Positions 1 through 64,000 of a stretch of DNA of 64,000 nt are shown piece by piece. The stretch covers positions 62,001-126,000 of the forward strand of contig NZ_QUZZ01000004.1 of assembly GCF_003545695.1 (NCBI RefSeq). The letters are read 5' to 3'. The number at the start of each line of letters is the position of its first letter. The first letter of the stretch is position 1. This DNA comes from Taibaiella helva. GTDB taxonomy: Bacteria; Bacteroidota; Bacteroidia; Chitinophagales; Chitinophagaceae. The notes under the pieces were generated by a model. That model was not told the DNA's origin and searched no databases. It worked only from the letters and a program-made list of their open reading frames with translations. The position numbers and the translations under genes were made by a program.

Positions 1-2
1 TT

Positions 3-1061
3 TGCCCCAACAGGCGCGTAGCCTTCTTCCAAGCAGGTGCCAGCGCGCCCATGCTGACAACTGCCTTCTGGACACCCTTCATCGGTCAATGCCCTTCAGC
101 GGTTAGCGGCGTGAACGGCGCCACTGCGCTGGTAAAAACACCTGCTATGGTCTGTAACGGCGGCCAAACCAAGCTGACTGCTGAGATCCAGAACATGGGT
201 ACTGCTCCGCTGACTGCTGCAACCGTGGTTGCTAAAGTAAACGGCAGCGCCGTAGCGACTAAAAACTGGACCGGAAACCTGGCTAAGTACGAATCTGCAC
301 TTGTAGAAATCGGTGATTACACCTTCACACAGCCCAGCACTGACGTCTCTTATGAAATCACAGCACCGAGCGATGCACTGGTTTCTGACAATGCCAAAAC
401 ACAGGCAACCACTACCAAAACTTCAACTTACAAAACCTGGGTATTGACCGTGAAAACCGACAACTACCCCGGCGAAACTTCCTGGAAAGTGAAGAACAGC
501 GCAGGTACTGTAGTGCAGCAGCACACCTATACAGCCGGAACCGGTCAGAACGGCAAAGGCGGCCCTGATGCTATGAAGCTGTTTACCCACAACCTGAGCC
601 TGAATGCTAACGAGTGCTATACTGTAGAAGTTGCCGATGCTTACGGAGACGGCCTCAATGGTGTAAGCGCAGCGGCTGACACCGGATATATCCAGCTGAA
701 AGATGGCGTCGGCCTGCTCTACAACTTCGGCGGTGGTTTTGGCAAAGGCAAAGCAGCTATTGTTAAGTCAGGAGACCAGGGCGTAGGTATTGAAGAAGTG
801 ATCGTTCAGGGCGAGCTGAAAACTTATCCCAACCCCGTTACCGATCAGCTGAACATTGAAATGAACCTGGTTAAGTCGACCAAAGTAAGCTTCACTTTTG
901 TGAACCTGCTGGGTCAGCAAATCGGCGCCCCTGTTGAGAAAGCGCTAGGCAATGGCCAGAATAAAGTAACCTTGAATACGGCTGCCCTCGCTCCGGGTGT
1001 ATATGTGCTGAGCATCGCTACAAATAAAGGAAGCATCCAGCAAAAGTTCGTTAAGAAATAA
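3..1061 (+). CDS. T9SS type A sorting domain protein, 3' part only
   Basis: The reading frame is open to the left edge of the window, so only the C-terminal part (about 352 residues) is present and the ATG at 51 is internal. The middle contains a segment (roughly 475-760) rich in DNYPGETSW and GDGLNG-type words, like the beta-sandwich modules found in secreted Bacteroidota proteins. The last ~80 residues form a T9SS type A sorting domain: a YPNP motif, an LLGQ turn, a GVYVLSI strand and a basic FVKK end. Such domains direct export through the type IX secretion system and anchoring or release at the cell surface. The upstream part could resemble Omp28-related surface proteins, but too little is visible to say. 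A strong hairpin follows the stop. Confidence 0.85.
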   Translation, partial: CPNRRVAFFQAGASAPMLTTAFWTPFIGQCPSAVSGVNGATALVKTPAMVCNGGQTKLTAEIQNMGTAPLTAATVVAKVNGSAVATKNWTGNLAKYESALVEIGDYTFTQPSTDVSYEITAPSDALVSDNAKTQATTTKTSTYKTWVLTVKTDNYPGETSWKVKNSAGTVVQQHTYTAGTGQNGKGGPDAMKLFTHNLSLNANECYTVEVADAYGDGLNGVSAAADTGYIQLKDGVGLLYNFGGGFGKGKAAIVKSGDQGVGIEEVIVQGELKTYPNPVTDQLNIEMNLVKSTKVSFTFVNLLGQQIGAPVEKALGNGQNKVTLNTAALAPGVYVLSIATNKGSIQQKFVKK

Positions 1062-1088
1062 GGAGGTTTCCGGTCCGTCTTTCTTCTA

Positions 1089-1117
1089 GCAAAGGGCTGC
1101 CTCCGGCAGCCCTTTGC
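1089..1117 (+). terminator. hairpin terminator after the T9SS gene
   Basis: A perfect 13-bp stem (GCAAAGGGCTGCC with its complement) closes on a 3-nt loop 28 bp after the stop codon. The T tract after it is short, so its strength as an intrinsic terminator is inferred from the stem. Confidence 0.7.
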
Positions 1118-1302
1118 CGTTTGACAACATGGCCACTAGCAGGTCTGCAGAGAGATAAAAATAACCGTACGCCCCGTTAGATTTTATTTGTTAAAATTGC
1201 AGAAAACGATCATCTTTCCAGGTAAAAACCTATCTTTACATGATCTATACATATTGATAGGCACTTAACTTTTAAGTCATTTTCTTTTAAAATCAGAAAC
1301 AA

Positions 1303-2040
1303 ATGGTACGTAAATTTTTATTCTTAGGCCTGTGCATGTCATTTGCCATGACAAAGGCTACAGCTCAGGATTTTACCCTCAAGGCCGATACAATCAGAAT
1401 TGACAATTTTGCCGGAACAGCCGGAACCGATTGCGATGTGAATGCCCAGTTGATGGAGAATTATATTTTGAACAAGACCAACGCTCCGCTTACCGTAAAC
1501 TGGGTATTGTTGTCAAAGAATATCCCTTTGGATTGGAAACTTTGCGGCGTTTGTGACAACGTATTGTGTCGTGACGAAAACAGCCCTGCGCTTACAGCTT
1601 TCCAGGAACAAAATACGAATCCCATTAACGTAGGCGATAGCTCCCTGATGGAAGCCCGCATCATGGTTCCTGCCGCCAGCACCGGAACCCTGGGTGTGGT
1701 TAGAGTAAAAATAATGACGGCCAGCACTACCGATACTGCTACATTTATCATTACCAAAGCCACTACCAGCGTCGCTTCTATTTCTTTAAACGATAAGCGG
1801 GTAACCATCTATCCCAATCCTGCCAATAACGACCTCACTATCTTTACAGATAAAGAGCTGAATGCTTCCCGTATCGAAATCCTTAATATCACCGGTGCGC
1901 AACAGCTGGCTCAGCCGGTTGCTAAAGGAGCAGAAAAAACACAGATCAGCCTGGGCTCGCTCGCTGCTGGTATGTACCTGGTAAAAGTGACCGATGCTAA
2001 TGGCGCAGTAGTGACCACCCGGAAATTCAGCAAGAAATAA
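1303..2040 (+). CDS. secreted T9SS type A sorting domain protein
   Basis: A 245-residue protein with a clear Sec signal peptide (MVRKFLFLGLCMSFAMTKA, cleavage near TAQ-DF). The mature N-terminal domain (about 23-150) has four cysteines, including a CGVCDNVLC cluster, and looks like an immunoglobulin-like beta domain. The C-terminal ~75 residues are a T9SS type A sorting domain with YPNPA, a LNITG turn, AAGMYLVKV and a KKK-like basic end. It is therefore probably an exported surface or extracellular protein; I do not recognise the function of the N-terminal domain. The gene stands alone between two hairpins. The upstream region is AT rich, with a TATCTTTA promoter-like word at 1231. Confidence 0.85.
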   Translation: MVRKFLFLGLCMSFAMTKATAQDFTLKADTIRIDNFAGTAGTDCDVNAQLMENYILNKTNAPLTVNWVLLSKNIPLDWKLCGVCDNVLCRDENSPALTAFQEQNTNPINVGDSSLMEARIMVPAASTGTLGVVRVKIMTASTTDTATFIITKATTSVASISLNDKRVTIYPNPANNDLTIFTDKELNASRIEILNITGAQQLAQPVAKGAEKTQISLGSLAAGMYLVKVTDANGAVVTTRKFSKK

Positions 2041-2063
2041 TAAAAGGAAAGACAAGTAAGTAA

Positions 2064-2091
2064 AAGCGCCGGAAACCCCGGTGCTTTTTTT
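2064..2091 (+). terminator. intrinsic terminator
   Basis: A 9-bp stem (AAGCGCCGG / CCGGTGCTT, one G-T pair) with a 5-nt loop is followed directly by seven T residues, 23 bp after the T9SS gene. Confidence 0.85.
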
Positions 2092-2155
2092 ATATTTTTG
2101 CCGGATGGTTTTTAAACCCTAATATTGAACTTTAGTTTTGCTTCCGGGCCTCCCT

Positions 2156-3412
2156 ATGCGCCAGTTTATCAGAATATCCGTTACCAGTTTCAAAATGGCC
2201 CTTCAGGAGCTGAAGGTGAATAAGCTGCGGACCTTTCTGTCCCTCCTGGGCGTAACCATTGGTATTTTCTGTATCGTAGCCGTATCGACGGTGCTGGACA
2301 GCCTGGAAAAGAATATCCGCAGCAGTGTGGCCAGCCTGGGCAATGATGTTATTTATATCAGCAAATGGCCCTGGACCGACGAAGGCGGTGAATACAAATG
2401 GTGGGAATACTGGCGCCGTCCCGTACTGCGATACAGGGACCTGAGGGCTGTGGAGCAGCAGGCGCAAACGGTACGGTATGCTACGTTGAGCTATTCGGAA
2501 GGCAATATCACCGCCAAGCAGAACCAATATGAGCTGACCGGCATTACCGGCTACGCCGTAACCGATCATTTTGAAAAAATGCAAAACTTTGAAATAGCGG
2601 AAGGACGCTATTTCAACAGTACCGAATTATCCGGTGGTAACAACAGGGTTGTGCTGGGCTATGATGTGACCCGCTCCCTTTTCCCCGGCATTGCCAATCC
2701 CACGGGCAAGTCCGTCACCTTCCTCGGGCGGAAATTCACGGTTATCGGAACCCTGAAGAAGCTGGGCGATAACGTAGCTGGCTTCAACTTCGACCGGGGG
2801 CTTATTTTCCCTTTTTTTGCAGCTGCCGCAGTGAAAGACGTTACCGATCTCGACGCGGACATTACAATGATGGTCAAGGCGAAAAGCGGGATGACCAGTG
2901 ATGAGATCAGCTATGAAACAGAAGGTATCTTAAGAGCAAACCGTAAAATACAACCCGGAGCCAAGAACAACTTTTCCATCAATAAGCTCAGCCAGATCAC
3001 CGCGCAGCTGGACCAGATGTTTGCCATGATCGATATCGTAGGTATCATTGTCGCTTTCTTTTCGCTGCTCGTCGGTGGTTTTGGTATTGCCAATATCATG
3101 TTTGTATCGGTAAAAGAACGGACCAAGATCATAGGTCTGAAAAAAGCCATCGGCGCCCGGCGGCCGGCCATCCTTACCGAATTCCTGATCGAGGCGATCA
3201 CACTTTGTCTTATAGGTGGTCTCATCGGTATCCTGATCGTTTTGTTGCTTTCCCTGGTATTGACCTATGGCATGAACTTTCCGGTCTCCTTATCTTTTAA
3301 GAATATTATTACCGGCATTTCTATTTCTTCGTTTGTGGGCGTGTTGGCAGGCTATATCCCTGCCCGGGCTGCATCGAGGCTTGATCCGGTGGTTGCCATT
3401 CGCTCGGCATAG
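2156..3412 (+). CDS. ABC transporter permease, FtsX/MacB type
   Basis: A 418-residue inner-membrane permease in the MacB/FtsX layout: an N-terminal membrane helix (about 20-40, LGVTIGIFCIVAVST), a large periplasmic MacB-PCD domain (about 45-260), and three C-terminal helices (about 280-310, 340-370, 385-405). The cytoplasmic loop between helices has the family signature VKERTKIIGLKKAIGARR, which contacts the ATPase partner. No ATP-binding subunit is encoded nearby, so that partner must lie elsewhere. Proteins of this type drive macrolide, peptide or lipoprotein efflux by mechanotransmission; the substrate here cannot be inferred. The ATG at 2156 is chosen over a TTG 18 bp upstream because a TATTTTTG promoter word lies at 2093-2100. 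Confidence 0.9.
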   Translation: MRQFIRISVTSFKMALQELKVNKLRTFLSLLGVTIGIFCIVAVSTVLDSLEKNIRSSVASLGNDVIYISKWPWTDEGGEYKWWEYWRRPVLRYRDLRAVEQQAQTVRYATLSYSEGNITAKQNQYELTGITGYAVTDHFEKMQNFEIAEGRYFNSTELSGGNNRVVLGYDVTRSLFPGIANPTGKSVTFLGRKFTVIGTLKKLGDNVAGFNFDRGLIFPFFAAAAVKDVTDLDADITMMVKAKSGMTSDEISYETEGILRANRKIQPGAKNNFSINKLSQITAQLDQMFAMIDIVGIIVAFFSLLVGGFGIANIMFVSVKERTKIIGLKKAIGARRPAILTEFLIEAITLCLIGGLIGILIVLLLSLVLTYGMNFPVSLSFKNIITGISISSFVGVLAGYIPARAASRLDPVVAIRSA

Positions 3413-3460
3413 GCGAGGTCTTTTCATCATATCATTATCATCCATTACAATAAGAACGGC

Positions 3461-3958
3461 ATGAATCAAATCGCGATCCTGACGGCTGCACAGATAGCGC
3501 AAAAATTAAGGCGCATGGCCTTTGAGATATGGGAACAGAACAGTGAAGAAGAAGAGATATTTATGATTGGCATCCGGGAGGTCGGCGCTGCTGTTGCCAC
3601 CAAGATTGCCGAGATATTGCAGGAGATCAGCCCGCTCAAAATACAACTGTCCAGCCTTGAGATCAACAAAAAAAATCCCCTTGAAAAGGAGCCGGTGCTC
3701 ACTGCTGGTGCTTTGAACGGCAAATCCGTTATCCTGGTCGATGATGTTGCGAACTCAGGCAAGACGCTGCTTTATGCATTGAAGCCCCTGCTGGCCTTTG
3801 AACCTAAAAAGATCCAGGTCGCTGTGCTTGTCGACCGGAAACATAAGAATTTCCCGGTAACACCGGACATTATCGGCCATTCTGTAGCCACCACACTGCA
3901 GGAGCATATTATTGTTAATTATGAAGGTGGTAAATTAACAGGGGCGCACCTCGAATAG
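3461..3958 (+). CDS. PyrR-like phosphoribosyltransferase
   Basis: A 165-residue type I phosphoribosyltransferase fold. The PRPP-binding motif VILVDDVANSGKTL lies at about residues 89-102, and a flexible-loop region precedes it. Length and arrangement match the PyrR/Upp-like group, whose members act as uracil phosphoribosyltransferases or, in Gram-positives, as RNA-binding attenuators of pyr operons. A regulatory role here is only a possibility: pyrG, pyrD and carA lie 24-31 kb away and not in an operon with it. It starts 48 bp after the permease gene, so the two may be cotranscribed, although no functional link is known. Confidence 0.8.
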   Translation: MNQIAILTAAQIAQKLRRMAFEIWEQNSEEEEIFMIGIREVGAAVATKIAEILQEISPLKIQLSSLEINKKNPLEKEPVLTAGALNGKSVILVDDVANSGKTLLYALKPLLAFEPKKIQVAVLVDRKHKNFPVTPDIIGHSVATTLQEHIIVNYEGGKLTGAHLE

Positions 3959-4017
3959 CCCTGCAGCTATTAAACTATTTTCAACAAGGGTTGTCAAAAG
4001 AAACAAATCAGAACAAT

Positions 4018-4440
4018 ATGAAAAAGATACTTTTCGTGGCTGGTATTACTTTGACCGGCCTTTCCGTAGCCTTTGCACAGGAAATGAAACAGGATCAGAA
4101 GGTTGCAGTAACCAGGCAAAGCAGGAACGTTGACGGCGTAGTCCGGAAATCGCCGGAGCGCATAGCGCAGCACCGTGTGGAAAGGCTGGATAAGGAATTG
4201 ACCTTATCTGCCGACCAGAAACAGAAGCTGAATGAATTATTTGTAAAGGACGCACAGGCGAATAACGGCAGAGCGATTCAGCGGAAAGAAACCGAGAACC
4301 AGGTAAAAGCGATCCTGACTCCCGATCAGGTTCAGAAATATGAAGCTGCCAAGGCCGAAAGAAAGCAGATAATGATGCAGCGCCGGCAGCAAACCGACCT
4401 TCAGCAGAAAGCAGCGCCCGGAGCGGTCCAAAAGCAGTAA
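4018..4440 (+). CDS. small secreted protein, Spy/CpxP-like helical
   Basis: A 140-residue protein with a signal peptide (MKKILFVAGITLTGLSVAFAQ). The mature part is almost entirely charged and helical and rich in Lys, Gln and Glu. It contains two LT/LSADQKQKL- and LTPDQVQKY-type repeats, the LTxxQ pattern seen in Spy/CpxP periplasmic chaperones and related Bacteroidota heavy-metal-resistance-like proteins. Function is inferred only from this pattern and composition. The ATG at 4018 is preferred over an upstream TTG because it gives a standard signal peptide. An intrinsic terminator follows. Confidence 0.75.
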   Translation: MKKILFVAGITLTGLSVAFAQEMKQDQKVAVTRQSRNVDGVVRKSPERIAQHRVERLDKELTLSADQKQKLNELFVKDAQANNGRAIQRKETENQVKAILTPDQVQKYEAAKAERKQIMMQRRQQTDLQQKAAPGAVQKQ

Positions 4441-4462
4441 TACGAAAGATTATTTATGTCGG

Positions 4463-4489
4463 GCGCCGGAGGATTTCCGGCGCTTGTCT
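4463..4489 (+). terminator. intrinsic terminator upstream of ispD
   Basis: An 8-bp GC stem (GCGCCGGA / TCCGGCGC) with a 5-nt loop is followed by TTGTCTTT. It separates the small secreted-protein gene from the ispD promoter. Confidence 0.7.
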
Positions 4490-4497
4490 TTGGTTGT

Positions 4498-4505
4498 TAT
4501 CTTTG
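4498..4505 (+). promoter_or_regulatory. -7 promoter box of ispD
   Basis: TATCTTTG matches the Bacteroidota -7 consensus TAnnTTTG. It lies 17 nt before the chosen ATG and directly after a terminator. No convincing -33 TTG element is visible. Confidence 0.6.
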
Positions 4506-4522
4506 CGCCCTTAGCATCCACA

Positions 4523-5209
4523 ATGGAATCATTGAGAAATTTACCGACTACACTTGTGCTTGTTGCCGGCGGCAAAGGCCTCCGTATGGGTTCTGCCATA
4601 CCCAAGCAATTTTTACCCTTATGCGGCAAACCAATTCTGTATTACGCTGCAAAAACCTTTCTGGATACCTTTCCCGGTATTAAGATTGTGTTGGTGCTTC
4701 CGGAAGAACACATCAGCTACAGCAATATCCTGCTACAGGCCTTCGCGGAAAGAATAGACCTGACGATTGTGAAAGGAGGACCGACCCGTTTTCACAGTGT
4801 GAAGAACGGCCTGGCTGAAGCGCTTCCCGGCAGCATCGTATTTATTCACGATGCCGTTCGTCCGCTGATCGACCGTGACCTGCTGATACGCTGCTATGAT
4901 CTGGCCGCTGAAAAAGGCAATGCCATACCTGCCATACCGGTTACAGACAGCATACGGCAGTGGAAAGAAGCCGCCTTTGAAGCGGTAGACAGGGACATGC
5001 TAAGAATTATCCAAACACCGCAAACCTTCAGGGCAGACCTGATCCTGCGCGCATTTGAGCAGGAATACCAGGACGCATTTACAGACGAAGCCACGGTGCT
5101 GGAACACATGAAGCTCCCCGTATTCCTGACGGAAGGACTGAAGAAGAACATTAAGATCACCACTACCGAAGACCTGCAGATCGCAGAAGTACTGATGCAG
5201 GCAACATAA
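4523..5209 (+). CDS. ispD: 2-C-methyl-D-erythritol 4-phosphate cytidylyltransferase
   Basis: A 228-residue enzyme that transfers CMP from CTP to methylerythritol phosphate, the third step of the MEP route to isoprenoid precursors. The nucleotide-binding N-terminus reads LVLVAGGKGLRMG and is followed by PKQF, as in IspD. The metal and substrate motif HDAVRPL is at residues 109-115, and TDSIRQ and IQTPQTF follow in the expected order. Length is normal for a single-domain IspD. The ATG at 4523 is chosen because the -7 box lies just upstream; a TTG at 4484 would start inside the preceding terminator. The cell presumably makes isoprenoids by the MEP pathway, consistent with the UbiA-type prenyltransferase at 58.7 kb. 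Confidence 0.95.
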   Translation: MESLRNLPTTLVLVAGGKGLRMGSAIPKQFLPLCGKPILYYAAKTFLDTFPGIKIVLVLPEEHISYSNILLQAFAERIDLTIVKGGPTRFHSVKNGLAEALPGSIVFIHDAVRPLIDRDLLIRCYDLAAEKGNAIPAIPVTDSIRQWKEAAFEAVDRDMLRIIQTPQTFRADLILRAFEQEYQDAFTDEATVLEHMKLPVFLTEGLKKNIKITTTEDLQIAEVLMQAT

Positions 5210-5260
5210 ACCGCTTGCCTTTGTTACCTGTATATACCCTGAAAACAACTCACCTTGAGT

Positions 5261-6226
5261 ATGCCTTCCCTATTTCGCCGCCGGCCCTATATGATTTCAT
5301 ACCGTTTGATCCTGCTCCTGTTTGTATGGAGCTGGAACAGCGGACCGGCAGCCGCGCAGGTGCTGGATACCAATTCTTACTTTGCGCCGATCCTTATAGA
5401 CGAAGTCATCATTAAATCGTCTGATAAAGGTTTCGACATAAAAGACTTCATCGAACGGATCAAGAACGACACTACCTTTTACAAAGCATTTCGCAGCATG
5501 CACCTGGTCACCTACAATGCAGAAAATGACATCAGGATTTTTGAAAAAAAAGGGAATAAGGTGAAAGCGTCCCTTACCAGCGAAACCAAGCAAATCGCGA
5601 GAAACGGATGCCGCACCATGAATGTGCTGGAAGAAAAAGTAACCGGTGATTTTTATAACCGGAAGAAGGAATACAACTATTATACAGCCGAACTGTATGC
5701 TTCGCTGTTCTTTACCAAAGGCAAAATCTGCGGCGAAGACAACATTGTCAAAGGGCAGCTGGAAAAATCAGTGAATGGCAAAGGCAGTCTGGAAAAAAAC
5801 AAAGCCAGGTTGAAGCAGCTCATGTTCAATCCCGGTAGCCGGATACAAGGCATACCCTTTATGGGCAACAAATCAGCCATTTTTGATGCCGATATAGCGA
5901 GGATGTACAACTTCCGTTTAGCTGTGGAAGACAAGAACGGCGTTCCCTGCTACCTGTTTGAGGCCACACCAAAAAAAGAATACACCAGCGAAGTGGTGTA
6001 CAAACAATTCAGAACCTGGTTCCGCCAGTCGGATTATTCCATTGTTTCCAGGGATTACGCTTTGTCCTACAGCACCCTGGCCTATGACTTTGATGTTACG
6101 ATCCACGTGGATCTGCAGCAGAAAGGCGATCTGCTGCTGCCTGTATATATCAGCTACAGGGGCAACTGGTACGCCTTCACCAAGGGAAGGGAAAAAGTGA
6201 GCTTTACCGCAAAATTCGACTATTGA
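5261..6226 (+). CDS. secreted protein of unknown function
   Basis: About 321 residues. The N-terminus is arginine rich, then has a hydrophobic stretch (MISYRLILLLFVWSW) ending in AAAQ, a likely Sec signal peptide. The rest is a soluble, aromatic-rich beta-type protein with paired tyrosines (EYNYYTAELY). No catalytic motif is obvious. The layout resembles uncharacterised periplasmic proteins of Bacteroidota whose N-terminal part is related to the DUF5686/carboxypeptidase-like group, but this is weak. The start could be 5261 or the ATG at 5291, which begins the signal peptide more tightly. It follows ispD by about 50 bp and may share its transcript. Confidence 0.7.
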   Translation: MPSLFRRRPYMISYRLILLLFVWSWNSGPAAAQVLDTNSYFAPILIDEVIIKSSDKGFDIKDFIERIKNDTTFYKAFRSMHLVTYNAENDIRIFEKKGNKVKASLTSETKQIARNGCRTMNVLEEKVTGDFYNRKKEYNYYTAELYASLFFTKGKICGEDNIVKGQLEKSVNGKGSLEKNKARLKQLMFNPGSRIQGIPFMGNKSAIFDADIARMYNFRLAVEDKNGVPCYLFEATPKKEYTSEVVYKQFRTWFRQSDYSIVSRDYALSYSTLAYDFDVTIHVDLQQKGDLLLPVYISYRGNWYAFTKGREKVSFTAKFDY

Positions 6227-6259
6227 TTTTATACATCGGCAGATTCGCCGGGCAGCCGC

Positions 6260-6267
6260 TATATTTG
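6260..6267 (+). promoter_or_regulatory. -7 promoter box of cinA
   Basis: TATATTTG fits TAnnTTTG and ends 19 nt before the TTG start codon of cinA, supporting that unusual start. Confidence 0.55.
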
Positions 6268-6286
6268 CTGAAAAATAGCACACCCC

Positions 6287-7543
6287 TTGTCTCATCAATC
6301 CATTATAATAACCATCGGCGACGAGCTGCTGATCGGACAGACCATAGATACCAACTCCGCGTGGATCGCACAGCAGCTGAATCATATCGGCATCAACGTA
6401 AAGCGACGCATAGCAGTAGCCGACGAACGTTCGGCAATCGTCACGGCCCTTGATGAATCCATTCCCCAGGCCGCTTTGATCCTGCTTACCGGGGGCCTCG
6501 GTCCTACTGCTGATGATATTACCAAACCTTTGCTCAGTGAATATTTCGACAGCAGGCTCGTCGTCAATGAAACGGTATTGCAGCATGTAAAGCAAATCTT
6601 CACCAAACGCAACCGGCCCTTCCTGGAGCGCAACCTGAAGCAGGCGGAAGTGCCTGAAAGCTGCAAGGTACTGTTTAACCGCCTGGGTACAGCCCCCGGC
6701 ATGTGGTTCGAAAAGGACGGCTGCATAATTATTTCCCTGCCCGGCGTCCCCTTCGAGATGCAGACGATTATGACCGAAGAGGCCCTCCCAAGGTTAAAAG
6801 AGCGATTGGCAGGCAACCATATCATACACAAAACATTAATCGTTGCAGGCGTAGGAGAAAGCTTTATAGCAGACAAGATCGAGGACATTGAAACAGCCTT
6901 GCCGCCACATATCCACCTGGCCTACCTGCCTACTCCCGGCTATGTAAAGCTACGGCTGACTACAGAAGGGGAAGATAAAGCCGCATTGCAAGCCGAAGTA
7001 GATATTCGCGCCGAACTGATCAGCCAGCGCCTGGGCAATATCGTGGCCGCAGCAGAAGACCTGCTTCCCGAAGAGATCCTGGCACGGCTAATGGAAGAGC
7101 ACAGGTTGAGCTTAAGCCTCGCCGAAAGCTGTACAGGAGGCTATCTGGCCAATCGCATTACCAATATACCAGGAAGCTCCTCCTTTTTTAAGGGCTCGAT
7201 AGTAAGCTACGACAACGAAGTAAAAGAAACACTGCTCAAAGTACCCAAAGCAATCCTTGAGACAGTCGGTGCAGTAAGCGAAGAGACCGTAACCCAAATG
7301 GCCGAAGAAGTCCGCAGCATCATGCGCACCGATATTGCACTCTCCATATCGGGCATATTAGGGCCGGGAGGAGGGTCAGCAGAGAAACCGGTGGGAACAG
7401 TATGGATGGCCATTGCTGGCAAGCGGCGAACTGTAAGCCGCAAATGTCACTTCTTTTATGACAGGCTGCGTAATAAAGAACAGGCGACCAACACTGCCCT
7501 GGATATGATACGGCTGTTTATACAGGAAGAGCTGGGCTTATGA
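6287..7543 (+). CDS. cinA: CinA family nicotinamide-nucleotide amidase
   Basis: A 418-residue two-domain CinA. The N-terminal molybdopterin-binding-like (COG1058) domain covers about residues 1-170, with IGDELLIGQ and LTGGLGPTADD. A linker leads to the C-terminal nicotinamide-mononucleotide amidase domain (about 260-415) with LAESCTGGYL and SGILGPGGG. The family hydrolyses NMN to NaMN in pyridine nucleotide salvage, and in some bacteria also acts on ADP-ribose. No ATG lies before the first conserved motif, so a TTG start at 6287 is required; the promoter box 19 nt upstream agrees. Its stop codon directly abuts the end of the convergent radC gene with no spacer. Confidence 0.92.
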   Translation: MSHQSIIITIGDELLIGQTIDTNSAWIAQQLNHIGINVKRRIAVADERSAIVTALDESIPQAALILLTGGLGPTADDITKPLLSEYFDSRLVVNETVLQHVKQIFTKRNRPFLERNLKQAEVPESCKVLFNRLGTAPGMWFEKDGCIIISLPGVPFEMQTIMTEEALPRLKERLAGNHIIHKTLIVAGVGESFIADKIEDIETALPPHIHLAYLPTPGYVKLRLTTEGEDKAALQAEVDIRAELISQRLGNIVAAAEDLLPEEILARLMEEHRLSLSLAESCTGGYLANRITNIPGSSSFFKGSIVSYDNEVKETLLKVPKAILETVGAVSEETVTQMAEEVRSIMRTDIALSISGILGPGGGSAEKPVGTVWMAIAGKRRTVSRKCHFFYDRLRNKEQATNTALDMIRLFIQEELGL

Positions 7544-8248
7544 CTACAGCAGCCCTTCGTCGGCAAAGCTGAAGTATTTTTTATCGGCGATAATGAGGTG
7601 ATCCATCAGATAAAGATCCAGCAAACGGGCACCCTGCCTTATTTTTTCGGTAATATTCTTATCCGAAATACTGGGTTTGAGATTGCCTGAAGGGTGATTG
7701 TGTGCGAGGATCAATTTAGTTGCGAGATGCTGCAGTGCTATTTTGTAGATCAGCTTGGTATCGACAATAGTGCTGGTAAGCCCGCCGGAGCTGATCACCT
7801 CGTAATGTAGTAATTTATTGCTGGCGCTGAGGCAAATGAGGCAAAAGCGTTCATGATGAAGATCGCCCAGCAGGGGAACAAGAATCTCCGCCGCAGTTCT
7901 GCTGTTACTTACCTCCTTAAGCTCTACCCCTTCGGCAATTTGTCTTCTGCGGCCCAGTTCAAGAGCCGCTGCCAGGGTGATGGCACGCGCTTCCCCGATA
8001 CCTTTGATCTGCTGAAAATCGGATATATGCAGTTTTCCCAGCCTTGAAAGGTTATCATTGCCTAACAGCAGCATATCCCGCGCCAGGTCAAGCGCCGACT
8101 TTTCTTTATTGCCGCTCTGGATCAGGATGGCGATAAGCTCTGAATCCGTTAGCGCCTCATTACCCTTGGTTTTCATTTTTTCTCTGGGACGGTCGTCTTC
8201 AGCCCAATACTTGATACGGTTAGGCTTTGCCGGATCGGTACGCTTCAT
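7544..8248 (-). CDS. radC: RadC family JAB/JAMM domain protein
   Basis: A 234-residue protein of the UPF0758/RadC family. An N-terminal helix-hairpin-helix segment (IKGIGEARAITL, about residues 83-94) precedes a C-terminal JAB domain with the metal-binding motif HNHPSGNLKPSISD (about 181-194). RadC was historically linked to DNA repair, but its biochemical role is unresolved. It lies 22 bp downstream of dprA on the same strand, so the two are probably cotranscribed. Both carry HhH-like segments and both are DNA-metabolism genes. Its 3' end touches the cinA stop, leaving no room for a terminator between the convergent genes. Confidence 0.92.
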   Translation of the reverse strand: MKRTDPAKPNRIKYWAEDDRPREKMKTKGNEALTDSELIAILIQSGNKEKSALDLARDMLLLGNDNLSRLGKLHISDFQQIKGIGEARAITLAAALELGRRRQIAEGVELKEVSNSRTAAEILVPLLGDLHHERFCLICLSASNKLLHYEVISSGGLTSTIVDTKLIYKIALQHLATKLILAHNHPSGNLKPSISDKNITEKIRQGARLLDLYLMDHLIIADKKYFSFADEGLL

Positions 8249-8270
8249 AAGCAGTATTCATTATTCAGGT

Positions 8271-9383
8271 TCAGGGCAATCGGTATCGCTTACCGGGTAA
8301 TGTTCTTACTACGTTATTCAGCTCCAGAGCCAGGAGCATATGATTTAATACAGATGTTGTCATGCCGGTCTTAAGGCTTAGCTCATCAACGTGCATACCT
8401 TCCGAAGATTCAAGCGCATGAATGAGTACGCGCTCCTCATCGCTTAAATGCGCAAACAGGCGCTGCTGTATTGCCGGCTTGGATACCTGCTGGTCCCAGT
8501 TCATCATTTCGATCAGCTCTTCCGGGCCGGTAATCAATTGAGCGATATTCGTCTTCAGCAGGTAGTTACAGCCATCGGATTTTCTGTCGATAGTCCTTCC
8601 GGGGAAAGCCGCTACTTCACGGTTGTAGCTTGAAGCCAGCTTTGCAGTGATCATGGCGCCACCCTTTCGCTCTGTTTCGATGACTACAGTGACATCGCAC
8701 ATACCGGCCACGATACGATTGCGCATCGGGAAATGAAAACGGTCAGGCCCGGTACCGGATGAGTATTCTGTAAGCAATCCGCCGTTCAGGATCATTTCCC
8801 TTGCAACATGTCTATGCTGTGCGGGATAGATCGTATCCATGCCATGAGCGAGCACACCGAGGGTTGGAATACCTAGTTGCAAAGCTTTACGATGGGCGAT
8901 TACATCGATACCGTAAGCCAGTCCGCTCACGATAGCGACATTCTGTCCCTGGAGCCCTTCCAGCAAAGCATGGGTAAGCTGCACACCATAGTCTGTATTT
9001 TTACGGGTACCGATAACGGCGACCAGCCGCACGTTATTCAATGGTACATTCCCTTTATAATACAAAAGCACCGGAGCATCGGGGCAGGCCTTTAAGTGCC
9101 GTGGGTATTGCTCGTCGGTAATCAATAACGGCTTAATATCATATTTATCAATAAATGCCAGCTCCTTTCGGATAGCCTTTTCATCTACGGCCTTTCTAAG
9201 CGCTTCGATTTTTTTGTGATTGAGGCCGTCGAGGGTAGCTATGCGTCTGGAAGATGCATTAAATATGTTTTTAGCGGTTTCAAAATGGCTTAGGAGGTGC
9301 CGGGCGGTTCTATCGCCTATACGCTCTGCCCGGGTTAAGGCGATGTCGTAGAAGTGTTTCTCTTCTTTTGCGGTTATTCTCAT
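8271..9383 (-). CDS. dprA: DNA processing protein DprA
   Basis: A 370-residue DprA/Smf. An N-terminal HhH-like helical region (about 1-80) precedes the Rossmann-like core with VAVIGTRKNTDYG, SGLAYGID and the GGLLTEY and RNRIVAG motifs. A C-terminal winged-helix (DprA_WH) covers about the last 65 residues. DprA binds incoming single-stranded DNA and loads RecA during natural transformation. The start at 9383 (MRITAKEE) is chosen because a TAGCTTTG promoter box sits 3 nt before it on this strand; the ATG at 9404 would lie upstream of that box. The radC gene follows in the same direction. Confidence 0.93.
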   Translation of the reverse strand: MRITAKEEKHFYDIALTRAERIGDRTARHLLSHFETAKNIFNASSRRIATLDGLNHKKIEALRKAVDEKAIRKELAFIDKYDIKPLLITDEQYPRHLKACPDAPVLLYYKGNVPLNNVRLVAVIGTRKNTDYGVQLTHALLEGLQGQNVAIVSGLAYGIDVIAHRKALQLGIPTLGVLAHGMDTIYPAQHRHVAREMILNGGLLTEYSSGTGPDRFHFPMRNRIVAGMCDVTVVIETERKGGAMITAKLASSYNREVAAFPGRTIDRKSDGCNYLLKTNIAQLITGPEELIEMMNWDQQVSKPAIQQRLFAHLSDEERVLIHALESSEGMHVDELSLKTGMTTSVLNHMLLALELNNVVRTLPGKRYRLP

Positions 9384-9386
9384 CTC

Positions 9387-9394
9387 CAAAGCTA
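9387..9394 (-). promoter_or_regulatory. -7 promoter box of dprA
   Basis: TAGCTTTG on the minus strand matches TAnnTTTG and ends 3 nt before the ATG at 9383, predicting a leaderless or nearly leaderless dprA mRNA. Confidence 0.5.
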
Positions 9395-9477
9395 CAAAAT
9401 TCATATTTTATTATCAAATTTACTTTCTGCGCTTCATCCCCCATAAATTCCCCCTCTGTTATTAGAAGACATCCTTT

Positions 9478-9485
9478 TATTTTTG
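9478..9485 (+). promoter_or_regulatory. -7 promoter box of the S9 peptidase gene
   Basis: TATTTTTG fits TAnnTTTG and ends 4 nt before the ATG at 9490. A leaderless transcript is predicted. Confidence 0.5.
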
Positions 9486-9489
9486 ACGA

Positions 9490-11646
9490 ATGAACAAAAG
9501 TCTACTTTTACTCTTATTGTCGGCCATCAGCTTCACAAGTGTTGCCCAGCAAAAACAGTTTACTATGCAGGAAGCTGTCCTGGGCTTAAAATCAACCCTT
9601 GCACCTAAGAACCTGAAGCAGCTCAATTGGATCCCCGGGGAAAGTGCCTACGTATACCTGGCCGGACAAGCGCTCGATGGTGCGCTGGTCAAAGTCAATG
9701 TACCTGCCATGAAATCGGATACCATCTTCAGGGTGACTGATATAAACAAGCAAATTGCTTCCGCACCTGCGCTGCAGGAGCTTCCTGAAATACAATGGCA
9801 GGAAAAGGATAAATGTTATTTTGCATCCGGCAATAAATATTACCGGGGACAGTTGCTGAACGGCACGTGGCAGTTCAATGCCTGGAAAACATTACCAGAC
9901 AGCGCTAATAACATAAAGCCGGATTACCAGGCCAGACAGATGGCCTATACGATGGGCAATAACCTCTACCTGAACGACAATCATGGCAACACGCTCCAGG
10001 TAACTGCAGACGCGGATCCAAATATAATCAGCGGGCAGGCCGTACACCGGAATGAGTTTGGTATTGAAGGAGGCATCTTCTTTTCACCCAAAGGAAACCT
10101 GCTCGCCTTTTACCACATGGATCAGCGTATGGTCAATGATTATCCTATCATCGATTGGAGCGCCTCACCCGCCAGGAATACAAATATCAAATATCCCATG
10201 GCCGGCAACCGGTCACACGAAGTTACCCTGGGCATTTACAATCCGATAACGCGTCAGACAGTTTATGTAAAAACAGGAACGCCCAAAGACCAGTACCTGA
10301 CAGGAATTACCTGGAGCCCCGACGAGCGCTTTATCTACATTACCATATTGAACAGGGCGCAAAACCATCTCTGGCTCAATCAATACAACGCCATCACCGG
10401 CGACTTCGTTAAAACGCTGCTGGAAGAAACAGACCAAAAGTATGTCGAACCTCAGCACCCGCTTACCTTTTTGCCCGGCAGCAATACCGAGTTCATCTGG
10501 TGGAGCCAGCGCGACGGGTACATGCACCTCTACCGTTACAATACTGAAGGCAAATTATTAAACCAGGTTACACAAGGAGCCTGGCTTGTCAATGCTATTG
10601 CCGGCGTCAATGCCAGAAGCAAAGAGCTTATCCTTACTGCGACCAAGGAATCGCCCTTGGAAAAGCATATCTATGCCGCAAACTGGACATCAGGAAAAAT
10701 AACCCGCCTGGATGAAGCACCGGGATTCCATCTTGTCGATGTAAGCTCGGAAGGTGATTACATAATCGATCGCTATCAAAGCAAAGATATTCCCCGCAAC
10801 ATTGATGTAAGCGCAACAACCAAAAAGTGGAGAAAGAACATCCTGACAGCAGCCGACCCGCTGGCTGCCTACGAGCGCCCCAAGGTGGAATCGGTTACCC
10901 TGAAAGCCGATGATGGCACACCTTTATACGGCAAGCTGATCTACCCCACCCATTTCGACCCCACCCGCAAATACCCGGTGATCGTATATCTCTACAATGG
11001 ACCGCATGTACAGCTGGTTACCAACAATTTCCCTGCCAGCGGCAATCTCTGGTACGAATACATGGCCCAGCAGGGCTATATCATATTTACCATGGACGGC
11101 CGTGGAAGCGCCAATCGCGGGCTGCAGTTCGAACAGGCAACTTTCCGTCGCCTGGGCACCGTAGAGATGGACGATCAGCTCAAGGGTGTAGACTATCTTA
11201 AATCCCTGTCTTTTGTCGATGCCGGCCGCATGGGTGTGCATGGATGGAGCTTTGGCGGCTTCATGACAACTTCCCTTATGCTGCGGCATCCCGATGTGTT
11301 CAAATGTGCCGTAGCCGGTGGCCCGGTAATTGATTGGAGCATGTACGAGATCATGTATACCGAGCGCTACATGGATACGCCCCAGGAAAACCCCAAAGGA
11401 TACGAGGACAACAACCTGCTGACGAAAACGCAGAACCTGAAAGGCAAATTGCTGATGATCCATGGCGCACAGGACAATGTTGTTGTATGGCAGCATTCCA
11501 TGCGCTTCCTCAAAGCCTGCGTCGATAACGGCGTACAGCTCGATTACTTTGTCTATCCGGGCCACGAGCACAATGTCCTCGGTAAAGACAGGGTGCACCT
11601 GATGCAGAAGATCACAGACTACTTCGACAATTTCCTTAAAAAATAA
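9490..11646 (+). CDS. S9 family dipeptidyl peptidase IV-like protease
   Basis: A 718-residue secreted serine peptidase. After a signal peptide (MNKSLLLLLLSAISFTSVAQ) comes a DPP IV N-terminal beta-propeller (about 60-460), then the alpha/beta hydrolase domain. The nucleophile is Ser587 in GWSFGGF. The acid is Asp662 in HGAQDNVV, and the histidine is within GHEHNV (His692 or His694). Such enzymes remove Xaa-Pro/Ala dipeptides from peptides in the periplasm. An FSPKGNLLAFYHMDQRMV segment carries the propeller region near the substrate N-terminus site. It is a single-gene unit ended by a strong terminator and is divergent from dprA. Confidence 0.93.
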   Translation: MNKSLLLLLLSAISFTSVAQQKQFTMQEAVLGLKSTLAPKNLKQLNWIPGESAYVYLAGQALDGALVKVNVPAMKSDTIFRVTDINKQIASAPALQELPEIQWQEKDKCYFASGNKYYRGQLLNGTWQFNAWKTLPDSANNIKPDYQARQMAYTMGNNLYLNDNHGNTLQVTADADPNIISGQAVHRNEFGIEGGIFFSPKGNLLAFYHMDQRMVNDYPIIDWSASPARNTNIKYPMAGNRSHEVTLGIYNPITRQTVYVKTGTPKDQYLTGITWSPDERFIYITILNRAQNHLWLNQYNAITGDFVKTLLEETDQKYVEPQHPLTFLPGSNTEFIWWSQRDGYMHLYRYNTEGKLLNQVTQGAWLVNAIAGVNARSKELILTATKESPLEKHIYAANWTSGKITRLDEAPGFHLVDVSSEGDYIIDRYQSKDIPRNIDVSATTKKWRKNILTAADPLAAYERPKVESVTLKADDGTPLYGKLIYPTHFDPTRKYPVIVYLYNGPHVQLVTNNFPASGNLWYEYMAQQGYIIFTMDGRGSANRGLQFEQATFRRLGTVEMDDQLKGVDYLKSLSFVDAGRMGVHGWSFGGFMTTSLMLRHPDVFKCAVAGGPVIDWSMYEIMYTERYMDTPQENPKGYEDNNLLTKTQNLKGKLLMIHGAQDNVVVWQHSMRFLKACVDNGVQLDYFVYPGHEHNVLGKDRVHLMQKITDYFDNFLKK

Positions 11647-11680
11647 AAGAGGGGCTGCCTGGACGGGCGGCCCCTCTTTT
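11645..11680 (+). terminator. intrinsic terminator
   Basis: A 12-bp stem (AGAGGGGCTGCC with its near complement, one wobble) is flanked by A and T runs and begins at the peptidase stop codon. Confidence 0.9.
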
Positions 11681-11755
11681 TAACCAGCCCGGCTATTCTC
11701 AAAGCATAAGCAGCTTGCAGGAGGCCGAAAAGATCATATATCCTGCCAATATGCT

Positions 11756-11763
11756 TACCTTTG
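11756..11763 (+). promoter_or_regulatory. -7 promoter box of the aldehyde dehydrogenase gene
   Basis: TACCTTTG matches TAnnTTTG, 31 nt upstream of the ATG. Confidence 0.5.
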
Positions 11764-11794
11764 CCCGGCAATTTGAAAAAATACAAACAATCAT

Positions 11795-13324
11795 ATGAAT
11801 ACTAAAAAGATTCTGTCTGACTTAGGTATTGAAAAAATGAACGCCGGCGCTTCTACCGGCACCAAATGGCTGAAAGGCGGCGGCACGCAGCTTGATTCCT
11901 ATTCGCCCGTAGACGGCAAGCTGATCGCTTCTACCGATGAGGCTACCGAAAAGACCTTTCAGAAAGTAATGGACAAGGCCGAAGCCGCGTTTAAAGAATG
12001 GCGCAGCTGGCCCGCACCGAAAAGAGGTGAAGTTGTTCGCCAGATAGGCGAAGAGCTCCGCAAAAAGAAGAACGCACTGGGCGCGCTCGTATCTTATGAA
12101 ATGGGTAAAAGCCTCCAGGAAGGCCTCGGAGAGGTTCAGGAGATGATCGATATCTGCGACTTCGCCGTAGGCCTGTCCCGCCAGCTGTATGGCCTTACCA
12201 TGCACAGCGAACGTCCCCAGCATCGCATGTATGAGCAGTGGCATCCCCTGGGTATTGTAGGCATTATCAGCGCATTTAACTTCCCTGTAGCAGTATGGAG
12301 CTGGAACGCTGCCATTGCCTGGGTATGCGGCGATGTCTGCATCTGGAAGCCCAGCTCGAAAACACCGCTTTGCGCTATTGCCTGCCAGAATATCATCGCC
12401 GATGTATTAAAACGCAATAACGTACCGGAAGGCGTAAGCTGCCTGGTGATCGGCAATGCCTCCGGCGATCTCATCAATAACGACAAACGCATCCCCCTGG
12501 TGTCCTTCACCGGCTCCACCCGCATCGGGCGCCACGTATCACAAGTGGTTGCCGGCCGTTTCGGCAAGTCTATCCTGGAGCTGGGCGGCAACAACGCCGT
12601 TATCGTTTCCGAACATGCCAACCTGAACATGGTGCTGATGGGCACCGTATTCGGCGCAGTAGGCACAGCCGGTCAACGCTGTACTTCTACCCGCCGCCTG
12701 ATCGTGCACGAAAGCGTTTATGACAAGACCATCAGCGTGCTGAAAAAAGCTTACGGACAGCTGAAAATCGGCAACCCGCTCGATGCAGCCAACCACGTAG
12801 GTCCCCTGATCGACAAGAAAGCTACTGAGGATTACCTGAAAGCCATCGAAAAGGCGAAGCAGGAAGGCGGTAAGGTAGTAGTTCCCGGCGGCGTATTGAC
12901 CGGCAAAGGATACGAAAGCGGCTGCTATGTAAAGCCTTGCATTATAGAAGCTAAAAATGAATACGAGATCGTACAGGAAGAAACCTTTGCACCTATCCTT
13001 TATGTGCTTAAATACAGCACCATTGAGGAAGCCATCGAAATGCAGAATGGTGTGCCCCAGGGTCTCTCCTCTTCTATCTTCACCGGCAACCTGCGCGAGG
13101 CCGAACTGTTCCTGTCGGCATCCGGCAGCGATTGCGGCATCGCCAATGTCAACATAGGCACCTCCGGAGCAGAGATCGGCGGCGCCTTCGGTGGCGAAAA
13201 AGAAACCGGCGGCGGCCGAGAAAGCGGTTCAGATGCCTGGAAAGCTTATATGCGTCGCCAGACCAATACTATCAACTACGGCACACAGCTGCCCTTGGCA
13301 CAGGGTATCAAATTTGATGTATAA
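11795..13324 (+). CDS. ALDH7-type aldehyde dehydrogenase (aminoadipate semialdehyde)
   Basis: A 509-residue NAD-dependent aldehyde dehydrogenase. The general base is Glu262 in LELGGNNA, and the catalytic cysteine is Cys296 in GQRCTSTRR. The cofactor region shows FTGSTRIG, and [11 protein letters not shown] follows as expected. The Asn-rich ELGGNNA motif and the C-terminal [18 protein letters not shown] segment are those of the ALDH7A1/antiquitin family, which oxidises alpha-aminoadipate semialdehyde in lysine degradation. Assignment to lysine catabolism is inferred from the family; no other lysine gene is adjacent. Codon use is strongly biased to common codons, suggesting good expression. It is monocistronic. 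Confidence 0.9.
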
Positions 13325-13368
13325 CACTACCCGACCGGGTCAGCATTCGCTACGCTCCGGCAAGGGAA

Positions 13369-13413
13369 TATATAAAAAGACACAAGGCGTTCTGCCCTGT
13401 GTCTTTTTATATA
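13369..13413 (+). terminator. long perfect-stem terminator
   Basis: A 16-bp uninterrupted stem (TATATAAAAAGACACA and complement) closes over a 13-nt loop. The symmetric A and T runs mean it can act in both directions. Confidence 0.85.
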
Positions 13414-13440
13414 GTATTTTCGCGGCTTAATGTACAGCGC

Positions 13441-13779
13441 ATGAGGAAATATGCATTATGGACAGGCCTGATCTCTCTCCTGGTCTCAGCAGGCTGCAAA
13501 CCCAGCCGGGAAGACTATCGCAGGGATTTTGTAAAAGGCTGCGTGAACCGTTATGCCAAAGATTCAACAGTAGCCAGCACAGAAGGGCGCAAGCTCGTGG
13601 AAAGCTACTGCAATTGCATGGGCGATAAGCTCAATGCAAAGATGGATGCTGACCAATGGCGAACATTCAACAAAAGTGGCGATACGACCTTATCTGAATT
13701 CAGGAACGACCTTCAGCCCTGTATTGAAGATTTTCAGAAAAAATTATTGACGCTGCCACCACGCTCCGCCGAAAATTGA
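13441..13779 (+). CDS. small lipoprotein with four conserved-looking cysteines
   Basis: A 112-residue protein with a lipoprotein signal peptide. The lipobox is VSAGC, with the acylated Cys at position 19. The mature part carries four more cysteines (a GCVNRY site, a CNC pair and a QPC site) that could form two disulfides in the periplasm. I do not recognise the family. It is bracketed by hairpin terminators on both sides, so it is probably its own transcription unit. The ATG at 13441 is preferred because it gives a correctly spaced lipobox. Confidence 0.7.
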   Translation: MRKYALWTGLISLLVSAGCKPSREDYRRDFVKGCVNRYAKDSTVASTEGRKLVESYCNCMGDKLNAKMDADQWRTFNKSGDTTLSEFRNDLQPCIEDFQKKLLTLPPRSAEN

Positions 13780-13801
13780 CGCAGCGGATTTCGTAACTTT
13801 A

Positions 13802-13831
13802 AAACCTTCGGAGCAGGACCGGAGGTTTTTT
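13802..13831 (+). terminator. intrinsic terminator
   Basis: A 10-bp stem (AAACCTTCGG / CCGGAGGTTT, one wobble) with a 7-nt loop runs into a T8 tract. Confidence 0.85.
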
Positions 13832-13875
13832 TATTTTCCTCACAGCATAAGCTAGCAAAAGAAGGAGTGTGCAGC

Positions 13876-14949
13876 ATGATCGTCCAACACAGCCATAACG
13901 AATTTACCAAAGGAAGAGGCGCCCAGTTCAATCCCAAAAACCGCTTTCTGAAAGGCGAATATGTACAGGAACATAGCGAAGGTATCGACGATTGGGAGCA
14001 GGAAGAACGCAAAACAGAATACATACTCGACGAAAGCAAGACCATCGTCAACGAAGTAAAAAGCCCCGATGTGGGCATGTCCTTTTCGCTGAATCCCTAC
14101 CAGGGCTGTGAGCATGGCTGTATTTATTGCTATGCCCGGAACACGCATGAATACTGGGGTTACAGCGCCGGTCTTGACTTTGAAAGCCGCATAGTCGTCA
14201 AGCACAATGCACCAAAGCTGCTGCGCAAATTTTTCGAGAACAGGAACTGGCAGCCGGCCCCGGTCTCCTTATCAGGCAATACCGATTGCTACCAGCCCAT
14301 CGAGCGCAAAATGAAGCTGACCCGGCAATTGCTGGAAATCTGCCTCGAATTCCGCAACCCGGTGGGCATCATTACCAAAAATGCGTTGGTCCTTCGCGAC
14401 CTGGATCTGTTGCAGGAGCTGGCCATCCGGAATCTGGTCTGCGTTTATGTATCCGTTACCTCGGTGGACGAAAAGCTGCGCTCCCTGCTGGAGCCCCGCA
14501 CCGCTACCTACAAAGGCCGCCTGAACGTGGTGCAAACCCTGAGCCGGAAGGGCATACCCACAGGCATCATGAATGCCCCGCTCATCCCCGGCCTCAACGA
14601 CATGCACATGCACGATACCCTGAAAGCCGCCTCAGAAGCCGGCGCGCTATGGGCAGGCTATACTATTGTAAGGCTGAACGGCGCTATAGGTGATATTTTC
14701 AAAGACTGGCTGTACAAGACCTTTCCCGACCGTGCCGATAAAGTATGGGGACAGATCGAGGCCTGCCATGGCGGACAGGTCAACGACAGCCGTTTCAGCA
14801 CCCGCATGCGCGGAGAAGGAAAATTTGCCGAGATGATCCGGCAGCAATTCAAGCTTTACTGTCGTAAGTTTCACCTCAACGAGACCTTTTTTGAATACGA
14901 TCTTACGGCCTTCAGGCGTATCAAAGGCAACCAGCTGGAACTCTTTTAA
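13876..14949 (+). CDS. PA0069-type SPL family radical SAM protein
   Basis: A 357-residue radical SAM protein. The cluster motif is CxxxCxxC at Cys78, Cys82 and Cys85 within GCEHGCIYCYARN, followed by TKNALVLRD and SVTSVDEKL typical of the spore-photoproduct-lyase-like PA0069 group. The physiological reaction of this group is unknown; DNA repair is a guess from the SPL resemblance. A purine-rich GAAGGAG precedes the ATG at 13876 by 8 nt, an unusually good Shine-Dalgarno match for this genome. A GTG 9 bp upstream is the alternative. The LolA gene follows after its own promoter box. Confidence 0.88.
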   Translation: MIVQHSHNEFTKGRGAQFNPKNRFLKGEYVQEHSEGIDDWEQEERKTEYILDESKTIVNEVKSPDVGMSFSLNPYQGCEHGCIYCYARNTHEYWGYSAGLDFESRIVVKHNAPKLLRKFFENRNWQPAPVSLSGNTDCYQPIERKMKLTRQLLEICLEFRNPVGIITKNALVLRDLDLLQELAIRNLVCVYVSVTSVDEKLRSLLEPRTATYKGRLNVVQTLSRKGIPTGIMNAPLIPGLNDMHMHDTLKAASEAGALWAGYTIVRLNGAIGDIFKDWLYKTFPDRADKVWGQIEACHGGQVNDSRFSTRMRGEGKFAEMIRQQFKLYCRKFHLNETFFEYDLTAFRRIKGNQLELF

Positions 14950-14982
14950 CCCCTCAAAACAAAGGAGCATGGTAAATATCAA

Positions 14983-14990
14983 TATCTTTG
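14983..14990 (+). promoter_or_regulatory. -7 promoter box of the lolA operon
   Basis: TATCTTTG lies 10 nt before the ATG at 15001. Confidence 0.55.
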
Positions 14991-15000
14991 CCCGCAAATC

Positions 15001-15654
15001 ATGATCATGCGGATACAAAAGCTATGGCTCACGGCGGCATTTTCTCTGGCGACTATTACCTCTGCTCAGGCGCAGACCCCGGCAGGCTTTAAGACCCTGG
15101 CCAGCACGGCAGCACTGCAAACCAGCCTGGCAGCCACAGCCAGGAGTACCCAATCTATCTCCAGCGATTTCACCCAGGTCAAGCACATGAAAATGATGAA
15201 CGACAAGGTAAGCTCAAGGGGAAAATTTTACTTCCGGAAAGAAGACAAGATCCGCATCGAATACCAGAGCCCCTTCCAGTACCTGCTGGTGATGAATGGA
15301 GGGCAGATCATGGTGAAGGACGAGCAGAAAAGCAATAAGGTCAATACCCGCAACAGCAAGACCATGCAAAGCGTCAACCGGGTAATGATGGATTGCATGC
15401 GTGGCACAGTATTCACCAACAAGGACTTCAATGTAAAAGCCTACGACAGCAAGGGGCAATACCTGTTGCAGCTTAGCCCGGTCAACAATGCGATGAAGGG
15501 ACTCTTTGCCCGTATTGAAGTCTACCTGGACAAAGCAGACAACAGCGTCAGCAAGCTGGTAATGAGCGAGCAGGGCGGCGATTTTACCGAGATGACTTTC
15601 AGCAATAAAAAGACCAATACTCCCCTCAGCGATGCGTTGTTTTCTGTCCGCTAG
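15001..15654 (+). CDS. LolA-like outer membrane lipoprotein carrier
   Basis: A 217-residue periplasmic protein with a signal peptide ending in SAQAQ. The body matches the LolA family fold: SSDFTQVKHMKMMNDK, GKFYFRKEDKIRIEY, a YLLVMNGGQ turn and a final region FTEMTFSNKKTNTPLSDALF. LolA shuttles lipoproteins from the inner to the outer membrane. In Bacteroidota, LolA paralogues also occur inside flexirubin/aryl polyene and related clusters. This copy overlaps a lipoprotein gene by 23 bp, and that gene overlaps a FabZ-like gene. It may therefore be such a specialised paralogue rather than the housekeeping LolA. The ATG at 15007 is an alternative start. Confidence 0.88.
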   Translation: MIMRIQKLWLTAAFSLATITSAQAQTPAGFKTLASTAALQTSLAATARSTQSISSDFTQVKHMKMMNDKVSSRGKFYFRKEDKIRIEYQSPFQYLLVMNGGQIMVKDEQKSNKVNTRNSKTMQSVNRVMMDCMRGTVFTNKDFNVKAYDSKGQYLLQLSPVNNAMKGLFARIEVYLDKADNSVSKLVMSEQGGDFTEMTFSNKKTNTPLSDALFSVR

Positions 15655-16297
15655 CCTGCTGCTGCTGCTGCTGCTGCTTTCCTGCAACCGGCAAGCCTAC
15701 CGTGATCTGGAAAAGATACAGCCAGCGCAGCCGCTCAGCAGCGCTGCATTAAAACCCCGCCTGGACAAAGCGCTTTACCGCTGCGTCGTCGACGGCAAGT
15801 TCGTTTTCAAAAAATTCCACCTCAGCGGCATCCTCTACCTGAAACACCTGGGAGCGGAAGGCGACCGCGTGGTATTCCAAAGCGAGATGGGCAATACCTT
15901 TTTTGATTTTGGCTGGAACAACAAAGATTCCTTCCGGGTATACAACATCATCGATCAGATGAATAAGCCGGCGCTGATCAAAACGCTCCGTAAAGATTTT
16001 GAATTACTCCTGGTGAAAGGACTTGGCGGACAACCGGAAGGGGTCTACCAGTCAGCAAAAGACAGAGCTACCTATACTCGTTTCAACCTCGCAAAGGGCT
16101 TTACTTACTACATCACCAATAGCAGCAGCATGCTTACCGGCATTGATAATGCAGACGAGAAACGCAAGGTAGTAACCATGCGCTTTACGCCGCCTTCCCC
16201 GCTGCAGCAATTGCCCGAAACCATCAACATCAGGCACCTGCGCGCCCATTTTACTATCGACCTTAAAAAGATAACACCTGATGATACTCCGGAATAG
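15632..16297 (+). CDS. lipoprotein cotranscribed with LolA
   Basis: A 221-residue lipoprotein whose signal peptide is a run of eight leucines before LSC, encoded by seven CTG codons and one CTT. The mature part is a mixed alpha/beta domain with aromatic-rich strands (GNTFFDFGW) and is not a family I can name. Its start lies inside the last codons of the lolA gene (23-bp overlap), and its end overlaps the next gene by 17 bp, so translational coupling is likely. Because of its partners it may be a client or helper of the LolA paralogue in handling lipids or a polyene pigment, but this is inference. Confidence 0.8.
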   Translation: MRCFLSASLLLLLLLLSCNRQAYRDLEKIQPAQPLSSAALKPRLDKALYRCVVDGKFVFKKFHLSGILYLKHLGAEGDRVVFQSEMGNTFFDFGWNNKDSFRVYNIIDQMNKPALIKTLRKDFELLLVKGLGGQPEGVYQSAKDRATYTRFNLAKGFTYYITNSSSMLTGIDNADEKRKVVTMRFTPPSPLQQLPETINIRHLRAHFTIDLKKITPDDTPE

Positions 16298-16652
16298 CTT
16301 TTATACGATCAACACACAAACCGGCTCACCAATGCAGCTTAAAGCGGGTATTCATATTGACCCGGAACACGATATTTTCCGGGGTCATTTTCCTGGTCAG
16401 CCGGTGGTGCCAGGCGTATGCATGGTTCAGATCGTTAAAGAGCTGCTGGAGCAGCAAACAGGCCGGAGGCTGCTGTTCCGTAAAGGGCACCAGCTAAAGT
16501 TTCTGCAATTGCTCATACCCGCAGCTGCGGACGAGATAGAAGTGAACCTTGCCTGGAAAGAAGAAGATGGCCAGTATCCCTGCACGGCCGATTTCAAAAG
16601 GAACGGCGAAGCGATATTTAAGCTCAGCGGGCTGTTCACGGTTTCTGTTTAA
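16281..16652 (+). CDS. FabZ-like 3-hydroxyacyl-ACP dehydratase (hotdog)
   Basis: A 123-residue single hotdog-fold protein. The motif GHFPGQPVVPGV with His36 matches the FabZ/FabA-like active site loop HFPxxPxxPG. The acidic partner normally found on the long helix is not clear in this short protein: the helix reads VCMVQIVKELLEQQ, with a Gln where FabZ has Glu. The protein is shorter than FabZ (about 145). Such dehydratase-like proteins occur in flexirubin/aryl polyene and other polyketide-like clusters beside LolA and lipoprotein genes. It is the last gene of the three-gene overlap cluster and converges on a TonB receptor gene. Confidence 0.82.
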   Translation: MILRNSFYTINTQTGSPMQLKAGIHIDPEHDIFRGHFPGQPVVPGVCMVQIVKELLEQQTGRRLLFRKGHQLKFLQLLIPAAADEIEVNLAWKEEDGQYPCTADFKRNGEAIFKLSGLFTVSV

Positions 16653-16664
16653 AGACTATGCTAA

Positions 16665-18653
16665 TCAGGATTGTCGCCAGCCCAGCTGCAGACTCACGAT
16701 AAAATAACGACCGGGCATAGGCCGGGCATTCACCACTTCATAGCGGGTGTTCCAAAGGTTCTGGATTTGCGCCGAAAGGCCCAGGCGATAATTGCCTGGC
16801 GTCCAGTTGTACAGCAATTGCAGGTTACCTGTCTGGTAAGGTTCCAGGTATTGCGATTCATCCACCGTCACAAAGCGATAGCCGGTATAGGTATGGTTGT
16901 AGTTGAGGAATAATCTTGCGATCGTGCAGCCTGCGTTGACCTGTCCGTTATACCTCGGCGCATAAGGGATCTGCTTCCCGGCGCTGCCATCATTGGGCTG
17001 GTACGAGGATACCGTCGTAGACAGCACATAGGCGTACTTCATCCCTACATGCCATTGTACCGGTCCTGTCGTCAGCCGGATGGTATTGTCGGTTTCCATA
17101 CCGCGGCTATGCACTTCAGCGATATTGTAAGGCGTCCATATAGCGCCACCCAGCCAGTACACCCAATCATGGATGTTGCGGTTAAAAGCATGCAGCTGGT
17201 GATCGACGCGGAGCAGCGATTCCGCGCGTTTGTTATGAAGTAAAAAGACGAAAGCGTAGCCGCCGTCGATATTCCAGCCCTGTTCCGGCTTCAGGTTGAT
17301 ATTCCCTCCGGGGAAATAATACAGCTCATTAAGTGTAGGTATACGATAGCTGCGCTGGACATTTCCCTGCAACCGCAAATCAATCGCTGTCCTTTGACGA
17401 TCCAGCTGCAGCAAGCTGAAATCGGCGCCGGCGCCGGGTAACAGCGGCGCCGCTTTACCATTCACCCACTCCTGCCGCAGCGCCGCATTGGCCTTCAGCC
17501 GCCCTTTCCAGGCACTCAGGCTGTAAGTCGCTACAATAGCCGGCCGGAACTGCTCTTCTTTATTGCTGATATTATTACCCTTGGCCACGGCATATTGCAG
17601 CGGGGAGAACAGCAGCACATAATGCTCAAATGTCTTCTCCGGCACCGATGCATCGAGCCGGAACTTCCAGCCCAGTTCCTGGTAATACTGGGTAATGTTG
17701 TTCCGGTTATCCGGCAACACCACGCTATCCTGGTAATGCAGGTACTCTCTGTTCAGTGAAGCCTTGGCATAGAAGTAGCTGCGCCGGGTCTGCTTATGCC
17801 AGCCCAGCAGGCTGCGTAAGGAAGCATCGGTCTGTTTCTTTACAGAGTATTGTTCAAAGAGCGCAGGCGGGATCTCCCTGCGGTATTGCTGGTACCATAC
17901 CTGTAGGCTGAGCACCTGTTCGGCATCTTGCCGGCCCAGCTTATAATCAGCAGTAAAGAGCCCTCCGCCGGCATTCAGCCGTGCATTAGACAGCTTTCGT
18001 TCTTCTCCCTGATCATTGGCATAAGGGAAATCATTGGCCGTATGCTGGTAAAAGCCGCGCAGGCTCACCCGCCAGCGGTTGTTCTGCCAGACTGCCTTCG
18101 CACCGATATCCCTGCGGCCATAGCTGCCGCCGCCAAGTGTGAGATCGACCAGCTTATCTTTGGTAAATGTAGCCGCGTATTGCTCCAGCAATAAAGCGCC
18201 ACCTACATTGCCGCTGCCAAACAAAGCCGCAGAGCTGCCGTATTGCAGGCTGATCCTGTCGAAAAGCCCGGTAGATAAGATCGAGATATCGGCTACGCCC
18301 AGGGCAGGGTTCAGAATGGGCACACCATTCCACAATACAGTGGATTGCGCTGCTGAAGCACCACGCAATGACAGGGTCGCGATGCCGTTAATACCATAAG
18401 ATTTTACGAAAACAGGCGTTTGCTGGGACAGCAGGTTAGCCAGGCTTTGCGTGCTGTAGAGGTCCTTGTAAACTTTTTCGATCGTTTGTGTTTGCTGCCC
18501 CGCAGTAAACAGTTTGCGTACATCTGCCGAGTCGCGGTGCTGTTCCAGGATCCGGACTTCCTTCAGCGTATCCTGCAGGGATTGGGCGCACAGTTTAGCA
18601 GTGAGTGACAGGCTGCAGCAGCAAAAGATAAAAACAGTAAAGTAGCGGTTCAC
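16665..18653 (-). CDS. TonB-dependent outer membrane receptor
   Basis: A protein of about 662 residues with a signal peptide (FTVFIFCCCSLSLTAKLCAQ), a short TonB-box-like N-terminus and a plug domain. The plug carries LLSQQTPVFVKSYGINGI, SLRGASAAQSTVLWNGVPI and SSAALFGSGNVGGA. A 22-strand-type beta barrel follows, ending in an aromatic strand (YFIVSLQLGWRQS). It lacks the carboxypeptidase-like domain of SusC proteins and resembles BtuB or siderophore receptors in size. The substrate is not deducible. The start is taken as GTG 18653 because the sequence upstream overlaps the neighbouring gene region and lacks a signal peptide; a TTTACTTTG word lies just before it. Confidence 0.9.
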   Translation of the reverse strand: MNRYFTVFIFCCCSLSLTAKLCAQSLQDTLKEVRILEQHRDSADVRKLFTAGQQTQTIEKVYKDLYSTQSLANLLSQQTPVFVKSYGINGIATLSLRGASAAQSTVLWNGVPILNPALGVADISILSTGLFDRISLQYGSSAALFGSGNVGGALLLEQYAATFTKDKLVDLTLGGGSYGRRDIGAKAVWQNNRWRVSLRGFYQHTANDFPYANDQGEERKLSNARLNAGGGLFTADYKLGRQDAEQVLSLQVWYQQYRREIPPALFEQYSVKKQTDASLRSLLGWHKQTRRSYFYAKASLNREYLHYQDSVVLPDNRNNITQYYQELGWKFRLDASVPEKTFEHYVLLFSPLQYAVAKGNNISNKEEQFRPAIVATYSLSAWKGRLKANAALRQEWVNGKAAPLLPGAGADFSLLQLDRQRTAIDLRLQGNVQRSYRIPTLNELYYFPGGNINLKPEQGWNIDGGYAFVFLLHNKRAESLLRVDHQLHAFNRNIHDWVYWLGGAIWTPYNIAEVHSRGMETDNTIRLTTGPVQWHVGMKYAYVLSTTVSSYQPNDGSAGKQIPYAPRYNGQVNAGCTIARLFLNYNHTYTGYRFVTVDESQYLEPYQTGNLQLLYNWTPGNYRLGLSAQIQNLWNTRYEVVNARPMPGRYFIVSLQLGWRQS

Positions 18654-18702
18654 GCCGCAAAGTAAAGCAATTCGACAAATACCCGGGAACTCCCGCAAAT
18701 CA

Positions 18703-19314
18703 TCACTGGTATTTCCAATGCCGGGGCTTACCTTCAGCCATCCAGGCGATGGCCTGCTCAATGCGCTTCGTCCTGGTCTCTTCGCGCTTTGCTTCAGATA
18801 TCCATTCCAGGTACTCTTTACGATGGGAAGGTGCAAACTGTTCGAACACAGCCTGCGCCTTTTTATTCTTCGCCAGGGCCTTCCGGAAGGCTTCGGGGAC
18901 CTCCATAGGTAGTGCTTCCGCCTTTTTCGGTGCTTTGGGCGCTTTGATGCCTTCATCGGCCAGGCGGATGCTCTCTTTAAGATAAGTAGCAAATATTTTA
19001 TCTGAGGGCAGGTCCTTCAGTGCGGTGATCTTGCCTAAAGAACCCATTGCCGATTTTTCTTCCAGCTGCAATATACCTTTGGGGTCTTTCATAGCGCCGG
19101 CCAGCCAGAAGCCGAAAGCGCAATGCTGCTTAAAGGAGGCCAGGCTGAAATGGCTTTTTCCCTTATAATCGAAATGCGGGAATCCCCACTTGATGTTCTC
19201 CTGTATATCGGGGCAATGCTCATGGATCAGCGCCCGGATGTGGTTCAGTATCGGCTGTGCAAAAGGTGCTGCCTTTTCAATATACGCATCGATCCGGGGA
19301 TCTGTTGTCGGCAT
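18703..19314 (-). CDS. YdeI/OmpD-associated family protein (DUF1801)
   Basis: A 203-residue cytosolic protein. An N-terminal DUF1801-like domain (about 10-115; ENIKWGFPHFDYKGK) is followed by a linker rich in lysine and alanine (KAPKAPKKAEA). The C-terminal YdeI domain has the signature SHRKEYLEWISEAKREETR and a final AEGK. E. coli YdeI is linked to stress and polymyxin resistance; the molecular role is unknown. The gene is on the same strand as the TonB receptor, 49 bp upstream of the receptor start, so cotranscription is possible. Confidence 0.85.
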   Translation of the reverse strand: MPTTDPRIDAYIEKAAPFAQPILNHIRALIHEHCPDIQENIKWGFPHFDYKGKSHFSLASFKQHCAFGFWLAGAMKDPKGILQLEEKSAMGSLGKITALKDLPSDKIFATYLKESIRLADEGIKAPKAPKKAEALPMEVPEAFRKALAKNKKAQAVFEQFAPSHRKEYLEWISEAKREETRTKRIEQAIAWMAEGKPRHWKYQ

Positions 19315-19341
19315 ATACTTGGAATTTGAAAGCTAACTTAC

Positions 19342-19377
19342 AAAAAAGCCCCGGGAATTGCGATTCACCGGGGCTTT
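19342..19377 (-). terminator. intrinsic terminator of the dedA-like gene
   Basis: A 10-bp stem (AAAGCCCCGG / CCGGGGCTTT) with a T6 run on the minus strand lies 17 bp past the DedA stop codon. Confidence 0.85.
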
Positions 19378-19393
19378 ATTATCTGACATTATT

Positions 19394-20086
19394 TTATGCT
19401 GTGGTCATTTCATCGGGCTCATTCACCTTCTCTCCTGCCGGCTTCTTGCGACCGAAGAACATCTTGAACAATACAGGAGCTGTGGTGACCACTACCAGCC
19501 CGATAATGATATATTCCAGGTGTTCCCGCACCCATACATTCTCACCCAGCACAAAGCCCAGGGTAGTAATGCTGATGATCCATGCCAGGGCGCCGATGAT
19601 ATTGTACAGGAAGAATTTCTTGAAATCCATGTGCACAATACCTGCTACGATAGGAGCAAAAGTGCGCACGATAGGCAGGAAACGGGCGATAATGATCGCG
19701 CCGCCGCCACGCTTTTCATAAAACTCCCGGGCAGCATGTAGGTGCTTCCGCTTGAACAGCCAGGTTTCCCTCCGTTCAAACAACAAGGGGCCTGACTTGC
19801 GGCCAAACCAATAACCGACTATATTACCGAGCACAGCACATACGCTGAAGGCAATGATCCAGAAGACAAGATTGACCGGGTGGCTGGCAAAAGGTACAGC
19901 ATTAGCAGCATCGGCCGATGCAATAATCATACCGGTAATGAAAAGCAGCGAGTCGCCGGGAAGAAAAAAGCCGATAAACAAACCGGTTTCTGCAAAAATG
20001 ATAAAGGCAACGAGAAAAAGTCCGCCATGCGCCATAATCCAGTTCGGATCGATCAAATGCTTAATAAACTCAATAACTACATCCAT
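19394..20086 (-). CDS. DedA family membrane protein
   Basis: A 230-residue inner-membrane protein of the DedA/VTT superfamily. Visible motifs are the re-entrant-loop region ETGLFIGFFLPGDSLLF (about 33-49) and the RFLPIVRTFAPIVAG motif (about 140-154). Membrane segments flank both, and the C-terminus is a short charged tail. DedA proteins are undecaprenyl-phosphate or phospholipid flippases or scramblases and support envelope homeostasis; this is family knowledge. It is transcribed divergently from the first ClC gene and ends at its own terminator. Confidence 0.92.
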   Translation of the reverse strand: MDVVIEFIKHLIDPNWIMAHGGLFLVAFIIFAETGLFIGFFLPGDSLLFITGMIIASADAANAVPFASHPVNLVFWIIAFSVCAVLGNIVGYWFGRKSGPLLFERRETWLFKRKHLHAAREFYEKRGGGAIIIARFLPIVRTFAPIVAGIVHMDFKKFFLYNIIGALAWIISITTLGFVLGENVWVREHLEYIIIGLVVVTTAPVLFKMFFGRKKPAGEKVNEPDEMTTA

Positions 20087-20234
20087 AATAATCGACGGTT
20101 CATATTTTAATGCTGCAAGTTACTTTAAAAAATGTTAAGCACCTTAACAGATTTCTATTCAGGGGCTTTTTTGTGTTTACCTTTACAAACCATTTCCTGT
20201 TGTTTTAACGGTCTGCAAACAATTTTATTTTGGC

Positions 20235-22019
20235 ATGAATGAAAAAGTCCTCGCCCTCATTACCCGGCTTAACCAATGGAGAAAACAACGGATATCCAAC
20301 GAGACTTTCCTCATTATCGCGGCGGCGGTGGTGGGCGTGCTGGGTGGGCTGGCAGCATCTATGCTGAAACAGCTGACGCATCTTATCGAAGATTTTCTTC
20401 AGAACGGGCTGCACTGGCAATACAAGTATTACCTATACCTGGTCTTCCCGCTGATCGGCATCTTTTTTACCGTGATCTATATAAAGACCTTTATCCGGCG
20501 GTCCAGATTCCAGCACGGTCTTACGCCGATCATCTACAACATCACCCACAATTCCAGCCGTCTTGACTTCCACAACATTTATTCGCAGATCATCTCAAGC
20601 GCCATTACAGTAGGCTTTGGCGGCTCGGTGGGCCTGGAAGCGCCCATCGCCAGCAGCGGATCGGCAATAGGTTCCAACATAGGGCGTTTCTTCGGGCTCA
20701 ATTACCGCGAGGTCACCTTATTGCTGGCCTGTGGTGCAGGAGCCGGTATTGCCGGCGCTTTCAATAGTCCCATAGCCGGCATGGTCTTTGCCCTGGAAGT
20801 ATTGCTCCCGGCCTTTTCCATTCCTGTATTTATTCCCTTGCTTATCTCTGTTGCCACAGCTTCGGTAGTCGCCCGTATCTTTTACAGCAAGCCGCTTTTT
20901 GTCCTCGTCACTGAGGGCTGGGTCATGTCTGCATTGGGCTTTTATATCCTTATGGCCATCGCCATCGGCGCCTTCTCCATCTTTTTCGTAAAGCTGAATT
21001 TCAGGATACACAAGCTGTTCCATAAGATCAAAGGTACTTACCACAAAATCTGGATAGGCGGATTGATCATCGGCCTCTTCATCGCCCTCTTTCCGGCCTT
21101 GTACGGGGAAGGCTACATTACGATACAGCACCTGCTGAATGGCAATTATCATTCTTTGCTGGCCAACAGTTTCTTTTCTGCCTATCAGCACAATGCCTGG
21201 ATCCTGATCGGTTTCGCCGTGCTTACCTTATTCGGCAAATCGCTGGCCTCGCTCATCACTCTAAACAGCGGCGGTAATGGCGGTATCTTCGGGCCCAGCC
21301 TCGTTATGGGAGGCTTCACCGGCTTCATTTTCGCATATACCATCAACCAATTGGGCGGTATACAGCTCAATACGACCAATTTTATCGTAGCCGGCATGGC
21401 TGCAGCGCTCAGCGGCATCATGCATGCCCCGCTAACGGCCATCTTCCTTATTGCAGAAATTACCGGCGGATACGAGCTGATGGTGCCGCTGATGCTCGTT
21501 TCAGCAATTAGCTATTTCATCAACAAAGCGGCGCTCAAACATTCCATCTACACCAAAAGCCTGGCGGAAAAAGGCGAACTGGAAACGGATGCCGGCAGGG
21601 AGCGGAGCATTCTGCAACGCATAAAGCTGAAGTATGTGCTGGAAACCAATTTCGTGATCCTGAAGCCGGACGACACTTTGCAAAGCCGCGCCCAGGATAT
21701 CATCCATACCGAAAAGAACATTTTCCCGGTGGTCGATCCGGATGGAAGATTGCAAGGTATTGTCTATGGGGAAAAGCTGCTGGAGCTCCTGGTCTCGGGC
21801 GACAGGCAGGCGACCGTCAGCCAGCTGCAGGACAATACGCTTTATTTCATCAATGTGGGCGCCAATATGTTTGAAGTGATGCAAAAAATGGACCAGGAAC
21901 ATATCGACATCTTCCCGGTAGTCGACAATGATATGCAGTACAAAGGCTTTGTATCCCGTACCGGCATTCTCAACAAATACCGCGCCCTGCTCCGGCGCAA
22001 CCAGGGCTATATGGCCTAG
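20235..22019 (+). CDS. ClC family chloride transporter/channel with CBS pair (copy 1)
   Basis: A 594-residue ClC protein. The membrane domain (about 20-430) has GGSVGLEAPI, including the gating-type Glu, then FNSPIAGMVFALEVLL and GGNGGIFGPSLV. Two CBS domains occupy about 450-585. The first selectivity motif GSGIP is not recognisable; the corresponding region reads HGLTPIIYN. The inner proton glutamate of exchangers (Glu203 in E. coli ClC-ec1) aligns with Val in FALEVLL, so the protein may be a channel or an atypical exchanger. The next gene, on the opposite strand, is a Crp/Fnr regulator only 3 bp away, and a second, divergent ClC gene lies beyond it. Confidence 0.93.
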   Translation: MNEKVLALITRLNQWRKQRISNETFLIIAAAVVGVLGGLAASMLKQLTHLIEDFLQNGLHWQYKYYLYLVFPLIGIFFTVIYIKTFIRRSRFQHGLTPIIYNITHNSSRLDFHNIYSQIISSAITVGFGGSVGLEAPIASSGSAIGSNIGRFFGLNYREVTLLLACGAGAGIAGAFNSPIAGMVFALEVLLPAFSIPVFIPLLISVATASVVARIFYSKPLFVLVTEGWVMSALGFYILMAIAIGAFSIFFVKLNFRIHKLFHKIKGTYHKIWIGGLIIGLFIALFPALYGEGYITIQHLLNGNYHSLLANSFFSAYQHNAWILIGFAVLTLFGKSLASLITLNSGGNGGIFGPSLVMGGFTGFIFAYTINQLGGIQLNTTNFIVAGMAAALSGIMHAPLTAIFLIAEITGGYELMVPLMLVSAISYFINKAALKHSIYTKSLAEKGELETDAGRERSILQRIKLKYVLETNFVILKPDDTLQSRAQDIIHTEKNIFPVVDPDGRLQGIVYGEKLLELLVSGDRQATVSQLQDNTLYFINVGANMFEVMQKMDQEHIDIFPVVDNDMQYKGFVSRTGILNKYRALLRRNQGYMA

Positions 22020-22022
22020 GGT

Positions 22023-22712
22023 TTAGCTTCTGACCACCAACGCATCCATCTTCCTGTGGTTGAGTATCCTGAACCGTCGGCCGTTGGCCGTCATGATCTT
22101 TTGCGCGCTGAGCTCATTGATCACCTTGAACAGTGTTTCGTAAGATGAGCCCGAAAAGGAAGCCAGGTCTTGCCGGGAAAGCTCGATATCGATGTAGCCC
22201 TCAGCATCGGCGCCGAACTGCTGCTGCAGCTGCAGCAGGGCCTGTGCGATGCGGGCCTTTACCGGCATATGCACCAGGTTGCGCATCCTCCGCTCCGATT
22301 CCTGCAGCTCGTTGGCAAAAAAGCGAAGCAAGGCATTGACCATCTCCGAATTCACAGCCAGCGTGGAGCGGAAGAAAGGCATATCGATATAGCATACCGT
22401 TACCGGCTCCAGGGCGGTAGCTGACACCGGAAAATAAGGATCGTCGCCCAGGCCCAGGTGCCCCACGATATCGCCTTTCCGGGCAAAGCGGATAATGAGC
22501 TCCTTCTCATCGTCCCAGCGTTTATGCACCTTTACCTTGCCTTCATAGATAAAGTAGATCCCCGTAACCGGGTCGCCTTCAGTAAAGACCGGCTGCCCTT
22601 TCCGGATGCGGTAGTTCCTTTTGTGCACGGCGACTGCCGGCAACCAATCCTTCAGGCACCTGCGACAGAGAAAACAGCTTTCCAGGTCGCAGCCCTCTTT
22701 ATGCTCTTTCAT
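22023..22712 (-). CDS. Crp/Fnr regulator with N-terminal four-cysteine cluster
   Basis: A 229-residue regulator. The N-terminus holds four cysteines at positions 8, 13, 16 and 19 (GCDLESCFLCRRC). A cyclic-nucleotide-binding-type beta roll follows (about 30-120; TEGDPVTGIYFIYEGKVKV), then a dimer helix and a winged helix-turn-helix (about 165-220; LSRQDLASFSGSSYETLFK). Four clustered cysteines suggest an iron-sulfur or redox sensor, as in FNR, but the spacing is not that of E. coli FNR, so this is inference. The gene sits between two ClC genes; its upstream region, shared with ClC copy 2, contains a long inverted repeat. Confidence 0.92.
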   Translation of the reverse strand: MKEHKEGCDLESCFLCRRCLKDWLPAVAVHKRNYRIRKGQPVFTEGDPVTGIYFIYEGKVKVHKRWDDEKELIIRFARKGDIVGHLGLGDDPYFPVSATALEPVTVCYIDMPFFRSTLAVNSEMVNALLRFFANELQESERRMRNLVHMPVKARIAQALLQLQQQFGADAEGYIDIELSRQDLASFSGSSYETLFKVINELSAQKIMTANGRRFRILNHRKMDALVVRS

Positions 22713-22758
22713 AGGCTTACAAAGTAAATGTAAAACAATAAGATCGAAAGAAAAATGA

Positions 22759-22790
22759 TCAAAAAATATGGTTTAGGCAATATTTTTTGA
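22759..22790. promoter_or_regulatory. 11-bp inverted repeat, candidate operator
   Basis: TCAAAAAATAT and its exact complement ATATTTTTTGA are separated by 10 bp in the divergent region between the Crp/Fnr gene (47 bp away) and ClC copy 2. The arms contain half sites resembling Fnr words (GATCAA / TTGAC). It could be an autoregulatory operator; hairpin formation in RNA is the alternative. Confidence 0.5.
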
Positions 22791-22850
22791 CACAAAAAGC
22801 AATAACCATACAATAAATCTAAAATAAACAATATTATTTCATTCATTTCA

Positions 22851-22858
22851 TACCTTTG
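22851..22858 (+). promoter_or_regulatory. -7 promoter box of ClC copy 2
   Basis: TACCTTTG fits TAnnTTTG, 47 nt before the ATG at 22906. Confidence 0.5.
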
Positions 22859-22905
22859 CATCGCAAAAAATATTGCGTATTACTTTTTTTTTTCAAAAAA
22901 ATCCC

Positions 22906-24798
22906 ATGTCCGCATCCGACCCTGCCCGCAGCAAAATCGCTTTGCAGAAAGGCATTCCCGTATCCTTGTCGCTTAACCTTCCCGACAGCGCCGACACCGA
23001 TAAACGGTTCTTTCAAAAGAAAAGATTGCTCCAGCTGTCGCTGGCCGCCGTTATTGTGGCCGTATTCGTTAGCCTGATTGCTAAAGTGCTGATCTACCTG
23101 ATCAACCTGGTGACCAATATTGCTTTCTTCGGTAACGTCAGCCTTGCGGCGCATAGCCCGGCGGACAATCATCTCGGCTGGTGGGTCATCGTGATCCCCG
23201 TCATCGGCGGGCTTATTGTGGGGCTTATGGCACTGTACGGCTCCAAAGCCATCCGGGGACACGGCATTCCTGAAGCCATGGAACAGATCCTGGTGAACCA
23301 AAGCAGGATCAAGCCGGTCATCACCTTCCTGAAGCCCTTGTCTTCGGCTATTGCTATCGGCACAGGCGGCCCTTTCGGCGCCGAAGGGCCGATCATCGCT
23401 ACCGGCGGGGCATTGGGCTCCACGCTCGGACAATTTTTCCGCATCACTTCCAACGAACGCAAGATCATCCTGGCAGCAGGCGCTACAGCAGGCATGTCGG
23501 CTATCTTCGGCACACCGATCGCGGCCATTTTCCTGGCGATTGAATTATTATTGTTTGAATTTTCGCCCCGGGCCATACTCCCCGTAGCATTGGCCTGTAT
23601 TACCGGTGCAGCCGGCCATCACCTGCTTTTCGAGAGCGGTCCGGTATTCCCTATGCCGCAGGTGCTGCCTTCAAGCAATACCGCGCTGGGTATATACAGC
23701 CTTATCGGTTTGCTGGTGGGTTTTGTGGCGTTGGGCATTACCCGTATCCTCTATTGGATCGAAGACCTTTTTGAGCACTTGCCCATACACTGGATGTGGT
23801 GGCCCGCTATCGGCGGCTTAGCGGTAGGTGTGGTTGGCTATTTCGCACCGCATACGCTGGGCGTAGGTTACGACAATATCACCAGCGTGCTGTCCGGCAC
23901 GGCCCCGCTGTCGTTGGTGCTCAGCCTGATGCTCCTTAAATTCCTGTCCTGGTCTATTGCTTTAGGCAGCGGCACCTCGGGTGGAACCCTGGCGCCCCTG
24001 CTCACGATCGGCGGCGCCTGCGGTGCAGCGCTGGGCAGTCTCATCCTTTATCTTTTCCCCGGATGCGGTATCAGCATTGCCCTGGCAGCGCTGGTGGGCA
24101 TGGCTTCGATGTTTGCCGGCGCTTCCCGCGCTTACCTCACCAGCGTAGCCTTTGCGCTCGAGGCCACCATGCAGTCCCATGCGCTGCTGCCGTTGCTGGG
24201 CGCCTGCACAGCGGCCTACCTGGTCTCCTTCTTCCTGATGGAAAATACCATCATGACTGAAAAGATAGCACGGCGTGGCATCAGCACACCCGATGCCTAC
24301 GAACCTGACATATTGAGCAAGCTTACTGTAGAGCAGGTGCTGCAGGACGAAGCCTTGGTGCTGACTGAAGACCAGACCATTGGCGAGCTGCAGGAATTTC
24401 TCGAAAAAGAAACGTCCAACGGCCAGCATTTCCTGGTGGTCGACCAGGAAGGCATGCTGAAAGGCTATATCGACGCTATGGATCTCTTCCGCCTCCGGCC
24501 CGATCCGCAAACGCGCTTATCCGCGCTGATGCGCAGCTATACAGCTTCTGTAAAAAGCAACGACAGCCTGACCAGGGCGCTGGCGGTAATGTCGGAGCAG
24601 AATACCGATCTGCTGCCGGTTTGCGCAGCATCGGACAGCCGCAAGGTGACCGGTGTATTGCACTATAAAGACATCCTGTCGGCCTACCGTATCCGGCGCC
24701 GGGAGCATGAGGAAGCGGCGGCGAATCTATCGCTCAGGCAGCAGCGGATCCGGATGATGATCAGGGGCAGGAAATGGATCACGCTCAACAGGCATTAA
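22906..24798 (+). CDS. ClC family chloride transporter/channel with CBS pair (copy 2)
   Basis: A 630-residue ClC protein. The membrane domain shows RGHGIPEAME (first anion motif, His in place of the usual Ser), GGPFGAEGPI with the gating Glu, FGTPIAAIFLAIELLL, and GSGTSGGTLAPLL. A CBS pair covers about the last 150 residues. As in copy 1, the inner proton Glu position is hydrophobic (Leu in AIELLL), so coupled proton exchange is uncertain. The two copies are clearly divergent paralogues rather than a recent duplication. The ATG at 22906 is chosen; a TTG at 22873 would add an implausible Phe-rich leader. The 3' end overlaps the convergent epimerase-like gene by 4 bp. Confidence 0.93.
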   Translation: MSASDPARSKIALQKGIPVSLSLNLPDSADTDKRFFQKKRLLQLSLAAVIVAVFVSLIAKVLIYLINLVTNIAFFGNVSLAAHSPADNHLGWWVIVIPVIGGLIVGLMALYGSKAIRGHGIPEAMEQILVNQSRIKPVITFLKPLSSAIAIGTGGPFGAEGPIIATGGALGSTLGQFFRITSNERKIILAAGATAGMSAIFGTPIAAIFLAIELLLFEFSPRAILPVALACITGAAGHHLLFESGPVFPMPQVLPSSNTALGIYSLIGLLVGFVALGITRILYWIEDLFEHLPIHWMWWPAIGGLAVGVVGYFAPHTLGVGYDNITSVLSGTAPLSLVLSLMLLKFLSWSIALGSGTSGGTLAPLLTIGGACGAALGSLILYLFPGCGISIALAALVGMASMFAGASRAYLTSVAFALEATMQSHALLPLLGACTAAYLVSFFLMENTIMTEKIARRGISTPDAYEPDILSKLTVEQVLQDEALVLTEDQTIGELQEFLEKETSNGQHFLVVDQEGMLKGYIDAMDLFRLRPDPQTRLSALMRSYTASVKSNDSLTRALAVMSEQNTDLLPVCAASDSRKVTGVLHYKDILSAYRIRRREHEEAAANLSLRQQRIRMMIRGRKWITLNRH

Positions 24799-25727
24799 GA
24801 AGCCCGGCCATCATTTTGCAGGCATAAGCGTAAGCCCTCGGCATAGCTTGTGGGCTGCCAGGAGAAGCGCTGCTCAAACTTGCTGCTGTCAAAGAAATAG
24901 TCCCGGTCATACTGGTAAGCCATTTCCCGCAGCTCTTTGACCAGGGGCACAAACAACCCGGCCAGGCTCATCATGAATTTGGAAAGGATATAGTACCGGG
25001 GCGCTACATTCATGGCGCCGGCGATTCTTTCGATAAAATCTTTCCCGGTCAGCTTTTCGCGGGAAGTGGGCAGATGCCATACTTCTCCGAAGGCATCGGG
25101 CGTATTGCCCAGGAGGGCCGTTGCCTTTGCGGCATCGGGGGTGAAGGTGAAGGAATGTATTTTGCCTGCATCCGCTTCCCAGAAGGCTTTCTTTCCTTTC
25201 CTGAATTTTTCGAACACGGTAACCTCAAGCGGACTGTTCTGCACATCCGGTCCGTAGAAATCAGCGCTGCGCGCGATCAGTGCTTGCAGCCCCTGCTCCT
25301 TCACGGCACGAAAGACCATATCCTGCAATGCAGCGCGCACCCGGCCCTTCCGGCTGGAAGGCGCTACAGGAGAGGACTCCGTCATGTGCGGAATAGCGCC
25401 GGGCGCATACATATACACATTATCGAGGAACACAAGGCGGGCGCCATGCTTTACGCAAGCCGCGATTACATGGCCCATGATCAGCGGCCAGTCGCGCTGC
25501 CATACTTTAATGTTGTATTCCAACCCTACCGTCAGGTAGACCACTTCCGAACCGGCCACAGCCTGATCAACTTGTATACGGTTGGTAAGATCGGCTGGAA
25601 AGAGCTCATCGTCGCCGTTTACCTGCCTGGGATTGCGGGCTACCAGTCTTATATTTGAAGTATAGGCTTTGAGGACTTTGGCAAGCGGTGTACCGATGGC
25701 GCCGCCGGATCCGAGTATCGTTTGCAT
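24795..25727 (-). CDS. NAD(P)-binding epimerase/reductase-like protein
   Basis: A 310-residue extended-SDR-type protein. The dinucleotide motif GSGGAIGTPLAK is at residues 6-17, close to the start, and LVARNP follows the second strand. The central part has VYLTVGLEYN and FLDNVYMYAPG. The Tyr-x3-Lys catalytic pair of classical epimerases is not obvious, so it may be an atypical NmrA-like or isoflavone-reductase-like protein. Substrate unknown. The following Crp/Fnr gene is upstream on the same strand by 57 bp, so these genes may form a transcription unit with dinB and the HAD phosphatase. Confidence 0.82.
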   Translation of the reverse strand: MQTILGSGGAIGTPLAKVLKAYTSNIRLVARNPRQVNGDDELFPADLTNRIQVDQAVAGSEVVYLTVGLEYNIKVWQRDWPLIMGHVIAACVKHGARLVFLDNVYMYAPGAIPHMTESSPVAPSSRKGRVRAALQDMVFRAVKEQGLQALIARSADFYGPDVQNSPLEVTVFEKFRKGKKAFWEADAGKIHSFTFTPDAAKATALLGNTPDAFGEVWHLPTSREKLTGKDFIERIAGAMNVAPRYYILSKFMMSLAGLFVPLVKELREMAYQYDRDYFFDSSKFEQRFSWQPTSYAEGLRLCLQNDGRAS

Positions 25728-25784
25728 CTTTGATTGCTTTCAGCAAAGGTAGCTCCGCAGGAAGGCCACAAACAATGATCCGGG

Positions 25785-26372
25785 TTAAGATTTTGCCGGC
25801 GCCATCATCCGTTTTTTAATACGGCTGAGGCTTTCCGGCGCTATGCCCAGGTATTGGGCAATATAGCGTTGCGGCACCCGCTGGAAGACCTCTGGCGACT
25901 CCTCCAGCAATTCCCGGAACTGCTTTTCGGGTGAAAAGGACAGCAGGGCTTTGGTGCGTTTAATGCTTTTGGCAGCAATGCGCTCCACCAATATGCGGAA
26001 AAATTCGGACATGCAGGGTAGAGATCTCATCAGGTCGACCAAGTCTACACAGCGGATCACCAGGCAGGATGTAGCGGTAAGCGCTTTGATCGAAGAAGGC
26101 GATAGCGTCTGGTAGGAAAAGCTTTCAAGGTCGGTCACAAATTCCCGCTCGAAGACAAAATTGCAGGTGCGTTCATTACCCGCTTCGTCGAGGTAAAACT
26201 GGTGCAGGGCGCCTTTCAATACAAAGAAAACCTCATGCGCCACCTCGCCTGCACGCAGCAGCACGGCATGGCGCTTGTATTCCCGCTCCCTGAAATGATC
26301 AAGGATGTAGGCCGCCTCTTCATCAGTCACCGCCACTTCGCGGCGAATGATCCCGATCAGCTCAGAGGTCAT
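25785..26372 (-). CDS. Crp/Fnr family transcriptional regulator
   Basis: A 195-residue regulator with an N-terminal cyclic-nucleotide-binding-type domain (about 25-110) and a short C-terminal winged helix (about 150-190) ending in RYIAQYLGIAPESLSRIKKR. Unlike the regulator at 22 kb it has no N-terminal cysteine cluster. This short type is common in Bacteroidota and often regulates a neighbouring stress or efflux gene. Its 5' end overlaps the upstream DinB gene by 11 bp, which suggests translational coupling. Confidence 0.9.
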   Translation of the reverse strand: MTSELIGIIRREVAVTDEEAAYILDHFREREYKRHAVLLRAGEVAHEVFFVLKGALHQFYLDEAGNERTCNFVFEREFVTDLESFSYQTLSPSSIKALTATSCLVIRCVDLVDLMRSLPCMSEFFRILVERIAAKSIKRTKALLSFSPEKQFRELLEESPEVFQRVPQRYIAQYLGIAPESLSRIKKRMMAPAKS

Positions 26373-26940
26373 ACTTGTATTGATTTTGATAGATCACCTC
26401 GAAAGCCTCTATAGCCTGGTTCAGGTGCCGTTCTTCATGCGCCACCAATATTTCAAAAGCTTTTTCCAACGTATAGACGATATTGCGGTTCACCGGTGAG
26501 GCGATCACGGTGTGCTTCTCCAGCAGGGGACCAGCACTGCCGATGACATTTTTCAGCGCGGCCTGGTGCCGTTCAAGATCGGCAACAATATCGCCGTGGA
26601 TGTCGGCCGTTTCCGGCTCCCACATCGGAAAGGTCTTCATCTTCTTCCGGCGGGCAGGATCGACGCTTTTCAGCAGCGTATTGCCCATAAATTTCACGAA
26701 GAAGGGTACCTTACCCAGGAAAGGCGGCTTATAGCTACCGGCCTGCAATTGCTCAAGCATGGGAAAATAGCTTTCATTGACCGTGATCAGGTGCTTCATG
26801 TTATCGGCAATAGACCAGGTTTGAGCATTGGGCTTGCGTTTCAGTTCGTCTTCGGGCAGGTCGGCAAAGCGCTCCCGGAACTCCCGAGTAAGCTCATCCA
26901 GCTTTTGCTGCCATTGTTGTATTTGTGCGGATACCGGCAT
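26362..26940 (-). CDS. DinB family four-helix-bundle protein
   Basis: A 192-residue protein of the DinB/YfiT-like fold. The conserved histidines that bind a divalent metal in this superfamily are visible in WSIADNMKHL (about residue 50) and HEERHLNQ (about 169 and 173). Members include thiol-dependent transferases that use bacillithiol or mycothiol and damage-induced proteins; the exact reaction here is unknown. It overlaps the Crp/Fnr gene downstream and lies 54 bp from the HAD phosphatase gene, all on the minus strand. Confidence 0.88.
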   Translation of the reverse strand: MPVSAQIQQWQQKLDELTREFRERFADLPEDELKRKPNAQTWSIADNMKHLITVNESYFPMLEQLQAGSYKPPFLGKVPFFVKFMGNTLLKSVDPARRKKMKTFPMWEPETADIHGDIVADLERHQAALKNVIGSAGPLLEKHTVIASPVNRNIVYTLEKAFEILVAHEERHLNQAIEAFEVIYQNQYKYDL

Positions 26941-26994
26941 AGAAGTAAATTAGTTATTTCAACTCGCCTTTTAAAACAGCAGCAAATGCGGGCG

Positions 26995-27621
26995 TTAGTT
27001 TTTCGGCTTAAAAATATGCTCTTCGATGGTCATGCCCGGCTCCAGCAATATGGTCTGGATGCCCAGGACCTTTGCCCCTTCAATATGCTGAGGGCTGTCG
27101 TCGACAAACAAAGTCTTTTCCGGGTTCAGGCCGTTCTGTTCCATGATAAGGCGGAAGATAGCCGCATCCGGCTTACGCAGTCCTACCCTGTGGGAATAAT
27201 ATACTTTATCGAAAAACACGCCCAGGGAATCGAAGCCGGTCAGGCTTTTCAGCGTTTTCAGGAAAGCCTCCTCATGGATCTCGTTGGTATTGCTGAGCAG
27301 GAACAGGTCGAAATGCAGCTGTAATTGCTGCAGGATCTGCAGCCGGCGTAGCGGCAGGTCGAGCAGCATGGCGTTCCAGGCCGAGACAATCTGCTCATCG
27401 CTGATCTGCGGACCGGTCATGCCGCGAATGCCGGAGAGAAATTCCGCCCGCCCTATTTTGCCCGTTTCCAGCAGATCGAATAGCTCGGTCTGCTTCAGCT
27501 GCGAATACTTTTGCGCAAAATCGGCGATACCCAGATCTGTAAATGCCTGCTCGGTCTTATTATAATCGATGTTGAGGATCACCCCGCCGAGGTCGAGGAT
27601 AATGTGCCGTATATTTTTCAG
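26995..27621 (-). CDS. HAD family phosphatase, probable CTG start
   Basis: A protein of about 208 residues from the HAD superfamily, subfamily IA. Motif I is LDLGGVILNIDY, with Gly in place of the second Asp, as in many YihX/epoxide-hydrolase-like members. Motif II is LLSNTNE, the Lys is in GLRKPD, and motif III is LFVDDSPQHIEGA. The reading frame has no ATG, GTG or TTG before motif I. The sequence LKNIRHIILDLGGV aligns with the usual MKNIRxIIFDLGGV start if translation begins at CTG 27621. A TACCTTTG box lies 17 nt upstream, the same spacing as at ispD. Substrate unknown. Confidence 0.85.
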   Translation of the reverse strand: MKNIRHIILDLGGVILNIDYNKTEQAFTDLGIADFAQKYSQLKQTELFDLLETGKIGRAEFLSGIRGMTGPQISDEQIVSAWNAMLLDLPLRRLQILQQLQLHFDLFLLSNTNEIHEEAFLKTLKSLTGFDSLGVFFDKVYYSHRVGLRKPDAAIFRLIMEQNGLNPEKTLFVDDSPQHIEGAKVLGIQTILLEPGMTIEEHIFKPKN

Positions 27622-27638
27622 AAAAGCAGTTTTGGCAG

Positions 27639-27646
27639 CAAAGGTA
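27639..27646 (-). promoter_or_regulatory. -7 promoter box of the HAD phosphatase gene
   Basis: TACCTTTG on the minus strand ends 17 nt before the proposed CTG start codon. Confidence 0.5.
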
Positions 27647-27781
27647 CCCGCTTCCGGGCAATTCAGGGCCGCTCCTGAAGCATTGTTTTCTCAATAGGCT
27701 TATATTAAGATCGGGGCGCCGGTTCCGGTCTCAGGTTCCGTCTTTACGGCATTTCGGTTTTACGGCAAGAAAAAATTTCTT

Positions 27782-27789
27782 TACCTTTG
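27782..27789 (+). promoter_or_regulatory. -7 promoter box of pyrG
   Basis: TACCTTTG lies 62 nt upstream of the pyrG ATG, giving a 5' leader of roughly 58 nt, much longer than for most genes here. Confidence 0.6.
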
Positions 27790-27792
27790 CAT

Positions 27793-29501
<1,709 letters not shown>

Positions 29502-29528
29502 TCCTGCAATTGCAGATAGTTGCTATCA

Positions 29529-29562
29529 GGGCTGACCATTATTTTCTGGTCAGCCCGTTTTT
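29529..29562 (+). terminator. intrinsic terminator of pyrG
   Basis: A 10-bp perfect stem (GGGCTGACCA / TGGTCAGCCC) with an 8-nt loop is followed by GTTTTTATT. A separate 12-bp palindrome CTGCAATTGCAG lies just upstream at 29504-29515. Confidence 0.9.
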
Positions 29563-29574
29563 ATTTGGGACGTT

Positions 29575-29692
29575 GTCCTGTGTAGAGACGTTGCACTGCA
29601 ATATGTGGAGATGTTTGCAATGTGTGGAGAGACGTTGCAGTGCAACCCCTCTGCGATAAATTTAATTTGGTTGCAACGTCTCCACACAGGAC
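29575..29692. repeat. REP-like composite palindromic repeat, locus 1
   Basis: Outer arms of 21 nt (29575-29595 and 29672-29692) are inverted copies of GTCCTGTGTAGAGACGTTGC with one mismatch. Inside are two degenerate direct copies of the same GTGGAGA..GTTGCA word. A related motif, GTAGAGACGTAGCA, recurs in locus 2 at 54.4 kb. It has the look of short interspersed palindromic elements of the REP/MITE type; no transposase is encoded in the window. Confidence 0.7.
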
Positions 29693-29728
29693 ATTTATCT
29701 AGATCGTACATTTCCCGTCAAGAATAGG

Positions 29729-29736
29729 TAATTTTG
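29729..29736 (+). promoter_or_regulatory. -7 promoter box of the TPR gene
   Basis: TAATTTTG lies 22 nt before the ATG at 29759, just after the repeat element. Confidence 0.45.
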
Positions 29737-29758
29737 CATTCCACAGTATTTTAGCTGA

Positions 29759-30271
29759 ATGTTTACACCACTTTCCCGGATCATACTGCTGCTTGTTTGT
29801 GCCGCCCTTTCGGTGGTTGCAGCTGTCTTCAATATTTATTCCCTGCTCATCATCGCCTGCCTGGCGTCGGCATTCCTCCTCTGGGGCTATTTCCGCAAAG
29901 GTTCGGTGAGCCTGGCGCTGGCCCGCCTGCGCAATGAGGAATATAAGGAGGCTGAAGCCATTATCGAACAGACGACCCGTCCCGAAAAGCTGGACAAGAA
30001 GCAAAAGGCTTATTATCTCTTCGTCAAAGGCTTCATCGCAAGGGAAAAAGATCATTACGAGGAAGCACGTATACTGCTGGAAGAATCGCTGAATGAGGGC
30101 ATCCGCAACCAGAACGATATTGCCATGGCGCTGCTGGCCCTTACCGATATGGAAATGGTCAAAAACAACAAAAGGCAGGCAGTAGCTTATTTTACGCAGA
30201 TGAAAGGATTGAAAGTAAAGCCTTCGCTGATGCCCGATATCCGCAAGATGCAGGAGTGGCTGGGTATGTAG
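29759..30271 (+). CDS. membrane-anchored TPR-like protein
   Basis: A 170-residue protein. Two hydrophobic helices at the N-terminus (about 7-24 and 26-43) anchor it in the inner membrane. The cytoplasmic part is a helical repeat: ALARLRNEEYKEAEAIIEQ, a YYLFVKGFIAREKDHYEEA repeat of TPR type, and MALLALTDMEMVKNNKRQA. TPR proteins are scaffolds for protein assembly; no partner can be named. Upstream it borders the REP-like element, and downstream the M16 gene begins 175 bp later, with nothing recognisable between. Confidence 0.8.
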   Translation: MFTPLSRIILLLVCAALSVVAAVFNIYSLLIIACLASAFLLWGYFRKGSVSLALARLRNEEYKEAEAIIEQTTRPEKLDKKQKAYYLFVKGFIAREKDHYEEARILLEESLNEGIRNQNDIAMALLALTDMEMVKNNKRQAVAYFTQMKGLKVKPSLMPDIRKMQEWLGM

Positions 30272-30446
30272 TCCATTTTTGGTGATCGCCGCCGACGATT
30301 CTTTAACCAGGCAGCCTTTCTATTTTCCTTAAAACAATAGGACAAACCCTTCCCAACGCAGAAAATGAGTAACATTGCAAAACCGGAACGGGTGTAACAA
30401 ACATCTGTATTCTCCATTACAACCATTAAAGCAACCTGATTAGCAT

Positions 30447-31688
30447 ATGATATCTTTCGATCGTTTTGTACTGAACAATGGCCTCCGCGTGATCGTCCAC
30501 CAGGATCTTTCTACGCCTATGGTCGCCTTCAATATCCTGTACGATGTGGGCGCCAGGGATGAAGATCCCGGGCGCACCGGCTTCGCACATCTGTTTGAGC
30601 ACCTCATGTTCGGCGGCTCTGTCAATATACCCGAGTATGACGAACCGCTGCAAATGGCAGGCGGCGAGAATAACGCTTATACAACCAACGACATTACCAA
30701 TTATTATATCCAGCTTCCGAAAGAGAATATAGAGACCGCGTTCTGGCTTGAAAGCGATCGCATGCTGTCGCTGGCTTTCAGCGAAAAGAGCCTGGATGTG
30801 CAGCGCAAGGTTGTGAGCGAGGAATTTAAAGAGCATTACATCAATAAGCCTTACGGTGATGTATGGAACCACCTGCGCCGGTTGGCTTACAAGCAGCATC
30901 CCTACCGATGGATGACCATAGGCAAAGAGCTGAAGCATATTGAAGAGGCGCAGCTGCAGGACGTCAAGGATTTCTTCTTTAAGCATTACCGCCCGCAGCA
31001 TGCCGTGCTGTGCGTAGCCGGCAATACCAACCTGGAAGAGGTAAAGACTCTTGCCGAAAAATGGTTCGGTGATATTACTCCCGGCGATACCTATGTCCGG
31101 TCGCTGCCCAGGGAACCCCGGCAGGACGCCGCCCGCGAGCTAACAGTAGAAGCCGATGTCCCTTATGACGCCCTGTATAAAGCCTGGCATATCGCAGGAC
31201 GCACCGATCCGCAATACTATGCCGCCGATATTATTACCGAAGTGCTGGGCAGCGGGCAATCGTCGCGCCTGTACCAGCGCCTGGTGAAAGAGCTGCAGCT
31301 GTTCAGCAATATCTCCTGCTACCACACCGGCAGCGTGGATCCCGGCCTGCTGGTGATCGAAGGCAAACTGATCAAAGGCGTGCCTATAGAAACAGCCGAT
31401 GCTGCCGTAGAAGCCGAGCTGCAGCTGATGCGGGATCATGGTGTAACGGAAGAAGAGCTGGCCAAAGCACGTAATAAGATCGAATCTATGATCACCTTCG
31501 AAGACATGAACCTGTTGGCCAGGGCCAATAACTTTGCCTTCTACGAATTGCTGGGCGACGCCAACATGATGAATACGGAGCTGGGCAAATACCTGGCCGT
31601 AACACAGCAGGATGTACAGGCGGCCATCGACACCATCTTTGCGCCAACCAACAGCAGTACCCTGAAATACCTGGCCAAAGCGAAATAA
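30447..31688 (+). CDS. M16 family zinc peptidase, single unit
   Basis: A 413-residue member of the pitrilysin/insulinase family. The inverted zinc motif HxxEH is HLFEH at residues 48-52, with the distal Glu expected near residue 125-130 in VVSEEFKEH. It contains one N-terminal catalytic and one C-terminal M16 domain, as in processing-peptidase-like bacterial proteins such as YmxG. No signal peptide is present, so it is probably cytoplasmic, unlike the larger secreted M16 protein at 38.7 kb. A terminator shared with the convergent terC gene follows. Confidence 0.92.
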   Translation: MISFDRFVLNNGLRVIVHQDLSTPMVAFNILYDVGARDEDPGRTGFAHLFEHLMFGGSVNIPEYDEPLQMAGGENNAYTTNDITNYYIQLPKENIETAFWLESDRMLSLAFSEKSLDVQRKVVSEEFKEHYINKPYGDVWNHLRRLAYKQHPYRWMTIGKELKHIEEAQLQDVKDFFFKHYRPQHAVLCVAGNTNLEEVKTLAEKWFGDITPGDTYVRSLPREPRQDAARELTVEADVPYDALYKAWHIAGRTDPQYYAADIITEVLGSGQSSRLYQRLVKELQLFSNISCYHTGSVDPGLLVIEGKLIKGVPIETADAAVEAELQLMRDHGVTEEELAKARNKIESMITFEDMNLLARANNFAFYELLGDANMMNTELGKYLAVTQQDVQAAIDTIFAPTNSSTLKYLAKAK

Positions 31689-31801
31689 AAATGCATAGAG
31701 AAACAAGGAAAGATAAAGGCGGTCTAATGGCGTTCAGCGTACTGCTCCAGACGCCAGAAGTGGTGCTGGAATTGCTTTTCCATTAACAGCAGACGACCCA
31801 T

Positions 31802-31842
31802 AAAAAGTATGCCGGCCCACATCGCGGGCCGGCATGCTTTTT
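31802..31842. terminator. bidirectional terminator between M16 and terC genes
   Basis: A 17-bp stem with GCCGGCCC / GGGCCGGC at its core and A5 and T5 ends sits between two convergent genes, so it can stop transcripts from both sides. Confidence 0.9.
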
Positions 31843-31858
31843 ATGGCTGTTGTGGTAT

Positions 31859-32641
31859 CTATTTCGCTTCCTCTTCAGTGCCTGAATCCTTCAGCCGCAC
31901 CGGCGCTTCTGTCTTTTTGCGCAGCTTCATATTCAGCAGCTCGACCAGGAAGGAGAAGGCCATGGCAAAGTAAGCATAATTCTTCAGGTGCAGATCGTGC
32001 GCTCTTTCGCTGTCCCAGCCTTCGACCAACAGGATGAAGCCGATCATGACCAGGAAAGACAGGGCCAGCATTTTGATTGTAGGATGCTTCTGGATAAAGG
32101 TGGCGATATTGCCGCTGAACAGGAACATCACAACCATCGCGATCACTACCGCCGCGATCATGATCTCGATATGCTTGGCAGTACCCCCGGCCGTAATGAT
32201 GCTGTCGAAGCTGAACACCATATCTATGAGAATGATCTGCACTACGGCTTTGCCCAGGGTCAGCTGGGCGCCTCTACCTTTGGTATGCTCTTCTTCTCCT
32301 TCCAGCTTATGGTGGATCTCCATTACGGTTTTATAGATCAGGAAAATACCGCCGCCAAGCATCACGAGGCTGGCCAGGTCGAAACCTTTGTCGCCAATGC
32401 TGAAGACAGGCTTGCCTTTTTGCTCCAGCAGCCATTTGAGGGCAAAGAGCAGCAGCGAACGCACCGCGATACCGGTAAACATCCAGATGAAGCGCCCTTT
32501 CTTTCGCAACGACTCAGGCAGCCGGTTCAATATAATGCTGACGAAAATAACGTTGTCGATCCCCAGCACGATCTCCAGCACAACCAGTACCACGAAGCTG
32601 ATCAGGTTATCAACGGTAAATAAATGAGCCATGGATTCCAT
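31859..32641 (-). CDS. TerC family integral membrane protein
   Basis: A 260-residue protein with seven to eight membrane helices. The family signatures are EIVLGIDNVIFVSI (about 23-36) and IDMVFSFDSIITA (about 140-152), whose acidic residues lie in the membrane and bind metal. TerC proteins are linked to tellurite resistance and to manganese export during membrane-protein metalation; this assignment comes from family knowledge. A charged loop with HHKLEGEEEH lies between helices. The start may be 32641 or the second ATG at 32632. The gene follows pyrD by 37 bp on the same strand and may share its transcript. Confidence 0.92.
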   Translation of the reverse strand: MESMAHLFTVDNLISFVVLVVLEIVLGIDNVIFVSIILNRLPESLRKKGRFIWMFTGIAVRSLLLFALKWLLEQKGKPVFSIGDKGFDLASLVMLGGGIFLIYKTVMEIHHKLEGEEEHTKGRGAQLTLGKAVVQIILIDMVFSFDSIITAGGTAKHIEIMIAAVVIAMVVMFLFSGNIATFIQKHPTIKMLALSFLVMIGFILLVEGWDSERAHDLHLKNYAYFAMAFSFLVELLNMKLRKKTEAPVRLKDSGTEEEAK

Positions 32642-32678
32642 TCCTGTAGCGATTGACGGTTAAGTTGAACTAAAGAGA

Positions 32679-33701
32679 TTAAGCCAGGCCTTCGCAGATA
32701 TTGCGGACAATACGCGGGCCTTCATAAATAAAACCGGTGTAGACCTGCACCAGGGAAGCGCCGGCATCCAGCTTTTCCTGCGCATCACGGGCGGTAAAAA
32801 TACCGCCGGCGGCTATGATCGGGATCGCACCGTTGCTGCGCTGATGAATATAGCGGATCACATCGGTGGCTTTATCTTTTACAGGCAGGCCGCTCACACC
32901 GCCTGCACCCATGGCTTCCACTTCCTTGTCTGCAGTTTGTAATCCTGCGCGGCTGATGGTGGTATTGGTGGCTACGATGCCTTGTATGCCGGTATTGTGT
33001 ACGATATCGATAATGTCGTCGAGCTGCTCCAGGGTAAGATCGGGCGCGATCTTGAGCAGTATGGGCTTCGCTTTGCCCAGCTCGGAGTTAATGATCTGCA
33101 GGCGGCCCAGCAATCTTTGCAGCGGTTCTTTCTCCTGCAAGGCCCGGAGGTTGGGTGTATTCGGACTGCTTACATTGACAGTGAAGTAGTCCACCACATC
33201 GTAAAGCTCGCGGAAACAAATCTCATAATCTTTGGTCGCATCTTCATTAGCGGTCACTTTGTTCTTGCCGATGTTGCCGCCGATAATAATATCCGACCGG
33301 CGCTGGCGCAGGCGTTCGGCGGCAGCCTTTACACCACCGTTGTTGAAACCCATACGGTTGATGAGGGCTTTGTCTTTCGGCAGGCGGAACAGGCGGGGCT
33401 TATCGTTGCCATCCTGCGCCAGGGGCGTTAAGGTACCGATCTCGATAAAGCCGAACCCCAGGCAGGCCAGTTCGTCGGTGAACCGGGCGTCCTTGTCGAA
33501 GCCGGCGGCCAGGCCAACAGGGTTTTTGAAGTTCAGGCCCCAGAGCTTGCGCTCCAGCGAGGGCTTGCTGACCGTAAAGTTCTTTTTGAGAAAACTGCGA
33601 ACTACAGGGTTGCCATACCATTTTTTCAGCTGGTTCATAACCCAATAATGGATGACTTCGGGGTCTTTACGAAAGAGAAAGAATTTAATTAGCGAATACA
33701 T
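32679..33701 (-). CDS. pyrD: quinone-dependent dihydroorotate dehydrogenase
   Basis: A 340-residue class 2 enzyme. It oxidises dihydroorotate to orotate in pyrimidine synthesis and passes electrons to the quinone pool. The N-terminal membrane-associating helix ([20 protein letters not shown]) marks class 2. The core shows [41 protein letters not shown] with the catalytic Ser, and IIAAGGI at the FMN phosphate site. The start is set at ATG 33701 because a TATCTTTG box ends 5 nt before it; an upstream GTG or TTG would lie on the far side of the promoter. It is likely cotranscribed with terC. Confidence 0.96.
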
Positions 33702-33706
33702 TACGG

Positions 33707-33714
33707 CAAAGATA
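33707..33714 (-). promoter_or_regulatory. -7 promoter box of pyrD
   Basis: TATCTTTG on the minus strand, 5 nt before the ATG. A leaderless mRNA is predicted. Confidence 0.6.
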
Positions 33715-33782
33715 ATGGGGCGCAGCAAATTTCGGAAAACGAATTTGCGCGCCCCATCGGGATAATAAGAGAGATTACGCTT

Positions 33783-34169
33783 TTATACGCTTTGCTTCAG
33801 GGATTGCTCCTTCAGCTGCCGGATCTCGCTTTTCAGCTCGTCGACATAAGTTTCGAGCGACTTGATACGGCTTTCATAAAGCTGCTTCAGCTCAGGACTG
33901 ATCTGGAACTGATACACCTCTTTGTTGGCATTTTCACGACGCTCGTTGACGATATCGTAGATCTTCTCTACATCAAACTGAACGATGAATTCCGTACTGT
34001 AACCCAGCAAACCGGAAATCTTTTGCAGCCTTTCTTCAGAAAGGTGGATCTCCTCGTTCTCGATACGGGCATAGTTACCCTGGGTCATTTCGAGCTTTTC
34101 AGCCATGTACTGTTGCGTGAAATTGCGCAACTCCCGCAGTTTGCGGATGTTTTGTCCTATCTTTTTCAT
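33783..34169 (-). CDS. XRE family helix-turn-helix regulator with coiled coil
   Basis: A 128-residue protein. The N-terminal HTH_3 domain (about 5-60) reads IRKLRELRNFTQQYMAEKLEMTQ.. and YARIENEE, the typical Cro/C1-type turn. The C-terminal third is a predicted coiled coil (LKQLYESRIKSLETYVDELKS), likely for dimerisation. Target genes are unknown. It lies upstream of pyrD on the same strand, 69 bp away, but the pyrD promoter box is between them. Confidence 0.88.
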   Translation of the reverse strand: MKKIGQNIRKLRELRNFTQQYMAEKLEMTQGNYARIENEEIHLSEERLQKISGLLGYSTEFIVQFDVEKIYDIVNERRENANKEVYQFQISPELKQLYESRIKSLETYVDELKSEIRQLKEQSLKQSV

Positions 34170-34574
34170 GTGCTTCTTTGGTTGACGATTGGTATTTGGT
34201 TGCCTAAAGATTGAATGGTACTGATTGTAAAATTACATTAAATATGAACACTTTGCTCTTTTTCAAGGATAAAAATTACTTCAGCCAGGCTAAAATAAGC
34301 AAAGTATTTGATTTTCAAAATTTTAATTTAGAAATTTTCTTTTTATCCTCTTTTTTACGATAAACATGTAGCTGGTATTTCTAAAAACACAAACTCTTTT
34401 TCACTTGAATTCTTGCTAAATTGGTTTCACTTTTCAGGGTATCTGTAAATCATTGCAGACGACATACAGCTACACATTTATGTTGGTAGCTCATAATTCA
34501 ACCTATGCAATAGCTTAAATCATCTTCAGCGAATATGCTGCAGGACATTTCTTATTTTTTTGGCGCCCGATCTG
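34170..34574. other. AT-rich intergenic region with no gene seen
   Basis: About 400 bp between the divergent XRE regulator and carA genes. It is markedly richer in A and T than the surrounding genes. I see no open frame with coding character, no clear hairpin and no repeat. It probably holds the XRE promoter and upstream control sequences of carA. Confidence 0.6.
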
Positions 34575-34582
34575 TATCTTTG
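34575..34582 (+). promoter_or_regulatory. -7 promoter box of carA
   Basis: TATCTTTG, 45 nt before the ATG at 34628, implying a leader of about 40 nt. Confidence 0.6.
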
Positions 34583-34627
34583 CGCAATTTTCATCTTCTG
34601 TCATTTCAATAATACTGCTTTCACACA

Positions 34628-35746
34628 ATGCCCCAGGACACAATCAGCCACCCGGCCTTTCTGCTGCTCGAAGACGGAACGCTTTTCAAAGGAAAATCAT
34701 TTGGCAAAAAAGGCACTACAGGCGGTGAGCTTTGCTTCACTACCGGTATGACCGGCTACCAGGAAATCTTTACCGATCCGAGCTATACAGGACAAATGCT
34801 GATCATGAGTACCTGCTATGTGGGCAACTATGGTGTGAACACGGCCGATGTGGAATCTGACGGTGTAACGATTGCCGGGCTTATCTGCAAGAATATTGCT
34901 ACCCGCTATTCCAGGATGATCGCCAGCGGCTCGCTGGAAGATTACCTGCTGCAGCACAATATCGTAGGCATACAGGATGTCGATACCCGCGCGCTGGTAC
35001 AGCATGTACGCACCAAAGGCGCCATGAATTGCATCATTTCTTCCGAGACCGATAATATCGAAGCGCTGAAAGAAAAACTGCGCGCCGTGCCTTCGATGAA
35101 AGGCCTGGAGATCTCTTCCAACATTACGACCAAAGAGCCTTATACCGCTGGCGATCCCGACGCTTCGATCCGGATTGCGGTGCTGGATTTCGGCATCAAA
35201 AAACATATCCTGCACAACTTTACCCAGCGCGACGCTTACGTAAAGGTATTCCCGGCCAAGACCCCGATCGCTGAGCTGAAAGCCTTTGAGCCGCATGGCT
35301 ACTTTATTTCCAATGGCCCCGGCGATCCGGCATCAATGGACTATGCTGTGAATACGGTAAAAGATATCCTGAATGAAGGCAAGCCGATGTTCGGCATCTG
35401 CCTCGGGCACCAGTTGCTCGCTCAGGCCAATGGCATCCCTACGTTCAAGATGCACCATGGTCACCGCGGACTGAATCACCCGGTAAAGAACCTGATTACA
35501 GGTAAGTGCGAGATCACCACACAGAACCATGGTTTCGGTGTAGATCCCGAAGCAGCGCAGCAGTCGGAAGCGATCGAAGTAACGCATGTGAACCTCAACG
35601 ACGGATCGATTGAAGGGATAAGGATGAAGAACAAGCCTGCCTTCTCGGTACAGTATCACCCCGAGAGCACACCAGGGCCTTACGATTCCCGTTACCTGTT
35701 CGACCAGTTTATTGATATGATCTGCGAGCAGTCTGCAATAAAGTAA
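34628..35746 (+). CDS. carA: carbamoyl-phosphate synthase small subunit
   Basis: A 372-residue glutaminase subunit that feeds ammonia to CarB for carbamoyl phosphate, the precursor of pyrimidines and arginine. The N-terminal CPSase_sm_chain domain (about 1-140) has GELCFTTGMTGYQE and TDPSYTGQ. The class I glutaminase has Cys258 in FGICLGHQ and the His/Glu pair in YHPESTPGP. The large-subunit gene carB is not adjacent in this window, so the two subunits are encoded apart. The gene has its own promoter and terminator. Confidence 0.97.
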   Translation: MPQDTISHPAFLLLEDGTLFKGKSFGKKGTTGGELCFTTGMTGYQEIFTDPSYTGQMLIMSTCYVGNYGVNTADVESDGVTIAGLICKNIATRYSRMIASGSLEDYLLQHNIVGIQDVDTRALVQHVRTKGAMNCIISSETDNIEALKEKLRAVPSMKGLEISSNITTKEPYTAGDPDASIRIAVLDFGIKKHILHNFTQRDAYVKVFPAKTPIAELKAFEPHGYFISNGPGDPASMDYAVNTVKDILNEGKPMFGICLGHQLLAQANGIPTFKMHHGHRGLNHPVKNLITGKCEITTQNHGFGVDPEAAQQSEAIEVTHVNLNDGSIEGIRMKNKPAFSVQYHPESTPGPYDSRYLFDQFIDMICEQSAIK

Positions 35747-35778
35747 CGCTTATTGACTACCTTAGTGCCCGTTTTTGT

Positions 35779-35801
35779 CCGGCATATAGTGCCGGCTTTT
35801 T
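35779..35801 (+). terminator. intrinsic terminator of carA
   Basis: A 6-bp GC stem (CCGGCA / TGCCGG) with a 5-nt loop is followed by CTTTTT. Confidence 0.75.
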
Positions 35802-35855
35802 CATCAATCAAACCTACTGTTTTACAAACCTCAATCGGAGGACTCGGCAACGCTT

Positions 35856-36809
35856 ATGGATAAAATCTTGATTATTGGCGCCGGCGGGCAGATCGGTGTG
35901 GAGCTTACCCTGGCGCTGCGCCAGGTCTATGGCCGCAACAATGTTATTGCAACGGATATCAGGGAAGAACATCCTCTGCTGAAAGAGGACAACGGCCCCT
36001 TCATGCAACTGGATGTGATGGACTTTAAAGAAGTGGCGAAAGTGGTCGCGCAGGAGAACATTACACAGGTATATCTGCTGGCCGCGATCTTGTCGGCTAC
36101 CGGCGAATCTAAGCCGGTATGGGCCTGGGACATCAATATGCAAAGCCTGCTGAACGTGCTGGAGATCTGCCGCGAAAACAAAGTGAAGAAATTTTATTGG
36201 CCCAGCTCCATTGCTGCCTTTGGCCCCAATACGCCTAAAGGAAACACACCGCAACATACGATTATCGAGCCGGTAACGGTCTATGGCATCAGCAAGTATG
36301 CCGGCGAGCTCTGGTGCCGTTATTACTTCCAGCGTTACGGGCTGGATATCCGCAGCCTGCGCTACCCCGGCCTTATCAGCTGGAAATCGGCGCCGGGCGG
36401 GGGCACTACCGATTATGCGATCGATATTTACATCGAAGCCTTAAAGAAAAAACAATTTACCTGCTTCCTTTCTGAAGACACCTATCTCCCCATGATGTAT
36501 ATGAATGACGCCATCAGGGGAACCATAGAGCTGATGGAGGCCCCCGCAGATCAGATCAAAAACCGCATGGCTTACAACCTGTCGGCTATGAGCTTTTCGC
36601 CCAAAGAGATCGCTGCTACGATCAGCAAGCACATTCCCGGGTTCACCATTGACTACGCGCCCGACTATCGCCAGCAGATCGCCGCCAGCTGGCCGCAGAG
36701 CATCGACGACAGCGAGGCCCGCGCCGACTGGGGCTGGCGGCATGAGTTCGACATCGATAAAATGACCGTTGACATGCTGGCTAACCTGAAAAAGAAACTG
36801 GAACTGTAA
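35856..36809 (+). CDS. L-threonine 3-dehydrogenase-like SDR (GalE type)
   Basis: A 317-residue extended short-chain dehydrogenase. The NAD motif is GAGGQIG (residues 8-14), Asp in ATDIRE specifies NAD, and the catalytic pair is Tyr143-x3-Lys147 in YGISK. WPSSIAAFGPNTP and RYPGLISWKSAPGGGTTDYA match the GalE-type L-threonine dehydrogenases found in Bacteroidota and archaea, which oxidise threonine to 2-amino-3-ketobutyrate. A UDP-sugar epimerase is less likely given these motifs. It forms a single-gene unit with a bidirectional terminator. Confidence 0.88.
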   Translation: MDKILIIGAGGQIGVELTLALRQVYGRNNVIATDIREEHPLLKEDNGPFMQLDVMDFKEVAKVVAQENITQVYLLAAILSATGESKPVWAWDINMQSLLNVLEICRENKVKKFYWPSSIAAFGPNTPKGNTPQHTIIEPVTVYGISKYAGELWCRYYFQRYGLDIRSLRYPGLISWKSAPGGGTTDYAIDIYIEALKKKQFTCFLSEDTYLPMMYMNDAIRGTIELMEAPADQIKNRMAYNLSAMSFSPKEIAATISKHIPGFTIDYAPDYRQQIAASWPQSIDDSEARADWGWRHEFDIDKMTVDMLANLKKKLEL

Positions 36810-36833
36810 GATTATTTCCGTCCGCAATAAAAG

Positions 36834-36871
36834 AAAGAGAAGTCAAGTTTTTAAAAACTTGACTTCTCTTT
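36834..36871. terminator. bidirectional terminator, perfect 38-bp palindrome
   Basis: Two 19-nt arms (AAAGAGAAGTCAAGTTTTT and complement) meet with no spacer between two convergent genes. In RNA, the central T/A block forms the loop region. Confidence 0.85.
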
Positions 36872-36889
36872 GCTTTTAAGGAAACGTTG

Positions 36890-37909
36890 TTATTGTACCG
36901 CAAACTGGCCTTTAACCGATTGCTGGCTGCGGGTGTTGTGCAACGTATAGAAATAGCTGCCTTTGGCCCATCCGCTCAGCGATTGCTCGTTCACCAATTG
37001 CTTCAGCTGCTGCTGATGCACTGTCCTGCCGGCGATATCGCAGATGGTCAGCGTATAATCTTCGGCGCGCTCGGCGGTATTCAGGTTGAAATAGATCGAA
37101 CGGGAAGCGGGATTGGGATATACCAGCACCACATCACCGCGGAATACCGGCTGGCGGATCGACACCACATCGCTGGTCGTCATGCTCACATCGTCCACCA
37201 GCAAAGTGTTCCCGGCAGTACGCACGGTGTTCTCGTCAATTATAGCCGAACTGGAAAAAGCAACGATCAGGGTGTCGGTAGCTGTTACAGCAGGATCGGT
37301 ATAAATTACATTGGCTGTCGCCTCTACATAGCTATTTGCCGCATTGGGATTGATCATGACCGCAGCGTTACCGATAGCGACCATAGTATCCTGGCCCCCT
37401 GCGGTCTTCGCTTTCTTCATTGCTAAAACGATTATGGAAGCCCTGTCCTGGTTGCTGCCGTCGAGCCTTACCCAGGCTTTTACGTTTTCTACTTTCTTAC
37501 CCAGCACAGGTGTGCCGCCGGTATACTTCACATAACTCAGGAAGTTGGACAGATCAGGATTGCCGCCGATAGCGCCCAGGTCAATATTAATTTTGGCGTT
37601 CAGCAGCAGGCCAGGCACATTGCCTACTGTATCGCCGAGGAACTTGGTTGTTACCTGGGCCGCAAAAGAGCCGGAATGCGCTTCCGTGCTTTTCGACAAT
37701 TGTTTTTTGGGAGTAATATCCACCAGCAACAAGAGTGGCCCCAGCTCGTTGATGGTGGCATCTGATCCTGTCCAGCCGTCAGGATGTTCCAGCTGCAGCA
37801 GGCCGCTGGGCCCCGTCCAGGCCTCAAAACCTGCATTGGTAAAGGTTTGCGCCTGGCTGCTTAAGGTTGCGGCGGTAAGGCAGGCCGCCATAAGTAATGT
37901 TTTCTTCAT
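36890..37909 (-). CDS. secreted T9SS type A sorting domain protein
   Basis: A 339-residue exported protein with a signal peptide (MKKTLLMAACLTAATLSSQAQ). The N-terminal beta domain (about 22-240) begins NAGFEAWTGPSG and LEHPDGWTGS, the pattern of PCMD (putative carbohydrate metabolism domain) proteins, so carbohydrate binding is possible. The C-terminal ~80 residues form a T9SS sorting domain with YPNPASRSIYF, CDIAGRTV and GSYFYTLH. It probably ends up on the cell surface. The ATG at 37909 is chosen because it begins the signal peptide. It is isolated from its neighbours. Confidence 0.88.
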   Translation of the reverse strand: MKKTLLMAACLTAATLSSQAQTFTNAGFEAWTGPSGLLQLEHPDGWTGSDATINELGPLLLLVDITPKKQLSKSTEAHSGSFAAQVTTKFLGDTVGNVPGLLLNAKINIDLGAIGGNPDLSNFLSYVKYTGGTPVLGKKVENVKAWVRLDGSNQDRASIIVLAMKKAKTAGGQDTMVAIGNAAVMINPNAANSYVEATANVIYTDPAVTATDTLIVAFSSSAIIDENTVRTAGNTLLVDDVSMTTSDVVSIRQPVFRGDVVLVYPNPASRSIYFNLNTAERAEDYTLTICDIAGRTVHQQQLKQLVNEQSLSGWAKGSYFYTLHNTRSQQSVKGQFAVQ

Positions 37910-37990
37910 TGCTATCGTTTTATAGGTTTTATTGGGCAATATGGGATGAATACAAGGCCGGACCGGCGTTTACCGGCTCCGGCCGGTCAC

Positions 37991-38461
37991 TTAGTTCAGC
38001 TGGCTCAGGGTACGTTGCACCGCATCGAAATCGGGCAGCTTGCCGGCATCTTCCAGCACTTCTGCATACTGCACCACACCTTCTTTATCGATCACGAATG
38101 CCGAGCGCTTGGATACACCTTTCATACCCAACACAAAGTCGTCGTACAGCGAGCCGTATGCCGCAGAAACATCTTTGTTAAAGTCGCTGAGCAAAGGAAA
38201 ATTATAGCCCTGCTCCTTCTTGAATTTATCCAGTGTAAAAAGGGAATCGACAGAGATCGCCAATACCTGCGCATTGAGGTTATTGTACGCCGTCATATTG
38301 TCCCTGAGCGAGCAAAGCTCGGCGGTGCATACCCCGGTAAAAGCCAGGGGGAAGAAAAGGATCACCACATTCTTTCCTTTGAAATCGCTCAGCTTCACTT
38401 CCTGCTTATCGCTATCGCGCAGGTTAAAATCGGGGGCCTGCTGCCCTGCTTGTAATGCCAT
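37991..38461 (-). CDS. peroxiredoxin (AhpC/TSA family)
   Basis: A 156-residue cytosolic thiol peroxidase that reduces hydroperoxides. The peroxidatic motif is FFPLAFTGVCTAELC, with Cys45 as the peroxidatic residue and Cys50 a candidate resolving residue in the atypical intramolecular style. The sequence FTGVCTAEL groups it with the AhpE/PrxQ-like single-domain enzymes. The ATG at 38461 is preferred over 38482, which adds a poorly conserved MNSKKNI. It is a single gene, oriented opposite to the M16 gene. Confidence 0.92.
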   Translation of the reverse strand: MALQAGQQAPDFNLRDSDKQEVKLSDFKGKNVVILFFPLAFTGVCTAELCSLRDNMTAYNNLNAQVLAISVDSLFTLDKFKKEQGYNFPLLSDFNKDVSAAYGSLYDDFVLGMKGVSKRSAFVIDKEGVVQYAEVLEDAGKLPDFDAVQRTLSQLN

Positions 38462-38751
38462 AATATTTTTTTTAGAATTCAAAAGTAAGGTTTACGGTGA
38501 AATAAGTAAGGCTTCCTGCTTTTCCCAACAGTCCTTTCATAAAAGTTTTACAATAGCAGCCCTGGCATAACCAAACTCCCTTATACTTTGCTTAAATGCA
38601 GCGACGGCACCTAAAGTTGCCCGGAACATTAAAAAAGCAGCGGACAGGCGATCGTGCTGCTGTGCTCCCAACCAATATTTTTCGGAACTTCACGACCCCG
38701 GCAGGCAAGAATACCTTTCCGCCGGTGCACACACAATCAAATCCAAAACAA

Positions 38752-41598
38752 ATGAAGAAAACGATTCTTTCTATTGCTGCTGCAGCACTGCTGCTGGGCC
38801 CCGCCATCCTTCACGGGCAGGCCAGGCTGGTAGAGAAAGTTACTCAAAAAGGCAAAGAGCTGGTCATTCCCTATGAGCGCTATGTGCTTCCCAACGGGCT
38901 TACCCTGCTGATCCACGAGGACCACAGCGACCCCCTCGTGCATGTAGATGTTACCTATCACGTGGGTTCGGCACGCGAGGAGATCGGCAAGTCGGGCTTT
39001 GCGCATTTCTTTGAGCACATGATGTTCCAGGGCTCAGATAATGTAGCCGACGAGCAGCATTTCAAGGTGATCACCGAAGCTGGCGGTACGCTCAACGGCA
39101 CCACCAACCGCGACCGGACCAATTACTTCGAAACCGTACCCGCCAACCAGTTGGAAAAGATGCTGTGGCTGGAAGCCGACCGCATGGGCTTTTTGCTGGA
39201 CGCGGTGACGCAGCAGAAATTTGAAGTGCAGCGCGCTACTGTAAAAAATGAACGCGGCCAGCGCTACGACAACCAGCCCTATGGCCTTGTAGGCGAAGTA
39301 ACGGCCCGTAACCTGTATCCCTACGGACATCCTTACTCCTGGCTGACGATCGGCTATATTGAAGACCTGAACCGCGTCAATGCCCAGGACCTTAAAAACT
39401 TTTTCCTGCGCTGGTATGGTCCTAACAATGCCGTGCTTACGGTAGGCGGTGATGTGCAGCCCAGGCAGGTAATCGCCTGGGTGGAAAAATATTTCGGCTC
39501 CATACCCAAGGGTCCTGAAGTGAAGCCGGCAGCAATTCCCTTACCGGTATTGGACAAGAACCGTTACGTCTCTATGACGGATAATTATGCCAAGCTGCCG
39601 ATGCTCCGCATGACTTACCCAGTACCGCCTGCTTTTCATAAGGATCAGCCTGCGCTGGACTGTCTGGCCCGGATCCTTGGCGATGGCAAAAGCTCGCTCT
39701 TCTACAAGAACATGATCAAGACCGGAAAGGCTGTCAATGCTTCTGTAAACAACAATGATCACGGCATCGAGCTGTCAGGGGAGTTTATCGTCAGCGTTAC
39801 CCCCTATCCCGGCCAGAAACTGGCCGATATGGAAAAGCTGGTGCGGGAAACGTTTGCCGAATTTGAGAAGAAGGGTCCATCGGATGAGGATATCGCCAAG
39901 TTCAGGAACAGCTCCGAGGCCGGTCTGATCTATGGCCTGGAAAGCGTTGCGGGGAAAGTATCCCAGCTTGCAGCCTATTATACGTTTACCGGCAACCCTA
40001 ACTATATCGGCAAGGAGCTGAGGGCCTATACCTCGGTTACCAAAGAAGATGTGATGCGGGTGTACAACCAATATATCAAGGGAAAACATGCCGTTATCCT
40101 CAGCGTGCTGACCAAAGGCAATGAAAGCAATAAAGCCGGCGAAGATAATTATACCGTTTCCCATACCGGCTATAAAGCCCCCGCTTACGGTTATGAAAAG
40201 CTGAAATACAATAAAGCCAAAGACAACTTCGACCGGAGGCAGATGCCGGGCGCTACCCAGGCTGTGGTCGTGAAAGCGCCGGCTTTCTGGCAGGGCGCCA
40301 TTGATCCATCCATCAAGGCAATCGGCGCACAGACCAGCGAAGTGCCTGTTGTTAACCTTGTCCTTCGCTTCAAGGGCGGTAAAATGACAGACCTCGCCGA
40401 CAAGAACGGTACCGCCAACCTGTTTGCAACGATGATGAACGAGGATACTAAAAACTACAGCGCAGAAGCCTTCAGCCAGGCGCTGGAACAGCTGGGCAGC
40501 AGCATACAGGTATTTGCCGGCGACGATGAGATCGTGGTGCAAATGCGCTGCCTTTCCCGTAACCTGGATAAGACGATGGCACTGCTGGAAGAAAGACTGC
40601 TGGGGCCGCAGTTCACGGAAGAAGACTTCAGCCGCAATAAGAAAAGGCTGACGGAAAGCGTGAAAAACATGCTGAACCAACCTACTTATGTTGCCACTAC
40701 TGTTTACAACCGTTTGCTGACCGGCCCCGACAACCCGCTGGGCAGGCCAACAACCGGTACCGAAGCCACCATCGCCAACATTACGCTGGAAGATATAAAG
40801 AACTACTACGATAACCGGTTTACCAGGATCGGCGCTGAGGTTGTGGCAGTAGGCGACGTCACGCAGCAGGCCATACTGGGTAAGCTGGCTTTCCTGAAGC
40901 AGCTTTCCAATGTCGAAGTGATGCCGTCGATGCTGCCCCAGGCGCCTGCGATAGAAAAGACCAAAGTCTATTTTGTGCATATCCCCGGAGCGGCGCAGAC
41001 CGAGTTCCGCGTGGGAACTGCCAGCGATATGCGTTATGACGCGACCGGCCCCTTTTACCGGTCAACCGTGATGAACTACCCGCTGGGCGGCGCTTTCAAC
41101 AGCCGCCTTAACCTGTACCTGCGCGAAGACAAGGGCTGGACCTATGGCGCGCGCTCCAATTTCAACGGCGACAAGTACGACGGCGATTATACCTTCAGCG
41201 CCGGCATCAAGGCCGCGGCAACCGACAGCGCCTTCAATGATGTGCTACGCATCCTGTCGGAGTATAAAGCCAATGGCGCTACTGCTGAAGAGCTGTCCTT
41301 CACACAGAACAGCATCACGCAAAGCGAGGCCCGCAAGTATGAAACCGGCATTCAGAAAGCCGGCTTCCTGGGCAATATCCTTACCTACGATCTTCCTGCC
41401 AATTATACCGAGCAGCAAAATGCCATACTGAAAGGGCTCACTGTAGCGGATATGAAATCGCTTGCAGCACAACATCTGCCGGCTAAAGACCACCTCATCG
41501 TACTCCTGGTAGGCGATAAGGCCAACTTCGCCGATCAGCTGAAAGCAAAAGGCTACGAGCTGGTAGAGCTGGATAAAGAAGGAAAAACAATACAATAA
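38752..41598 (+). CDS. secreted two-unit M16 zinc peptidase
   Basis: A 948-residue pitrilysin-type protein with a signal peptide (MKKTILSIAAAALLLGPAILHGQ). The first M16 half carries the zinc motif HFFEH in GFAHFFEHMMFQGSDN. The second half (about 490-930) lacks HxxEH and is the structural, inactive partner usual in this family. A periplasmic oligopeptidase role is expected. A longer in-frame N-terminus from 38596 exists but is rejected because it has no signal peptide at its start and is basic and low in hydrophobicity. A strong terminator follows. The upstream 290 bp hold only a weak TATACTTTG promoter-like word near 38582. Confidence 0.93.
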   Translation: MKKTILSIAAAALLLGPAILHGQARLVEKVTQKGKELVIPYERYVLPNGLTLLIHEDHSDPLVHVDVTYHVGSAREEIGKSGFAHFFEHMMFQGSDNVADEQHFKVITEAGGTLNGTTNRDRTNYFETVPANQLEKMLWLEADRMGFLLDAVTQQKFEVQRATVKNERGQRYDNQPYGLVGEVTARNLYPYGHPYSWLTIGYIEDLNRVNAQDLKNFFLRWYGPNNAVLTVGGDVQPRQVIAWVEKYFGSIPKGPEVKPAAIPLPVLDKNRYVSMTDNYAKLPMLRMTYPVPPAFHKDQPALDCLARILGDGKSSLFYKNMIKTGKAVNASVNNNDHGIELSGEFIVSVTPYPGQKLADMEKLVRETFAEFEKKGPSDEDIAKFRNSSEAGLIYGLESVAGKVSQLAAYYTFTGNPNYIGKELRAYTSVTKEDVMRVYNQYIKGKHAVILSVLTKGNESNKAGEDNYTVSHTGYKAPAYGYEKLKYNKAKDNFDRRQMPGATQAVVVKAPAFWQGAIDPSIKAIGAQTSEVPVVNLVLRFKGGKMTDLADKNGTANLFATMMNEDTKNYSAEAFSQALEQLGSSIQVFAGDDEIVVQMRCLSRNLDKTMALLEERLLGPQFTEEDFSRNKKRLTESVKNMLNQPTYVATTVYNRLLTGPDNPLGRPTTGTEATIANITLEDIKNYYDNRFTRIGAEVVAVGDVTQQAILGKLAFLKQLSNVEVMPSMLPQAPAIEKTKVYFVHIPGAAQTEFRVGTASDMRYDATGPFYRSTVMNYPLGGAFNSRLNLYLREDKGWTYGARSNFNGDKYDGDYTFSAGIKAAATDSAFNDVLRILSEYKANGATAEELSFTQNSITQSEARKYETGIQKAGFLGNILTYDLPANYTEQQNAILKGLTVADMKSLAAQHLPAKDHLIVLLVGDKANFADQLKAKGYELVELDKEGKTIQ

Positions 41599-41628
41599 AG
41601 CGTTAGTAAACGACAATAGTCGCAACAG

Positions 41629-41656
41629 GGTGCTGCTTCTTTCCGGAAGCAGCACC
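41629..41656 (+). terminator. intrinsic terminator of the M16 gene
   Basis: An 11-bp stem (GGTGCTGCTTC and complement) with a 6-nt loop is followed by TTTGTTTTA. Confidence 0.88.
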
Positions 41657-41674
41657 TTTGTTTTATAGGAAGCG

Positions 41675-42931
41675 CTAGCTCAGTAAATGCGTAATGGCAT
41701 AGATCAGCAGGCCGACCAATCCACCGACCAGCGTACCGTTGATCCGGATAAACTGCAGATCTTTTCCTACTTCCATTTCCAGCTTCTGGCTCAGCTCCCG
41801 GCCCTGCCAGTTGCCTACCGTATTGCTGATGAGCAAGCCGACATTTTCCGTATTCCGCAAAATATACTTATAGGCTGTAAGCCTTACCCAGTTATCGATA
41901 CGCGCCCTGAGGGCTGCGTCCTGCTTCAGGCTTCCGGCCAGCTCATCGGCTGTACGGCTGAAGTAGCGCAGCATAGCGGAATCGTTATCCGACAGTTCGC
42001 TGATAAGTGTCTGCTTCAACGATTGCCATATATCCGTTGCATACTTATTGAGATGCTCGCCCGAGACCAGCCTTTCTTTCAATTGTTCAAATTCCTGCAC
42101 CCATTTCTCACCGGCGCGCAGGTCGGATACAAACTGTTCGAGCTGCTGTCCGATCTCTTTACGGATCTTGTGCTCCTTATCTGTTTCCACCTCTTCGAAG
42201 TAGCGCGACAGTCCGGAAGATATTTTAGCAGCCAACTTATTCTCGACAAACCTGGGCACAAAGAAATAGCTTTCCTCTTTTACCTTATCCTGGATCATCT
42301 CTTCATTCTCCCCGATGAATTGCCGTATGCGCGCGGCCAGCGTGGTAATGAGCTGCTCATGCTCTTTCTTATCGAGAAAATACTGCAGAGCGCCCGCCAC
42401 GACCTGGTTCAGCTGAACGCTGCCGATCAGCTCGGCGCCTTTACGTGCGATAAAACCCGCCACGGCGGCATCATCCATTTTCTGCACAATATCTTTCAGC
42501 ACCTTTGCCGTTTCGCTCACCAGCAGGGCCTTGTTCCTGGCGCCCGACAGCCATTCGGCGGCATAAGCCGATACCGTTAGCTGCTGTATGTAGGGTCTTA
42601 TATTTTGCGGTGTCAGGAAATTCTGGACGACGAAATTGCCAAGATTATCACCTATGCTTTTCTTGCTTTTTTCGATCAGGTTAGTATGCGGTATCGGCAG
42701 GCCGAGGGGGTGATGGAATAAGGCCGTTACAGCAAACCAATCGGCAAGCGCGCCGACCATAGCCGCTTCTGAAAAGGCTTTCACATAGCCGATCCAATGT
42801 GAAGTGTCCGTACGGGAAAGCCAGGTCATGAGGGCATACACGACCACCATCAGCAGGAACAATCCTGTAGCCAGTCTTTTGTGATAACGTAGCTGTTTTA
42901 TCTTATCAGCGCTTCTTTGCTGTGCATTCAT
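41675..42931 (-). CDS. DUF445 family membrane protein
   Basis: A 418-residue protein. The N-terminal hydrophobic helix (about 18-36) is followed by the DUF445 signature VGALADWFAVTALFHHPLG and PHTNLIEKSKKSIGDNLG. A long helical central region (about 110-380) and a C-terminal membrane helix (LVGGLVGLLIYAITHLL) complete the family layout. Function is unknown; the fold suggests an envelope scaffold. It starts 45 bp after the copper ATPase gene on the same strand, so the two are likely cotranscribed, but no functional link is established. Confidence 0.9.
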   Translation of the reverse strand: MNAQQRSADKIKQLRYHKRLATGLFLLMVVVYALMTWLSRTDTSHWIGYVKAFSEAAMVGALADWFAVTALFHHPLGLPIPHTNLIEKSKKSIGDNLGNFVVQNFLTPQNIRPYIQQLTVSAYAAEWLSGARNKALLVSETAKVLKDIVQKMDDAAVAGFIARKGAELIGSVQLNQVVAGALQYFLDKKEHEQLITTLAARIRQFIGENEEMIQDKVKEESYFFVPRFVENKLAAKISSGLSRYFEEVETDKEHKIRKEIGQQLEQFVSDLRAGEKWVQEFEQLKERLVSGEHLNKYATDIWQSLKQTLISELSDNDSAMLRYFSRTADELAGSLKQDAALRARIDNWVRLTAYKYILRNTENVGLLISNTVGNWQGRELSQKLEMEVGKDLQFIRINGTLVGGLVGLLIYAITHLLS

Positions 42932-42976
42932 AGCTTAAAGATATACGCTAAAGACAATATAGCCTGCTTTTTGTTG

Positions 42977-45118
42977 TCAGCGCTGGTCGATCTTACGATA
43001 GTTGAGCCGCAGAGAGTTGAGCACCAGGATCACGTCGCTGAAGGCCATAACAATGGCCGCCCATACCGGCGACAAATAACCCATGGCTGCCAGCGGAATG
43101 GCCAGCACATTGTAGAAAAAGGCCCAGAAGAGATTTTGCTTAATGGTCTGGTAAGTATATCGGCCCAGGCGGATCGCCGCAGGCAGGCTGCTCAGCCGGT
43201 TGCCAGACAGGATCACATTGGCCGACTGCATGGCCACTTTGGTAGCATCGCTAAGTGAAATACCGACCGTCGCTTTAGCCAGCGCCGGCGCATCATTGAT
43301 ACCATCGCCGACCATAGCCAGCGGACCTGCTGCACGCAGCTCATCAAGACGGGCCATTTTTTCTGCGGGACGCTGCCCGGCAAAGATGCGACCGATGCCC
43401 AGCATCTTTCCCAGCGCGGCAACCTTCTCCTCCCGGTCGCCGCTCAACAGCACCGTTGTATAGCCATCGACGTGCAGCTGGCGGATCGTTTCGGCCGCAT
43501 CCGGCCTCAGCTCATCATCCAGGCACAGACCGCCTACCCACAGCCCGTTCCGCAGCAGGTGAACATCATAACGCTCCTTATCCTTAGAAGATCCGTTCAA
43601 CAGTTGCAGCGATCCAAGCTGCCAGTGGTTGCCGGCTTCATCAGTACCCTGTATACCTTCGCCTTTTTGCTCATGTATGTCCCGCAAGGTTACCAGGGGC
43701 ACATCTTTCCAGGCTTCCAGGATTGAGCGGGCGATGGGATGCGCCGAATAATGCTCCAGGCTTACGATCACCGACCGGAACTCCTCCTCCGGCATGCCTT
43801 CCGTATGAAAAGCGCTGATCTGCAAAACACCGGTTGTGAGGGTTCCCGTTTTGTCGAATACGACCTGCTTGATCTCTTTAAAACGCTCGAGCGTATCCCC
43901 ACCTTTGACCAGGATACCCTTACGCGCGGCACGCCCCAGGCCTACAGCAATGGCAGCTGGTGTAGCCAGGCCCATAGCGCAGGGACACGCGATCACCAGC
44001 ACTGCAATGCTACGCATCATGCTTTGCGCCATCGGTACACCAGCAGCAAAGTAATTGACCAGGAAAGCTGCTATGGCAATGCCCAGCACCAGCGGTACGA
44101 ATACGGCGCTGATCTTGTCGGCCAGCTTCTGCATCGGCGGCTTGGCTGCCTGCGCCTGCTGCACCAGCCTGATGATTTCCGCCAGGGCTGTAGCCTCTCC
44201 TACAGCCGTCGTCCTGATCCGCATATTACCGGCAGCCACAACCGCACCGCCGGTGACCGTCATGCCCGTTGCTTTCTGCACGGGCAGGCTTTCGCCGCTC
44301 AGCATGCTTTCATTCACCATGGCCGTACCATTGATCACGATACCGTCGGAAGGAATACTGTCGCCATCATTTACCAGTACCACATCACCCAGCTTCAGCA
44401 GTTTGCTTTCCACGGTCATCACCATTTCTTTCCCTATGCTGTCGGTCATCACTACCCTTGCGGTGGAAGGCTGCAGCGCTGCAAGGGCTTTGATGGAGGA
44501 GGTGGTGGTCTTCACCGTGCGTTCTTCCAGCCAGTTGCCGACCAGCACAAAGGTGATGATAGTCGCTGTGGTCTCAAAAAACAAGTATTGATGCGCTGCT
44601 CCCGGGAAGAACAACATGCCTGCAAGGGAGTAAAAGAAAGCTGCGGAAGCACCCAGAATGATGAGCACATCCATATTGGGAATGCCGTTGCGCAGTGCGC
44701 GGAAAGCGCTTCGGCCGAAATGCAGCAGGCCTATGCCGTATACCGGGAGCACCAGCAGGAGCTGCAGCCACGGGCGGTTCAGCAGGCTATCGTGCCCCAG
44801 AAACATATGCAGCAGCAGCGGCGCGGTAAACAAGGCGCTGATGAGGAGCAGGCGCCCCAGCCCCACATGCTGATGCCCGTGATGATGATCGTGCTCATGA
44901 CCAGCGGCGTCAGGTTGGATCACCTGGTAGCCCAGCTGGCCGATGCCTTTATAAATGCGTTCTACATCCACCGTTCCGGCAGCTGTAAACTGCAGCTCGC
45001 CCGAAGCGGCATTGGCTTGTATATGGCTTACGCCCTGCTTTTCCAGGTAACGGGATATCGTCAATGCACAGTTGCCGCAAGTCATACCACCTACCTTACA
45101 ACGAAATGTCTGCTCCAT
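42977..45118 (-). CDS. copper-translocating P-type ATPase (CopA type)
   Basis: A 713-residue P1B-type ATPase. One N-terminal HMA domain has CxxC at Cys14 and Cys17 (GMTCGNC). A histidine-rich linker (HEHDHHHGHQH) precedes eight membrane helices. The membrane metal site is CPC at 378-380. Phosphorylation is at DKTGTL (about residue 420), the SAHP motif follows, and the hinge GDGINDAPAL is near 610. CPC with a CxxC HMA points to Cu(I) export; the His-rich segment may bind Cu(II) or help in loading. DUF445 follows on the same strand. Confidence 0.95.
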   Translation of the reverse strand: MEQTFRCKVGGMTCGNCALTISRYLEKQGVSHIQANAASGELQFTAAGTVDVERIYKGIGQLGYQVIQPDAAGHEHDHHHGHQHVGLGRLLLISALFTAPLLLHMFLGHDSLLNRPWLQLLLVLPVYGIGLLHFGRSAFRALRNGIPNMDVLIILGASAAFFYSLAGMLFFPGAAHQYLFFETTATIITFVLVGNWLEERTVKTTTSSIKALAALQPSTARVVMTDSIGKEMVMTVESKLLKLGDVVLVNDGDSIPSDGIVINGTAMVNESMLSGESLPVQKATGMTVTGGAVVAAGNMRIRTTAVGEATALAEIIRLVQQAQAAKPPMQKLADKISAVFVPLVLGIAIAAFLVNYFAAGVPMAQSMMRSIAVLVIACPCAMGLATPAAIAVGLGRAARKGILVKGGDTLERFKEIKQVVFDKTGTLTTGVLQISAFHTEGMPEEEFRSVIVSLEHYSAHPIARSILEAWKDVPLVTLRDIHEQKGEGIQGTDEAGNHWQLGSLQLLNGSSKDKERYDVHLLRNGLWVGGLCLDDELRPDAAETIRQLHVDGYTTVLLSGDREEKVAALGKMLGIGRIFAGQRPAEKMARLDELRAAGPLAMVGDGINDAPALAKATVGISLSDATKVAMQSANVILSGNRLSSLPAAIRLGRYTYQTIKQNLFWAFFYNVLAIPLAAMGYLSPVWAAIVMAFSDVILVLNSLRLNYRKIDQR

Positions 45119-45143
45119 CGCTCAGCATTCTTTTTTGATAAAG

Positions 45144-45151
45144 CAAAGGTA
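45144..45151 (-). promoter_or_regulatory. -7 promoter box of the copper ATPase gene
   Basis: TACCTTTG on the minus strand, 25 nt before the ATG at 45118. Confidence 0.5.
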
Positions 45152-45293
45152 CGCCTGCGGCCTATGCAACACTATTGCAATGCTTCCTGCAGCCGCGGCA
45201 TATTAAGGAATCATTATTTCCCTGCCAATCTTCTCAATCCCGTATCTTTTTGCTTGTTTTGCACTTGAATTCGAACAAAACATTATATCATTG

Positions 45294-46367
45294 ATGCGTT
45301 TACCTTCTTTAAAATGGCTGTTGCCGGCCACTTTTTTTATCTCCGCCCTACCCGCTTTTGCCCAAAAGAAGACCTACCAGATCAGCGCGGTCGCTTTCTA
45401 TAACCTGGAAAATCTTTTCGACACAGAAGATGATCCGAAGAAATTCGATGAAGAATTTACGCCTACCGGCGCTTACCACTACACGGAGGAGATCTACCGC
45501 AAAAAGCTGCACAACATGGCTACCGTGCTGTCGCAGCTGGCAACGGAAAAAAATCCTGACGGCCCGGCCTTTATCGGTGTAGCGGAAATTGAAAACGATA
45601 AGGTGCTGCGCGACCTTGTCGCGCAGCCCGAGCTGAAAAGCCGCAACCTGCGGATCGTTCATTTCGAATCGCCCGATTCAAGGGGTATCGATGTGGGCAT
45701 GCTGTATAATCCCAAATATTTTAAAGTGCTCAACGCAAAAGCGCTGCCCGTCGATATCGAGGAGAATGGCAGGAAGGAATATACCCGCGATGTGCTGTAC
45801 GTGACCGGCAAGCTGGGCGATGATACTTTCCATGTTTTCGTGAACCACTGGCCTTCCCGCCGCGGCGGAGAAGCGGCTACCGTGTGGAAGCGTGCCAAAG
45901 CCGCACAGGTGAGCAAAGATGTGATCAACAGTATCGCTGCCACCAATCCCGATGCCAAGTTCATCATTATGGGCGACCTTAACGACGACCCCGTAGATCC
46001 CAGCGTGGCCAAGACTTTAGGCGCTACGGGCGACAAGAGCAAAGTAAAGCCGGGCGGCCTGTTCAACCCCTGGGTGGATTATTACCAGCGGGGTATCGGT
46101 ACCCTGGGCTATAACGACAGCTGGAATCTCTTTGACCAGATCATTATTTCCTACGGCTTTATCAAACCACAGGCCAGCAAATGGCGTTACTACCAGGCGG
46201 AGATCTTCAACCGTAAATTCCTGAAGACACAATTCGGCCAGTACAAAGGCTATCCGCATCGTTCTTTCTCCGACAACAATTGGATCGACGGCTACAGCGA
46301 TCACTTTCCTACGATTATTTACCTGGTGAAAGAGGCGTCCGACGTTAAAGCGGAGGCTGCGCAATAA
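45294..46367 (+). CDS. secreted endonuclease/exonuclease/phosphatase family protein
   Basis: A 357-residue exported protein with a signal peptide ending in LPAFAQ. The EEP fold motifs are NLENLFD near the start, GVAEIEND with the metal-binding Glu, HFESPDSRGIDVGMLY, HWPSRRGG with the catalytic His, and GDLNDDP. The C-terminal SDHFP carries the final Asp-His pair. It could be a secreted nuclease or a phosphodiesterase; nuclease is favoured by the RGIDVGML and NHWPSRRGG motifs. Its 3' end overlaps the convergent glycosyltransferase gene by 23 bp. The ATG at 45294 is used; a TTG is immediately before it. Confidence 0.9.
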   Translation: MRLPSLKWLLPATFFISALPAFAQKKTYQISAVAFYNLENLFDTEDDPKKFDEEFTPTGAYHYTEEIYRKKLHNMATVLSQLATEKNPDGPAFIGVAEIENDKVLRDLVAQPELKSRNLRIVHFESPDSRGIDVGMLYNPKYFKVLNAKALPVDIEENGRKEYTRDVLYVTGKLGDDTFHVFVNHWPSRRGGEAATVWKRAKAAQVSKDVINSIAATNPDAKFIIMGDLNDDPVDPSVAKTLGATGDKSKVKPGGLFNPWVDYYQRGIGTLGYNDSWNLFDQIIISYGFIKPQASKWRYYQAEIFNRKFLKTQFGQYKGYPHRSFSDNNWIDGYSDHFPTIIYLVKEASDVKAEAAQ

Positions 46368-47451
46368 GCGCAAGAAAAGGCGCTATTACGCTTACCATAT
46401 TTTCATTTGTCCCCAAAGGCCTTAGTGGTGTATATGCCGCCGCTAAGGCCTTTGGTATATCCTGTCCCAGCTGCAGCTGCCGCTGGGACACGGCGCTGAA
46501 GTAATGCTTCTTTGCGAGGTAGCGTGCCAGGTATTCCTGTTCGCTTTGTCCCGGCGTCGGTATCAGCAACGCTTTCTTACCCAGGACGGCCAGATCCATT
46601 ACGGTGGAATAGCCGCTGCGGCAAACCAGCAAGGCGGCTGCTGTGATTTGCTCCAGCAGGGCTTCTCCGCTGAGGTGCGTATGGTAAGTAATGTGTGCCG
46701 GCAAAGCCTGCGGTACTACAGCGCCTGGCTTGCCCGCCACAACTACAAATGTATACTGCGTGAGCAGCGCAGCCTGCTCCAGTATCAGCCGCTCCAACTG
46801 GCCGCGCATGGGCTCGGGCCCCGAGAGCAGCACGAGGATCGAGGCGCCTGCAGCAGCCGGCTGATGGCAACCCATGAATTGCGAGAGGATGCCGATATAT
46901 GTAGCCTGGCGGGGCAACAACCCCGGGTGGGCAAGCTTGCCAGACAAGCCGCCGTCGCGCTCCGCATCGACTACCCAGCAGGCATCGAAGCGTTCCAGCA
47001 GGTGATAATGCAGCCGGCGCAGGCCCGCATCGGTAATATCGCCCAGGCCGCTTTGTACCTGGAGCTGATGAGTAAGGATCACACAAGGCAGCTGCGCGTG
47101 ATACAAGCCGTAACGGTTGTCGGAAATGACCAGGTCGAAATGATGCTGCGCCTGCTGGTCCTTCAGCCAGCGATGCTCCCTCCGGATAGCCGATAAGATG
47201 CGAGGTACCTGAATCAGGATACGCATCGTGAACCATGTCTTACTTTTGCTATAGCGGATACCATAACCTTTAAGCGGCAGCAAGGGCAGACGGGGAAAAT
47301 TTTCCCTCAAAAGGATAGCCGCGGCGCCTTCTGCAGCGGCTGTTACCTTATGGCCCTGATCAAGCAAATACCGGATAACCGGGATGCAACGGGTGGTATG
47401 TCCCAGTCCCCAATCCAGTGGCGCTATTAATATTTTCAATGACGCAGCCAA
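46345..47451 (-). CDS. MurG-like glycosyltransferase
   Basis: A 368-residue GT-B-type glycosyltransferase related to MurG and UDP-GlcNAc transferases. The N-terminal acceptor domain begins KILIAPLDWGLGHTTRC, with the glycine-rich loop GLGH. The C-terminal donor domain shows VLLSGPEPMR, CRSGYSTVMDLAVLGKKALLIP and TPGQSEQEYLA, which contact the nucleotide sugar. The target could be a polysaccharide or lipid; it is not MurG itself, given the lack of a division-cluster context. Both candidate starts are TTG (47451 and 47439); MKIL from 47439 matches the family better. A TACTTTTG box lies at 47473-47480. Its tail overlaps the EEP gene. Confidence 0.85.
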   Translation of the reverse strand: MAASLKILIAPLDWGLGHTTRCIPVIRYLLDQGHKVTAAAEGAAAILLRENFPRLPLLPLKGYGIRYSKSKTWFTMRILIQVPRILSAIRREHRWLKDQQAQHHFDLVISDNRYGLYHAQLPCVILTHQLQVQSGLGDITDAGLRRLHYHLLERFDACWVVDAERDGGLSGKLAHPGLLPRQATYIGILSQFMGCHQPAAAGASILVLLSGPEPMRGQLERLILEQAALLTQYTFVVVAGKPGAVVPQALPAHITYHTHLSGEALLEQITAAALLVCRSGYSTVMDLAVLGKKALLIPTPGQSEQEYLARYLAKKHYFSAVSQRQLQLGQDIPKALAAAYTPLRPLGTNENMVSVIAPFLALIAQPPL

Positions 47452-47505
47452 TTCAATTTTTGATTAACTTTACAAAAGTAAGGGATCAAATATACCCGTA
47501 TTCTT

Positions 47506-47655
47506 ATGAAGCGTATTTCGAAAGCAGGATATTTTTTAGTGATCGCGCTGGGATTAGGATTGTTATTGGAAAGCTGCGCCAGCTCCCGCAATTGCGGCTG
47601 CAATGATCTCAGCAGGATTAAAGCTCCCAAAAGCCATAAAAGAAATGTTTATTAG
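47506..47655 (+). CDS. tiny lipoprotein, 49 residues
   Basis: A short gene with a lipoprotein signal (KAGYFLVIALGLGLLLESC, lipobox LESC). After the acylated Cys the mature peptide is only about 27 residues, basic, with two more cysteines in NCGCND. The likely start MKR, hydrophobic core and lipobox all fit, and the gene lies in an otherwise empty divergent region. It may be an outer-membrane or periplasmic micro-lipoprotein; no family is recognised. Independent evidence such as conservation is lacking here, so it should be treated as probable. Confidence 0.6.
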   Translation: MKRISKAGYFLVIALGLGLLLESCASSRNCGCNDLSRIKAPKSHKRNVY

Positions 47656-47692
47656 GTAAGGCATACGGCTTTGCCGGCCTTAACGGGTCGTT

Positions 47693-47932
47693 ATGTACGG
47701 ACGTAGTGAGAAAATATGGAAGCAATACCCGCAGAACATCACTGCGGTCAACAATAAAGAAGCACTTTACCTGCTTCATTACCTGTCCTATGTCCGCATT
47801 ACCAAATGTCATCTGGGCCTGACGGAGATCATCGATCTTCAGCGGTACCGGATCATCCGGAAGAAGCACATGGTCAGCCGCATGCTGGCCGAAAAAGACC
47901 AGCTCTTTCTTTTCCCTGTGAACAAGAACTGA
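47693..47932 (+). CDS. small basic protein of unknown function
   Basis: A 79-residue protein, basic and rich in aromatic and leucine residues (ALYLLHYLSYVRIT, LQRYRIIRKK). It has no signal peptide or membrane segment. It lies 37 bp after the tiny lipoprotein gene on the same strand and could be cotranscribed. Its amino acid composition is plausible for a real protein, but no family is recognised, and a 109-residue frame also runs opposite to it. The plus-strand version is preferred on composition. Confidence 0.5.
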   Translation: MYGRSEKIWKQYPQNITAVNNKEALYLLHYLSYVRITKCHLGLTEIIDLQRYRIIRKKHMVSRMLAEKDQLFLFPVNKN

Positions 47933-48031
47933 GATTTTGATCAACATAGCGTGGCCAGGGCCTCCGGCTCGCTTTCAGCGTATAGATTTCCGCAATAAAA
48001 TTCGTTTTTTTTCGTTTTCTTTGGCATTGAT

Positions 48032-50458
48032 ATGCCTTTGAAAAAATCTCTACTCCTCCTGCTTTGCTGTATCGGCTGCGCCTTCGGCAGCTGGGCGCAG
48101 AACGCTACGCTTACCGGCAGGATCACTGACGAAGATAATGTTCCCTTGTTCAAGATACCGGTCGAAGAAACCGGCACCGATAACGTTGCCTTCACCGATA
48201 GCAGCGGCCAATACAGCATTTCCATTCCTGCAGGTAAAAAGATCAGCTTCCGCATTGCCTTCCTGGGCTTCGAGCCGGAAGCTTTTTCCGTAAAAGCCAC
48301 AGAGGGCGCCGCGCTCACACGCGACATCGTGATGAAACGCTATTACAACAATATGCTGGGTGAGGTCGAGGTGAAAGATAACCAGACCCGTCATGAAGCG
48401 GGTAATGTGGTGGTGAACCTGGAGAATGTAGACCTGAATCCCGGGCCTGTAGGCGGGGTGGAAGGCTTGCTGAAGACCTTGGTCGGCTCCAACAATGAGC
48501 TGACATCGCAATACACCGTGCGCGGCGGCAACTTCGATGAGAACCTGGTTTATGTGAACGACTTCGAGATCTATCGTCCGTTCCTGGTACGCAGCGGCCA
48601 GCAGGAAGGCTTAAGCTTTGTCAACTCCGACCTCACAGCGGGTGTTAACTTTTCTGTTGGCGGCTTCCAATCCAAATATGGCGATAAGATGTCGTCGGTG
48701 CTGGATGTGACTTATAAGCGTCCCAAAAAATTTGCCGGCTCGGTCATGCTGAGCCTGCTGGGCCTGCAGGCCCATGTGGAAGGCGCCACCCGCAACAAAA
48801 AACTGACCTACCTGCTTGGTGTAAGGCAAAAATCCAACCAGTACCTGCTGCAGTCGCAGCCGACCAAAGGACAATACAATCCTTCCTTTACCGATATACA
48901 GGGCCTGATCAATTACCGCTTCAGCGATCGCTGGGAATTGGAACTGATCGGCAACTATGCCCGCAACCGCTTCAGCTTTCAGCCGGAAGAAAGCGTCGCT
49001 GCGTTTGGTTTTGTGAACGAAGCCTACAAGCTGCGTACTGTTTTCCAGGGTAATGAGCGCGACCAGTTCGACTCCCGCTTCGCCGGTCTTTCCTTGTCTT
49101 TCCGCCCGACGAAGAAAAGCAAGATCAAGCTTCTGGCTTCTGGCTTCCAAACCAATGAGCACGAGACTTACGATATTTATGGCGAATATGCTTTCTATGC
49201 CCTGGAAGCCGACCTGGGCAAGCCCGACTTCGGCCAGGAAAAATACAGCCTGGGCACCGGTGTGATCCACGATTTTGCCCGCAACTATCTTACGGCCAAT
49301 GTAGGCACTGTGGCGCTCCGCGGCACGCATGATCTCGACAAGCATTACCTGCTATGGGGACTAGATGCGACTTATGTCAATGTAGAAGATAAGTTGCTTG
49401 AGTGGCAGCGCCGCGACTCTGCGGGCTTTAGCCAGCCTTTTGACACCAGCGCGATACGCATGGCCAAGACGTACAGAGCCAACAACGATCTTGATTATAC
49501 CCGGTTCTCCGCTTTTCTTCAGGATAATATCCTGCTCAGCGATATCATGACGCTGACTGTAGGGGTGCGTGCCAACTATACCGCCCTGAACAAAGAGCTG
49601 ATCATCAGCCCCCGCGTCCAATATTCCCTCAAGCCCAAGTGGAACAGAGATGTGGTGTTCCGGCTATCGACGGGCCTGTATGCGCAGCCGCCTTTCTACA
49701 GGGAGATGCGCGATATGGAGGGCAACCTGAATACAGAGCTGAAAGCCCAGAAGTCGTATCATGCCGCAGCGGGGCTGGATTACAATTTCAAGATGTGGGG
49801 TAACCGTCCGTTTAAGGTTACCGCAGAAGTTTATTATAAGCAGCTATGGGACCTGGTACCCTACGAATACGATAATGTGCGCATCCGCTATTATGCCAAC
49901 AACAACGGCAAGGGCTATGCCTATGGCGGTGAAGTGCGCCTGTTTGGCGACCTGGTGAAAGATGCGGAATCATGGGTGAGCGTAGGCTATCTTAAAACGG
50001 ACAATGCGATTCTTGATCCGGCTACAGGCACCTATTCGCAATATTTCCCCAGGCCAACCGACCAGCGCGTCAACTTCGGTATGTTCTTTTCCGACTATCT
50101 GCCCCGCAACAAGAACTTCAAAATGTTCCTTAACCTTATGTATGCGACCGGCCTGCCCTTCAGCCCTCCGGATAAAGGGCTTGATCCGGCTTACCAGCTA
50201 CGCATCCCCGACTACAAGCGTGTAGATATCGGCTTCTCGGCATTGCTGATCGACGGCACTAAGAAAAACCGTCCGGCCTTCAGTTTCTTCAGCGCCTTTA
50301 AATCGGTATGGCTTAGTGCAGAAGTCTTCAATCTGCTGGGCATACAGAATACGCTTTCTTACCAATGGATACAGGACTACACCAGCAACCGCCTTTATGC
50401 TGTACCCAACAGGCTTACAGCCAGGCTGATCAACGTAAAGCTGGCGGCCAAGTTTTAG
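48032..50458 (+). CDS. TonB-dependent receptor with carboxypeptidase-like domain
   Basis: An 808-residue outer membrane receptor. A signal peptide ends in GSWAQ. Then comes a carboxypeptidase regulatory-like beta-sandwich (about 25-110; TGRITDEDNVPLFKIPVEE), a plug domain (about 120-230; VRGGNFDENLVYVNDFEIY) and a barrel ending in an aromatic C-terminal strand (NVKLAAKF). The N-terminal domain is typical of Bacteroidota receptors, but no SusD-like partner follows, so it is not a classical polysaccharide-utilisation SusC pair. The transported substrate is unknown. It is terminated by a strong hairpin. Confidence 0.92.
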   Translation: MPLKKSLLLLLCCIGCAFGSWAQNATLTGRITDEDNVPLFKIPVEETGTDNVAFTDSSGQYSISIPAGKKISFRIAFLGFEPEAFSVKATEGAALTRDIVMKRYYNNMLGEVEVKDNQTRHEAGNVVVNLENVDLNPGPVGGVEGLLKTLVGSNNELTSQYTVRGGNFDENLVYVNDFEIYRPFLVRSGQQEGLSFVNSDLTAGVNFSVGGFQSKYGDKMSSVLDVTYKRPKKFAGSVMLSLLGLQAHVEGATRNKKLTYLLGVRQKSNQYLLQSQPTKGQYNPSFTDIQGLINYRFSDRWELELIGNYARNRFSFQPEESVAAFGFVNEAYKLRTVFQGNERDQFDSRFAGLSLSFRPTKKSKIKLLASGFQTNEHETYDIYGEYAFYALEADLGKPDFGQEKYSLGTGVIHDFARNYLTANVGTVALRGTHDLDKHYLLWGLDATYVNVEDKLLEWQRRDSAGFSQPFDTSAIRMAKTYRANNDLDYTRFSAFLQDNILLSDIMTLTVGVRANYTALNKELIISPRVQYSLKPKWNRDVVFRLSTGLYAQPPFYREMRDMEGNLNTELKAQKSYHAAAGLDYNFKMWGNRPFKVTAEVYYKQLWDLVPYEYDNVRIRYYANNNGKGYAYGGEVRLFGDLVKDAESWVSVGYLKTDNAILDPATGTYSQYFPRPTDQRVNFGMFFSDYLPRNKNFKMFLNLMYATGLPFSPPDKGLDPAYQLRIPDYKRVDIGFSALLIDGTKKNRPAFSFFSAFKSVWLSAEVFNLLGIQNTLSYQWIQDYTSNRLYAVPNRLTARLINVKLAAKF

Positions 50459-50490
50459 GTAAGCACTACAACGTCGTTCTATAAAAGAAG

Positions 50491-50521
50491 AAGAGAAGCA
50501 TAAAGGCTTCTCTTTTTTTAT
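50491..50521 (+). terminator. intrinsic terminator of the TonB receptor gene
   Basis: A 9-bp stem (AAGAGAAGC / GCTTCTCTT) with a 6-nt loop is followed by a T run. Confidence 0.85.
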
Positions 50522-50682
50522 GTGTCCTGTAATAACAGATTGCTGTCTTGCCTTTACCCTGAAACGAGTACCTGCAAATGTTTTCAGGTATTGAACGCTT
50601 GCAGGTAAGGATAAACAGGTATAAGCATGGCAAATGCTTTCCGAAGCAATAAAGCCATGCTTTATCTTGTTCGCAGCGATAT

Positions 50683-50756
50683 AAAAAAACCGCCCCGGCG
50701 AAGAAGTCCGGAGCGGTAGAGCTTTACTTACTAACCCATCGTAAGTAAGGCAAATT
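50683..50756 (-). ncRNA. candidate two-hairpin small RNA
   Basis: On the minus strand a first hairpin TTACTTAC / GTAAGTAA (50748-50724, 9-nt loop) is followed by a GC-rich hairpin (CCGCTCCGG / CCGGGGCGG, about 50715-50692) and a T7 run: an intrinsic terminator with no minus-strand gene upstream of it. A GAAATTTG word resembling the -7 box precedes the first hairpin. The element lies between the TonB receptor and the hsp20 promoter. It would make a transcript of about 65 nt. RNA data are needed to confirm it; a processed or antisense origin is possible. Confidence 0.5.
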
Positions 50757-50858
50757 TCAAAAAAAAGAACGGTAAAATGAAATGTTTTTTTTGTAATATC
50801 ACCCATTTCTGCTTAAAATTCAGCATTCATGCCTGATCTTCATTCTGAAAAAATCAAA

Positions 50859-50905
50859 AATGACATTTCGTCATTAAATCTCATTTGCAAATGACAATAA
50901 GTCAT
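50859..50905 (+). promoter_or_regulatory. paired ATGAC-N5-GTCAT sites, candidate enhancer
   Basis: ATGAC-N5-GTCAT occurs twice (centres near 50867 and 50898, 31 bp apart, about three helical turns). A perfect 12-bp palindrome CATTTGCAAATG (50882-50893) lies between them. They sit at about -76 and -45 relative to the predicted start of hsp20 transcription, where sigma-54 activators bind. Confidence 0.6.
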
Positions 50906-50915
50906 AAAATTTTCA

Positions 50916-50932
50916 CTGGTACAGGTTTTGCT
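50916..50932 (+). promoter_or_regulatory. sigma-54 promoter of hsp20
   Basis: CTGGTACAGGTTTTGCT matches the sigma-54 consensus YTGGCACGRNNNTTGCW at 15 of 17 positions, with GG at 50918-50919 and GC at 50930-50931, exactly the -24/-12 spacing. No TAnnTTTG box is present near the gene. Confidence 0.65.
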
Positions 50933-50989
50933 CTACAGCTTTCAAACAAAAGGTAATCCTTTAAAAATTTTAATTCAAACTTAAATCTA

Positions 50990-51445
50990 ATGAAAATGGT
51001 AAGAACAAATCATTTCCTGCCCCGTACATTCAATGGCCTGGTTGAAGATATCTTTAACGGTAATGCGGCCCGTTTTTTCCGCGATGATGCGGGACATGAT
51101 GAATGGGTACGCCATAGCTACCAGGTGCCTGTAAACGTAAAAGAAAACGAATCGGGCTATACCCTTGAAGTGGTTGCACCCGGCGTGGCCAAGGAAGACC
51201 TCAAGCTCCAGGTGAACGACAAAGTGCTGACCCTCTCTTTCGAGCTAAAAGAAGGCGAACAAAAAGAAGAAGGCAAATGGCTGCGCAGGGAGTTTAAGCA
51301 TCGCTCTTTCAAACGCAGCTTTACGCTCGGCGAACAGGTAGACACCGAAAAGATCACTGCTGCCTATAACAACGGTATCTTATTGCTGACCCTGCCGAAG
51401 AAAGAAGCCGTTATTGCAACCAACAAAGTGATCGATATCCAGTAA
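50990..51445 (+). CDS. Hsp20/alpha-crystallin small heat shock protein
   Basis: A 151-residue small heat shock protein that holds unfolding proteins during stress. The alpha-crystallin domain covers about residues 40-140: VPVNVKENESGYTLEVVAPGV, LKLQVNDKVLTLSFE, and the C-terminal beta strand region AAYNNGILLLTLPKKE. The N-terminal arm (MKMVRTNHFLPRTFNGLVEDIF) is typical of Bacteroidota members. The C-terminal tail is IDIQ rather than a clear IxI motif. Control appears to be by sigma-54 with upstream palindromes. It is monocistronic with its own terminator. Confidence 0.95.
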   Translation: MKMVRTNHFLPRTFNGLVEDIFNGNAARFFRDDAGHDEWVRHSYQVPVNVKENESGYTLEVVAPGVAKEDLKLQVNDKVLTLSFELKEGEQKEEGKWLRREFKHRSFKRSFTLGEQVDTEKITAAYNNGILLLTLPKKEAVIATNKVIDIQ

Positions 51446-51475
51446 GCGGTTTTTGCCCACCGGGTTTCATCTGTC

Positions 51476-51511
51476 AGGGAGCTGCTTCCATAGGGAACAG
51501 CTCCCTTTTTG
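51476..51511 (+). terminator. intrinsic terminator of hsp20
   Basis: A 9-bp stem (AGGGAGCTG / CAGCTCCCT) with an inner TTCC/GGAA pair and a T5 tail. Confidence 0.88.
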
Positions 51512-51559
51512 CTATATGAAAATTCCATTAAAGCGAAGACGATATAAAGATTAATAGAA

Positions 51560-51567
51560 TATATTTG
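51560..51567 (+). promoter_or_regulatory. -7 promoter box of the DUF1579 gene
   Basis: TATATTTG, 16 nt before the ATG at 51584. Confidence 0.55.
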
Positions 51568-51583
51568 CACAAAACTACGTTCT

Positions 51584-52141
51584 ATGAAAAAGCTTCTATT
51601 ACTCTCCGCAACACTGATCAGCCTCTCTGCCGTCGCGCAAACGGCGGAAGAAAAAGCCTGGATGGCCTTTATGACCCCGGGCGAACAGCACCAGGCCATG
51701 GCCAAGGAAAATGGCAAATGGAATGAGGAGATCACGTTCTACATGGCGCCCGACGCACCGCCCTCTACCGCCAAGGCCTCCTGCAATAATGAAATGATCC
51801 TCGGCGGCCGCTACCAGCGCAGCGTACATACCGGCGATATGATGGGCATGCCCTTCGAAGGCATCAGCACTACCGGCTACGATAATGGCCGCAGGGTCTT
51901 CTTCAGCACCTGGATCGACAATATGGGTACCGGTATTATGTATATGGAAGGCAAATACGATGCGGCAAAGAAAATGCTTGAGCTTAAAGGCACCACTACC
52001 GATCCGGTTACGGGCAAAGCCATGCCGGTAAGGCAAACGCTTCGTTGGGTTGATGCCAATACGCAGGAAATGGAAATGTTCAACACCGCAAATGGCAAGG
52101 AGTACAAGTCTATGGTGATCAAGCTTACCCGTGCGACCTAA
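51584..52141 (+). CDS. secreted DUF1579 family protein
   Basis: A 185-residue protein with a signal peptide (MKKLLLLSATLISLSAVAQ). The DUF1579 domain fills the mature part: GKWNEEITFYM, NEMILGGRYQRSVHTGDMMGMPFEGISTTGYD, STWIDNMGTGIMYMEG and a terminal VIKLTR. The family fold is a lipocalin-like barrel; ligand and function are unknown. The gene has its own promoter box and ends in a strong terminator, so it is monocistronic. Confidence 0.9.
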   Translation: MKKLLLLSATLISLSAVAQTAEEKAWMAFMTPGEQHQAMAKENGKWNEEITFYMAPDAPPSTAKASCNNEMILGGRYQRSVHTGDMMGMPFEGISTTGYDNGRRVFFSTWIDNMGTGIMYMEGKYDAAKKMLELKGTTTDPVTGKAMPVRQTLRWVDANTQEMEMFNTANGKEYKSMVIKLTRAT

Positions 52142-52177
52142 AGCATCACATATCCTGAAGATTATCTTTGTCGCAAT

Positions 52178-52210
52178 AAAGAATGCCCGGGCTGAGCCCG
52201 GGCATTCTTT
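52178..52210 (+). terminator. strong intrinsic terminator
   Basis: A 15-bp perfect stem (AAAGAATGCCCGGGC and complement) closes on a TGA loop. A TATCTTTG promoter-like word at 52163-52170 lies only 7 nt before it. Confidence 0.9.
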
Positions 52211-52236
52211 TGTCCTACGGTGCAGCCATTAAAACA

Positions 52237-52267
52237 ACAGGAGCCATCTTTTAGAGACAGCTCCTGT
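52237..52267 (-). terminator. terminator of the lmo0937-type gene
   Basis: ACAGGAGC / GCTCCTGT arms with a 15-nt loop; on the minus strand they are followed by TTGTTTTAA. Confidence 0.7.
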
Positions 52268-52284
52268 AACAGCGGGCAAAACCG

Positions 52285-52440
52285 TTAAATTCTTTCCCCC
52301 CTGATGATCCGTAGCAATACGGCTATGACGGCGATTACCAGCAGGATATGAATAAGGCCACCTCCTACATGGAAAACGAAGAAACCAAATACCCATCCGA
52401 TAACCAGGATGACGGCAATAAGATACAATAGACCAGACAT
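52285..52440 (-). CDS. lmo0937-family small membrane protein
   Basis: A 51-residue protein with two membrane helices (LLYLIAVILVIGWVFGFFVF and ILLVIAVIAVLLRI) joined by a short glycine-rich turn (HVGGGLIH). It ends in basic IIRGERI. This matches the tiny lmo0937-type membrane protein family widespread in bacteria and often linked to stress or envelope adaptation; the function is unknown. The start MSGLLYL at 52440 is chosen over longer frames because it matches the usual family length. Confidence 0.85.
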   Translation of the reverse strand: MSGLLYLIAVILVIGWVFGFFVFHVGGGLIHILLVIAVIAVLLRIIRGERI

Positions 52441-52524
52441 AGTATGCAGTTTTGATTTATGCATTATTAACGTCCGGGCAATATTTTGGTTGGTAACCGA
52501 CTCATAAAGAAATGCCAATAAGAC

Positions 52525-53751
52525 TTACTTTATCAGCAGCTTTTCTCCATTCAGCTCAAAGCCATCGGGATAATCGTTATAGCTCCATTTACCCAGAACG
52601 GTACCGGCCTTGATCAGCATCAAACCGGGATTACTGCGCATAGCCGTTTTGCATACTGTTGCATCAATGGCGAAGTAGTAAATATTCAGCTTGTTGTCCC
52701 TGATAAACTTTTCTGTCTCTTCTTTTGAATTGGCAGAAAGCAAGTAGAAGCCTACATTATTCTTCTCACACTTGGCAAACAGGCGGCGCAGCTTGTCCAT
52801 GTTGCGCGTCGAGGCTTTCCGTACATCCTTCAGGAAAAAGATAAAGTTGTACCCGGGCTCTTTCAGCAGGGTTTCGGTATAATCGTTCCCATCGTAGTCG
52901 CTTACGTTAAATTCCTTGATCTCGGGCGTATTGTTGCCCTTCTTAATGATTTTCTCCCTGGGCTCGCCTTCTGTTTTCCAGGTCAGCGAATCCTGCCAGA
53001 TATTGGAATTGGTATAGTCTTCCAGCGACATCTCTTTGGTTTCACCGGTCTTCAGGTTCTTCATGGTATAACGGTATTCGACCACATCGGGTGTGGAACC
53101 GGGAGGCGGCTGCATTTTCTGCCATATATTGTTTCCTACTTTAAAGGGCAGGCAATCGACATAAGGTAAATGCTCCAGCGCATACCACTGCACCAGGAGC
53201 GAACCGAACAGCGCCAGGATCATCAGCGAGGTATTAATGGGACGGCGGAACAGGGCGGGTACATGTTTCCGGGCAAGGAAAAGGATAATAACGAGAGCCA
53301 GCAGCACAATATCTTTCATAAAGCTCTGCATCGCCGTAAGCGGGATGCAATCACCGAAGCAGCCACATTTCAGCTCGCGGTGGTTGACATGCTCGTACCA
53401 GATCGCATACCCCGTGAGGAAGGTAAAAAAGATCATGAGCAGCAGCAGCAGAAAAGAGAACTGCCGGAAAGCATAGCCCAGCAATAGTCCTACGCCGGCC
53501 ACAATCTCAAAAACGATAATGGTGATCGAGAAGGCGAGCGCATAAGGTGAAAAGAACGTCATGTGCCACAGCTCAAAGAACTCTTCCATCTTGTAGGCCA
53601 GCCCCGAGGGGTCGTTGGCTTTGATGAGCCCCGAGAAGATGAATAACAATCCGACGAGAATGCGGATAGCCTGCAACAGGTAAAACCCGGCGTTGCGTGC
53701 CGGCTTGCCGCCTGTTGTTCCCGCCGGACCTGCTGGGTTGAGTTGGGTCAT
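52525..53751 (-). CDS. BT_3928-type DoxX / thioredoxin-like fusion
   Basis: A 408-residue inner-membrane protein. The N-terminal DoxX/MauE-like part (about 20-190) has several helices and the motif CGCFGDC in a loop. A linker region (about 220-300) leads to a C-terminal thioredoxin-like domain (about 300-400; EPGYNFIFFLKDVRKAS, NVGFYLLSA). The thioredoxin-like half lacks a CxxC, so it is not a classical reductase. Bacteroidota-specific proteins of this layout are thought to handle periplasmic redox or electron transfer; this is inference. It is monocistronic or lies 84 bp upstream of the small lmo0937 gene. Confidence 0.88.
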   Translation of the reverse strand: MTQLNPAGPAGTTGGKPARNAGFYLLQAIRILVGLLFIFSGLIKANDPSGLAYKMEEFFELWHMTFFSPYALAFSITIIVFEIVAGVGLLLGYAFRQFSFLLLLLMIFFTFLTGYAIWYEHVNHRELKCGCFGDCIPLTAMQSFMKDIVLLALVIILFLARKHVPALFRRPINTSLMILALFGSLLVQWYALEHLPYVDCLPFKVGNNIWQKMQPPPGSTPDVVEYRYTMKNLKTGETKEMSLEDYTNSNIWQDSLTWKTEGEPREKIIKKGNNTPEIKEFNVSDYDGNDYTETLLKEPGYNFIFFLKDVRKASTRNMDKLRRLFAKCEKNNVGFYLLSANSKEETEKFIRDNKLNIYYFAIDATVCKTAMRSNPGLMLIKAGTVLGKWSYNDYPDGFELNGEKLLIK

Positions 53752-53841
53752 GAGGTTTGCCGTTTAGTGAGCCGTAAAAATAAGGAATGCCCTGAAAAAG
53801 GAAGTGAATAAGTTGTTACCGCTCCGGCAGCGGCATAGCGC

Positions 53842-53849
53842 TATCTTTG
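53842..53849 (+). promoter_or_regulatory. -7 promoter box of elaA
   Basis: TATCTTTG ends 4 nt before the ATG at 53854. A leaderless mRNA is predicted. Confidence 0.55.
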
Positions 53850-53853
53850 TCGT

Positions 53854-54315
53854 ATGAACTGGCATTGCAAATCTTTTGACGAGCTCAGCACTGCCGAGCT
53901 TTATGCTTTGTTGCAGCTGCGCAGCCGTGTTTTTGTTGTAGAGCAAAACTGCCCTTACCTGGACCAGGATGATAAAGACCAGGATGCATTGCACCTGTGG
54001 TGCAGCGACGGACAGGCCCGCATGCTGGCCTGTTGCCGCATCTTGCCGGCTGGCTTATCTTATCCCGAATCCTCTATCGGCCGTGTTGCCAGCGATAGCG
54101 CGGCCAGGGGCCAGGGCATCGGCCGGCAGTTGATGCAGGAGGCTCTTGCTTGTATCCGGATGCGCTGGAACAATGTTCCTGTACGCATCAGCGCGCAGCT
54201 ATACCTGCAACGCTTTTATGAATCGCTGGGATTTTTGCCTGTAGGCGAATCCTACCTTGAAGATGGTATTCCGCATATCGAAATGCTGTTGCAAACGAAA
54301 ACGGAGCCCGGCTGA
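53854..54315 (+). CDS. elaA: ElaA-like GNAT N-acetyltransferase
   Basis: A 153-residue GNAT protein. The N-terminal LYALLQLRSRVFVVEQNCPYLDQDD and HLWCSDG match the ElaA family. The acetyl-CoA loop is ARGQGIGRQL, and the final YESLGFLPVGESYLEDGIPHIEM is the conserved end. The substrate of ElaA is not established. The gene overlaps no neighbour and has a promoter box 4 nt before its start. A REP-like repeat lies just downstream. Confidence 0.92.
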   Translation: MNWHCKSFDELSTAELYALLQLRSRVFVVEQNCPYLDQDDKDQDALHLWCSDGQARMLACCRILPAGLSYPESSIGRVASDSAARGQGIGRQLMQEALACIRMRWNNVPVRISAQLYLQRFYESLGFLPVGESYLEDGIPHIEMLLQTKTEPG

Positions 54316-54388
54316 AATACAGCAGAAGCGGTTAAACGTACCCTGGATAGAAATATAACCTGTGTGTAGAGTGGAGATGTAACCCTGT

Positions 54389-54436
54389 GTACCTGGTGTA
54401 GAGACGTAGCATGTGCTACGTCTCTACACCAGGTAC
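54389..54436. repeat. REP-like palindrome, locus 2
   Basis: A perfect 23-bp inverted repeat with a 2-nt centre; its core is GTAGAGACGTAGCA. Flanking degenerate GTGTAGAG and GTGGAGATGTAAC words lie at 54360-54385, and a 14-bp palindrome CGTAGCATGCTACG lies at 54480-54493. The core matches the GTAGAGACGTTGCA word of locus 1. It lies between elaA and the convergent DUF1015 gene. Confidence 0.75.
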
Positions 54437-54516
54437 CGATAAAAACCGTGCATACAGAGATATATTGGTTGGGTACTAACGTAGCATGCTACGCCGCTAC
54501 AAGCATGGCAGCAAAA

Positions 54517-54546
54517 ACAGCGCCCGGAATAGGTTCCGGGCGCTGT
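54517..54546 (-). terminator. intrinsic terminator of the DUF1015 gene
   Basis: A 13-bp perfect stem (ACAGCGCCCGGAA and complement) with a 4-nt loop and a T5 run on the minus strand. Confidence 0.9.
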
Positions 54547-54568
54547 CTGCAATATATCATCTCAGCGA

Positions 54569-55810
54569 TCAGATCATGTAAACGACCAGCCCGTCGCGGG
54601 TCTTCGGCTCAAACCAGGTGCTCTTGGGCGGCATGACGTTACCGCTATCGGCCACCTCGAACAGCTGGCGGATGCTTACCGGGTAGCAGGAGAAGGCGGC
54701 CACCATTTCACCGCTGTTCACACGTTTTTCCAGTTCGCCCAGGCCACGGATGCCACCTACAAATTCCACGCGTTTATCGGTACGCGGATCGTGTATTTCC
54801 AGCAGCTTGCTCAATACATTCTGCTGCAAAATGCTCACATCCAGCACCCCAATGGGGTCGGTGCTGAAGGTGCCTTCGCGGGCAGTCAGCTGGTACCAGC
54901 TACCGCCGGTATATAGTCCGAACTCATGCGCCTGCTGCGGTTTGAACTGTTCTTTGCCTTTAAGGGTAACAGTAAAGTCTTTTTCGAGGGCTGCCAGAAA
55001 TACGTCGATGCTCATCCCGTTCAGGTCTTTTACCACGCGGTTATAATCGAGTATCTGCAGTTGGCTGGCGGGGAAGATGCAGGTAAGAAAGTAATTGAAA
55101 GATTCATCGCCGGAGATACGGAGCTCCTGCTCGCGGAATTCTTCGGCCACCTTTGCAGCAGAGGCCGCGCGGTGATGGCCGTCTGCAATATAAGTTGCCG
55201 GCACATCATCGGCAAACAGGTCGGTGATGAGGCTTACCTTACTGTAATCGCTGATCACCCAGAAGATGTGGCGGATGCCATCTTCAGCAGTGAAGTCGTA
55301 GTCCGGCTCATGCTCCTGCTTCCAGTCGGCGACAAAGCGATCCATGGCTTCCACATTGTTGTAGGCCAGGAAAACGATGCCGGTTTGCGCGTGTGTGGTC
55401 TTGATATGATTGATGCGGTCCAGCTCTTTTTCAGGCCGCGTATATTCATGCTTCTTAATGATCCCGTTGTTATAGTCATCCAGGGAAGAGCCGCACACCA
55501 GGCCGGTCTGGGATCTCCCGTTCATTACGAGCTCGTAGAGATAATAGCAGGGCTCTTTATCCTGTACCAAAACACCCTTTTCAATCATATCGTTCAGGTT
55601 CTCGGCAGCTCTTTCATACACCTCGGGGCTGTGTACATCTACTGTAGGGCTAAGGTCGATCTCCGAACGGGTAACATGATAGAAGTGATAAGGATTGTCT
55701 TTGAATTGCCGTGCCTCTTCCACGCTGCAAACATCATAAGGCAGGGTAGCAACCTGAGATGCCAGCGCCCGGGGCGGCCGCAGGCCTTTAAAAGGGATAA
55801 TTTTTGCCAT
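54569..55810 (-). CDS. DUF1015 family protein
   Basis: A 413-residue cytosolic protein of the DUF1015 family. It begins MAKIIPFKGLRPP with PYDVCSVEEA and YHVTRSEID. The central IADGHHRAASA and FNYFLTCIFPASQLQI, and the final PPKSTWFEPKTRDGLVVYMI, are the conserved family blocks. The HHRAASA motif resembles an active site, but no reaction is established. In other genomes the gene is often near serine or phosphoglycerate metabolism genes; here gpmI lies 0.7 kb away on the other strand. Confidence 0.9.
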   Translation of the reverse strand: MAKIIPFKGLRPPRALASQVATLPYDVCSVEEARQFKDNPYHFYHVTRSEIDLSPTVDVHSPEVYERAAENLNDMIEKGVLVQDKEPCYYLYELVMNGRSQTGLVCGSSLDDYNNGIIKKHEYTRPEKELDRINHIKTTHAQTGIVFLAYNNVEAMDRFVADWKQEHEPDYDFTAEDGIRHIFWVISDYSKVSLITDLFADDVPATYIADGHHRAASAAKVAEEFREQELRISGDESFNYFLTCIFPASQLQILDYNRVVKDLNGMSIDVFLAALEKDFTVTLKGKEQFKPQQAHEFGLYTGGSWYQLTAREGTFSTDPIGVLDVSILQQNVLSKLLEIHDPRTDKRVEFVGGIRGLGELEKRVNSGEMVAAFSCYPVSIRQLFEVADSGNVMPPKSTWFEPKTRDGLVVYMI

Positions 55811-55881
55811 GCAAAGAATTGACTTTTATGTTTTAGAGGAGGCAAAAATAGTAAAAATAGCGAAGGGCGGGCCGAAGGAGC

Positions 55882-56268
55882 TTATTGCTCAAACTTTATC
55901 TGCTGCAGCCAATAGTTTTTATCTCTCTGTTTGAAAAAAATATAGACCCTGTAAGGGCCATTTGCAGTTTTCAGTTCCCCGATTACGAATACGGAGTTAT
56001 CGCTGGCAGCAACACCTTTGTGCCTGACCAGGAAGGAGCGCGCCTGATTTTTGGAGAAAAAGCTTTTTACCACCATTTCTGCCTGCGACTTGCTGTACGT
56101 AGATTGGTCGCTGTTGATGGTAATATCTACAATCCGGTCAAAGTACTTGACAACATTAGATACCTCGCCCTTGTTCAATGAATTGGATACATCATCGATT
56201 TGAGGCTGTGCAAAAACACTACCAAATACAAATATTGCAGCAATAAATATAGCCAAATATTTTTTCAT
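55882..56268 (-). CDS. secreted DUF4783 family protein
   Basis: A 128-residue protein with a signal peptide (MKKYLAIFIAAIFVFGSVFAQ). The mature domain is the DUF4783 fold, an NTF2-like alpha/beta protein: DDVSNSLNKGEVSNVVKYFD, SQAEMVVKSFFSKNQARSF, and YIFFKQRDKNYWLQQIKFEQ. The family is restricted largely to Bacteroidota and has no known activity. It lies upstream of the DUF1015 gene by 71 bp on the same strand. Confidence 0.88.
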   Translation of the reverse strand: MKKYLAIFIAAIFVFGSVFAQPQIDDVSNSLNKGEVSNVVKYFDRIVDITINSDQSTYSKSQAEMVVKSFFSKNQARSFLVRHKGVAASDNSVFVIGELKTANGPYRVYIFFKQRDKNYWLQQIKFEQ

Positions 56269-56497
56269 GTTTCGCTAGGAATACTTACATACGGGGATTG
56301 GGGTCTAGGGTATACGTTTTAATAATTTTTATGATCAATAATTATGCCACAAATTCATTTTTTTGCACTTTTCTTTACAAATAGGAAACATTCCTTTACA
56401 ACGCTTACCCTGAGGCACGCAAAAATCATGAAAAATCGGATGGAAGCCAAACGTCGATATACAACAGGGAACATGTTTTATGCGACCGATCCTTTCC

Positions 56498-56505
56498 TAT
56501 CTTTG
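56498..56505 (+). promoter_or_regulatory. -7 promoter box of gpmI
   Basis: TATCTTTG ends 5 nt before the ATG at 56511. A leaderless mRNA is predicted. The 240 bp upstream are AT rich with no gene. Confidence 0.6.
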
Positions 56506-56510
56506 CGCGC

Positions 56511-58040
56511 ATGAATCATAAACGCGCGATGCTGATTATCATGGATGGCTGGGGCCATGGTAAAGTACCGAAGGCAGATGCCATCGTCAATGCACACCCG
56601 GCTTTCGTATCCTCGCTCTATCAAACCTATCCTCATACCGAGCTGATCACCTGCGGCGAAGCGGTGGGCCTGCCCGAAGGCCAGATGGGCAACTCGGAGG
56701 TCGGTCATCTGAATATAGGTGCGGGCCGTATTGTATACCAGGAGCTGCAGCGGATCAATATCGCGGTAAGAGATGGCGAGCTGAAGCAAAATACAATGCT
56801 GGCGGAAACGCTGGACTATTGCAAGCAAAAGCAGAAGACGCTTCACTTTATCGGGCTCCTGAGCGACGGCGGCGTGCATTCCCATATCCGCCATCTCGAG
56901 GCCCTGTGCAGCTATGCCGAAGAAGCGGGCGTGCCACGCTATGCTGTTCACGCGTTTACCGATGGCCGGGATACCGATCCCAAAAGCGGCCTGGGATTCC
57001 TGGAGGAGCTACAGCAGCGCCTTTCAGGCACAAGAGGTATACTTGCATCCGTTACCGGCCGCTATTATGCCATGGACCGCGATAAACGCTGGGAGCGGGT
57101 AAAGCTGGCCTACGACGCGCTGACAAAAGGCAAGGGCGAGCGTACACAGCATCCGCTGGAAGCCGTAAAGACTTCATATGTTACGGGCATTACCGATGAA
57201 TTCATTAAGCCGATCATTGCTACGGATAGTGCGGGCAATCCGCTTGCCGAGATCAGGGAGGACGATGCGGTGATCTGCTTCAATTTCAGGACCGATCGTT
57301 GCCGCGAAATTACGGAAGTCCTTACCCAGCAAGCCTTTCCTGAGCAGGATATGCATCCATTGAAGCTGCGTTACGTAACCATGACCGAATACGACCACAG
57401 CTTCCGCAATGTCGGCGTGCTCTTTCACAACGACAACCTGAACAATACCCTGGGCGAAGTGCTGGCCCGCGATCATATGAAACAGATAAGGATCGCGGAA
57501 ACGGAGAAGTACCCGCACGTTACGTTCTTCTTCTCCGGCGGGCGGGAAGAGCCGTTCGAAGGCGAGCGGCGCATATTGCTGCCTTCACCGAAGGATGTGC
57601 CGACCTATGACCTGAAGCCGGAGATGAGCGCCAACGAGATCACCGATGCGATCCTTCCCGAGATCGATAAGCAAAGCGTAGATTTCATCTGCCTCAATTT
57701 CGCCAATACCGACATGGTCGGTCATACCGGTGTGTGGGAAGCAGCGATCAAGGCCACGCAGACGGTCGACCACTGCGTATCACGTATCGTGCCCCTGGCG
57801 CTGGAAAAGGGTTACGGCATCTTCCTCACGGCGGATCACGGCAATTCGGACTACCTGGTTAACGAAGATGGCAGCCCTAACACAGCGCATACTTTGAACC
57901 CGGTACCGCTCTTTCTAATTTCCAACGACTATAAAGGCAAGCTGCGCCCGGGTAAGCTGGGCGACCTTGCCCCCACAATACTGCGTTATATGGGCCTGGA
58001 TATTCCCAAAGAGATGACCGGCGAGGTACTGATCGATTAA
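56511..58040 (+). CDS. gpmI: 2,3-bisphosphoglycerate-independent phosphoglycerate mutase
   Basis: A 509-residue glycolytic enzyme that interconverts 3- and 2-phosphoglycerate with two Mn ions. It starts MNHKRAMLIIMDGWGHG, the alkaline-phosphatase-like metal site. The catalytic Ser62 lies in GNSEVGHLNIGAGR. HAFTDGRDTDP, NFANTDMVGHTG and TADHGNSD provide the remaining metal and substrate residues. Length and motif order are normal. It has its own promoter and a bidirectional terminator shared with the convergent maf gene. Confidence 0.97.
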   Translation: MNHKRAMLIIMDGWGHGKVPKADAIVNAHPAFVSSLYQTYPHTELITCGEAVGLPEGQMGNSEVGHLNIGAGRIVYQELQRINIAVRDGELKQNTMLAETLDYCKQKQKTLHFIGLLSDGGVHSHIRHLEALCSYAEEAGVPRYAVHAFTDGRDTDPKSGLGFLEELQQRLSGTRGILASVTGRYYAMDRDKRWERVKLAYDALTKGKGERTQHPLEAVKTSYVTGITDEFIKPIIATDSAGNPLAEIREDDAVICFNFRTDRCREITEVLTQQAFPEQDMHPLKLRYVTMTEYDHSFRNVGVLFHNDNLNNTLGEVLARDHMKQIRIAETEKYPHVTFFFSGGREEPFEGERRILLPSPKDVPTYDLKPEMSANEITDAILPEIDKQSVDFICLNFANTDMVGHTGVWEAAIKATQTVDHCVSRIVPLALEKGYGIFLTADHGNSDYLVNEDGSPNTAHTLNPVPLFLISNDYKGKLRPGKLGDLAPTILRYMGLDIPKEMTGEVLID

Positions 58041-58056
58041 TCGGGTTGATAGCAGC

Positions 58057-58098
58057 ATAGGCGTTATGCAAAAATTATGATGCATGACGCCTATTTTA
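58057..58098. terminator. bidirectional terminator between gpmI and maf
   Basis: A 14-bp stem (ATAGGCGTTATGCA with its complement, one G-T pair) over a 10-nt loop, with TTTTATT after it on the plus strand. Confidence 0.8.
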
Positions 58099-58122
58099 TT
58101 AACATCCATTTTGCAAAGTCGG

Positions 58123-58698
58123 TCAGGACAGCCGGTCCAGGGCCTGCAATACGCGATTGACAGGCAAACCCATTACATTGTAGAAGTCACCATTGATACG
58201 GCGGATACCCACCAGGCCTATCCATTCCTGTATGGCATAAGCCCCCGCCTTGTCCATAGGCTGGTAGCGGCCTACATAATGTGCAATCTGCTCATCGGTC
58301 AGTGGCAGAAAATCCACTTCAGTAATTTCCTGCAGCGTTTCTTTATAGCTGCCCGACAGGATCACAACACCGGTGATCACGCTGTGCGTCCGTCCCGAAA
58401 GACTACGGAGGATCGCATGAGCATCGGCCTCATCAACGGGCTTACCGATGATACGGTTGTCGAGCACCACTACCGTATCGGCTGCAATAATAACCGTATC
58501 CGCTCTTTCTCCGTCGGGCAAAGTATCCTGTACGGCTTTAGCTTTATTACCGGCAATGAACAACGGCACCTGCTCTGCGGCCATTGTGCCGGGAAAGTCT
58601 TCATTGGCATGCGCCGTCCTGATCTCAAACGATAGTTCGGCCTGCTCCAGCAATTGCTTGCGGCGCGGCGATTGGGAAGCGAGTAGTATCTTTTTCAT
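58123..58698 (-). CDS. maf: Maf family nucleotide pyrophosphatase
   Basis: A 191-residue house-cleaning enzyme that hydrolyses non-canonical or m7-type nucleoside triphosphates to monophosphates. The start MKKILLASQSPRRKQLL is the family signature. ADTVVVLD, GKPVDEADA and the SGRTHSVITGV segment follow, then EQIAHYVG and DKAGAYAIQ, as in the YhdE/dTTP-UTP type. A longer in-frame N-terminus is rejected because the Maf motif begins exactly at 58698. It lies 17 bp after the UbiA gene on the same strand, a pairing often seen in Bacteroidota. Confidence 0.95.
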   Translation of the reverse strand: MKKILLASQSPRRKQLLEQAELSFEIRTAHANEDFPGTMAAEQVPLFIAGNKAKAVQDTLPDGERADTVIIAADTVVVLDNRIIGKPVDEADAHAILRSLSGRTHSVITGVVILSGSYKETLQEITEVDFLPLTDEQIAHYVGRYQPMDKAGAYAIQEWIGLVGIRRINGDFYNVMGLPVNRVLQALDRLS

Positions 58699-58715
58699 CA
58701 CATTATTTAAAAAAA

Positions 58716-59681
58716 TTACAGGTAGTACTGCAGCCAGAAGTACAGCAAGAGGGATGCAATACCTGCCAGCATAATGATCTTCAGCCAGCGGCTGGCATCG
58801 CCATAATGCTTTGCCGTAGCTTTTCGCGGCAGGAAGAGGAGCCAGGCGATCAGGGGTATCACCAGGGCAATAAAGATATAGACCCCGAGAATCGCCCAGC
58901 TGCCGGAGAACAGCTTCACCGCTGCGACGCACAAGGGAGCGATCGCCAGGATACCGAAGCCGATCACAAACCAGGTAGAACGTTGCAGGCCTATACGTAT
59001 CGGCATCGTAACGCAACCGTCTTCCGCATCCCCTTTGAAATCTTCCATATCTTTCACAATCTCCCGCATCCAGGTCAGCATAAAGGCAAAGTAGGTATAC
59101 ACAGCAATGACCCCAAAAGGATTGACCAGCAGCCTGCCGCCTTCCGTAAGGAAATACCGGAAGTTAATATGCGGATACAAAGCCGGTTCGTACACGGCAA
59201 GGATCATCACGGTGAGACCGGTAAGCAGGGCGACCACTACATTCCCGGTGATGAATTGACGCTTGAAGGTAGTGGAATAGAACCATAGCAGCACGGTGCA
59301 GGCCAGCTGTATGCTGACCACGAAGTAATTGCCTAGCGCACGCGCCAGGTATAAGGCCAGCAAGAAGCCGATCACATTGAACAGGCTGTGCCAGAGTATA
59401 GCAGCCCTGCGGCTGATCGTCTTTTCGATGATCACTTTTTGCGGCCGGTTGATGAGGTCGATCTTTACATCGAAATAGTCGTTGATGATATAACCTGCGG
59501 CTGCAATCAATACCGTAGACAGGCTGAGCAGCAGGAAACGGGGCGTATTGAGAAAGACCGGCACCCTGCTCCAGGACACCATAGGCCTGATCACACACTG
59601 CCATATAAACCACTGGGTCAGCAGCACAATAAGCAGATTACGCCATCTGATCAGCTGAAAAAAAGCAGTCGCAGGTTTCAT
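58716..59681 (-). CDS. UbiA family prenyltransferase (GGGP geranylgeranyltransferase type)
   Basis: A 321-residue integral membrane prenyltransferase with about nine helices. The first aspartate-rich motif is NDYFDVKIDLINRP (residues 67-80), and the second is REIVKDMEDFKGD (about 206-218); both bind Mg-diphosphate of the prenyl donor. In Bacteroidota this group is annotated as geranylgeranylglycerol-phosphate geranylgeranyltransferase-like, but other acceptors cannot be excluded. The maf gene follows immediately. Confidence 0.9.
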   Translation of the reverse strand: MKPATAFFQLIRWRNLLIVLLTQWFIWQCVIRPMVSWSRVPVFLNTPRFLLLSLSTVLIAAAGYIINDYFDVKIDLINRPQKVIIEKTISRRAAILWHSLFNVIGFLLALYLARALGNYFVVSIQLACTVLLWFYSTTFKRQFITGNVVVALLTGLTVMILAVYEPALYPHINFRYFLTEGGRLLVNPFGVIAVYTYFAFMLTWMREIVKDMEDFKGDAEDGCVTMPIRIGLQRSTWFVIGFGILAIAPLCVAAVKLFSGSWAILGVYIFIALVIPLIAWLLFLPRKATAKHYGDASRWLKIIMLAGIASLLLYFWLQYYL

Positions 59682-59749
59682 GTGAGCAAAATTGGCACAA
59701 AGAAAGTAAAAATGGGTTAACTTGCCTTATCAATTAATCGAAGGTCACC

Positions 59750-60145
59750 TTGCGCTTTCTATTTGTCTTGCTGCTCAACGCCGTCGCCTGCTACTTTGCA
59801 TTGATGGTAATGCCCTGGTGGATACCGGCCCTTATCGGCGGATGCATTACGCTTGTGCTACCCCTGCGCCGCCACTGGCAAGCCTTCCTTGCAGCAGGTC
59901 TGGGTGCTGCTTCTTGTACTATATTGCTGTGCCTTATGGCCGACCAGGCCAATGAACATATCCTCAGCGGGAAAATGGCAATGCTGTTTCACCTGCCTTC
60001 TTATCTCTTTATGATTGTCGTTACCGCCCTGACGGGCTTTGTTACCGCAGGCCTGGGCAGCTGGACCGCTGCCGCCCTTCGCCGGCTTTTCCGTAACGAT
60101 AAATTAAAAGAACCCGCATTCGTGGAGGATCAACCCGCTGCGTAA
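59750..60145 (+). CDS. small membrane protein of unknown function
   Basis: A 131-residue protein with four predicted membrane helices (starting MRFLFVLLLNAVACYF; second helix IPALIGGCITLVL; then FLAAGLGAASCTILL and FMIVVTALTGFVTAGLG) and a short charged C-terminal tail. It starts at TTG 59750, the only usable start before the first helix. No family is recognised. It lies 68 bp after the divergent UbiA gene start and 30 bp before the CDF gene, with the CDF promoter box overlapping its stop codon. Confidence 0.7.
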   Translation: MRFLFVLLLNAVACYFALMVMPWWIPALIGGCITLVLPLRRHWQAFLAAGLGAASCTILLCLMADQANEHILSGKMAMLFHLPSYLFMIVVTALTGFVTAGLGSWTAAALRRLFRNDKLKEPAFVEDQPAA

Positions 60146-60150
60146 CTTTG
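60143..60150 (+). promoter_or_regulatory. -7 promoter box of the CDF gene
   Basis: TAACTTTG overlaps the stop codon of the upstream gene and ends 25 nt before the ATG at 60176. Confidence 0.45.
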
Positions 60151-60175
60151 TCTTTCATTCAATAACTATCCGGAA

Positions 60176-61159
60176 ATGGCCAGCCAGGTCCGCCTTCAAC
60201 GCAATATTGCCTTCTTGGCCATCGCTTTGTTCCTTATCAAGATCATCGCCTGGTGGTGGACCCGCTCCGTAGCCGTGTTTACCGATGCCATGGAAAGCAC
60301 GGTCAATGTAGCCACGGGCCTTATCGGCTGGTACAGCATATGGCTGGCTGGCAAGCCCAGAGACCAGAACCATCCTTATGGACACGGCAAAGCCGAATTT
60401 ATTTCCTCGGCTATAGAAGGTACGCTTATCATTATCGCGGGCGTTGCCATCATTTACGAGGCGATCGAAAGCCTGCTGCATCCGGGCCGGGTGCAGCAGC
60501 TGGATTGGGGTCTTGCCCTGCTGGCAGCTACAGCGGTGATCAACTATGCGGCCGGTACTTATGCCATTCAGCGTGGCATAAAGGTCAAGTCTGCAGCGCT
60601 GCAGGCTGGAGGCAGGCACCTGCGTACCGATACTTATTCCACTATAGGTATTATTGCCGGGCTCTTCCTGATGAAGATTACCGGCTGGCTGTGGCTCGAT
60701 GCCGTAGTGGCGATGATCTTCGCGGTCGTTATCCTTGTTGCCGGCTACCGTGTGATGCGTAAGTCCCTGGCGGGGATCATGGACGAGGCCGACCTGGCCT
60801 TGCTCGAAGAGCTGATCGCTTACCTGCAGGAGCATCGCCGCCCGCAGTGGACCGACCTGCACAACCTGCGCATGATCCAGTACGGCAATGTGCTGCACCT
60901 GGACGGGCACCTCACCCTGCCCTGGTATTATAATGTGCGGGAAGCTCATGAAGAGATTGAGGCGCTGGACCGGCTTATCCGGCTCAAGTTTGGCAATGCC
61001 ATAGAGCTGTTTGTCCATGTCGACGGCTGCGAATCGTTCTCCTGTCCTATCTGTGCCCTTGACTCCTGCCCGGTGCGCCAGCATCCGTTTACATGCCAGG
61101 TGCCCTGGGACCTGGAAAATGTGCTGCGCAATAAAAAGCATGGTAGCGACCTGACCTGA
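60176..61159 (+). CDS. cation diffusion facilitator (CDF) transporter
   Basis: A 327-residue inner-membrane cation/proton antiporter with six helices. The membrane site is carried by FTDAMESTVN in helix 2 and LRTDTYST in helix 5, so the usual Asp/His set is changed to D..N and D. HPYGHGKAEF follows as in all CDFs. The cytoplasmic C-terminal domain ends with an unusual cluster of five cysteines (CESFSCPICALDSC...FTC), which could bind metal and sense it. The metal (Zn, Fe, Mn or Co) cannot be assigned from the sequence. The gene sits downstream of a small membrane protein. Confidence 0.9.
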   Translation: MASQVRLQRNIAFLAIALFLIKIIAWWWTRSVAVFTDAMESTVNVATGLIGWYSIWLAGKPRDQNHPYGHGKAEFISSAIEGTLIIIAGVAIIYEAIESLLHPGRVQQLDWGLALLAATAVINYAAGTYAIQRGIKVKSAALQAGGRHLRTDTYSTIGIIAGLFLMKITGWLWLDAVVAMIFAVVILVAGYRVMRKSLAGIMDEADLALLEELIAYLQEHRRPQWTDLHNLRMIQYGNVLHLDGHLTLPWYYNVREAHEEIEALDRLIRLKFGNAIELFVHVDGCESFSCPICALDSCPVRQHPFTCQVPWDLENVLRNKKHGSDLT

Positions 61160-61254
61160 TCTTTATACCGGCTCCGGCCTCACGCAAGATGCGCTGTCTT
61201 TTTTTCACAGGGAATGTTTTACCTTCATTCTGCTGACTAAAAGCCAACCATTCC

Positions 61255-63045
61255 ATGAATAAGCCGATCGTCTTTTTGCTCTGTTGCTTTCTTTACCTGA
61301 CTTCCTGTTCCGATACCCCGGCCACCTCGGGGGCCCGTACACAGAACCCTGCACTGGCAGCGCTTTTCGAACGTTATTACCAGGAAAACATCGCGCTGTA
61401 TCCCCTGGAAGCAACGGCCAACGGCGACGACCGCTACAACGACAAGCTCTATGCCGATTTTACCGACAGCTATCGCGCCAAGGTCAGAACCAGTCTGAAA
61501 AAAATACAGAAGGAGCTATCAGGCTTCAGCCGTGAAAAGCTGAACGACAAGGACCGCATCAATTACGATTGCCTGAACTATGAGCTGAAACGGAAGCTTG
61601 ACGGGCTGGCCTTTCACAGCAACTACATACCGCTCGAGCAGATCGGCGGTTTCCACCTCACCTTTGCCCAGATGGGCAGCGGCGCATTGATCCAGCCTTT
61701 CAATACGGTAAAGGATTATGACAACTGGCTGCAACGTATGAAAGCTTTCGGCCCTTATGTCGACAGCGCCATCGCTTATTTCCGTAAAGGGATCGCCGTC
61801 CGGTATGTATTGCCCAAAGCGCTGGTGGTAAAAATGATTCCCCAGATGCAGAACATGGTGGCTATCGATCCCAAGCTTTCCGTGTTCTACCAGCCGATCC
61901 TGAAGCTGCCCAGGGAGATTACCGGGCCCGAACAGGCACGCCTGAGTAATGCTTACCGGGAAATGATCGCATCGGTGATCAACCCGGCCTACAAAAAGCT
62001 GGGCGCCTTCCTGCAGGAGGAATACCTGCCGGCTGCACGTACCAGCTCCGGCATCTGGGACGTACCTGATGGGCAGGCCTATTACGACTATGCTATACGC
62101 AGCAGCACTTCTACCGGCATGAAGGCTGACGAGGTCTATAACCTGGGCCTTTCCGAAGTGAAGCGTATCCGTACGCTGATGGACAGCATCAAAACGGCCA
62201 CCGGCTTCTCCGGCGACCTGAAAGCGTTCTTCGCCTACCTGGCTGGCGATAAACGCTTCATGCCTTTCCACAGTGCTGAAGAGATCCTTGCTGCTTATGA
62301 GCACATTCACACACGCATGAAGCCACAGCTGCGCAAGCTTTTCCTGCACGAGCCCCGCACGCCTTTTGAGATCAGGCAGATCGAAGCCTTCCGGGCCAAG
62401 AGCGGCTCCTCGCAATACTTCCAGGGTAGTCCCGATGGGAAAAGGCCGGGCGTCTTCTATGTGCTGATCCTCGATCCGGAAAAATATAATGTAGTGGAAG
62501 AGCAGATGGAAAGCCTGTTCCTGCATGAAGCGATCCCCGGTCATCACTACCAGATCTCCCTGCAGCAGGAAGATACCACGCTGCCCGCCTTCCGCAGATT
62601 CTCGACCGGCGACAATGCTTACATAGAGGGCTGGGCGCTGTACTGCGAAAGCCTGGGTAAGGAGCTGGGCCTGTATACCGATCCTTATCAATACATGGGC
62701 GCGCTGGGCGCCGAGATGCACAGGGCCATCCGGCTGGTGGTAGATGCAGGGCTGCATGCCCGCCGCATGACCCGCGAAGAAGCCATTCAATACATGACCG
62801 ACAACGAGCAGATCTCTACAGAGGCGGCAACGATAGAAATCGAGCGGTACATGGCCTGGCCCGGACAAGCGCTTGGCTATAAGGTGGGTTCGCTCACGAT
62901 CCGCAGGCTGAGGGAAGCATGCGCCAAACAGCTCGGCGCCGGGTTCAATATTGCCACCTTCCACGATGAGGTATTGAAGAATGGCAGCATGCCGCTCGAC
63001 ATACTGGAACAGCACATAAAAGAATGGGCGGCGCAAAAGCAATAA
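61255..63045 (+). CDS. DUF885 family lipoprotein, zinc-peptidase-like
   Basis: A 596-residue lipoprotein with lipobox LTSC (Cys at about residue 18) and a large helical DUF885 domain. The metal motif HEAIPGHH (residues 424-431) resembles HExxH-type zinc peptidases, and GWALYCESLGKELG, DAGLHARRMTREEAI and the TEAATIEIERY segment complete the family. DUF885 proteins are probable peptidases or aminopeptidases on the outer face of the membrane. Its end is followed within 14 bp by a degraded lipoprotein gene. Confidence 0.92.
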   Translation: MNKPIVFLLCCFLYLTSCSDTPATSGARTQNPALAALFERYYQENIALYPLEATANGDDRYNDKLYADFTDSYRAKVRTSLKKIQKELSGFSREKLNDKDRINYDCLNYELKRKLDGLAFHSNYIPLEQIGGFHLTFAQMGSGALIQPFNTVKDYDNWLQRMKAFGPYVDSAIAYFRKGIAVRYVLPKALVVKMIPQMQNMVAIDPKLSVFYQPILKLPREITGPEQARLSNAYREMIASVINPAYKKLGAFLQEEYLPAARTSSGIWDVPDGQAYYDYAIRSSTSTGMKADEVYNLGLSEVKRIRTLMDSIKTATGFSGDLKAFFAYLAGDKRFMPFHSAEEILAAYEHIHTRMKPQLRKLFLHEPRTPFEIRQIEAFRAKSGSSQYFQGSPDGKRPGVFYVLILDPEKYNVVEEQMESLFLHEAIPGHHYQISLQQEDTTLPAFRRFSTGDNAYIEGWALYCESLGKELGLYTDPYQYMGALGAEMHRAIRLVVDAGLHARRMTREEAIQYMTDNEQISTEAATIEIERYMAWPGQALGYKVGSLTIRRLREACAKQLGAGFNIATFHDEVLKNGSMPLDILEQHIKEWAAQKQ

Positions 63046-63058
63046 GGCAGGCCAGCCA

Positions 63059-63703
63059 ATGGCTTCGTCTTTTATGGAGTGTGCCGGTGATTTATTTCTC
63101 CTGCAGATCGGAAACGGCGCCACCCGCAACGGCTTTACAGGATACGATAACCTAAAAGGAGACACTCGTAAAGGCTGCTGCCCCGCCACAAGACACCACT
63201 CCCCTGGGCCGGAAGGCCGCAGGACTGATAGAAGAGCAGAAAAGCCGATCTGATGATGCAGCCTGCATGGCACCGACAACCTGATTAACATTAACGGCGA
63301 TGGCTGCAAAGATTTGCTGATCGAATATTATGGTTCCTCCGGAACGGGCTTTAAGCATGCTGCATCGATCTATTTATTCAACAGCAGGAACGGGCGGTTC
63401 AGCACTGTTGCGATCAACCTCCCCAACCCTACCTTTTATCGGGAGCAGCAAATCATAACAGCTTATTATATCGGGCTGGGTGGCGGCTATGCATTTACCC
63501 CGCAATGGAAAGGCATGATGCTTGATACCCTTGAAACAATAGCAGTCGACATCCGGAGCGAGGGCGACCAATTGCTCTGTGTGTCTGAGACCGGGAACCG
63601 GGCTACAGGAAAGGTGACCACAAGAAAAAAAGATGCAGCCGGTTTGCCGCCGGCCTACCGTTACGCCCGCTATGCCCCGGTGATCAGCCGGACTCCGAAT
63701 TAA
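63059..63703 (+). pseudogene. frameshifted lipoprotein with EF-hand/FG-GAP-like segment
   Basis: Three pieces of one protein lie in two reading frames. After the ATG at 63059 the frame must shift by one base to read LRLLWSVPVIYFSC, a clear lipoprotein signal. That frame continues (SETAPPATALQDTIT) to an in-frame TAA at 63153-63155, then KETLVKAAAPPQDTT..LIEEQKSRSDDA. A second shift near 63260 leads to SLHGTDNLININGDGCKDLL and on to the stop at 63701-63703. The last part has the NxNGDGxxDLL calcium-binding/FG-GAP pattern. At least three lesions are needed, so the gene is probably inactive; sequencing error is the alternative but the rest of the window is clean. Confidence 0.65.
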
Positions 63704-63719
63704 CAGCTATCGATAGCTG
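63704..63719. repeat. 16-bp perfect palindrome
   Basis: CAGCTATCGATAGCTG is self-complementary throughout, right after the pseudogene stop and just before a long hairpin. Confidence 0.6.
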
Positions 63720-63721
63720 CT

Positions 63722-63764
63722 ATAAACGTGTATCGCCGGCTGAAAGCCGGCGATACACGTTTAT
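63722..63764. terminator. 20-bp perfect-stem hairpin, bidirectional terminator
   Basis: Arms of 20 bp (core GTATCGCCGGCT) and a 3-nt loop lie between the convergent pseudogene and pyruvate kinase gene. Only short T runs flank it, so termination is inferred from stem strength and position. Confidence 0.7.
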
Positions 63765-63785
63765 CAGGATTAAGTCCGTACCAGG

Positions 63786-64000
63786 TTAACTTACTTTTGT
63801 CACCTTCAGCATATTCGTAGGCAGATGCTCGTTCACCGGTGTGCTGCCGGTATTGACCACCACATTACCCGCTTTGATCAGGCCTTTCTCTTTCAGAATG
63901 GCGATCTGGTCGGCGATGATGCTGTCCATACCTTCTTCCTTATCGTAGAAAAAAGCCTGTACGCCCCAGCTCAGGCTGAGCTGGTTGATGAGCGTCTGTG
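63786..64000 (-). CDS. pyk: pyruvate kinase, C-terminal part only
   Basis: The last 71 residues of a minus-strand gene that continues past the right edge. They match the C-terminal alpha/beta domain of pyruvate kinase: SLSWGVQAFFYDKEEGMDSIIADQ, LKEKGLIKAGNVVVNTGSTP and HLPTNMLKVT. The GSTP loop is part of the allosteric effector site. The enzyme makes pyruvate and ATP in the last step of glycolysis. The stop codon is at 63786-63788, 22 bp from the long hairpin. Confidence 0.92.
   Translation of the reverse strand, partial: QTLINQLSLSWGVQAFFYDKEEGMDSIIADQIAILKEKGLIKAGNVVVNTGSTPVNEHLPTNMLKVTKVS

Follow-up and report, generated by a model that had tools for sequence, protein, structure and literature searches.

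A putative sigma-54 promoter with paired activator sites before hsp20 of Taibaiella helva, and a candidate orphan activator of chaperone genes in the Chitinophagales

The small heat shock gene hsp20 of Taibaiella helva, which lies in the window analysed here (the whole stretch of 64,000 nucleotides from contig NZ_QUZZ01000004.1), is preceded by a -24/-12 element of the sigma-54 type and by two palindromes placed three helical turns apart, and a comparable layout is found before hsp20 and before other chaperone genes of related bacteria. Judging from sequence, the explanation that best covers these features, and which as a whole appears rather likely, is that hsp20 has a sigma-54 promoter served by paired activator sites, that these sites are bound by an orphan activator, and that the gene is part of a wider chaperone regulon. 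A preliminary description of this DNA had proposed sigma-54 control of hsp20 through phased activator sites, a proposal that is strongly supported by the conservation of the layout and by its recurrence at other chaperone genes. The interpretation put forward there can be regarded as partly supported: the type of mechanism seems correct and its reach wider than proposed, and the activator is probably a receiver-less orphan.

The features of the locus, together with the two regulators discussed below, are collected in Table 1. The reading frame of hsp20 may start either at its first ATG or at an alternative ATG at 50996 (149 aa), and its product shares 89% identity with the Taibaiella koreensis protein and 71% with its T. 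chishuiensis counterpart. The two palindromes and the -24/-12 element were confirmed on the sequence at the positions first proposed for them. The palindromes had been described as identical and 31 bp apart, which holds for their arms and for their centre-to-centre distance, but not for their 5-base spacers; the TGAC of the distal one begins 56 bp ahead of the TGG of the promoter, and that of the proximal one 25 bp ahead. The promoter agrees with the consensus (TGGCAC-N5-TTGC, with GG and GC 10 bp apart) at 11 of the 13 informative positions, and the match of 15 in 17 reported initially is obtained only if the four Ns are counted. Neither the TAnnTTTG box, which is the housekeeping box of the Bacteroidota type and had already been noted as missing near the gene, nor TTGACA, TATAAT, CTTGAA or GCACTC occurs on the plus strand of 50601-51000, so that, as far as CTTGAA and GCACTC can tell, a sigma-32-type box and a CIRCE element are absent from this same interval.

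Table 1. Location of the hsp20 gene, its upstream elements and two regulators of the same genome (plain numbers are positions in the window; G000 stands for the genome of T. helva)
Feature	Location	Strand	Remarks
hsp20 (small heat shock protein)	50990..51445	+	151 aa from first ATG; PF00011 HSP20, E 2e-23
Distal palindrome ATGAC-N5-GTCAT, ATGACATTTCGTCAT	50860..50874	.	centre about -76 from predicted start
Proximal palindrome ATGAC-N5-GTCAT, ATGACAATAAGTCAT	50891..50905	.	centre about -45 from predicted start
Putative sigma-54 -24/-12 promoter, CTGGTACAGGTTTTGCT	50916..50932	+	compared with consensus YTGGCACGNNNNTTGCW
Predicted transcription start of hsp20	50942..50944	+	inferred from the -12 GC alone
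Orphan activator	G000:C21, about 13.8-15.1 kb		434 aa; Sigma54_activat, lid, variable linker, HTH_8
NtrX-like regulator	G000:C27, around 282 kb (L006)		receiver and sigma-54 domain, no DNA-binding domain

Loose versions of these patterns show no excess in the window, where the palindrome with one mismatch allowed gives 3 matches, a number attained in 20 of 100 shuffles, and the sigma-54 pattern with two mismatches gives 70 matches against a mean of 82, so that the significance of the hsp20 elements rests on their pairing, spacing and conservation. In the genome of 4.82 Mb, the exact palindrome ATGAC-N5-GTCAT is present in 4 places, 2 of them at hsp20, while its reversed control is present in 2. 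The exact sigma-54 pattern has 12 sites in the same genome (control 2), among which only those of hsp20 and of a DUF937-like gene precede a gene and are not inside an open reading frame. The site of this DUF937-like gene (named by eye; 180 aa) is a well-matching TGGCACAGAATTTGCA without a palindrome (L021, G000:C1:83821). Another sigma-54-like site, TGGCATAATTATTGATCA, is located in the window at 56349 on the minus strand, 81 bp before an open reading frame for a secreted-looking protein of 128 aa (55882-56268), and inspection by eye revealed no TGAC palindrome near it.

A search for hsp20 proteins in 59 genomes, that of T. helva included, gave 96 matches in 54 of them, and the regions upstream of 70 of these matches were compared. 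These upstreams share their ancestry, and the counts that follow are therefore not independent trials. When all three-base dyads were scanned at spacings from 0 to 20, with no prior motif, the top-ranked dyad was TGG-N8-TTG, present in 49 of the 70 upstreams and missing in 21, against only 1 to 7 for the spacings 4-7 and 9-13 (3 in the case of TGG-N9-TTG). The second-ranked dyad was GAC-N5-GTC (21/70, with about 1 expected from other spacings), and lower in the list appeared GTC-N20-GAC (10/70), which corresponds to a pair of palindromes at a distance of 31 bp, and GCC-N5-GGC (8/70). The longer pattern TGGYAY-N5-TTG was found in 36 of the 70 upstreams, as compared to 0.2 in shuffled sequences (largest 2) and none on the other strand. 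Palindromes with at most two mismatches lie within 85 bp upstream of 33 of the 42 TGGNAY-N5-TTG sites, whereas shuffles give 4.4 (largest 9) and the controls for the same 42 sites give 3 downstream and 8 farther upstream. A column profile of 53 sites, whose invariant GG and TTG are due to the way in which the sites were selected, shows weak palindromes whose centres fall at -19 and -50 relative to the T of TGG, as well as A/T-rich columns that by eye recur at roughly helical intervals. In many relatives the -12 element of this profile reads TTGA and not TTGC, the C of the GC being most often replaced by A.

Within the genus, sites starting at -56 and -25 occur in T. helva and in all three congeners sampled, which keep 8 to 9 of the 10 arm positions at the distal site and 7 to 9 of 10 at the proximal one, the weakest being that of G001. 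The second hsp20 of T. helva (contig C33) has ATGACAG direct repeats and not palindromes, and no site was seen by eye upstream of the third (contig C9). A strict pattern that combined perfect arms with TGGYRC-N5-TTGC, run over 294 genomes of the family, retrieved only the genome of T. helva; it was too strict to be of use and is no sign of a private feature. The lack of excess of the loose patterns in the window alone would suit the idea that the whole match is due to chance or belongs to a housekeeping promoter of the Bacteroidota type, which is most improbable in view of the preference for a single spacing between TGG and TTG, the lack of a TAnnTTTG box on the plus strand of 50601-51000 and the layout kept in the three congeners.

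The layout is not confined to hsp20. A profile built from sequence only was trained on 51 of the 53 hsp20 promoter sites, all but L044 and L077, and run on 20 hand-chosen genomes of the order, with 150 candidates scored per genome. At a per-genome E<=0.1 it gave 73 rows, made up of 18 for hsp20, which are mostly training sequences, 2 second pieces of these, 9 reverse-strand reads of promoters already counted, one of them (G020:C42) being the other strand of an htpG promoter, and 44 other forward rows. Half of these forward rows (22 of 44) precede genes for chaperones or proteases, namely dnaK (7), clpB (4), htpG (4), groES (3), grpE (2) and lon (2), all of them identities borne out by Pfam or NCBIfam models; the remaining 22 consist of 12 inside genes, 5 elsewhere, 4 before clpC and 1 left unread. 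The layout extends to two genomes in which hsp20 had no match, being found before dnaK and grpE in G017 and before dnaK and groES in G308. The four clpC rows, together with a clpC row of T. helva itself (E 9), are probably an artefact, the motif coinciding with the opening codons of a small divergent gene, whose protein begins with a conserved sequence. Such clpC matches (L231, L239, L241, L227, L272) can mislead promoter scans. A sigma-54-like site with an ATGACA half-site was also observed before a small gene pair (L220, G010:C11:88080) in a genome without an hsp20 match.

In T. helva the same profile gave 13 rows at E<=10, led by the hsp20 of the window (3e-9) and the second hsp20 (5e-6), and followed by weaker rows for grpE (0.135), clpB (0.67) and a KGG-repeat stress protein (0.72); the others are the clpC artefact, the reverse strand of the window palindromes and six more. 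The site before grpE in this genome is TGTCA-N3-TGACA, with its arms in reverse order. The preliminary description had made its proposal depend on finding the sites again in related species or ahead of further stress genes, and the layout was indeed found in relatives before dnaK, grpE, groES, htpG, clpB and lon. Within the own genome the recurrence is partial: it is weakly seen before grpE and clpB, but the profile gave no match at E<=10 for dnaK, groES, htpG or lon.

In the mechanism that these features suggest, an RNA polymerase with sigma-54 (RpoN) would transcribe hsp20 from the -24/-12 element, while an activator with a Fis-type DNA-binding domain would dimerise on each of the two TGAC-N5-GTCA palindromes. 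An AAA+ ring would then assemble on the palindromes, and the promoter would be opened with ATP. With their spacing of 31 bp, or three turns, both sites would face the same side of the helix, an arrangement suited to the assembly of a hexamer ring. Classic sigma-54 enhancers are found at -80 to -150, and since the sites described here, at about -45 and -76, are nearer to the promoter, activation may have little or no need of a looping protein. This proximity could also be expected if the palindromes bound an ordinary repressor or some other regulator, the sigma-54 promoter being real and regulated through other sites, a possibility that appears distinctly unlikely because the palindromes show a preferred phase to the -24 element and a 31-bp pairing over the order, and because the profile detects similar sites before several chaperone genes. 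Under sigma-54 control through the paired sites, the same activator and sigma-54 would also drive dnaK, grpE-dnaJ, groES, htpG, clpB and lon across the order.

A further question is which protein would act as the activator. The genome of T. helva encodes one RpoN (PF04552, 185.6 bits), whose absence had been named at the outset as a finding that would speak against sigma-54 control, and five strong sigma-54 activators. Each of the 59 genomes has at least two such activators, and the 14 genomes with exactly two all have one orphan and one NtrX-like response regulator. The orphan shows Sigma54_activat first, HTH_8 last and no receiver (Pfam, in four of 15 copies, the own one included), and in the own copy Pfam detected neither a receiver nor any other sensory domain. 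PspF-type activators have an N-terminal AAA+ sigma-54 domain, a C-terminal Fis-type HTH and no receiver, an order of domains that the orphan shares. It differs from PspF in the long variable linker before its HTH, in its usual position after a miaB-like gene and not beside pspA, and in its predicted targets, which are cytosolic chaperones. A miaB-like open reading frame ahead of the orphan was recognized by eye at 11 of the 15 loci, the own one included (5 of 15 with a stricter motif marker), and a small open reading frame for a lipoprotein resembling lptE was seen behind it, also by eye, at 13 of 15. The loop that contacts sigma-54 reads GSFTSA in the own orphan, as in one of the 14 orphans of relatives, the other 13 having GAFTGA or GSFTGA.

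Response regulators of the NtrC/NtrX kind have the sigma-54 activator mechanism in common with the candidate, but the orphan has no receiver, and the NtrX-like protein of the window's family lacks an HTH. This lack was observed in the own copy and in all four of the readable genomes with two activators (L118, L119, L124, L125), whereas HTH_8 was detected in six of six NtrX-like proteins tested from other families of the order, the remaining three having been judged by eye. The orphan is consequently the only HTH-bearing activator in G022, a genome in one contig with the hsp20 promoter, and in G017, with the dnaK and grpE promoters; G032 agrees with this pattern, although the contig stops within its NtrX-like gene. 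The promoters having been kept in G022 and G017 with the orphan as the sole activator with an HTH, the palindromes would, by elimination, be bound by the orphan. The activator of hsp20 is then likely to be this receiver-less PspF-like orphan and not a response regulator, and the NtrC-type activator proposed at first is probably wrong. An HTH-less activator or an unrelated DNA-binding protein could nonetheless be involved. A second pointer to the orphan as the binder, which amounts to a hint, comes from G308, where the orphan gene has no miaB ahead and a perfect TGACAAAATGTCA lies 49 bp upstream of its start; a perfect palindrome was present before the orphan at only one of the 15 loci, and at one of the three readable ones without miaB ahead.

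Alternatively, sigma-54 may drive hsp20 through another activator of the same genome, either L005, L008, L009 or the HTH-less NtrX-like L006. The presence of five activators leaves room for this, and L009 in particular belongs to a cluster where further sigma-54-like sites precede stress genes; this reading is nonetheless unlikely, since G022 and G017 keep their chaperone promoters with no activators other than the orphan and an HTH-less NtrX-like protein, and only these two types are present in all 14 genomes with two activators. The cluster around L009 (L072, G000:C21:542000-554000) includes one sigma-54-like site before a KGG-repeat stress protein (PF10685), and is possibly a separate sigma-54 stress regulon. 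As with PspF, the orphan would be competent on its own, and another component, plausibly a chaperone or unfolded proteins, would restrain or release it. PspA acts in trans on PspF, and the lack of a sensory domain in the orphan suggests that its signal acts likewise in trans, perhaps via a chaperone. That this signal would be heat is suggested by the nature of the target genes.

Beyond the order, an HSP20 match was obtained in 140 of 148 genomes sampled over the phylum, the own one included, and 50 upstreams were compared among the matches listed, 30 of them belonging to best-scoring proteins. Among the matches listed, TGG-N8-TTG was found in 7 of 15 upstreams from the same class, where a spacing of 7 gave 4 and five other tested spacings gave 0 or 1, and in 16 of 35 from the rest of the phylum, with 3 to 5 at other spacings. 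GAC-N5-GTC, again among the matches listed, was present in 2 of the 15 and in 9 of the 35, while the N7 version gave 0 and 6. These counts indicate that a sigma-54-like promoter before hsp20 is widespread and that, among the matches listed, the palindrome stands out most in the Chitinophagales, the order to which T. helva belongs through the family Chitinophagaceae. In other classes, four hsp20 upstreams (L153, L154, L163, L149) show sigma-54-like sites with palindromes of opposite arms, of the TGTCA-N3-TGACG type, perhaps in relation to a different activator.

Previous work by Carrera-Reyna, Cruz-Flores and Merino (2025; PMC12316311) reported that predicted sigma-54 promoters are enriched in Bacteroidota before the genes for IbpA/Hsp20 (COG0071), GroEL, GroES, GrpE, DnaJ and DnaK, with Flavobacteriia first, followed by Bacteroidia and Cytophagia, and called grpE and groES sigma-54-dependent in named species. 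Sigma-54 control of these heat shock genes is therefore not new as a prediction, although the accessible portions of PMC12316311 give no enhancer sequence, geometry or cognate activator for the regulon, and 'hsp20' and 'Chitinophag' have no match in them. Among other bacteria, a sigma-54 promoter has likewise been reported for a small heat shock gene, ibpB of E. coli (Kuczynska-Wisnik 2001, according to PMC4316790), for which genome-wide mapping, according to the relevant part of PMC4591121, saw only background sigma-54 signal. As described in these excerpts, the promoter of ibpB lies inside a sigma-32 operon, whereas the signal described here is conserved over an order. The heat-shock passages of PMC7962754 and PMC4641369 contain nothing further on the subject. 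Neither the enhancer and its geometry nor the candidate activator was found in the literature searched, which included few subscription journals; the enhancer and the candidate activator are additions to a prediction that this literature was found to make only for whole gene families.

On balance, it seems slightly more likely than not that the receiver-less PspF-like activator, whose gene usually follows miaB, acts as master regulator of the heat shock response in the Chitinophagales, and perhaps in much of the Bacteroidota; it would bind pairs of TGAC-N5-GTCA sites spaced by 31 bp and turn on hsp20 and the chaperone and protease genes dnaK, grpE-dnaJ, groES, htpG, clpB and lon, a job performed elsewhere by sigma-32 or HrcA. 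To our knowledge, the sensing of heat and protein damage in Bacteroidota is poorly described. Sigma-32 acts through its controlled stability and HrcA through repression; a promoter that depends on an activator shows little leakage, and remodelling driven by ATP switches it. If true, a chaperone regulon run by sigma-54 would represent a design distinct from those of sigma-32 and HrcA. The finding is of good interest because heat-shock control in a large group of bacteria becomes directly testable, through one candidate gene, one DNA site and a list of predicted targets.
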